IMG/VR virus record: IMGVR_UViG_3300008261_004038
Coordinates: 1-28,152 of that record
Length of the DNA stretch: 28,152 bases
Strand: one strand, 5' to 3'
From: a virus
Positions 1 through 28,152 of the stretch are shown in pieces; position 1 is the stretch's first letter; every line of letters begins with the position of its first letter. The notes below the pieces were generated by a model. The model made no database searches. It saw only the letters and a list, made by a program, of their open reading frames with translations, and had not been told where the DNA came from. Made by a program: the position numbers and the translations under genes.

Positions 1-501
1 TGAGTTCCCTCGAACAGCAGATGATGAGGTAGATGCTGCTACAATTTTACTACCATTCTCAAGTTCGAGAGAACCTTTATTCCAAGAACCAACACCTTGT
101 TGTAACCACTTAGGCAAGGTTTCATATGATAGTTGCAATCTTCCCAAAAGTTCTCTTGCGGTTTCTGCTTTGTTTGCAAGAATTGCAATTCTTATATTAT
201 CATTAAATAAAGCATAGTGAAGTAGATAGGAGACCACAGTTGTGGATTTACCTGTCTGACGAGGTAGTTTGGCAATATTAAAGCGATTATTGTGGAAGTT
301 TGAAATGAGTTCCTTCTGGAAATCATACATTTCAAAGGGAATCAAACCTTCATCAAGAGAAACAATCTTGACATAGTTCATTGCAAAGTAAACTGGGTCA
401 CTTTTGCATCTTAAGTATTCTTGAATTTGTTCTGATGTAAATTCAATATTGACATTTTCTGCCTTTAAGTTGGGATTCCCCTTATAATGTTTTTCAGTCA
501 T
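1..501 (-). CDS. gp17: gp17 terminase large subunit, N-terminal part (cut by window edge)
   Basis: This is the ATPase subunit of the DNA packaging motor of T4-like phages, which docks on the portal and pumps DNA into the prohead. Only the first 167 codons are inside the window; the rest, including the nuclease domain, lies beyond position 1. A Walker A-type loop RQTGKST is visible at about residues 81-87. It is followed by the T4-gp17-like stretches ILANK, WNKGSLEL and the AVRGNS motif at about residues 162-167. The ATG overlaps the stop of the upstream 59-aa gene (ATGA), which supports both the start and co-transcription. It is the last gene of the 13-14-15-16-17 series in the window. Identification is firm because of the motif order and the neighbours. 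Confidence 0.95.
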   Translation of the reverse strand, partial: MTEKHYKGNPNLKAENVNIEFTSEQIQEYLRCKSDPVYFAMNYVKIVSLDEGLIPFEMYDFQKELISNFHNNRFNIAKLPRQTGKSTTVVSYLLHYALFNDNIRIAILANKAETARELLGRLQLSYETLPKWLQQGVGSWNKGSLELENGSKIVAASTSSSAVRGNS

Positions 502-677
502 AAACTATTAAAATTCAAACCTGCTAATGTTTCCTGATATTTTAAGTGAAGTTTTACGTAAGATTTTGCGATATTTCTAAGGTCATCCACATCATCACAA
601 GCATCAATTTCTCTTGCGATTCTTTCATACTCAAAGTTCTTGTTTAGATTTTCGAGAACAATTTTATTTGGGTCCAT
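498..677 (-). CDS. small conserved phage protein between the 325-aa gene and gp17 (59 aa)
   Basis: A 59-residue reading frame starts at an ATG (MDPNKIVLEN) and ends at a TGA overlapping the gp17 start codon. The start is supported by GGAG six bases upstream, read on the minus strand, and by a 14-bp overlap with the 3' end of the preceding 325-aa gene. The protein is charged and probably helical (for example YERIAREIDACDDVDDLRN), with no membrane segment or recognised catalytic motif. Its tight coupling on both sides argues for a real gene expressed with the terminase genes. I do not recognise a function; a packaging or terminase accessory role is only suggested by position. Confidence 0.8.
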   Translation of the reverse strand: MDPNKIVLENLNKNFEYERIAREIDACDDVDDLRNIAKSYVKLHLKYQETLAGLNFNSL

Positions 678-1641
678 TTATGTCTCCAGTAAATAATAAA
701 GGTTTAGTTGGATCTTTCATCGATGGATTGAAAGATAAAACAATAGCACCTGGATATATCTTACATACTTCAAAAGTTACCTGTTCCTTGGAAGGTCTTG
801 TAAATTGCGGGAAGAACATTTGAATTCCCAGATGCTTGCCTCTCCAGTTTAGCAGTATACTATAAGTCGTGCCACGAGACTGTATCCTTGTATAGTTCTC
901 GGATACCGAACTTGACTTAAGTGGTTCTGGTTTGATGACATCAAAGAACTCATATTCAGTTGCTTTAAATTCTTCTCTCCAATTGGAATAATCATAAGAT
1001 TCTGATTTATTTCCCCAGTTCTTTGCACCAACTTTACGGCACTTAACTAAAGCACCAGATGCATATGCAGAAGGCCAAACTTTATAACGAGACTTTACCT
1101 TTGAGTAGCAAGCATCCTTTTCCTCTGTTGCAACCATCTTTGCTGCACCTTCCCTGTCGGGATTGGGATCTTGACGATTCTTGCGACGAAATGCACTCTC
1201 CTCTTCCTTATCGGAGAGTTCTGCCTTCATTTTACTGGAACCACATTTTGGTTTTGTGGTTTGTCCTGGTTGTTTGGCGCAGGGTTTTCCCGCATATTTA
1301 CCACCCAGTTGAACCCAACCAGGGGTGCCATCAGAAGCACGACTCTTAGTAAACCAGTCACGCAAAGAACTATCACCACTTTTCGATTCATTAACCTTTT
1401 CTGCCTTTTTTAATCTTGTATAATAATCTGGAAGTTCTTCTAAATGTTGAAGGGCAATCATTCTTGCCATTGATTTACTTCCTGTGTGCTCACTTTCAAC
1501 TTTAATTCCCATTTTCAATTGAGAATCTAGTTTGTCCATTGATATTTTATGCTTCTTCGCAATCTCCTCTGGGGACATATACTTTTTGATAGGTCCCTTT
1601 GGATCAGTTGCTTCTAGAAGAAATTGTGAAAAAGTTTTCAT
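664..1641 (-). CDS. putative internal head protein with capsid-targeting peptide, DUF5661- and DUF5872-like domains
   Basis: The protein has 325 aa. Residues 1-11 read MKTFSQFLLEA. This resembles the capsid-targeting N-terminus of T4 internal proteins (IPIII begins MKTYQEFIAEA) and contains an LLE|A site fitting the T4 prohead protease consensus (L/I)xE|(A/G). Residues about 22-82 look like DUF5661 (MSPEEIAKKH ... QLKMGIKVE.EHT ... PDYYTRLKKAE). Residues about 92-175 look like the Lys/Cys-containing DUF5872 (SLRDWFTKSR.SDGTPGWV). They are followed by CYSKVKSRYKVWPSAYASGA (178-197) and a less familiar domain from 215 to the end. The gene lies between gp16 and the 59-aa gene. Domain names are from memory. 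Packaging inside the head is inferred from the N-terminus; the biochemical role is unknown. Confidence 0.75.
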   Translation of the reverse strand: MKTFSQFLLEATDPKGPIKKYMSPEEIAKKHKISMDKLDSQLKMGIKVESEHTGSKSMARMIALQHLEELPDYYTRLKKAEKVNESKSGDSSLRDWFTKSRASDGTPGWVQLGGKYAGKPCAKQPGQTTKPKCGSSKMKAELSDKEEESAFRRKNRQDPNPDREGAAKMVATEEKDACYSKVKSRYKVWPSAYASGALVKCRKVGAKNWGNKSESYDYSNWREEFKATEYEFFDVIKPEPLKSSSVSENYTRIQSRGTTYSILLNWRGKHLGIQMFFPQFTRPSKEQVTFEVCKIYPGAIVLSFNPSMKDPTKPLLFTGDINGPK

Positions 1642-1665
1642 TCTTATGAATAGGTTCTCTAATTA

Positions 1666-2109
1666 TTATTTAGAATCTTCTGCTGATTGAAGATTTTGCT
1701 TAAGAAGTTTCTGTAATTCTGCAGTAGAACCAATAAACATCGTATTGTTGTTAGTCACACTCTTAGGACCAGATGAATCTTCTTCTTTTAATTTCTTCAT
1801 TTTTTGTTGAAGGTCCAATAACTTATCAGTTGTATCTGCTACATTTTTAATTAACTGACCTGCAACTTCAAATGCTCTGGGGGAATCTGATTGTTGTGCT
1901 ATCTCCAGAATTCCGTCTATTGCTTCTTGACCCTTTTCAATTAATGAATATAATTGTCCTCTAGTATAATCATAATCGTATTCACTTTCTTCTTCCCCTT
2001 TTTGGGGGGATTTTTTAACTATCTTAGATGTTTCGGAGACAATCTCCTTTGATATTGAATCTGCCTTAATATCCAAAGAATCATTTATTGCATCAAAATC
2101 ATTTTTCAT
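1666..2109 (-). CDS. gp16: gp16 terminase small subunit
   Basis: This 147-aa protein matches the T4 gp16 family, which forms a ring that regulates the large terminase and helps initiate packaging. The central region (about residues 44-105) carries the conserved helical hairpin seen in marine T4-like phages: YTRGQLYSLIEKGQEA, then RAFEVAGQLIKNVADTTDKL. The N-terminus is acidic and serine-rich, and the C-terminus (MFIGSTAELQKLLKQ) is a short helix that in this family likely contacts gp17. Its length is close to that of T4 gp16. The start overlaps the gp15 stop (ATGA). The stop codon lies inside TCTAAATA, a possible variant late promoter for the next gene. Confidence 0.92.
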   Translation of the reverse strand: MKNDFDAINDSLDIKADSISKEIVSETSKIVKKSPQKGEEESEYDYDYTRGQLYSLIEKGQEAIDGILEIAQQSDSPRAFEVAGQLIKNVADTTDKLLDLQQKMKKLKEEDSSGPKSVTNNNTMFIGSTAELQKLLKQNLQSAEDSK

Positions 2110-3152
2110 ATATCAATACCCTTTCTAGGACTATATACTTTTCCGTCACCAAAATCAAAATAATTTTCATCAAATCCAAAATTATCACCATACGGAATTA
2201 ATTCATTGTCCTGAGAATTAATGACGTTTAGTGTATCACCTTCTTCGTGTTCTTGTGCAGAAGTATTGTCCTGCCCTCTAAGAACTGTTAATCGATTTCC
2301 ATTAATATCTTTAATATACATAGATTCTTGATTTATCATAATATAAGTATTGGCAACAAGAGATGAAGAATCCGAAACATCAAATTCGGTAACTACACTA
2401 TTGACTTCTTCTGATAATACTGTTGCTGAATCATTATTATAATCTTTAAGTGCTCTAGGTTCAACAGTATATCTCAATTGTCTTGATGCATTTTTGGTTT
2501 CTGTATTTGTGTAGTAATCTACTTGAACCTTCTTAATTAAATTATCTGAAGAATTAGATATTGGGCCAAATAGTGATGTTTTAGCTGTAAAATTTAAAGT
2601 ATAAACTAAACTTCTTCTTGTAGAAAAATCACCTTCATAATCATCACTCATTGAAATTCCATCAAGAATTATTGGAATATCTCTTTTTTCTCCAATTGAA
2701 TTTACTAGGTCTATACTTAAATTGAAGTGTGGTTGAAAGAAGGGAAGAATTTGCTCAATAATTTGAAGCATATCATCCTGATACTTGCTTATAATACTGA
2801 GTTGAATTCCAATATTATAAGGTGCTGGCATATAAACTTTTACTGGACCAACACCAGGTCTATTTGCTTGAAATGTTTGTACTGTGGAAACTTTTCTGGT
2901 TGGATCATATTGTATAGTTGTCATTTCAAATGACATTCGTGGTAATGTAATCGCAACCTTTTTTCTTAGATCAGGTTTTTCATCAAGTCTTGCCAAGAAT
3001 TTTTGTACTGGTCCATATGCAATGGGAACCTTAATTAAACTAACATCATCACCATTTTCAGTTTCATGTTTTATGTGAATATTATTAAAAAGCGTACCAA
3101 AAGATATTATAGTCCTTCTAATAATTTCGTGATAATAATAAGTGCCAAGCAT
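2106..3152 (-). CDS. gp15: gp15 proximal tail sheath stabiliser / tail terminator, with C-terminal extension
   Basis: In T4, gp15 caps the tail tube and sheath and forms the interface to the neck. The first ~200 residues match that family: an N-terminal YYYHEIIRRTIISFGTLFNNI, then LPRMSFEM, then the hallmark YQDDMLQIIEQILPFFQPHF, followed by RRSLVYTLNF. The protein has 348 aa against 272 in T4. The excess is a C-terminal region (about residues 245-348) containing a beta-rich module with ESMYIKDINGNRLTVLRGQ, a kind found in other phage structural proteins, and an acidic Phe/Gly-rich tail. It overlaps the gp16 start by 4 bp, and gp14 lies 23 bp upstream. Confidence 0.93.
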   Translation of the reverse strand: MLGTYYYHEIIRRTIISFGTLFNNIHIKHETENGDDVSLIKVPIAYGPVQKFLARLDEKPDLRKKVAITLPRMSFEMTTIQYDPTRKVSTVQTFQANRPGVGPVKVYMPAPYNIGIQLSIISKYQDDMLQIIEQILPFFQPHFNLSIDLVNSIGEKRDIPIILDGISMSDDYEGDFSTRRSLVYTLNFTAKTSLFGPISNSSDNLIKKVQVDYYTNTETKNASRQLRYTVEPRALKDYNNDSATVLSEEVNSVVTEFDVSDSSSLVANTYIMINQESMYIKDINGNRLTVLRGQDNTSAQEHEEGDTLNVINSQDNELIPYGDNFGFDENYFDFGDGKVYSPRKGIDI

Positions 3153-3175
3153 TTTACGTAAGGTTTATTTACTAT

Positions 3176-4576
3176 TTAGAAAGTACCAAAAGGATTGCTT
3201 TCTGAAAAATCTATAATTGTATTTGCCTCTTCTTGAATTGATTTATTTTCAGCATAATTGTCATAGATATTATCCGACTCTATAGAAAGAATTTTATAAC
3301 TTGCTGCTGCCCCGACTATTGTTTCTCCTAAGGCAAAACTTCCATTGACGATTGCTACTTTTAGTATTCTTGTGTCGTAATTCCAATCTTTTACATATGC
3401 ACTTGTTCCTGTTGATACTCCTCTAACAACCTCATTAAATTCATAATCCCCAGTGGAAATTCCAATAGGAGAAGTTATTTGTATTGCAGGAGTTATTCCA
3501 TATCCAATACCAGCATTAGTAAATCTTACTGAAGAAATAGATCCAGAGGAATTTACACTTACTTCTGCCTTTGCAACATATGACTGTGGATAGTTGAATA
3601 TATTTGGAGGTGCAATAGTTACAATTGGAGCAGTAGAATATCCAACACCACCGGATACTATTTCTATAGGTCCCAATACACCTGGTTTTATTATTGCAGT
3701 TGCTATTCCATCAGATCCATTACTAGAATTTGATCGTATTGTAACCTTTGGTGGAATACTATATCCAATACCAGGATTTATAACCAAAATTTTACTTATA
3801 GAACCACGATCTAATACTGCTATTGCAGTCGCAGTAATTCCACCACCAACTGGACTACCAATATCAATTATTGGTGGAGATTTATATCCACTGCCACCAT
3901 TTAAAATATCAATTGAATTGACTGAATTTTCTGGGACTCCTTGTGCCAAGGAAGATGCAAGAACTGTCCTTAATACAGCAGAAGATGCTGCAGCACCAAC
4001 CATTTGAATTGTTGCGATATAACCAAAGTCTTTTACGTTTTCATCAACATCATCAATACCAGTATCAATAATTTCATCCTCATATTCAAAGAGTTCGCAT
4101 CTTAATTCGTAAGTATAAAGATTATTAAGTTGGTAATACGGTGTTTTTAGTTCAACATATTTTATTTCAAATAATGCATTATCTAGAGGTAAATATATTA
4201 AATCACCCTCTTCTGGACGATTTTTAAGTTTTACATTGGGATCTCTAAAAATTCCAAGCTTTGGAGTAATAAAATCTTCATACCTTTCTTTTGAGATTAT
4301 GAAAGTAATCTCATCAGTACTTCTTACTCCAAATTTTGAAAGAATATCACCATTTCCTCCATATCCAGAAAATGTTGAAATATATGCTTCCAATCTAAAA
4401 CTATCATCAAACTTTGAGACAATAATCTCTTTAATTATTTTTTTCTCATTTATAATTTTTCTTGGCATATAAAGAACATCTTGTCCATAGATGGACAACT
4501 GCTCATTAATTAAATCTTGAACGAGTCTTTGTTCACTTGGTGAACCTTGTAGAAAATAAGGATTTAATGGTGACAT
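3176..4576 (-). CDS. gp14: gp14 neck protein with large beta-repeat insertion
   Basis: In T4, gp14 joins gp13 and gp15 in the neck that seals the filled head and accepts the tail. Residues 1-190 carry the family N-terminus (NPYFLQGSPSEQRLVQDLI, then YGQDVLYMPR, SGYGGNGDILSKFG, PEEGDLIYLPL, YELRCELFEYEDE). The C-terminus (EEANTIIDFSESNPFGTF) is also family-like. Between them, at about residues 220-435, is extra sequence: four copies of a GG.GY..PP.(V/I).I motif at about 227, 268, 308 and 355, then a beta module (VRGVSTGTSAYVKDWNYDTRILKV). The result is 466 aa against 256 in T4. The insertion likely forms external Ig- or jelly-roll-like decoration on the neck. The gene starts one base after the gp13 reading frame ends. 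Confidence 0.92.
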   Translation of the reverse strand: MSPLNPYFLQGSPSEQRLVQDLINEQLSIYGQDVLYMPRKIINEKKIIKEIIVSKFDDSFRLEAYISTFSGYGGNGDILSKFGVRSTDEITFIISKERYEDFITPKLGIFRDPNVKLKNRPEEGDLIYLPLDNALFEIKYVELKTPYYQLNNLYTYELRCELFEYEDEIIDTGIDDVDENVKDFGYIATIQMVGAAASSAVLRTVLASSLAQGVPENSVNSIDILNGGSGYKSPPIIDIGSPVGGGITATAIAVLDRGSISKILVINPGIGYSIPPKVTIRSNSSNGSDGIATAIIKPGVLGPIEIVSGGVGYSTAPIVTIAPPNIFNYPQSYVAKAEVSVNSSGSISSVRFTNAGIGYGITPAIQITSPIGISTGDYEFNEVVRGVSTGTSAYVKDWNYDTRILKVAIVNGSFALGETIVGAAASYKILSIESDNIYDNYAENKSIQEEANTIIDFSESNPFGTF

Positions 4577-4577
4577 A

Positions 4578-5452
4578 TCAACCTATCATATCTAGAGGTG
4601 GCATTTCATACTCTGATTTGAGTTTTTGTTCTATATCTTCCAACTCTCTAATTGCATCTTCATATAACTGTCTTCCATTTAAAGTAATTCCTCCAGGAAG
4701 TTGGACCCCATTAAATTTAATCATATTCTGTCCCCATTGCCTTTTGATAAGTGCAGTAAGATATCTCTTCAACCAAAAGTCATTATAAATTTTTGGAAAG
4801 TCTGCATAAGTGCAGTAAGATATCTCTTCAACCAAAAGTCATTATAAATTTTTGGAAAGTCTGCGGGATTTACAATTCTATAACAATCTAAAACTATATA
4901 AGTATCTGGATCTACTTGCTTCCAATCAATATCCAAATATAAACGATGTTGTTTTTTATTAAACCTTAGTTGAACATCTGGAGTTAAAATTCTACTAATA
5001 TCTTCAAGGTGAGTTTTAACCATCGCATAGTTCAAAAGATCTAATGCACCATAATAATATAAATCATTTAAGAAAATTTGATACTTGATATTGAATAATC
5101 CACTTGAAATAGTACTAGAATCAACTTTAAATACACTATTCACACCAATAATTGTATCTGGTAACTTTAAAAAATTTGTTGATTCTTGCCAAGTTACTGT
5201 ATTGATTCCAACTGTAGAATTTCCTATAGTTGTCTCTGTTCCACTACGAATTATATCTTTTTCTCCTGGTTGCAATTGATGCTTTAAAAATACTCTCTCA
5301 ATTCCATCAAAGTGTCTTTCGTGGAAATATTGAATAGCATCATCCATCAGATTATCAATCTGATCATCATCTACGTTTATTTCTAAAACTGGCTTTCCTA
5401 GTTGCTTGAGGCAATACTCTTTCAACTCTGCTCTAGAAGATGGTTGTGCCAT
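4578..5452 (-). pseudogene. gp13: gp13 neck protein gene, broken by a 59-bp tandem duplication
   Basis: The 5' frame (5452-4769, MAQPSSRAELKEYCLKQLG, DDDQIDNLMDDAIQYFHERHFDGI, LYLDIDWKQVDPD) matches T4-like gp13, which binds the portal after packaging. After NPADFPKIYNDFWLKRYLTAL the sequence repeats itself by an exact 59-bp tandem copy. Because 59 is not a multiple of three, the frame shifts and stops after MQTFQKFIMTFG. The true C-terminus (IKRQWGQNMIKFNGVQLPGG to PPLDMIG) follows in another frame, ending at 4578. Removing one copy gives a continuous 271-aa protein of normal size. gp13 should be essential, so an assembly error is at least as likely as a real mutation. The 85-aa downstream frame (4835-4578) should not be annotated as a separate gene. 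Confidence 0.92.
4747..4864. repeat. perfect 59-bp tandem duplication inside gp13
   Basis: Bases 4747-4805 and 4806-4864 are identical over all 59 positions, and the match ends on both sides exactly at the unit length. This is a simple head-to-tail duplication. It duplicates the codons for roughly ADFPKIYNDFWLKRYLTAL and causes a frameshift in gp13. Confidence 0.97.
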
Positions 5453-5478
5453 TTATAAAGACTACTACTATATAAAAA

Positions 5479-5486
5479 TATTTATA
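5479..5486 (-). promoter_or_regulatory. T4-type late promoter TATAAATA upstream of gp13
   Basis: An exact TATAAATA, the late promoter octamer recognised in T4-like phages by gp55-programmed RNA polymerase, lies on the minus strand with 26 bases between it and the gp13 ATG. It would drive the neck and terminase block. The same intergenic region carries a plus-strand promoter for the epimerase gene. Confidence 0.75.
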
Positions 5487-5508
5487 AGTATACCAAAAAC
5501 CAAAAAAG

Positions 5509-5517
5509 TGGTATAAT
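5509..5517 (+). promoter_or_regulatory. sigma70-type extended -10 promoter for the hldD-like gene
   Basis: The plus strand reads TGG TATAAT at 5509-5517. This is an extended -10 element (TGn-TATAAT) placed 18 bases before the ATG at 5536. A -35 box at the expected spacing is weak. This suggests that the only plus-strand gene in the window is read by the unmodified host polymerase, early or in the middle period, unlike its late neighbours. Confidence 0.6.
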
Positions 5518-5535
5518 ACACAATAAACAATTTTT

Positions 5536-6336
5536 ATGATAATATTAACAGGAAGTCGGGGATTTATTGGTAAAAATTTTCTGAAGAAAATAGATGATCC
5601 AATAATAGAAGTAGAAAAAGATGATGCCTATAATTTTATTAGTAACTTTGATAAATGGAATGAAGTATCATTAATACTCCATCAAGGTGCAATTTCTAGC
5701 ACTACTGAAAAAGACATAAAAACATTACATCATGCTAATGTTGCATTTAGTTTATTTTTATTTGAAAAGGCAATCCAATATGGAATTCCAGTAAAATATG
5801 CATCCTCAGCATCAGTATATGGAAACCAAACAAAAGACTTAAAAGTAATCAATCCATTAAATTATTATGCAATTACAAAACTGCAAATAGATTATTTTGT
5901 TCAAGATAATTTAGATAAGTTTTCAAGTATTCAAGGTTTTAGATATTTTAATGTATATGGAAAAGGTGAGGATCACAAAGGTGATCAAGCAAGTCCTGTA
6001 TCAAAATTTACAAAGCAAATTCGTGAAACAGGTAAATTAAAATTATTTAAAGGATCAGATAAATTTTTAAGAGACTTTATTTGTGTAGATGATATTGTTG
6101 ATGTTGTTTTAAATAACAACTCACCATCGGGAATCTATGATTTGGGTACTGGCAATCCAATTTCATTTCAAGAAGTTGCTGAATTAGTTGCAGAAAAAGA
6201 AAAAGGGGAAATCGAATATATCGACTTCCCCGAACATCTTAAAGGTAAATATCAAGATTATACTTGTGCTGATATGAAATGGATTGGTAATTATAAATTT
6301 AAATCAGTTAAAGAGTATCTCCATCAACAACTCTAA
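5536..6336 (+). CDS. hldD: ADP-L-glycero-D-manno-heptose-6-epimerase-like SDR enzyme
   Basis: This extended short-chain dehydrogenase of 266 aa resembles HldD/RfaD, which converts ADP-D-glycero- to ADP-L-glycero-D-manno-heptose for LPS inner core. The nucleotide-binding loop GSRGFIG is at residues 6-12, SSASVYGN at 90-97, and the catalytic Y111-x3-K115 pair follows. The HldD-like stretch RYFNVYGKGEDHKGDQAS is at 136-153. It is shorter than E. coli HldD (310 aa), and the difference appears spread out rather than a clean truncation. It is the only plus-strand gene. It is divergent from gp13 and overlaps the 3' end of the cupin gene by 29 bp in tail-to-tail orientation. No clear Shine-Dalgarno sequence precedes the ATG. 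Context with heptose kinase and adenylyltransferase genes supports the assignment. Confidence 0.88.
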   Translation: MIILTGSRGFIGKNFLKKIDDPIIEVEKDDAYNFISNFDKWNEVSLILHQGAISSTTEKDIKTLHHANVAFSLFLFEKAIQYGIPVKYASSASVYGNQTKDLKVINPLNYYAITKLQIDYFVQDNLDKFSSIQGFRYFNVYGKGEDHKGDQASPVSKFTKQIRETGKLKLFKGSDKFLRDFICVDDIVDVVLNNNSPSGIYDLGTGNPISFQEVAELVAEKEKGEIEYIDFPEHLKGKYQDYTCADMKWIGNYKFKSVKEYLHQQL

Positions 6337-6667
6337 TACTATCAGAATCAAAGTGCTGAGTTGAGAACTCAAATAATTCTGTATCTTCAAGGGCAATCAT
6401 TTGGTGACGAAGACCACGGTAAATGTGGAAGTTGTCACCTTTTTTTAATGTAATTTCATTTGCCTTTTCTATATCATCATCATCTGAATATAACAATTTT
6501 ATAGTTCCGGATTGAATATAGAAAGTTTCATCTTTTAATTTATGATAATGCCAAGAACACTTCTTTCCTTTTGCAAAATATAAAAGTTTACCACAATATT
6601 CTTCGTTATTTACAATCCACTTTTCAAATCCCCAACCTTTAGGAACAAACTTAATTGAAGAAGTCAT
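6308..6667 (-). CDS. small cupin-fold protein of the glycan operon
   Basis: Starting at MTSSIKFVPKGWG (ATG at 6667), this is a 119-aa single-domain cupin. Metal-ligand candidates are H40 and H42 (WHYH), E47 and H88 (RHQM), a typical cupin His-x-His...Glu...His set. An upstream in-frame ATG at 6691 would add eight residues but overlaps the HAD gene further; the 6667 start overlaps it by 17 bp. The family includes mannose-6-phosphate isomerase-like and nucleotide-sugar-modifying cupins. It may isomerise or epimerise a sugar intermediate, but no substrate can be read from the sequence. Its 3' end overlaps the convergent hldD-like gene. Confidence 0.8.
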   Translation of the reverse strand: MTSSIKFVPKGWGFEKWIVNNEEYCGKLLYFAKGKKCSWHYHKLKDETFYIQSGTIKLLYSDDDDIEKANEITLKKGDNFHIYRGLRHQMIALEDTELFEFSTQHFDSDSIRVVDGDTL

Positions 6668-6983
6668 TATCTTTAATTCCTTTATCATCAATGTATATAT
6701 CCCCTGAAGGTTTACCTAAAATAAGTTCATGATATTTACACCCCCAGATGTCTAGTTGCATTTTAGTTAAAGAATAGAATTTTTCTTTTGCTTTTTCTGC
6801 ATCATCATTATATCTTCCCATTCCACGAGCAGTAAAATACTTTATAATATTTCCTTCATCGTAAAGTTGATTAATTTTTTCTATACGTTCTTTAATTGGT
6901 ATGCTTCCTTCATACTTGCAAGATTGACAATCACCGTTGGAACAAATAGTTCCATCAATATCAATTACATAAACTTTTGACAT
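6651..6983 (-). CDS. small HAD-superfamily phosphatase, capsule-biosynthesis (EcbF/BcbF-like) type
   Basis: This 110-aa HAD protein has all core motifs: D8-x-D10-GT (motif I), T51-AR (II), K91 in GKP (III), and D99/D100 in YIDDKGI (IV). The lack of a cap domain and the small size fit the capsule-biosynthesis phosphatase group rather than the ~190-aa GmhB. In this operon it could still supply the missing heptose-1,7-bisphosphate 7-phosphatase step. It may instead act on another sugar phosphate. The start overlaps the kinase gene by 23 bp. Four Cys residues (C14, C19, C22, C82) are present; C19 and C22 form a CxxC-type pair of unknown importance. Confidence 0.8.
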   Translation of the reverse strand: MSKVYVIDIDGTICSNGDCQSCKYEGSIPIKERIEKINQLYDEGNIIKYFTARGMGRYNDDAEKAKEKFYSLTKMQLDIWGCKYHELILGKPSGDIYIDDKGIKDNDFFN

Positions 6984-7716
6984 CTTCTTCTGTTAATACG
7001 TAAGTTCCTGGATATGAAACTGCAATTGCAGCAGCTTTATTTGCTAAAGGAATTGATTCACTTATTGATCCATATTTTAAATATCCATAAGCAAGGGCAG
7101 ATAAAAATGTATCTCCTGCCCCGACAACATCAAATACATTTACTTTTTCACCTGGGTATAATTTTCCTTGATATTCTGCACCTTTAGAACCTTTTGTTAC
7201 AATTAAATTTTGTGACTTTAATTCTAAACGATTATATTCTTCTTCATTGATTTTTATATATGCATAATCAATAGGAAGAATAGTTTTTTTGCTGTCTATA
7301 AAAACAGGACCATCAAACCATTCTACTAATTCAAAAAGTCTTTCTTGAGTAATAAATCCCTTATTGTAATCTGAAATTACAAGAGCATCAAAGTTTTCTT
7401 GGGGTAAATTATATCCTAATGGAATGCATCTGGATTCTTCATCAACTCTTAAAATTTGTTGATTTAGTTTTTCGTCAATGTATCTAGTTTTTTTTATCTC
7501 TTCTTTATTTGTAAGAACAGTAACATCAAATCCAAATGCTTTTAAATTATTATAGACATTCCAAGTCATTCCTTGCCGTATTTCTGTTCTTGTATAGTCC
7601 AAAATAGGTACAGGTGCCTCTGGATTTATCCTTTTTACTGTTCCATAAACAAAAATATCAGTACAACTATCCCCTATTAATAATGCTTTGAATGGTTTTT
7701 GTTGAGGAGTATCCAT
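6961..7716 (-). CDS. hldA: D-glycero-beta-D-manno-heptose-7-phosphate kinase (PfkB/ribokinase family)
   Basis: This is the kinase half of the HldE pair, which phosphorylates heptose 7-phosphate at C1. The N-terminal region matches the HldE kinase (GDSCTDIFVYG, RINPEAPVPILDY at about residues 29-41). The catalytic ribokinase signature DVVGAGDTF is at 196-204, with D202 as likely base. At 251 aa it is shorter than a typical HldE kinase domain (~315 aa). In E. coli the kinase and adenylyltransferase are fused kinase first; here they are separate genes in reverse order. The assigned ATG overlaps the adenylyltransferase gene by 50 bp, which is unusually long. No later ATG lies before the conserved N-terminal strand, so this start seems necessary. 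Confidence 0.87.
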   Translation of the reverse strand: MDTPQQKPFKALLIGDSCTDIFVYGTVKRINPEAPVPILDYTRTEIRQGMTWNVYNNLKAFGFDVTVLTNKEEIKKTRYIDEKLNQQILRVDEESRCIPLGYNLPQENFDALVISDYNKGFITQERLFELVEWFDGPVFIDSKKTILPIDYAYIKINEEEYNRLELKSQNLIVTKGSKGAEYQGKLYPGEKVNVFDVVGAGDTFLSALAYGYLKYGSISESIPLANKAAAIAVSYPGTYVLTEEDVKSLCN

Positions 7717-8077
7717 CTATTCTATCAAAAAACTTTAATTCTTTTGCATACTGAGATCCTATGACTGGTTTATCTTTCCAGTCAGATCCTACCACCATTA
7801 TATCAGGTTCGTAGTATTTAACAAGTTCTTCTAGTTCTTCGTCAGATCCAAAAGTTCTTACTTCATCAATCGTATGAATGTTTGCGAGCATAAATGCACG
7901 ATCCCAAAGAGAGTTAATTGGTCTTGTTGGACCCTTCTTTTCACTAACTCTCTCATCAGAATCAATCGCAACAATCAAATGATTACCGAAAGACTTTGCA
8001 TATTCAAATAACAAAAGATGTCCTGTATGCAGAACATCAAATGTACCATTAACAAATACTTTTTTCATTTGGGACAT
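7667..8077 (-). CDS. hldC: D-glycero-beta-D-manno-heptose-1-phosphate adenylyltransferase
   Basis: This 136-aa nucleotidyltransferase has GTFDVLHTGH at residues 11-20, with the HxGH catalytic motif, and the C-terminal signature YSSTKTI. Overall it resembles the HldE C-terminal domain: RPINSLWDRAFMLANI, then DIMVVGSDWKDK. It would make ADP-D-glycero-beta-D-manno-heptose. Related cytidylyltransferases such as TagD share the fold, so the substrate rests on the neighbouring kinase and epimerase genes. Two in-frame starts are possible, 8077 (MSQMKK) and 8068 (MKK); they overlap the carbamoyltransferase gene by 29 or 20 bp. Confidence 0.87.
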   Translation of the reverse strand: MSQMKKVFVNGTFDVLHTGHLLLFEYAKSFGNHLIVAIDSDERVSEKKGPTRPINSLWDRAFMLANIHTIDEVRTFGSDEELEELVKYYEPDIMVVGSDWKDKPVIGSQYAKELKFFDRIDGYSSTKTIQSIINRG

Positions 8078-9719
8078 AAATCAATTTTTGTATTTCTGGA
8101 AGATACATATATTCTATTTCACTATTTCTTAGTGTATTGAATGCATCATCTATTGTTTCAACAATAGTATCACCCGCAAGATTAAATGATGTGTTGAATA
8201 AAATAGGAACCCCAGTCAGTCTATAGAACTCTTCTATTAACTCATAATAGTTTGAATTTTGTTCTTTTTTCAAAGTTTGTATCCTACAGGTCCCATCAAC
8301 ATGAGTAATAGCAGGAATTAATTCTCTTTTTTCTTCTAAAACATTAACAGCATACATCATGTAAGGACTTTCTTCCAGTCTGTCCATATCAAACCATTCT
8401 TTTGCATGTTCCCATAATACTGTTCCTGCAAATGGTCTCCACCATTCTCTTTTCTTTATTCTATTGACTATTTCTTTACCATTTTTTGCTCTGGGATCAA
8501 AAAGAATTGAACGATTTCCTAATGCTCTAGGACCTGCCTCAGATTTTCCTTGACATAAAGATATTATATTTTGTTTTACTAAAAGAGAGGCAATTTCTTT
8601 TGTGGAAATACTTTTTTCTGATTCATTTTTGTTTAATTTATAATTATATTTTATTTTCTGACCAAGATATAAAGATTTTAAAGAACAGTCCTTATTCGAG
8701 TCTATTTTGTATTGATATTTTGCGGAACCCATAGAAATTCCATCATCACCACATAAAGGATCTACAAATAAATTAATATCTGATGGGAGTCTTTTTAAAA
8801 TATTAAAATTCGCAACACAATTCAATGCACAACCACCACCTAAAACTATATTTTTTTCCCCAGTAAGATCAATAGATTTTCTAATTAAATCAAATATATA
8901 ATCTTCAAATTCTTTTTGTAATTTATAAGAAAGATTAGATAATTTTAAAAATCTATCTTCTTCATTTTTTGAGTGGAAAATATAATCATATTCTTTAAAT
9001 TTTGCATGATTATTTTCATAGAAAACTACAGTTTGATTTGTACTTCTTATTTGAAATAATTCTGGATTACCTCCAGTTTTTAATATCATTGGTTTTATTC
9101 TTGGGTCATCTTGTCCATAAGATGAAAGACCCATAGTTTTCCCACAATCATGATTTGAAAATCCCAAATATTCGGTAACTGCTGAGTATACCATTCCAAC
9201 ACCAATTTTTGGATTTTTATTTACATAATTTGGTGTATTAAAAGGAATCATATCTTTTTCGGAACCTACAATACTTTTATAAACGCACATAATTTTATTT
9301 GGACCTAAAGCATGGAAAATACTTTCGTTCTCTTTTCCATACTCTAAGTCCGATCCTGCACCATCAATAATTACGCAAGCAGCAGTTTTGAATTGTGAGT
9401 TATTAAAAGCAGAGGATGCATGTGCTAAATGATGCAGTTCCGAAAAATTCGAGATAAGTTTAATGTTTATGCCTGCATATTCAAATAATTTAATATACAC
9501 CGAAAAATCATATTGTTTATTATACAAATAAGAATAAACTAAAATGTCTATCTCTGTAGTATATTTTTTAACGACATCAATTAATTTAATTGCTTCACAG
9601 CAGTGTTTTTCATGAGTCAATCTTTCTTCTTGTAAATGAAGGATAACCTCATTATCCTTCATTAAAGTTATTGATGCATCATGTGTCCGATTCAATCCTA
9701 AAATCCACATAATAATCAT
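8049..9719 (-). CDS. NodU/CmcH-family O-carbamoyltransferase (second copy)
   Basis: This 556-aa enzyme belongs to the family that transfers a carbamoyl group from carbamoyl phosphate, via carbamoyl-adenylate, to a sugar hydroxyl. The Kae1-like N-terminal domain starts ILGLNRTHDAS and has the metal-binding HxxxH in HHLAHAS, then DGAGS. It continues to GKTMGLSSYG and GGGCALNCVAN. The C-terminal YrdC-like domain has EAGPRALGNRSILFDPRA near residue 395 and FNTSFNLAGD. It is a paralogue of the 567-aa gene two positions upstream. The frame opens with MIIMWILG; the ATG at 9710 (MWILG) is an equally good start. A run of 11 A lies upstream on the coding strand and there is no clear Shine-Dalgarno sequence. 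The acceptor sugar is unknown, but a heptose or another LPS sugar is suggested by the operon. Confidence 0.9.
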   Translation of the reverse strand: MIIMWILGLNRTHDASITLMKDNEVILHLQEERLTHEKHCCEAIKLIDVVKKYTTEIDILVYSYLYNKQYDFSVYIKLFEYAGINIKLISNFSELHHLAHASSAFNNSQFKTAACVIIDGAGSDLEYGKENESIFHALGPNKIMCVYKSIVGSEKDMIPFNTPNYVNKNPKIGVGMVYSAVTEYLGFSNHDCGKTMGLSSYGQDDPRIKPMILKTGGNPELFQIRSTNQTVVFYENNHAKFKEYDYIFHSKNEEDRFLKLSNLSYKLQKEFEDYIFDLIRKSIDLTGEKNIVLGGGCALNCVANFNILKRLPSDINLFVDPLCGDDGISMGSAKYQYKIDSNKDCSLKSLYLGQKIKYNYKLNKNESEKSISTKEIASLLVKQNIISLCQGKSEAGPRALGNRSILFDPRAKNGKEIVNRIKKREWWRPFAGTVLWEHAKEWFDMDRLEESPYMMYAVNVLEEKRELIPAITHVDGTCRIQTLKKEQNSNYYELIEEFYRLTGVPILFNTSFNLAGDTIVETIDDAFNTLRNSEIEYMYLPEIQKLIYVPNEKSIC

Positions 9720-9760
9720 TCATTAAGTTTTTTTTTTTGTTAATAATTAAAAATGTTAAT

Positions 9761-10288
9761 TTAATAATTTTTCCAGCACAAAAAATTAAAGTTTATAACA
9801 ACTCTAATTTTTTCATCTGTGCAAGTTGCGCCAGTATGTCGCATATGTGTTGGAAAAATTACCATACGATTTTCTACACTATTAATTTTTGTGCCATCTT
9901 CAAATAAAGTATATCCATTATTTGTATTGACATACAGAATTGCTGTTCTCAAATTTTGACAATTGGAACCAACAACATCAATATGCATACCATGTTCTAT
10001 ATGAGTTGTTGTTCTTGGTAAAAGATTACCTTTAACGTTTATAAGAGTTAAAGGATTTAATTTTTGAAAGATTATTGCCATTTCATTGAAGAATGGACTA
10101 ACTGGAGTATTGTGATGATAAAATATATGGACAAATTGAAACTCATTAATATCGTTGTTATTTTCATTTACAACAAAATCACTATAATTCCAAGAAAAAT
10201 TTGAATTATTAGTCAACAACATTCCTTTAAGATAATTAAAGTAATCACCTGGAAGGTAATTATCATAAATTTCAATATCAGTATTCAT
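9761..10288 (-). CDS. 2-oxoglutarate/Fe(II)-dependent oxygenase
   Basis: This 175-aa protein has the iron-binding facial triad H102-x-D104 (GMHIDV) and H151 (RHTG), with R162 placed as the 2-oxoglutarate-binding arginine. This arrangement is typical of prolyl-4-hydroxylase-like oxygenases common in marine T4-like phages. It sits between two carbamoyltransferase genes: its start overlaps the first by 11 bp, and the second follows 41 bp downstream. That placement suggests hydroxylation of a sugar or of a glycan-linked substrate, perhaps creating a hydroxyl for carbamoylation. The substrate cannot be read from the sequence. Confidence 0.85.
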   Translation of the reverse strand: MNTDIEIYDNYLPGDYFNYLKGMLLTNNSNFSWNYSDFVVNENNNDINEFQFVHIFYHHNTPVSPFFNEMAIIFQKLNPLTLINVKGNLLPRTTTHIEHGMHIDVVGSNCQNLRTAILYVNTNNGYTLFEDGTKINSVENRMVIFPTHMRHTGATCTDEKIRVVINFNFLCWKNY

Positions 10289-11981
10289 TATTATTTGGTA
10301 CTTTTACTAATTTTTGAATTTCTGGAAGATACATGTATTCAATATCACTTGACAATAATGTATTCAATGCATCAACAATCGTTTCAACTAAAGGATCGCC
10401 ACCAAGATTAAATGAAGTGTTAAAAAGAATTGGAACACCACTCAAGTTTTCAAAAGAACTAATCAGATTATAGTAGTGCTCATTCTGCTCTTTGGTAACT
10501 GTTTGAATACGGCAAGTTCCATCAACGTGAATAACTGATGGAATTTTTTCTTCTACTCCAGGAAGACAATCAACAGCATACATCATATGTGGAGATTCCT
10601 CACGACCAGCAAGATCAAACCATTCATTTACCTTTTCTTTAAGAATTGAACAAGCAAATGGACGGAAAAATTCACGACGTTTTACTTTATTAACTATATC
10701 TTTTCCATCAATAATTGTTGGATCAAAAAGAATTGAACGATTCCCTAATGCTCTAGGACCACCCTCAGATCTTCCTTGGAAAATGGTAACAATATTACCA
10801 TCACGGATTAGTTTTGCAACTTCTTCATATGAAGTATTGGAAACTTCATAATCTTCAATGTAATCGGAATACGATTCTGGATCATATTTTGGTCCATAAT
10901 AAATCGATGTTTGTGGTTTGAATGGAGATTCCATTTTAGAAACCTCCGCATGGACATATTTTGCTCCTCCAATAGATGTTCCACCATCATGAGAAATTGG
11001 TTCACAATAAATGTTTAGATCTGGGAAGTTCTTCAAATACTTATAATTTGCAACACAGTTTAACCCATATCCACCACATACGACGATATTCTTTTCCCCA
11101 GTTTCTTCATGCGCCTTTTTGATTAATTCTATCATTCTAGTTTCTGTTTCTTTTTGAACTAGAAATGCTAGATCTTTTTGGATTTGTGTATATTCTCCTT
11201 TGTTATGCTTTAGTACATCGTTTGCAAAAACTTCATATCTATCAACATTAATTTTTGCACCATTTGGATAATTTGGAATGAATACTTCACGATTTGCCCA
11301 TCCATTTCTAAAAAGTTCTGGAAGATTTGGATTTTCTTTTCCATATGGAGAAAGTCCCATTGTTTTACCAGCATCTATAGAAGAAAATCCACAATACTCA
11401 GTTACTGCCTCATATGTTTTAGTCAATCCTGGGTATTCTGTTAAAAGAACTTTTCCTTCCTCATCTAATTTAATAATACCAACACTTTCTTTAGTTCCCA
11501 AATGCTTATAAACTGCATCAAAATCTAATGGATATTTTGCTTTAAATATAGATTCAAATTCATAAATTACACCAGAACAAGCATCAGTTTGCAAGAAACT
11601 TCCTGCTCCATCAGCAATTACACATGCTGCTGTTTCAAATCCAGAATTTAAAAACGCACAAGCTGCGTGCATCTCATGATGTCTTGTATCAATAAAATGA
11701 GTTTGATATGTAAAAGTTTTTCTGGATAATTTTCGAATCCATCCATGATACAAATCTTCACCCGTCCAATCCAATTCTGGTCCGTGACGGTGTGTATGGC
11801 ATATTACAAGGTGGTCTATATGGTCAACGTATTCAAAAACTTTTAATAGTCCCAGTAACGGAGATCCATCATGCTTCCATCTAGATAATCTTTCTTCCTC
11901 AATGTAAAAGATTACTTCACCATCAATCATTAATGTGGTACTCGCATTGTGACCACGAGCACAAGAAACAATAATACTCAT
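10278..11981 (-). CDS. NodU/CmcH-family O-carbamoyltransferase (first copy)
   Basis: This is a 567-aa paralogue of the 556-aa gene. The N-terminal domain has ARGHNASTTLMIDGEV, an HxxxH metal site (RHHEMHA), and ADGAGS. The middle carries GKTMGLSPYG and CGGYGLNCVANYKYL. The C-terminal domain has the signature EGGPRALGNRSILFD near residue 405 and ends in FNTSFNLGGDPLVET and IEYMYLPEIQKL, nearly the same ending as the other copy. The start is supported by GAGG a few bases upstream, which overlaps the stop of the glycosyltransferase gene. Two non-identical copies in one operon suggest two acceptor positions or two acceptor sugars. Confidence 0.92.
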   Translation of the reverse strand: MSIIVSCARGHNASTTLMIDGEVIFYIEEERLSRWKHDGSPLLGLLKVFEYVDHIDHLVICHTHRHGPELDWTGEDLYHGWIRKLSRKTFTYQTHFIDTRHHEMHAACAFLNSGFETAACVIADGAGSFLQTDACSGVIYEFESIFKAKYPLDFDAVYKHLGTKESVGIIKLDEEGKVLLTEYPGLTKTYEAVTEYCGFSSIDAGKTMGLSPYGKENPNLPELFRNGWANREVFIPNYPNGAKINVDRYEVFANDVLKHNKGEYTQIQKDLAFLVQKETETRMIELIKKAHEETGEKNIVVCGGYGLNCVANYKYLKNFPDLNIYCEPISHDGGTSIGGAKYVHAEVSKMESPFKPQTSIYYGPKYDPESYSDYIEDYEVSNTSYEEVAKLIRDGNIVTIFQGRSEGGPRALGNRSILFDPTIIDGKDIVNKVKRREFFRPFACSILKEKVNEWFDLAGREESPHMMYAVDCLPGVEEKIPSVIHVDGTCRIQTVTKEQNEHYYNLISSFENLSGVPILFNTSFNLGGDPLVETIVDALNTLLSSDIEYMYLPEIQKLVKVPNNNEY

Positions 11982-11990
11982 AATTCTACC

Positions 11991-13073
11991 TCAAGATTTA
12001 ACGTCGTTCAATTCTAATATTTGATCAATTGCTTTTTTCTTATTACTTGTTTTTGGTTTTTGAAATCCTGGCATTAGTGCTGGTGATACTGGAAATTTGG
12101 AATGACTTACATTATTATTAGTACCACTCAATTTCAGAGTATCGTTATTGACCTTACTAATTCCTATTTTATCTATAATTGATTTTTGAATCTCTTTTAT
12201 CTTCATATCAGATAATACCATTAATTCTTCATTATTTCGATCATAATGATCTTCAAAGGATATTCTTATTGGACTATATTTTCTTTTTTCTTTACCATTA
12301 TCTATTATATAAAAATTCTTATTGTTTGGATATGAAATATTTTCTGGATATGTTCCTCCAATCACTATAGTTGCTGGTTTATCTAATGCATATGCTATAT
12401 GTTGGCCCATACTGTCACACCCAAGAAAATAATCTGCGGCATTTATAATTCCTGACCAATTATTAAGAGAAACATTTTGGGGACAAGCTACTCCTAATTT
12501 ATCCCAATCTGGTATTGGAATTTGTGTCATTAAAATTACACCATAATTTTTTTTCAATTCTTCAATTATTTTATAAATATCAGATAATTCAAAACTTCTT
12601 CCTGTTGTATCATATATAAATTTTCCTTCCATTTTTGCTGAACTTCCAAATGGTTGAAAAACTACTATTTTATCTTTTTTTGTAACTTCCTTTACTTCGG
12701 AAACTATATTATGACCAGAAATTTGCTCAGATTTATTTAACTCTAAATTAATTTTTTTTGTTTCAGGAATATCTTTTAATTCATTGATAATTATATCAAA
12801 TGCTTGAATTAAATTGCATTTTTGATTAAAATATGCATTTAATCTATATGGTTCTGGACTGATTATTTCTTTATCTTTAAGTAGATATTCAAATAAATTT
12901 TTATGTGTAATAGAATATACTTTATCTCTTAATATTTTACTACAAGAATAAAAATCTCCCCATGCTTCTGCTACGATAATAAAATCCTCATGATTTTTTG
13001 CGTATTCCTCTAATGCCGGTATAGAACATAAAACACGACCAGCACCACCATTGATAAAAAATGCTTTATTCAT
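11991..13073 (-). CDS. GT9/heptosyltransferase-like glycosyltransferase
   Basis: This 360-aa protein is distantly like ADP-heptose:LPS heptosyltransferases (GT9, GT-B fold). The N-terminus MNKAFFINGGAGRVLCSIPALEEYAK matches the acceptor-side glycine loop. The start of the second domain has FQPFGSSAKM, and the donor-side region has ADYFLGCDSMGQHIAYAL followed by PATIVIGGTYPEN. About 45 C-terminal residues are low-complexity and probably a tail. It is the first gene of the glycan operon, begins 22 bases past a terminator hairpin, and is followed by carbamoyltransferases and ADP-heptose genes. A heptosyl donor is the natural guess; donor and acceptor remain inferred. Confidence 0.72.
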   Translation of the reverse strand: MNKAFFINGGAGRVLCSIPALEEYAKNHEDFIIVAEAWGDFYSCSKILRDKVYSITHKNLFEYLLKDKEIISPEPYRLNAYFNQKCNLIQAFDIIINELKDIPETKKINLELNKSEQISGHNIVSEVKEVTKKDKIVVFQPFGSSAKMEGKFIYDTTGRSFELSDIYKIIEELKKNYGVILMTQIPIPDWDKLGVACPQNVSLNNWSGIINAADYFLGCDSMGQHIAYALDKPATIVIGGTYPENISYPNNKNFYIIDNGKEKRKYSPIRISFEDHYDRNNEELMVLSDMKIKEIQKSIIDKIGISKVNNDTLKLSGTNNNVSHSKFPVSPALMPGFQKPKTSNKKKAIDQILELNDVKS

Positions 13074-13094
13074 TAAACACCACTGAATAATTAA

Positions 13095-13127
13095 AAAACT
13101 GACCTAATTATTTATTAGGTCAGTTTT
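13095..13127 (-). terminator. rho-independent terminator between the Cys-rich gene and the glycan operon
   Basis: A perfect 14-bp inverted repeat (AAAACTGACCTAAT and its complement) has a 5-base loop. On the minus strand it is followed by a T run (complement of the A run at 13093-13098). It ends transcription from the fibre genes after 13152. The plus-strand reading is also T-rich, so it may work in both directions. The glycosyltransferase ATG is only 19 bases beyond the T run. Glycan operon transcription therefore needs readthrough or a promoter within this short interval, and I cannot identify a convincing one. Confidence 0.88.
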
Positions 13128-13151
13128 ATTTGTTAATTTATTGTCTTTTTA

Positions 13152-14240
13152 TTACTTATAGCAAACGCAAACCATTCCAAATCTTCCTGCACAATCCCCA
13201 TATATACCAGTTGCTCCACCACAAGACATAGATGGAGATGCCCCTGCACCTGGAGTTCGGTTATATCCACAACAAGCTTGGTATGCCGCACCACAGCAAA
13301 TTACACAAAGATATTGGGTACACTGTGATGTATTAACAAAACCATATACAGGTGGATGACAAACACAAGTAAATATATTTCCTGTACCTGCACCAGAAGA
13401 TGCAGCAGAAAACATACCTTTTATTCCATAAACTGATCCGACTGGAGAGGATCCAAAATAAAGGGATCCCGGAGTATATGGTAATAAGCAACAAACACCA
13501 ACACCAGTTGGAGACCAACAAGCAAATGAACCCTGTCCACAAAGTGCAAAACCGCAACAAACACCAGTACTAGAACCTACATTACATTTTGAACCCCAAT
13601 AGCAAACAGAACCGGCAGTTCTACCATTACATACCATCCAATTTCCTAATTCTCCAGTACCACCATCTGCACATACATTGCACAATCCAGGACCTTGAAC
13701 GTATGATTTATCACCATGCGGTCTTTGTGATTGATATGTGCAATACGCACATGTTAATGGGGCACAACCACTATGAATAACATATTGTGATCCTGCCGTT
13801 ACTGGAATAATAACAGATACAAATGCACCAGTACTTCCAAATGGAGACAAACTACAGCAATTTCCTCCTCCCCCAGCACCACTTCCTGCACCCCAAATCT
13901 GGAATCTAGCACAAGTAACACCTGCAGGGACAGTCCAAGTGCAATCTCTACCCTGGGACATATATTGTCCGGAGGCACCATCAGCACCACATACAGTGAA
14001 ACCTCCATTCCATCCAGATCCAGCTGGAATGCAAGACCAAAGTGAAGTTAAAGCTGGGTTTGCTAATAGTTGTGGTTCAATGCAATTCGTCCAACAAAGA
14101 TAATTTGCATCAAATATTGCAGCAGCTGGTGCTAACGCACTGGTTTCCGCACTTTTTGTAGTTACACAAGAACTTCTTTGCGATACTACAGTATTTAAAT
14201 AAGATTTTGCGTTAAACGCACTATACCTTAGAACATCCAT
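13152..14240 (-). CDS. Gly/Cys-rich adhesin-like virion protein A
   Basis: The protein has 362 aa with about 35 cysteines (near 10%), many as CC or CxC pairs, and is rich in Gly and Ser. A central motif TWTVPAGVTCARFQIWGAG followed by GAGGGG resembles glycine-rich domains at phage tail-fibre tips. The C-terminus GMVCVCYK is shared with its paralogue at 14926-16032. No signal peptide is present, so this is probably a structural protein rather than a secreted one. Receptor binding or a cross-linked or metal-bound fibre tip is inferred from composition and from neighbouring fibre genes. The terminal Tyr-Lys-stop codons form TATAAGTA on the coding strand, near the late promoter consensus. A terminator follows. 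Confidence 0.75.
   Translation of the reverse strand: MDVLRYSAFNAKSYLNTVVSQRSSCVTTKSAETSALAPAAAIFDANYLCWTNCIEPQLLANPALTSLWSCIPAGSGWNGGFTVCGADGASGQYMSQGRDCTWTVPAGVTCARFQIWGAGSGAGGGGNCCSLSPFGSTGAFVSVIIPVTAGSQYVIHSGCAPLTCAYCTYQSQRPHGDKSYVQGPGLCNVCADGGTGELGNWMVCNGRTAGSVCYWGSKCNVGSSTGVCCGFALCGQGSFACWSPTGVGVCCLLPYTPGSLYFGSSPVGSVYGIKGMFSAASSGAGTGNIFTCVCHPPVYGFVNTSQCTQYLCVICCGAAYQACCGYNRTPGAGASPSMSCGGATGIYGDCAGRFGMVCVCYK
13884..13940. repeat. 57-bp exact repeat shared with 15703-15759 (copy 1)
   Basis: These bases are identical to 15703-15759 across 57 positions. They encode TWTVPAGVTCARFQIWGAG in the two Cys-rich paralogues, whose flanking sequence has diverged much more. This is consistent with recent gene conversion or a recombination patch. 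Confidence 0.93.
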
Positions 14241-14244
14241 TTTT

Positions 14245-14904
14245 TTACTCGTAAGTAGTTAAAAGATTTTTTATTTCATTTGGAAATGGAATAATACTTT
14301 CTAAAATTGTTTCAAAATTACTATACTTCCAAGAAGGAAACAACAAATTTTCATTTATTGTTTGGTCAATTAAGTCAATAAAATTTTTAATAAATTCTGT
14401 TAATTCTTCGGAAACTACTAATGGTTCATTTTTTACTTTTTTTCCTTCTTCATGAGATAAAATATAGTTCAATTTGTTTTTGAAATAAATTAAAGAACTA
14501 ACAAAAACATTAGACTCGGATGTTTTTATGATCAATTTAAGTTTAAATTCCTTTTCTTCTCGATCATATTCAAGGGTATATGCATCACGCAATGATGGGT
14601 TTACTATTTTTTTGTAAATATCTCCATTTTCCATTATCTCTTCTTCATATTCATATTCCCATGAATCATTAGAAACCATAATAAAATATGATAATTCTGG
14701 ATTTTTATTTGAATCAATTTCAAACAAATTATAATATTCTTCATTATGCGTTTCTGGATTTATTCCGGAAACTTCATTTGTTAATTTATCAACCAAAATT
14801 GAAATTTTTTCTGGTCCATTATATTGGGAAACAAATTCTTTTCCCAAATCAAAAGAATCTATATATAACTCATCTGGTAATGGATAAGAAAACTCTTTAA
14901 TCAT
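14245..14904 (-). CDS. acidic 219-aa protein between the two Cys-rich genes, unknown
   Basis: I do not recognise this 219-aa protein. It is acidic (runs such as WEYEYEEEIMENGD), lacks cysteine, has no membrane span or signal peptide, and looks mixed alpha/beta. It differs sharply in composition from the Cys-rich proteins on both sides, and the gap to the next gene is only 4 bp. A TATAAATA late promoter lies 22 bases upstream, embedded in the end of the preceding gene. Placement directly among adhesin-like genes would suit a fibre assembly chaperone, similar in position to T4 gp38 or Tfa proteins, but no sequence match supports that. Confidence 0.7.
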   Translation of the reverse strand: MIKEFSYPLPDELYIDSFDLGKEFVSQYNGPEKISILVDKLTNEVSGINPETHNEEYYNLFEIDSNKNPELSYFIMVSNDSWEYEYEEEIMENGDIYKKIVNPSLRDAYTLEYDREEKEFKLKLIIKTSESNVFVSSLIYFKNKLNYILSHEEGKKVKNEPLVVSEELTEFIKNFIDLIDQTINENLLFPSWKYSNFETILESIIPFPNEIKNLLTTYE

Positions 14905-14925
14905 ATTTTTTCATACTACTTTTAA

Positions 14926-16032
14926 TTATTTATAACAAACACATACCATTCCCATTCTGCCAGCATCACCACATATTGATAGGCACCCACCAGCAATTTG
15001 CATGGCATAACCACCAGCACCAGGAATTAACATAGATGGAGTTACTGAACCAAAAGTACCATTAGCTGAACAATAATTACCACCGCAAGAAGTATTTCCA
15101 TTGAAACCAAATACACATTGAGAACTAGATTCAAATCCGTAAATAGGAGGATGTTTCATATAACCACACATGCAATAGATATTTAAGCATACTTCTGGGT
15201 ATGCTCCCCTAATACCATATACAGTTCCTCCCGTAGCACTTCCATATGGAAGTGCCGAAGAATGCTCAGCTTGATACATTGTATGTGGATTTGACATGAA
15301 TCCAGCACCACAAGTTAAGCATCCATTATAATTGAATGGTGTAGAATATTGTGAATTGCAAAAACTACTTCCAGTTCCACATAAGCAATAACCAAGATAA
15401 CCAGTATAACCTGGATCTGGAATGGGTGATGTCTGTCTATAATATGTTAATCTATCAGTACTTTGGGTACAGAGACTCCCAATTCCCCCAGAAGCACAAA
15501 AATTAGTTAGATTACAACCCTGAACAAATGATTGACAACCATTTTGATTCCCTGTTGTATTTTGTTGTGAATAACAGCAGTTAGCACATCCACCACAAAG
15601 AGTATAAGTCCAACCTGCACTAACAGGAATAATTACTGAAGCATATGCACCAGATCCACCAAATGGGGCACCACCACAGCATCCTGCTGCACCACTTTGT
15701 GATCCTGCACCCCAAATCTGGAATCTAGCACAAGTAACACCTGCAGGGACAGTCCAAGTACATGAAGAACCACACCTAAAATATCCAGAAGTATCACAAA
15801 CTTTGAATCCAGCAGTCCATCCAGTACCAGTTTGTATATAAGACCACAATTCTGGTCTTATCATTCTATCCGATATTATTGTTGTGGGAACAAATGCACT
15901 AATACAAGATTGATACGTAGAACACTGAGTATTTAATGTATCAATACAAGTCTGTAAATTTGCAGCACATGTCCTAACAGGTTGCACTTCAGATAAATTT
16001 AGTGAGTTATATGCTAAAACATCTATGGTCAT
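14926..16032 (-). CDS. Gly/Cys-rich adhesin-like virion protein B
   Basis: This 368-aa paralogue of the 13152-14240 product has about 33 cysteines. Shared landmarks are the central TWTVPAGVTCARFQIWGAG, a PFG.(S/T)GA(F/Y).SVIIPV stretch, VYGI(R/K)G, HPP(I/V)YGF, and the C-terminus GMVCVCYK. The N-terminal ~60 residues differ from paralogue A apart from spaced cysteines (C22, C29, C38, C44) in a predicted helix. It is probably a virion surface or fibre-tip protein. It starts six bases after the 90-aa gene and is probably co-transcribed from the promoter near 16680. Confidence 0.75.
   Translation of the reverse strand: MTIDVLAYNSLNLSEVQPVRTCAANLQTCIDTLNTQCSTYQSCISAFVPTTIISDRMIRPELWSYIQTGTGWTAGFKVCDTSGYFRCGSSCTWTVPAGVTCARFQIWGAGSQSGAAGCCGGAPFGGSGAYASVIIPVSAGWTYTLCGGCANCCYSQQNTTGNQNGCQSFVQGCNLTNFCASGGIGSLCTQSTDRLTYYRQTSPIPDPGYTGYLGYCLCGTGSSFCNSQYSTPFNYNGCLTCGAGFMSNPHTMYQAEHSSALPYGSATGGTVYGIRGAYPEVCLNIYCMCGYMKHPPIYGFESSSQCVFGFNGNTSCGGNYCSANGTFGSVTPSMLIPGAGGYAMQIAGGCLSICGDAGRMGMVCVCYK
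14927..14934 (-). promoter_or_regulatory. T4-type late promoter TATAAATA overlapping the stop of Cys-rich protein B
   Basis: An exact TATAAATA lies on the minus strand with 22 bases to the ATG of the 219-aa gene. The octamer supplies the last codons of the upstream gene (TAT AAA TAA, Tyr-Lys-stop), so promoter and coding end overlap. Confidence 0.72.
15703..15759. repeat. 57-bp exact repeat shared with 13884-13940 (copy 2)
   Basis: This is the partner of the copy in Cys-rich protein A. The flanking bases on both sides (15702 and 15760) already differ from copy 1. Confidence 0.93.
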
Positions 16033-16038
16033 CTTTTT

Positions 16039-16311
16039 TTATACCTTTGTTATTGAAGTTACATTCCCAGATGCATCATATGTTATGGTGACAGTATAAG
16101 AGGAAGAACCAAGTGTTTCCACATATGAAGTAATTTTGTTTTCAGAATCGTAACTGATGCTAGATAATCTTTTATCCCCATAAGTTACTGAAGTAACTCT
16201 ATTACTTCCGTCCAAAACCATATCAGAAGAACGAGTATAAGTTCTTGTGCTAAAATTATATGCTTCTTCATCCGGGTTTCTATATGGAATATTTCCAATA
16301 TATCTTGCCAT
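16039..16311 (-). CDS. small virion-type protein with YD-like repeats (90 aa)
   Basis: The N-terminal 30 residues (MARYIGNIPYRNPDEEAYNF) look like a virion docking segment. Residues 38-90 form three beta-hairpin-like units reminiscent of RHS/YD repeats: VTSVTYGDKR, SISYDSENKITSY, TITYDASGNVTSI. A good Shine-Dalgarno sequence (GAGGTAA) overlaps the stop of the upstream 105-aa gene, supporting the start and translational coupling. It is probably a small structural or tail-associated protein; its function is not recognised. Confidence 0.75.
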   Translation of the reverse strand: MARYIGNIPYRNPDEEAYNFSTRTYTRSSDMVLDGSNRVTSVTYGDKRLSSISYDSENKITSYVETLGSSSYTVTITYDASGNVTSITKV

Positions 16312-16325
16312 TTTAGGTTACCTCG

Positions 16326-16643
16326 TTATGCTGGTTGTTCTATTCCATATACGGAAACCGATAGGTTTGCCGTACTTGCATATACGACTACCAATTTTCC
16401 TGCCTGAAGAGAAACACCAGTTCTTTCAAGAACTCCTAATCCAGGAATGGTTGTGTCGTATTCGATCCATTCTGCAGATGTTGGAGATCCTGCTGCTGCT
16501 AGGGCAACACGAACTGTTGCAGCAGTAGTTGCCCTATTCACAATACTAATATTCGCAACAGTATGCGTACTTGCAGGAACTGTGTATATTGTAGTGTTAG
16601 TTGTTGCTGAAGGGGCAGATTGCCCTAAAATTCCTGATGGCAT
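16326..16643 (-). CDS. small beta-rich virion-type protein (105 aa)
   Basis: The sequence is rich in Thr, Ala and Val, alternates as expected for beta strands, and has almost no charge: TIYTVPASTHTVANISIVN, then VSLQAGKLVVVYAST. This is the composition of small phage head or tail decoration proteins with an Ig- or jelly-roll-like fold. It lies just downstream of an exact TATAAATA late promoter with 33 bases between. It is the first gene of the unit that continues through the 90-aa gene and Cys-rich protein B. The specific role is not recognised. Confidence 0.72.
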   Translation of the reverse strand: MPSGILGQSAPSATTNTTIYTVPASTHTVANISIVNRATTAATVRVALAAAGSPTSAEWIEYDTTIPGLGVLERTGVSLQAGKLVVVYASTANLSVSVYGIEQPA

Positions 16644-16676
16644 AATATCTCAGTAGTTATTTTTTTTACTTATTTT

Positions 16677-16684
16677 TATTTATA
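16677..16684 (-). promoter_or_regulatory. T4-type late promoter TATAAATA upstream of the 105-aa gene
   Basis: An exact octamer sits on the minus strand in the gap 16644-16688, 33 bases from the ATG of the 105-aa gene. It separates the large fibre genes from the small virion and Cys-rich genes. Confidence 0.72.
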
Positions 16685-16688
16685 ATCT

Positions 16689-18206
16689 TTATGATGCTCC
16701 CAAGAAATATGCAAAGATTCTTGCTCTGCCAATTTCGTCTCTAATATTTTGAGAATTCAATCCATCGACAAAATCAGCATTCAAGTTGGTAACTACAGTT
16801 GAAGAACCAACAGAAATTGGAGCAGTTCCTTGTGCAACATTGGATGCTAATCTTGTTGCAGTAAGAACACCAGATACCGCAACTCCATTATTAAATACAA
16901 CGTTTCCAGTAAATGTTGGGTGAATAGTCTGACTAAATGCGGTTCCATTGCCAAGAAGGATTGCGCCATTTGCAGGAAGACCAGTCAATCCAGTTCCACC
17001 TTTAGTGATTGGAACTGCTGCACTTAAATTACTTGGATCAAGATAATACGATGGAGACTGACCACCAAGTGTAGCAGCATCAACATCACCAGTTCCAGAT
17101 GGTTTAATGCTTACAGCACCATCTGCACCAATTGAGAATGTTGATGTCTTAAATTTAGCAATACCAAGAGTGGAGAACGTATCAGCAGTTTGAGCAACAC
17201 GATTTAAAGAAATATTAATATTTCCATAATAAGTGTTAACTCCAACACCACCAGGGGCAGAATCAAAACTAGTTGCAACAATACTTATTGGCTGAGTTGT
17301 TCCAATTCCAACACTCTTGATTACTTTCTGATATGCAGAGTTCCCTGCAAGGAAAGTATCTTGAGTTGCAGAACCAGAACCCAATCTTGAAGGAGAAACC
17401 GTTCCAGAAATAATATTTGCCGCATCAATATCTGATTTAGCAAGCAATGACCAGTTTGCTTCAAGAGCAGAAGAAGTATTTACAGTCTGGGAATACCTTA
17501 CATTCTGCCTTGTAATTGAAATTGTAGTTCCAATTCCAACGGAGGTGATTCCAACTGCATTTAAAGTTACACCATTAGTTGATTGAGTTGAATCTGATTG
17601 AGTTGTATGGAATGTAAATGAGTTTGTCGTTGCTGATCCAACATAATAGAAACTATTAGTATTAATGCCAGTTGGTGTGGAACCAGAAACTTTAATTGCA
17701 TCACCAGTAGCAAATCCGTGATTAACAAAAACAAAAGTATCTTTGTTTTCATTGATTGGATATCTAGTTATGCTATGTGTTCCAGTTCCGTTAGATGTCA
17801 GTGAAATTGCTGAGGAGAGTGCATATGTATTATGAAGTTCAACGGAAGATCCAGCACCAACTTTCTTAATATAGTAAGTGTTATTATTGGTTAATCCGCC
17901 AATAGTATTTCCTCCACCATTACTATAAACAATTGGGTCACCATTAGAAAATTCAGTTATGGAAGAAACAACAATTCTATTATTAAAGAAGTCAACACTT
18001 CCTCCAGTGTTTAAATCAGTAGGATCAAATGTCTTACCAATTCCAACTGTCATATTAGTTGAAATTGCTACTGCATTTCTATCGGTGATATAATCTGGGA
18101 GAACAACAGTTCCTGGGAACTTCTGATTATTTGTGAGTTTTAAGTATAGTCTTGTTTCTACGGTAGCAACATTTATCTGGAAGTCTGCTCCACCAGTTCT
18201 ACCCAC
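16689..18206 (-). CDS. tail-fibre-like protein, 505 aa; possibly the severed 3' part of the 1379-aa gene
   Basis: The frame opens at GTG, 8 bp inside the end of the 1379-aa gene, with no ATG nearby and no well-placed Shine-Dalgarno sequence. Its first residues (GGADFQINVATVETRLYLKLTNNQ) read like the interior of a fibre protein. Internal modules include DGDxVxY-type beta units (SNGDPIVYSNGGGNTIGGL, GFATGDAIKVSG) and a fibre-shaft signature GGTGLTGLPANGAILLGNGT. The end is TAPISVGSSTVVTNLNADFVDGL, with a short helix at the C-terminus. It is a structural fibre or baseplate-attached protein. Whether it is translated on its own or as part of an 1880-residue polypeptide depends on the junction near 18199-18206. 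Confidence 0.72.
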   Translation of the reverse strand: MGRTGGADFQINVATVETRLYLKLTNNQKFPGTVVLPDYITDRNAVAISTNMTVGIGKTFDPTDLNTGGSVDFFNNRIVVSSITEFSNGDPIVYSNGGGNTIGGLTNNNTYYIKKVGAGSSVELHNTYALSSAISLTSNGTGTHSITRYPINENKDTFVFVNHGFATGDAIKVSGSTPTGINTNSFYYVGSATTNSFTFHTTQSDSTQSTNGVTLNAVGITSVGIGTTISITRQNVRYSQTVNTSSALEANWSLLAKSDIDAANIISGTVSPSRLGSGSATQDTFLAGNSAYQKVIKSVGIGTTQPISIVATSFDSAPGGVGVNTYYGNINISLNRVAQTADTFSTLGIAKFKTSTFSIGADGAVSIKPSGTGDVDAATLGGQSPSYYLDPSNLSAAVPITKGGTGLTGLPANGAILLGNGTAFSQTIHPTFTGNVVFNNGVAVSGVLTATRLASNVAQGTAPISVGSSTVVTNLNADFVDGLNSQNIRDEIGRARIFAYFLGAS

Positions 18207-21200
18207 TTAAAGTCAGAGGAACACCCTTAACTAAACCTGTTGTTCCATAAGCAACAGATGTTGGAGTAGTGACAATACCAATAGCAGCACCAGCAGATAA
18301 TGTACTTGTTACAGTATCACCATTCAAGAAGTTGTAATTTCTTGTTGAATCATCAAGAATTAAGAACTCTTGTACTGTATCTTGTACTAATACATATGAA
18401 TTTTCTGGTTCAGCAACAGTGTCTCCTTGCTTAATGTTTCTTGCCGGGATGTAATTTACAAGAGATGTCTTTCCTCCAATTGTCGTAACTGTAATAAAGT
18501 TAACAACCTTTGGTGGGATGAGATCAGCATTAATTTGACCAGAAGAATTCAACTTAACAACTGCATTAGGAATTGCACTTGTACTTAAATTCTGATCAAT
18601 AAAATCTCCAAGTCTATTATTTAAGAAAGTTCTAACTGCAAGTTGTGTTGAAACTCTTCTGTTCAATGGACCACCGATTTCGGTCTCACCCAAATTAACA
18701 TCAGTTGAGAACTCTTCAATAATAATACCACCAGAAAGACTCAATCTAAGTGAATCTAACTGACCAATTGTTACCTTGTTATTGAAGATAATATTTCCTG
18801 TTCTATTATATGCAGTGATGAAATTACCAATTTTAAAGTCACCAAGTTCATTAGTTCCTGAAGAAAATACTCGTCCACCCTGTTCAAATACCTGTTCTGT
18901 GTTTGGTCTTGATTTTCCTCCATTCTGTGGAAGAGCATTATAGTCAGTACCAGAACCAGAGAATTCCCAAGTGTGTGATGAAGAGTTAATAATTGATGGT
19001 CTGTGGAAATGTAACTTATAAGTTTCTGGCAGATCACCGATGTCAGGAATAACATTTCCTGCAATAGTTGAATCTACTTTTGTAGTTACTGTATAATAAG
19101 TAGTAATTCCAGCAACAGCAGTAATTCCAATTGAAACTGGGGAAGTACTATGATCTTGTATTGGATACCCTGATGTTGTTGAGAATGCATTTCTTACTCC
19201 AGAAACTTCCTCATTTGAAACAATTAAAGTTCTTGTTGCTGGAATGTATGTAAGAGCAATACCTACTGCTACTCCTCCAGTAACAGTTTGGGTCACTTGT
19301 CTACCAGAGACGAATTTTAATGTAGAAGATGTTGATGCAAGACTTACACTTTGATATTGGTTGTGTGCATCAATAATCTCATAAGCAAAGAAATCTTGAT
19401 TATTTTTAATGAATGTATTAATCCCAACGAAAGTTGAACCTAAAGAAACAAGTCTGGTTAGACTATCATCTTCATATAATTTAAATGAACTACTGTCAAT
19501 GTAACTTACATAGTACTGGTTATTGCTTACCAATCCATCAATAACTTGTCTTGGAATGGAATTTTCATTTCCAACATAAATTATACTTTCACCATTTATA
19601 AATGGATGTGCTGGAATTGTAAATGTATCTGTTGTAGTATTTACAGAAGTTGCAACGTTAAATTGCTCCTCTGTAATAAGAGGTTTAAAGTTTGATGTGA
19701 CATCGTTATTATTATTATCAAAGAATTTTAAAACATAAAGATCTTGATCCGATCTTCCTAATCCAACAGTTTTTAGAGTTTGCAATCCACCAGCAATACC
19801 AGTTGCAGCAATACGACCTCTATCAAAATCAAATGAATTTGGAGAAAATCCAGTAGATCTAAGAGCATACAATCCAAAGTTAGTTGCGGAGTTTGTAATG
19901 GATAGATAACCACCTGACTGAGTTAAAGATCCATAACGGCAGAAAATTTGGAAGCAAGAAACAACCTGTGCATATCCATCATTAATAGTTCTCCAACCAA
20001 TACCACCAAAGGAAACCATTGTGAAGGCATTCGCAACCATTGATTTACCTTGTGTTGGAAGTGCTCCAACTGGTGGTTTTTCTACTTCTTCTGAAATAGC
20101 AGGAACATTATAATCTTGTACTTTAGAACCATCTACTAAAATTCCATTTCCACCTAAGAAAGATAAAATAGAACAGTTTTGTACATATGGGGATAATGTT
20201 GCTTTTGTTTTTCCTAGTCTTACAGTTCCTCCACTAGAATAAAAATGCTGAACTGTTGTGATTCCTGCCTTAATTGTAAATTCTACTGGAGATCTAACAG
20301 AAACAACGTCAAAATCAACTTGTCCACTTGCATTTGCTTCTGGGTAGAAGAAAGTAGTAATTCCAGAATCATAGGAGCAAGTAAATCCGAGTCCAGATAA
20401 TCTTGCAACTTGTCCTGGAATCAATCCATGCTCTTCTACTGTCGTAATTGTTGTAATACCAGTAGTATTATTATAAAATGCGTTTTTAACACTAACTAAA
20501 CTTCCAGCATACCCAACTCTACTTACTGATGAGTCAAATGGATCATCAAATGCTACTGCATAATCAAAAGTATGTTGTGGAACACCCTCTACGGAATAAT
20601 CTTTCATTACCAAGTTTGCTAGGTAGCAACCATTTCTTACTCTGAAAAGATCCTTTCCTGCGTTTAATGGTCTTATAGCTGTATTTCTTAGAGAATCCCC
20701 AACAATGGAAATTCCATCAGCAACAATAATTGGATTATCCTCAACATAATCTCCACCCTCAACAAATACTGTAACTGCATCTAAAACTTGAGGTTGTGGA
20801 TATGTTTTTGCTGGTGCAAATCCAACTCCACCTGTAATAACACCTGTAGTTATTCCAACAAATGATCCAATTGCCGACCAAACATTAGCACAAGAGAATA
20901 GATCATATTGAGTTCTATTAATTGATGCATCATATGGTACATTTAAATCATATACTTGACTATATGTTATTTGATATGTTGTTGGTACTGCAAGATTATT
21001 AATAATGTATCTTGAAATTGTTATAATATATTGGAAAGCAGCAACAGTTTCAGTAACTCTACTATCAAATGCTGCCTGAACTAGTTGATAATATGCAAGT
21101 GCTGCATCAACAGTGTTTGAATTTCCACCATATGCAAGGTCGTGAATAATACCATCTAAAACATATCCAATATAAAGTTTTGCATTATTTTCATTAAAAC

Positions 21201-22338
21201 CAGGATCTCCAACTATAGTTGGATATTGATTTTTAACATAACCAATTACTTCCCCTTTGATAAATTCTTTATTTGCTTTCAATAAATTTGATCCATCAAT
21301 AAATCTACTAGCAACATTATTTTTTAGTCTTCTTGATGCTAGCTCTAATCCTTTTCTAATTGTTGCTACTGGAAGAATTCTTCCATCATTATCATCATTT
21401 CCTTCATTTGCAGAAACACGAATTCTACTTTCTGCAGCAGAACCCCCTGCTCCAAATGAAATATTTCCAGCACCATCTGTTACTAGTGCTTGTCCTGGTT
21501 GACCATCAAGAATTGGATAATTTAATCCACTGATGATTGCTGATTCTAAAGTAGAAATTCCAGCAACATTAAGAGCACTTAAAATTCCAGTTTTTCCGGT
21601 AATTCCTTTAGTTACTACGAGATCTGAAGCAAATCCAACAAATCCAGATACGGTTAAACTTTGACCAATTCCTGCACTTCTGACAACATTTAATCCATCA
21701 TTTAATTGGGTAAATCCATCTGCTGTAAGAGTTCCACCAATTTCCGTGTTAGAACCAACATCAAGAGTGTATCCAATACCTACTGATCCACTGATTGTAG
21801 CATTTGATCCAATTCCTACAGATTTTCCAACAGTTAATGTGTATCCAATACCTACTGATCCACCGATTGTAGTATTTGATGCAATACCAACATCTGTAGA
21901 AACAAAAACACTATTTCCGATGGATACTTTTCCACCTACAGTTAGGTCAGATCCAATTCCAACCGTATCCGCAACTACTAAGTCAGAAGAAAAACCAACA
22001 AACCCATCAACAGTAAGACTATGCCCTACTCCTAAATTCTTTCCAATAGTTACATTTGAAGAAAGACCGACATTTCCTGTTACTGTTAACGTGTCTCCAA
22101 TTGTTACATAATTAGAAACTGCAAAATAACCAGAAATTGCAACAGAACCATTAATAGTTCCTCCAACTGAATTGGTGAAATCTGTTCGCAATAGTTCATA
22201 TCCACGTACTTGGGATCCGTCATGAACATGAACAGATTTGTTTGTTGTATTTACTGTTAACTCACCATTTGCCCCAGTAAATAATGTGTGTTCAGCATTT
22301 GATCCTCTTCTGAACTGTACTCTTTTAGTATTTGCCAT
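18199..22338 (-). CDS. large tail-fibre/tailspike-like protein with beta-solenoid and pectin-lyase-like regions (1379 aa)
   Basis: The N-terminus KRVQFRRGSNAEHTLFTGA...ELTVNTTNKSVHVHDG resembles the anchoring domain of Mtd-like fibre proteins. Residues about 60-250 are repeats of the type TVG..VGIGS..TI.GSVGIG, with an internal DNA repeat of period 72 bp (21767 and 21839), suggesting a beta-solenoid shaft. At about 300 the sequence becomes RIRVSANEGNDDNDGRILPVATIRKGLELA, and at about 520-600 it has VTVFVEGGDYVEDNPIIVADG, ISIVGD and VRNGCYLANLVMKD. These are typical of right-handed beta-helix (pectate-lyase fold, DUF1565-like) proteins of marine myoviruses. The C-terminal third has further beta modules and ends abruptly after PLTLSG. 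Catalytic glycan cleavage is possible but no active site was recognised. Confidence 0.82.
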   Translation of the reverse strand: MANTKRVQFRRGSNAEHTLFTGANGELTVNTTNKSVHVHDGSQVRGYELLRTDFTNSVGGTINGSVAISGYFAVSNYVTIGDTLTVTGNVGLSSNVTIGKNLGVGHSLTVDGFVGFSSDLVVADTVGIGSDLTVGGKVSIGNSVFVSTDVGIASNTTIGGSVGIGYTLTVGKSVGIGSNATISGSVGIGYTLDVGSNTEIGGTLTADGFTQLNDGLNVVRSAGIGQSLTVSGFVGFASDLVVTKGITGKTGILSALNVAGISTLESAIISGLNYPILDGQPGQALVTDGAGNISFGAGGSAAESRIRVSANEGNDDNDGRILPVATIRKGLELASRRLKNNVASRFIDGSNLLKANKEFIKGEVIGYVKNQYPTIVGDPGFNENNAKLYIGYVLDGIIHDLAYGGNSNTVDAALAYYQLVQAAFDSRVTETVAAFQYIITISRYIINNLAVPTTYQITYSQVYDLNVPYDASINRTQYDLFSCANVWSAIGSFVGITTGVITGGVGFAPAKTYPQPQVLDAVTVFVEGGDYVEDNPIIVADGISIVGDSLRNTAIRPLNAGKDLFRVRNGCYLANLVMKDYSVEGVPQHTFDYAVAFDDPFDSSVSRVGYAGSLVSVKNAFYNNTTGITTITTVEEHGLIPGQVARLSGLGFTCSYDSGITTFFYPEANASGQVDFDVVSVRSPVEFTIKAGITTVQHFYSSGGTVRLGKTKATLSPYVQNCSILSFLGGNGILVDGSKVQDYNVPAISEEVEKPPVGALPTQGKSMVANAFTMVSFGGIGWRTINDGYAQVVSCFQIFCRYGSLTQSGGYLSITNSATNFGLYALRSTGFSPNSFDFDRGRIAATGIAGGLQTLKTVGLGRSDQDLYVLKFFDNNNNDVTSNFKPLITEEQFNVATSVNTTTDTFTIPAHPFINGESIIYVGNENSIPRQVIDGLVSNNQYYVSYIDSSSFKLYEDDSLTRLVSLGSTFVGINTFIKNNQDFFAYEIIDAHNQYQSVSLASTSSTLKFVSGRQVTQTVTGGVAVGIALTYIPATRTLIVSNEEVSGVRNAFSTTSGYPIQDHSTSPVSIGITAVAGITTYYTVTTKVDSTIAGNVIPDIGDLPETYKLHFHRPSIINSSSHTWEFSGSGTDYNALPQNGGKSRPNTEQVFEQGGRVFSSGTNELGDFKIGNFITAYNRTGNIIFNNKVTIGQLDSLRLSLSGGIIIEEFSTDVNLGETEIGGPLNRRVSTQLAVRTFLNNRLGDFIDQNLSTSAIPNAVVKLNSSGQINADLIPPKVVNFITVTTIGGKTSLVNYIPARNIKQGDTVAEPENSYVLVQDTVQEFLILDDSTRNYNFLNGDTVTSTLSAGAAIGIVTTPTSVAYGTTGLVKGVPLTLSG
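21767..21910. repeat. 72-bp (24-aa) shaft repeat in the 1379-aa gene
   Basis: The segment beginning GTGTATCCAATACCTACTGA occurs at 21767 and again at 21839, a period of 72 bp. It encodes successive GSVGIGYTLTVG-type units of the predicted beta-solenoid shaft. More degenerate units extend on both sides. Confidence 0.8.
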
Positions 22339-22369
22339 TTATCAGCAGACATGGTATTTTCTATATTTT

Positions 22370-22377
22370 TATTTATC
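22370..22377 (-). promoter_or_regulatory. variant late promoter GATAAATA upstream of the 1379-aa gene
   Basis: GATAAATA differs from the T4 late octamer by one base and has 31 bases to the ATG. The identical variant at the same spacing range precedes the 100-aa gene (27235-27242), which supports it as a functional form. Confidence 0.6.
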
Positions 22378-22396
22378 ATTTATTTTAAATGAATAA

Positions 22397-25300
22397 TTAA
22401 ATTATAAATACCCTGACTCTCTTAGGTGGAACATAATTTATCTTTCTATTCTCAGAGAATCCTTCAATGTTTGTATTTGTGAATCCATTATAGTTAGATC
22501 TAGCAAAAGACTCAAGTGTGTTTCCAAATATTCTGAATGCTTTTTGTGATACTTTATAATCATAAAATACAGATTTTGCTGTACTTGTAAATACTCCAAT
22601 TGATCCAGATCCACGGAATGCTTCTGTATTTCTTTCTCCCGAAGATCCAATAAAGTTGAATAATGTAGTTGTAACCTTTGGTATAAAGGATACTTTCGTT
22701 GTGGAAAGAAGATCTGTGACCAATCTTCCACTTCCAGTATATAGACCTTCTCCGAATGATTCTTTAGCAGAACCATTAATTCTGAATAGATTTGTTTCTC
22801 CTCTGGTATTTTTGGAGGCAGAATATGATGTTCCAACAAAAGAGAATACGGAACCAGATCCAATATAAGATTCTGTATTCTTTTCAACTGCAGATCCAGA
22901 GATCTTAAATAATTCTCTAGTATCATCTGGACTAAATGCTGCAGATTCTGTTCCACTTGAGAATCCGAATAGAGAACCTTTTCCTTTATATACAGATGGT
23001 TTTGCAGTAAATCCAGATCCAGAAACTTTAATTTGTACTGGTTTTTCTGTAGTTCTGATGGAACTAGATTCATCAGAAGATGCAATATATGTTTTATTAT
23101 TCTGGTCTGGACGACCAGAACCTTCAGATACTTTAAGTTTTCCTTCACCAATATAAATTGGTTGAGTTCTAGCACTTCCTGTACCAGTAAACTTAAATAG
23201 TGCAGTATTTTCTGGTGGATTAGATCCTTTGGATTCTGCTGCAGATATAAACGCAAATACTGATCCAGATCCAACAAAACTTTCTGTGTTTCTTTCCTTA
23301 GCAGAACCTCTAACTCTAATAACAAATGTATCAAGTTTGTATGCGTTTGAGAGGTATTCGGAAGCACTTCCAAATCCAAATAGATTTCCTCTTCCAATAT
23401 AATTGTAATTTCTATTTTCAGTGGAAGAAGAAGTTATTGAAATAGAACCAGAACCTGGATATCTTGGTCTGATTAAGATCAGTGATTCTACATTAATTCT
23501 TTCTAGACCAATACCAACATAAGATTCTGAATTTCTATTAATAGAAGAACCAGTAAACTTAAATAGTGCAGTATTTTCTGGTGGATTTGCACCAAAGGAT
23601 TCTACTTTACTTACAAATGTAAATAGTGATCCAGATCCAATTTCTGTTGCTGGAGTAGTTGATTCTGCAGCAGAACCACGAATAAAATAAGATCCACTAC
23701 CAATATGAATTGGTTTGAGACGGATGACTGCTCTTCCTCTAACTTTAAGGGTTCCGAAACCAGTCTCACGGAATTGGAAGTAAAGACCAACTTTACCACT
23801 AAGTCTAATTGCTTGGGGTTTGCCGACCTCAGTAATTCCAGTACTTTCAAATGCAGCAACAAGTCTAGTTTTGTCGTCTGCATCCAATATCTGTGATGCT
23901 TGACGAACTGTAACTGTTCCAGAACCAATCTCGGTAGTAGGAGTAATTGATTCTGTAGCAGCACCAGAAATTCTGAAGAGACCAGAAACAGGTGGTTTTG
24001 GACCAAATGCTTCTGTTGTACTTGAGAATCCAAATAGTGATCCAGAACCAACATAAGATTCTGTATTCTTAAGATTGCTATATCCTCCAGAGAAACTTGT
24101 TAATCCAAATGGTCTTAATCCACGACCAGTAATGAGTCCATAATCTTGTGTTTCTTGACCATATAATTCATTGTCAAGAATAGATCCATAATTTTCCGAC
24201 GAACAATTTGGAGATAGGATGGATCCAATTTCTACATTCGCATAAGAACTAATAGGTGTATTAGCGTAATCACCTATAGTTGCTATACACTCAGTTATGG
24301 AACCATAATCTAGACCCTCATAATCAACTACAGAGGATTCATTATAAGAAGCAGTTGTTCTTTCTGCCTTACTGCCGAAACCAAATGCTCTACCTGTTCC
24401 TACATAGGATTCTGTGTTTTTCTCTACAGCAGAACTAAACAGTTTAAATAAACCAGTTGAAGTTGGTGAATATGTATTTGTTTCTGATTTACTTACAAAT
24501 ATGAATAGAGAACCACTACCAACATAATCTTCTGTATTCTTCTCTATAACTGCACTAGAGAATTTTGTTAATCCAAATGGTCTTAATCCACGACCAGTAA
24601 TGAGTCCATAATCTTGTGTTTCTTGACCATATAATTCATTGTCAAGAATAGATCCATAATCTTCTGTAGAAGATCCTGGTGCTAATATAGAACCAATTTC
24701 AAAATTACTATAGTTTCCTATTTGGTCATTAGCATAATCACCTATAGTTGCTACTCCATCAATTATAGAACCATAATCTAGACCCTCATAATCAACTATA
24801 GATGATAGGTTATAACTTACTGCTGTTCTTTCTGCCTTACTTCCAAATCCAAAGAGTGATCCAGTACCAACGTATGATTCTGTATTCTTAAGATCACTAT
24901 ATGCTCCACGAATCTTAAGAACACCACGACCAACATGACTTGGTAATACAAATATATTGGCAGTTCCAAAGTCAAATAGTTTACCACTACCAACATAATC
25001 TTCTGTATTCTTCTCTATAACTGCACTAGAGAATTTTGTTAATCCAAATGGTCTTAATCCACGACCAGTAATGAGTCCATAATCATCACGTTCTGAAGGT
25101 AAGTTTGGATCATCAAGAATAGATCCATAATCTTCTGTAGAAGATCCTGGAGATAGCAGATCACTTATTAAAGTATCACTATAAGTGTTTATAGGTGTAT
25201 TAGCATAATCACCTATAGTTGCTGTTCCATCAGTAATTAAACCGTAATCCAGACCATCATAGTCAACTGTTGAAGAGAGATTATAACTTACTGCTGTTCT

Positions 25301-26866
25301 CTCTGCCTTGCTGCCAAATCCAAATGCTCTACCTGTTCCTACATAGGATTCAGTATTCTTGAGATCACTATATGCTCCACGAATCTTAAGAACACCTTTA
25401 CCATAATGAATTGGTAGTACAAATATCTTAGCATCACCGAAGTTAAATAACTTACCCGAACCAACATAATCTTCGGTATTCTTTTCTATAACCGAACTAG
25501 AGAATGAAGTCAATCCAAATGGTCTTAATCCACGACCAGTAATGAGACCATAATCATCACGTTCCTCTGGTAAATTTGGATCATCAAGGATTGAACCATA
25601 ATCTTCTATTGATGATCCTGGAGATAGCAGATCACCAATTTCTGTATCTGCATAGGTACTAATTGGTGTATTAGCATAATCACCTATAGTTGATGTTCCA
25701 TCAGTAATTAAACCGTAATCCAGACCATCATAGTCAACTGTTGAAGAAAGATTATAACTTACTGCAGTCTTTTCTGCCTTACTACCGAACCCAAATACTC
25801 TTCCTGTTCCTACATAAGATTCCGTATTCTTGAGATCACTATATGCTCCACGAATCTTAAGAACACCTTTACCATAATGTATTGGTAATACAAATATCTT
25901 AGCATTTCCAAATCCAAATGCCTTTCCTATTCCTACATAATTCTCGGTGTTCTTCTCTATTAATGAACTAGAGAATCTGGTTAATCCAAATGGTCTTAAT
26001 CCACGACCAGTAATGAGACCATAATCATCACGTTCTTCTGGTAAATTTGGATCATCAAGGATTGAACCATAATCTTCTATTGATGATCCTGGAGATAATA
26101 AATCACTTATTGAAGTATCACTATAAGTGTTTATAGGTGTATTGGCATAGTCACCTATAGTTGCTGTTCCATCGGTTATGGATGCATAATCTAAACTCTC
26201 ATAAGAAACGACAGAGGAGTTGTTGTATGATGCAACAACTCTCTCTGCCTTACTTCCAAATCCAAATGCTCTGCCTTCTGCTACATAGGATTCCGTATTC
26301 TTTTCTGATGATATTCCATTACTGTAAGATAAAATACCGTAACCAATATATGAAGAATTGATATAGTAATTTGATTTTCCTTGAAATAGAAATACTGTTC
26401 CTTGTATTTCTGATACTCTTGCAATAGAATATTTTGTTGCCGATATAACTTTACCTACTCTTCCATTTGCTGGTGTATTATCATCAACAATAATTCCATA
26501 AGAATCAAAAGATGTTGGAGTATCTAATATACTGCCATAGTCATCTATTGAAGAACCTGGTGATAGAAGGTTTTCAATTTCTACGTTTGCATATTCTTGT
26601 ATAGTTGAATTTGCATAATCACTAATTACTGCAATTCCATCAAAAAGTAGTCCATAGTCTTCCGATAGAGTGTAGAGAGTGGAAAACTCGTTATAAGAAA
26701 ATGAAAATCTTTGTTGAGAAAAACTAGTTTTTGAATTTAATGAAAATAAATTATTCTGACTAACAACATCAAATAAAGCAGAGCTGGAGAAATTACCAAT
26801 TTCTGTGGTTTGAAAAGAAATTAGTTGTGGTGAAATTGTCCCTGTTTTATATGAGTAAACTGCCAT
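22397..26866 (-). CDS. giant modular repeat virion protein (1489 aa)
   Basis: The first ~290 residues include units such as EDYGLLFDGIAVISDYANS and PGSSIDDYGSILD. They are followed by five near-identical repeats of 156-157 aa. Each repeat contains NTE(S/D)YVG.G.(A/L)FGFG, DYANTPI, LLSPGSSIEDYGSILD, DDYGLITGRGLRPFGLT and IFVLPIHYGKGVLKIRGA. GRGLRPFGLT occurs near residues 292, 449, 606, 763 and 919. The C-terminal third is made of shorter units, mostly alternating (N)TESYVGSGS.F.F and ..P..(Y/H).G.G.L..(R)G. It has few charged runs, no cysteine-rich region and no signal peptide. It resembles large cyanophage structural proteins, presumably long fibre or tail-surface proteins. No catalytic motif was seen. 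Confidence 0.8.
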   Translation of the reverse strand: MAVYSYKTGTISPQLISFQTTEIGNFSSSALFDVVSQNNLFSLNSKTSFSQQRFSFSYNEFSTLYTLSEDYGLLFDGIAVISDYANSTIQEYANVEIENLLSPGSSIDDYGSILDTPTSFDSYGIIVDDNTPANGRVGKVISATKYSIARVSEIQGTVFLFQGKSNYYINSSYIGYGILSYSNGISSEKNTESYVAEGRAFGFGSKAERVVASYNNSSVVSYESLDYASITDGTATIGDYANTPINTYSDTSISDLLSPGSSIEDYGSILDDPNLPEERDDYGLITGRGLRPFGLTRFSSSLIEKNTENYVGIGKAFGFGNAKIFVLPIHYGKGVLKIRGAYSDLKNTESYVGTGRVFGFGSKAEKTAVSYNLSSTVDYDGLDYGLITDGTSTIGDYANTPISTYADTEIGDLLSPGSSIEDYGSILDDPNLPEERDDYGLITGRGLRPFGLTSFSSSVIEKNTEDYVGSGKLFNFGDAKIFVLPIHYGKGVLKIRGAYSDLKNTESYVGTGRAFGFGSKAERTAVSYNLSSTVDYDGLDYGLITDGTATIGDYANTPINTYSDTLISDLLSPGSSTEDYGSILDDPNLPSERDDYGLITGRGLRPFGLTKFSSAVIEKNTEDYVGSGKLFDFGTANIFVLPSHVGRGVLKIRGAYSDLKNTESYVGTGSLFGFGSKAERTAVSYNLSSIVDYEGLDYGSIIDGVATIGDYANDQIGNYSNFEIGSILAPGSSTEDYGSILDNELYGQETQDYGLITGRGLRPFGLTKFSSAVIEKNTEDYVGSGSLFIFVSKSETNTYSPTSTGLFKLFSSAVEKNTESYVGTGRAFGFGSKAERTTASYNESSVVDYEGLDYGSITECIATIGDYANTPISSYANVEIGSILSPNCSSENYGSILDNELYGQETQDYGLITGRGLRPFGLTSFSGGYSNLKNTESYVGSGSLFGFSSTTEAFGPKPPVSGLFRISGAATESITPTTEIGSGTVTVRQASQILDADDKTRLVAAFESTGITEVGKPQAIRLSGKVGLYFQFRETGFGTLKVRGRAVIRLKPIHIGSGSYFIRGSAAESTTPATEIGSGSLFTFVSKVESFGANPPENTALFKFTGSSINRNSESYVGIGLERINVESLILIRPRYPGSGSISITSSSTENRNYNYIGRGNLFGFGSASEYLSNAYKLDTFVIRVRGSAKERNTESFVGSGSVFAFISAAESKGSNPPENTALFKFTGTGSARTQPIYIGEGKLKVSEGSGRPDQNNKTYIASSDESSSIRTTEKPVQIKVSGSGFTAKPSVYKGKGSLFGFSSGTESAAFSPDDTRELFKISGSAVEKNTESYIGSGSVFSFVGTSYSASKNTRGETNLFRINGSAKESFGEGLYTGSGRLVTDLLSTTKVSFIPKVTTTLFNFIGSSGERNTEAFRGSGSIGVFTSTAKSVFYDYKVSQKAFRIFGNTLESFARSNYNGFTNTNIEGFSENRKINYVPPKRVRVFII
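24105..26460. repeat. five long in-frame tandem repeats, period 468-471 bp
   Basis: The marker CCAAATGGTCTTAATCC-type sequence starts at 24105, 24573, 25044, 25515 and 25986, giving spacings of 468, 471, 471 and 471 bp. All are multiples of three. Copies share long stretches of identical DNA, so repeat number may vary and short-read assembly could collapse or expand it. Confidence 0.93.
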
Positions 26867-26902
26867 TATAACTTACTTGCAGTTTTAGTATAAAAAAATA
26901 TA

Positions 26903-27205
26903 TTAGACTAATGGTAATGTTGTGGATCCAATTCCAACGACATTAAGAAGAAGATTTGAACCAACTACTGAAATTCTAACTGGCAACGAATTGATGTCAC
27001 TTATAAAACCACCAAAAGATGTTAATATACCGGAAACACTAACATTTCCTTCCACGGTTAATTTTGATGTTGCATTTGTAGTTCCAATACCAACAGAAGT
27101 AGTAAATATTCCTGATGTTATTTGATCAACATCAAATGCAAGTTGGTTTATAACTTGACGTTGATAATCAAAAGTTGAATTTAAACCTACATTAAGTGCT
27201 GCCAT
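26903..27205 (-). CDS. small fibre-like protein sharing an N-terminal module with the next gene (100 aa)
   Basis: Residues 6-20 (VGLNSTFDYQRQVIN) nearly match VGLNSTFDQQRIVIN in the 219-aa gene directly upstream. Both continue with a short helix, then VGIGTTN.TSK..V.GNV..(S/T)G, a unit typical of phage fibre shafts. The remainder is beta-rich with no cysteine. It is probably a small fibre or baseplate-attached protein that uses the same docking site as its neighbour. It is 36 bp upstream of the giant repeat gene and follows a GATAAATA late promoter variant. Confidence 0.75.
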   Translation of the reverse strand: MAALNVGLNSTFDYQRQVINQLAFDVDQITSGIFTTSVGIGTTNATSKLTVEGNVSVSGILTSFGGFISDINSLPVRISVVGSNLLLNVVGIGSTTLPLV

Positions 27206-27234
27206 TTTATTTTATACTACAGGACTATTATTTT

Positions 27235-27242
27235 TATTTATC
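27235..27242 (-). promoter_or_regulatory. variant late promoter GATAAATA upstream of the 100-aa gene
   Basis: GATAAATA lies on the minus strand with 29 bases to the ATG. This is the same variant as the one at 22370-22377. Confidence 0.6.
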
Positions 27243-27262
27243 AAACTATGGTAATGGAATAT

Positions 27263-27922
27263 TTAATTGATCTTAAATATTTCCATCTTCGTCCAAGCAC
27301 CATCACCAGTGCCTCTAATATTTTGACTGGTTGGGTTTGATGTATAAACAGTAGCATCAATATAATCTGTTGTTCCATTCATTGTAACAATACCACAAGC
27401 ATTCATGGTATAAGCAAAAGTGTGTATTCCAACCTGACTTAATGCAAAGGTATTTCCATTTTTTCTGATTTGAATATTTGTTTGATTATTTGTAATTGTC
27501 CCCTCAAACCAATTTACCATTAAATCAACATGATAAGTTCCTGCAACGGTTGGTGTAGTGCGAGTTGTAATTCCAGTGTACCAATTATTTGGATCACTAA
27601 CTGCAGAAAATCCAATTAAAGTATCTGAACCGTTAAGAGCAGTTTGATCTGTTGTTCTTGCGAGTTTTACATAATAATTTCCAGGTGCATTTAGATTTCC
27701 AGTAATTGTTGTAACACCAGTGATTTTTACATTACCAACAACATCAAATTTTGATGTTGGATTTGTGGTTCCTATTCCAACATTAGAAAATGTATGAATT
27801 CCTACATTTGTTTTTGCAAAAATACCAGAAGAAGTTAAATTTTCAATATCAACAGAAATATCATTTATTACAATTCTTTGTTGATCAAATGTAGAATTTA
27901 ACCCTACAAATCTTGGTGCCAT
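27263..27922 (-). CDS. small tail-fibre-like protein with C1q/TNF-like head (219 aa)
   Basis: The N-terminal module (RFVGLNSTFDQQRIVIND) is shared with the following 100-aa gene. It is followed by a shaft unit with VGIGTTNPTSKFDVVGNVKITG. Residues about 85-219 look like a C1q/TNF jelly-roll trimer domain: TPTVAGTYHVDLMVNW, then NIQIRKNGNTFALSQV, then TMNGTTDYIDATVYTS. Such domains often form fibre tips that bind surface ligands. Binding specificity cannot be read. A strong terminator lies just upstream, between this gene and the partial gene at the window edge. Confidence 0.78.
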   Translation of the reverse strand: MAPRFVGLNSTFDQQRIVINDISVDIENLTSSGIFAKTNVGIHTFSNVGIGTTNPTSKFDVVGNVKITGVTTITGNLNAPGNYYVKLARTTDQTALNGSDTLIGFSAVSDPNNWYTGITTRTTPTVAGTYHVDLMVNWFEGTITNNQTNIQIRKNGNTFALSQVGIHTFAYTMNACGIVTMNGTTDYIDATVYTSNPTSQNIRGTGDGAWTKMEIFKIN

Positions 27923-27948
27923 ATTTTTTACATTAATAGAAAAAATAA

Positions 27949-27974
27949 GGAGGGATCACTTTCGCAACCCCTCC
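27949..27974 (-). terminator. rho-independent terminator upstream of the C1q-like gene
   Basis: On the minus strand GGAGGG pairs with CCCTCC. The stem extends inward by five more pairs (three of them G-U wobbles) to a GAAA tetraloop closed by C-G, and TTATTTTTT follows. It ends transcription of the gene whose stop is at 27999. The C1q-like gene begins 26 bases downstream. Confidence 0.88.
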
Positions 27975-27998
27975 ATAATAAAAGTATATTTTTAAATA

Positions 27999-28152
27999 TC
28001 AGTCAAGACTGATGTTCAGTGTAACTTTAATTTGGTCTCCATTGTTTTGAATGTTGTAAGGACCGTTTGTGAATCTTTCTGCGAAGAAGATGCTGCTGTA
28101 AAGTGTTGCTGCTCCAACACCATTTAATGCAGGAGTAGTTGTAAATGTTGTT
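27999..28152 (-). CDS. C-terminal fragment of an unrecognised virion-type protein (cut by window edge)
   Basis: An open frame enters from the window edge and ends in TGA at 27999-28001. It encodes the last 50 residues, including AATLYSSIFFAERFTNGPYN and ending IKVTLNISLD. The alternation of Thr, Asn and Ile is beta-like and fits a structural protein of the fibre/baseplate block, but the family cannot be named from this fragment. A strong terminator follows directly. Confidence 0.7.
   Translation of the reverse strand, partial: TTFTTTPALNGVGAATLYSSIFFAERFTNGPYNIQNNGDQIKVTLNISLD

Follow-up and report, generated by a model that had tools for sequence, protein, structure and literature searches.

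The gene for the neck protein gp13 in the window (the whole 28,152-nucleotide IMG/VR virus contig analysed here, from an uncultured cyanobacterial phage) is split by an exact 59-bp tandem repeat, and we consider the second copy of this unit to be an artefact of metagenome assembly, with a probability of about 0.78. The repeat is true of the record but is probably not a feature of the phage. The nearest isolates are T4-like myoviruses of Synechococcus and Prochlorococcus, at ∼65-70% DNA identity. The elements of the interrupted gene are as follows.

4747-4805, no strand assigned: 59-bp unit, lower-coordinate copy (second in the gp13 reading direction), identical to 4806-4864.
4806-4864, no strand assigned: 59-bp unit, higher-coordinate copy (first in the gp13 reading direction), identical to 4747-4805.
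4769-5452, minus strand: 5′ part of the gp13-type neck gene (head-tail adaptor Ad2), ∼215 native residues plus a 12-residue out-of-frame tail; phrog_211, E 6.8e-32; 93% identity with intact relatives.
4578-4835, minus strand: 3′ frame of gp13, ∼10 out-of-frame residues plus 75 native C-terminal residues; phrog_211, E 1.8e-14; 94.7-98.7% identity with the C-terminus of the closest intact relatives.

The two units lie head to tail and agree at 59 of 59 bases, with TRF and a second repeat search returning the same coordinates, so the duplication proposed from the sequence alone stands as described. Scripted comparison at an offset of 59 gave a run of matches exactly 59 long, with zero extension into either flank and no microhomology. 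An exact repeat of this kind is far beyond chance, and the pair is the sole exact tandem repeat of period 25-300 within the window. Copies without a single mutation between them and without flanking homology are what a duplication made during assembly should look like, because an untrimmed overlap gives such a pattern.

On the minus strand the repeat divides one gp13 gene into a frame of 227 codons and a second frame of 85 codons with a TTG start, and joining the flanks by script with one 59-bp copy gives a single frame of 271 residues. Both results agree with the sequence-only reading, which had reported the two fragments and the continuous protein left after excision of one copy. The shorter frame starts ahead of the unique 3′ part of the gene, its first 10 residues being an out-of-frame translation of copy 1. 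The two frames overlap over 4769-4835. As written, the record therefore holds no one gp13 frame that carries the C-terminal helix, the adaptor loop and the portal arm together.

The assignment to gp13, also made in that reading, was confirmed by the PHROG 211 (head-tail adaptor Ad2) profile, which matches both halves, and by a profile of the relatives that matches T4 gp13 structures (PDB 9mkb, 9lu4) at both ends, residues 195-258 falling on T4 residues 234-297. The window differs from T4 gp13 in that its frame breaks past residue 215 of 271, at about T4 residue 254. Genomic position is in keeping with the family, since the split gene lies directly ahead of three genes of the expected types.

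3176-4576, minus strand: gp14-type neck gene (head closure Hc2), intact, downstream of gp13; phrog_460, E 4.6e-130.
2106-3152: gp15-type gene, placed after the gp14-type gene.
1666-2109: small-terminase-type gene, placed after the gp15-type gene.

The gp14-type protein, at 466 aa, is far longer than T4 gp14, and over its C-terminal half it matches families of repetitive fibre and virion proteins.

The requirement for gp13 in T4, stated in the earlier reading, is documented by 10am13am infections, in which DNA-full heads accumulate and no neck is formed (PMC3039672). By homology, the segment lost from the main frame would hold the gp14-binding loop, the channel helix and the portal arm of T4 gp13. 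A truncated product should thus not work and a fixed lesion should be lethal, making it unlikely as the consensus of a population. Selection on the gene points the same way. Against the closest relatives (dS ∼0.8-1.1), dN/dS ranged from 0.04 to 0.06 in the 5′ part and from 0.005 to 0.010 in the 3′ part, the lost 3′ part being the most constrained portion of gp13, and the constraint on gp13 was at least equal to that on gp14 and gp15. Such low ratios on both parts indicate that gp13 either is still functional or ceased to be so only very recently. The title claim of the sequence-only reading, that a real mutation destroys gp13, consequently finds no support, given strong purifying selection on both halves and a repeat that is carried by no gathered relative.

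To place the repeat among relatives we gathered 80 related loci with the 5′ half and more with the neighbouring genes, all from IMG/VR. In 199 of the 202 loci holding both halves of gp13, the two lie in one frame; the remaining three are the window and a pair of overlapping loci from a single contig (L091/L160). Searches of IMG/VR with the junction 27-mer and with a 30-mer of the 59-bp unit found no other record. Because the unit 30-mer is in no other IMG/VR record, there is no independent record of the same strain for comparison, and the absence of the repeat from independent records is an absence from related phages. Over positions 1-6300 of the window, aligned with the three closest relatives, the 59-bp repeat is the only frame-breaking difference; other length differences are multiples of three, one compensating alignment pair, or intergenic. 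An apparently split gp13 in isolate S-SRM01, where several features lie under the match, was rejected, this isolate having one intact 843-bp gene before gp14.

The other broken gp13 gene has a different character. Contig L091 (IMGVR_UViG_3300001274_000005) is from a related phage, and its gp13 frame is broken elsewhere, by clustered indels of 1, 4, 1 and 3 bases spread over several genes, without the tandem repeat seen in the window. A near-identical contig from another sample, L082, has gp13 intact; the two share 99.84% identity but differ by four gaps, of which three, within 1.2 kb, have lengths that break the frame. This shows that isolated frame-breaking errors do occur in this collection. 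The frame-breaking gaps of L091 (8914-10080 of that contig) fall in or beside an epimerase-type gene, gp13 and gp14, in a stretch that appears poorly resolved. The break looks like a local sequence or assembly error, with no biology shared with the window.

When related contigs amounting to 2.87 Mb (1.64 M distinct 31-mers) were surveyed, just two further exact tandem repeats came to light, of 126 bp in contig L123 and 45 bp in contig L251. Both are in-frame, lie inside repetitive proteins and have matches that extend past one unit, which is the signature of real repeats, unlike the 59-bp pair.

The edges of the repeat lie at two third-codon positions of the gene.

4746, no strand assigned: base bordering the repeat, third position of an Ile codon; differs in 77% of 103 relatives.
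4865, no strand assigned: base bordering the repeat, third position of a Pro codon; differs in 95% of 103 relatives.

Among site pairs 60 apart in gp13, 2 of 749 are as variable across the 103 relatives, counting the observed pair itself; the number rises to 11 of 749 when the five closest relatives are used. When only wobble pairs were ranked by summed variability, the corresponding fractions were 2/251 and 15/251. This test was devised post hoc and takes divergence between relatives as a proxy for polymorphism within the population; read in that way, edges at highly variable wobble sites would fit contigs that end where strains diverge, as supportive evidence only. A chimera of two distant strains was rejected, identity being equal on either side of the junction (87.1/87.2% with L083, 87.0/89.0% with L158 and 86.9/87.9% with L082); a join between close strains is conceivable.

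These observations suggest how the record may have arisen. Two contigs, or two graph paths, of one phage population would have shared a terminal 59-bp stretch, its limits probably set by strain differences at 4746 and 4865, both third-codon bases, and an end-to-end join made without trimming the overlap would then have written the unit twice. The natural phage would hold one copy and a normal 271-aa gp13. In this account the joining step is inferred, as is polymorphism between strains at both edges in the sampled population. A graph-assembly overlap error had been offered as an alternative in the sequence-only reading; it is now the best-supported explanation, on the strength of the exact unit, the lack of flanking homology, uniqueness among relatives and the wobble-site edges. 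The odd length of the unit, like that of a de Bruijn k-mer overlap, is a weak further point in its favour. The default k values of MEGAHIT include 59, to which we give no weight as the window's assembler may be a different one.

Some points weigh against an assembly artefact. The related contigs (2.87 Mb) hold zero other frame-breaking exact tandem repeats, which makes untrimmed joins at most an infrequent error in this collection, and current assemblers usually trim overlaps or insert N. A literature search for such an untrimmed-overlap error in metagenomes found no paper. False duplications are known from vertebrate genome assemblies and resemble the present case in that unmerged parts lead to sequence written twice and a gene misread (PMC9516828). 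Those cases concern large eukaryotic genomes, in which haplotypes or overlaps were assembled twice, whereas in the window a single 59-bp unit is repeated within a short viral contig from a metagenome.

As the main rival, the repeat could be real, a tandem duplication that arose very recently in a defective phage genome and was caught at low coverage as a minority variant or from a single molecule. Such a genome would persist, if at all, through co-infection with intact phage, and recombination between the two 59-bp copies would tend to remove one of them. Tandem duplication is a commonplace kind of mutation, the sequence is present in the record, and identical copies suit a very recent event. 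We nevertheless regard this explanation as unlikely: the unit ends lack the microhomology that slippage duplications usually show, a contig consensus should mirror the majority, the lost segment spans the gp14-binding loop, channel helix and portal arm, and the edges fall on highly variable wobble sites.

An old pseudogene, with a fixed duplication in a phage that does without gp13 or has replaced it, is very improbable. The broken frame is all that speaks for it; the dN/dS values, on which we rejected it, are joined by the identity of the 59-bp copies, the intact neighbouring neck genes and the near-universal presence of an intact gp13 among relatives.

A tolerated real duplication with gp13 still being made, by -1 frameshifting, by bypassing to the twin codon 59 nt downstream or as two polypeptides after restart at a TTG overlapping the first frame's TGA, appears extremely improbable. 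The frames do overlap at 4769-4835, but a search of this overlap for an in-phase slippery heptamer found none, the sole candidate, AAATTTA, being out of phase in both copies (at 4851 and 4792), and a programmed -1 frameshift was rejected for want of such a site. The RNA fold is somewhat more stable than shuffles (z -2.0), yet this score is caused by the repeat itself and was discounted as a recoding signal. Random 59-bp units give a 5-bp hairpin stem at the junction in 7-12% of cases (56 of 816 within gp13 and 498 of 4005 over the window as a whole), a frequency that makes the hairpin uninformative about either hairpin-driven duplication or bypass. Twin codons 59 nt apart are present by construction, and the strong constraint on the 3′ half is equally explained by a gene intact until now.

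In phage T4, gene 60 is read by translational bypassing of ∼50 nt between two frames of one gene. The window shares with it a stretch of similar length separating two frames, but has an exact duplication in place of a unique gap and lacks a demonstrated hairpin or nascent-peptide signal. Take-off and landing sites conserved on either side of a structured gap, as in gene 60, were not found, the arrangement being in no relative. The sequence-only reading allowed that the lesion might be bypassed by recombination or slippage; nothing points to bypass or recoding. Barely conceivable is a duplication both real and common in the population, with full-length gp13 made by ribosome hopping to the twin codon 59 nt on, or with a reinitiated split gp13 assembling into the neck.

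More generally, an isolated exact repeat can be enough to make an essential virion gene of an uncultured phage seem lost, and such repeats could prompt mistaken reports of pseudogenes, split genes or recoding. The combination of an exact unit, no flanking homology, variable wobble edges and uniqueness could be used to screen viral contig collections for errors.

Elsewhere in the window, a 60-bp block is 98% identical between 13884-13943 and 15703-15762, in neighbouring paralogues that both match phrog_35878 (362 and 368 aa); the match is confined to the block, possibly reflecting recent gene conversion. The gene between two carbamoyltransferase paralogues (phrog_1601; 8049-9719 and 10278-11981) matches PHROG 274, and identity to relatives is lower across this region. 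Finally, a 1489-aa ORF at 22397-26866 (phrog_11522) contains about five repeats of 468-471 bp at 64-80% identity and encodes a large repetitive structural or fibre-like protein.
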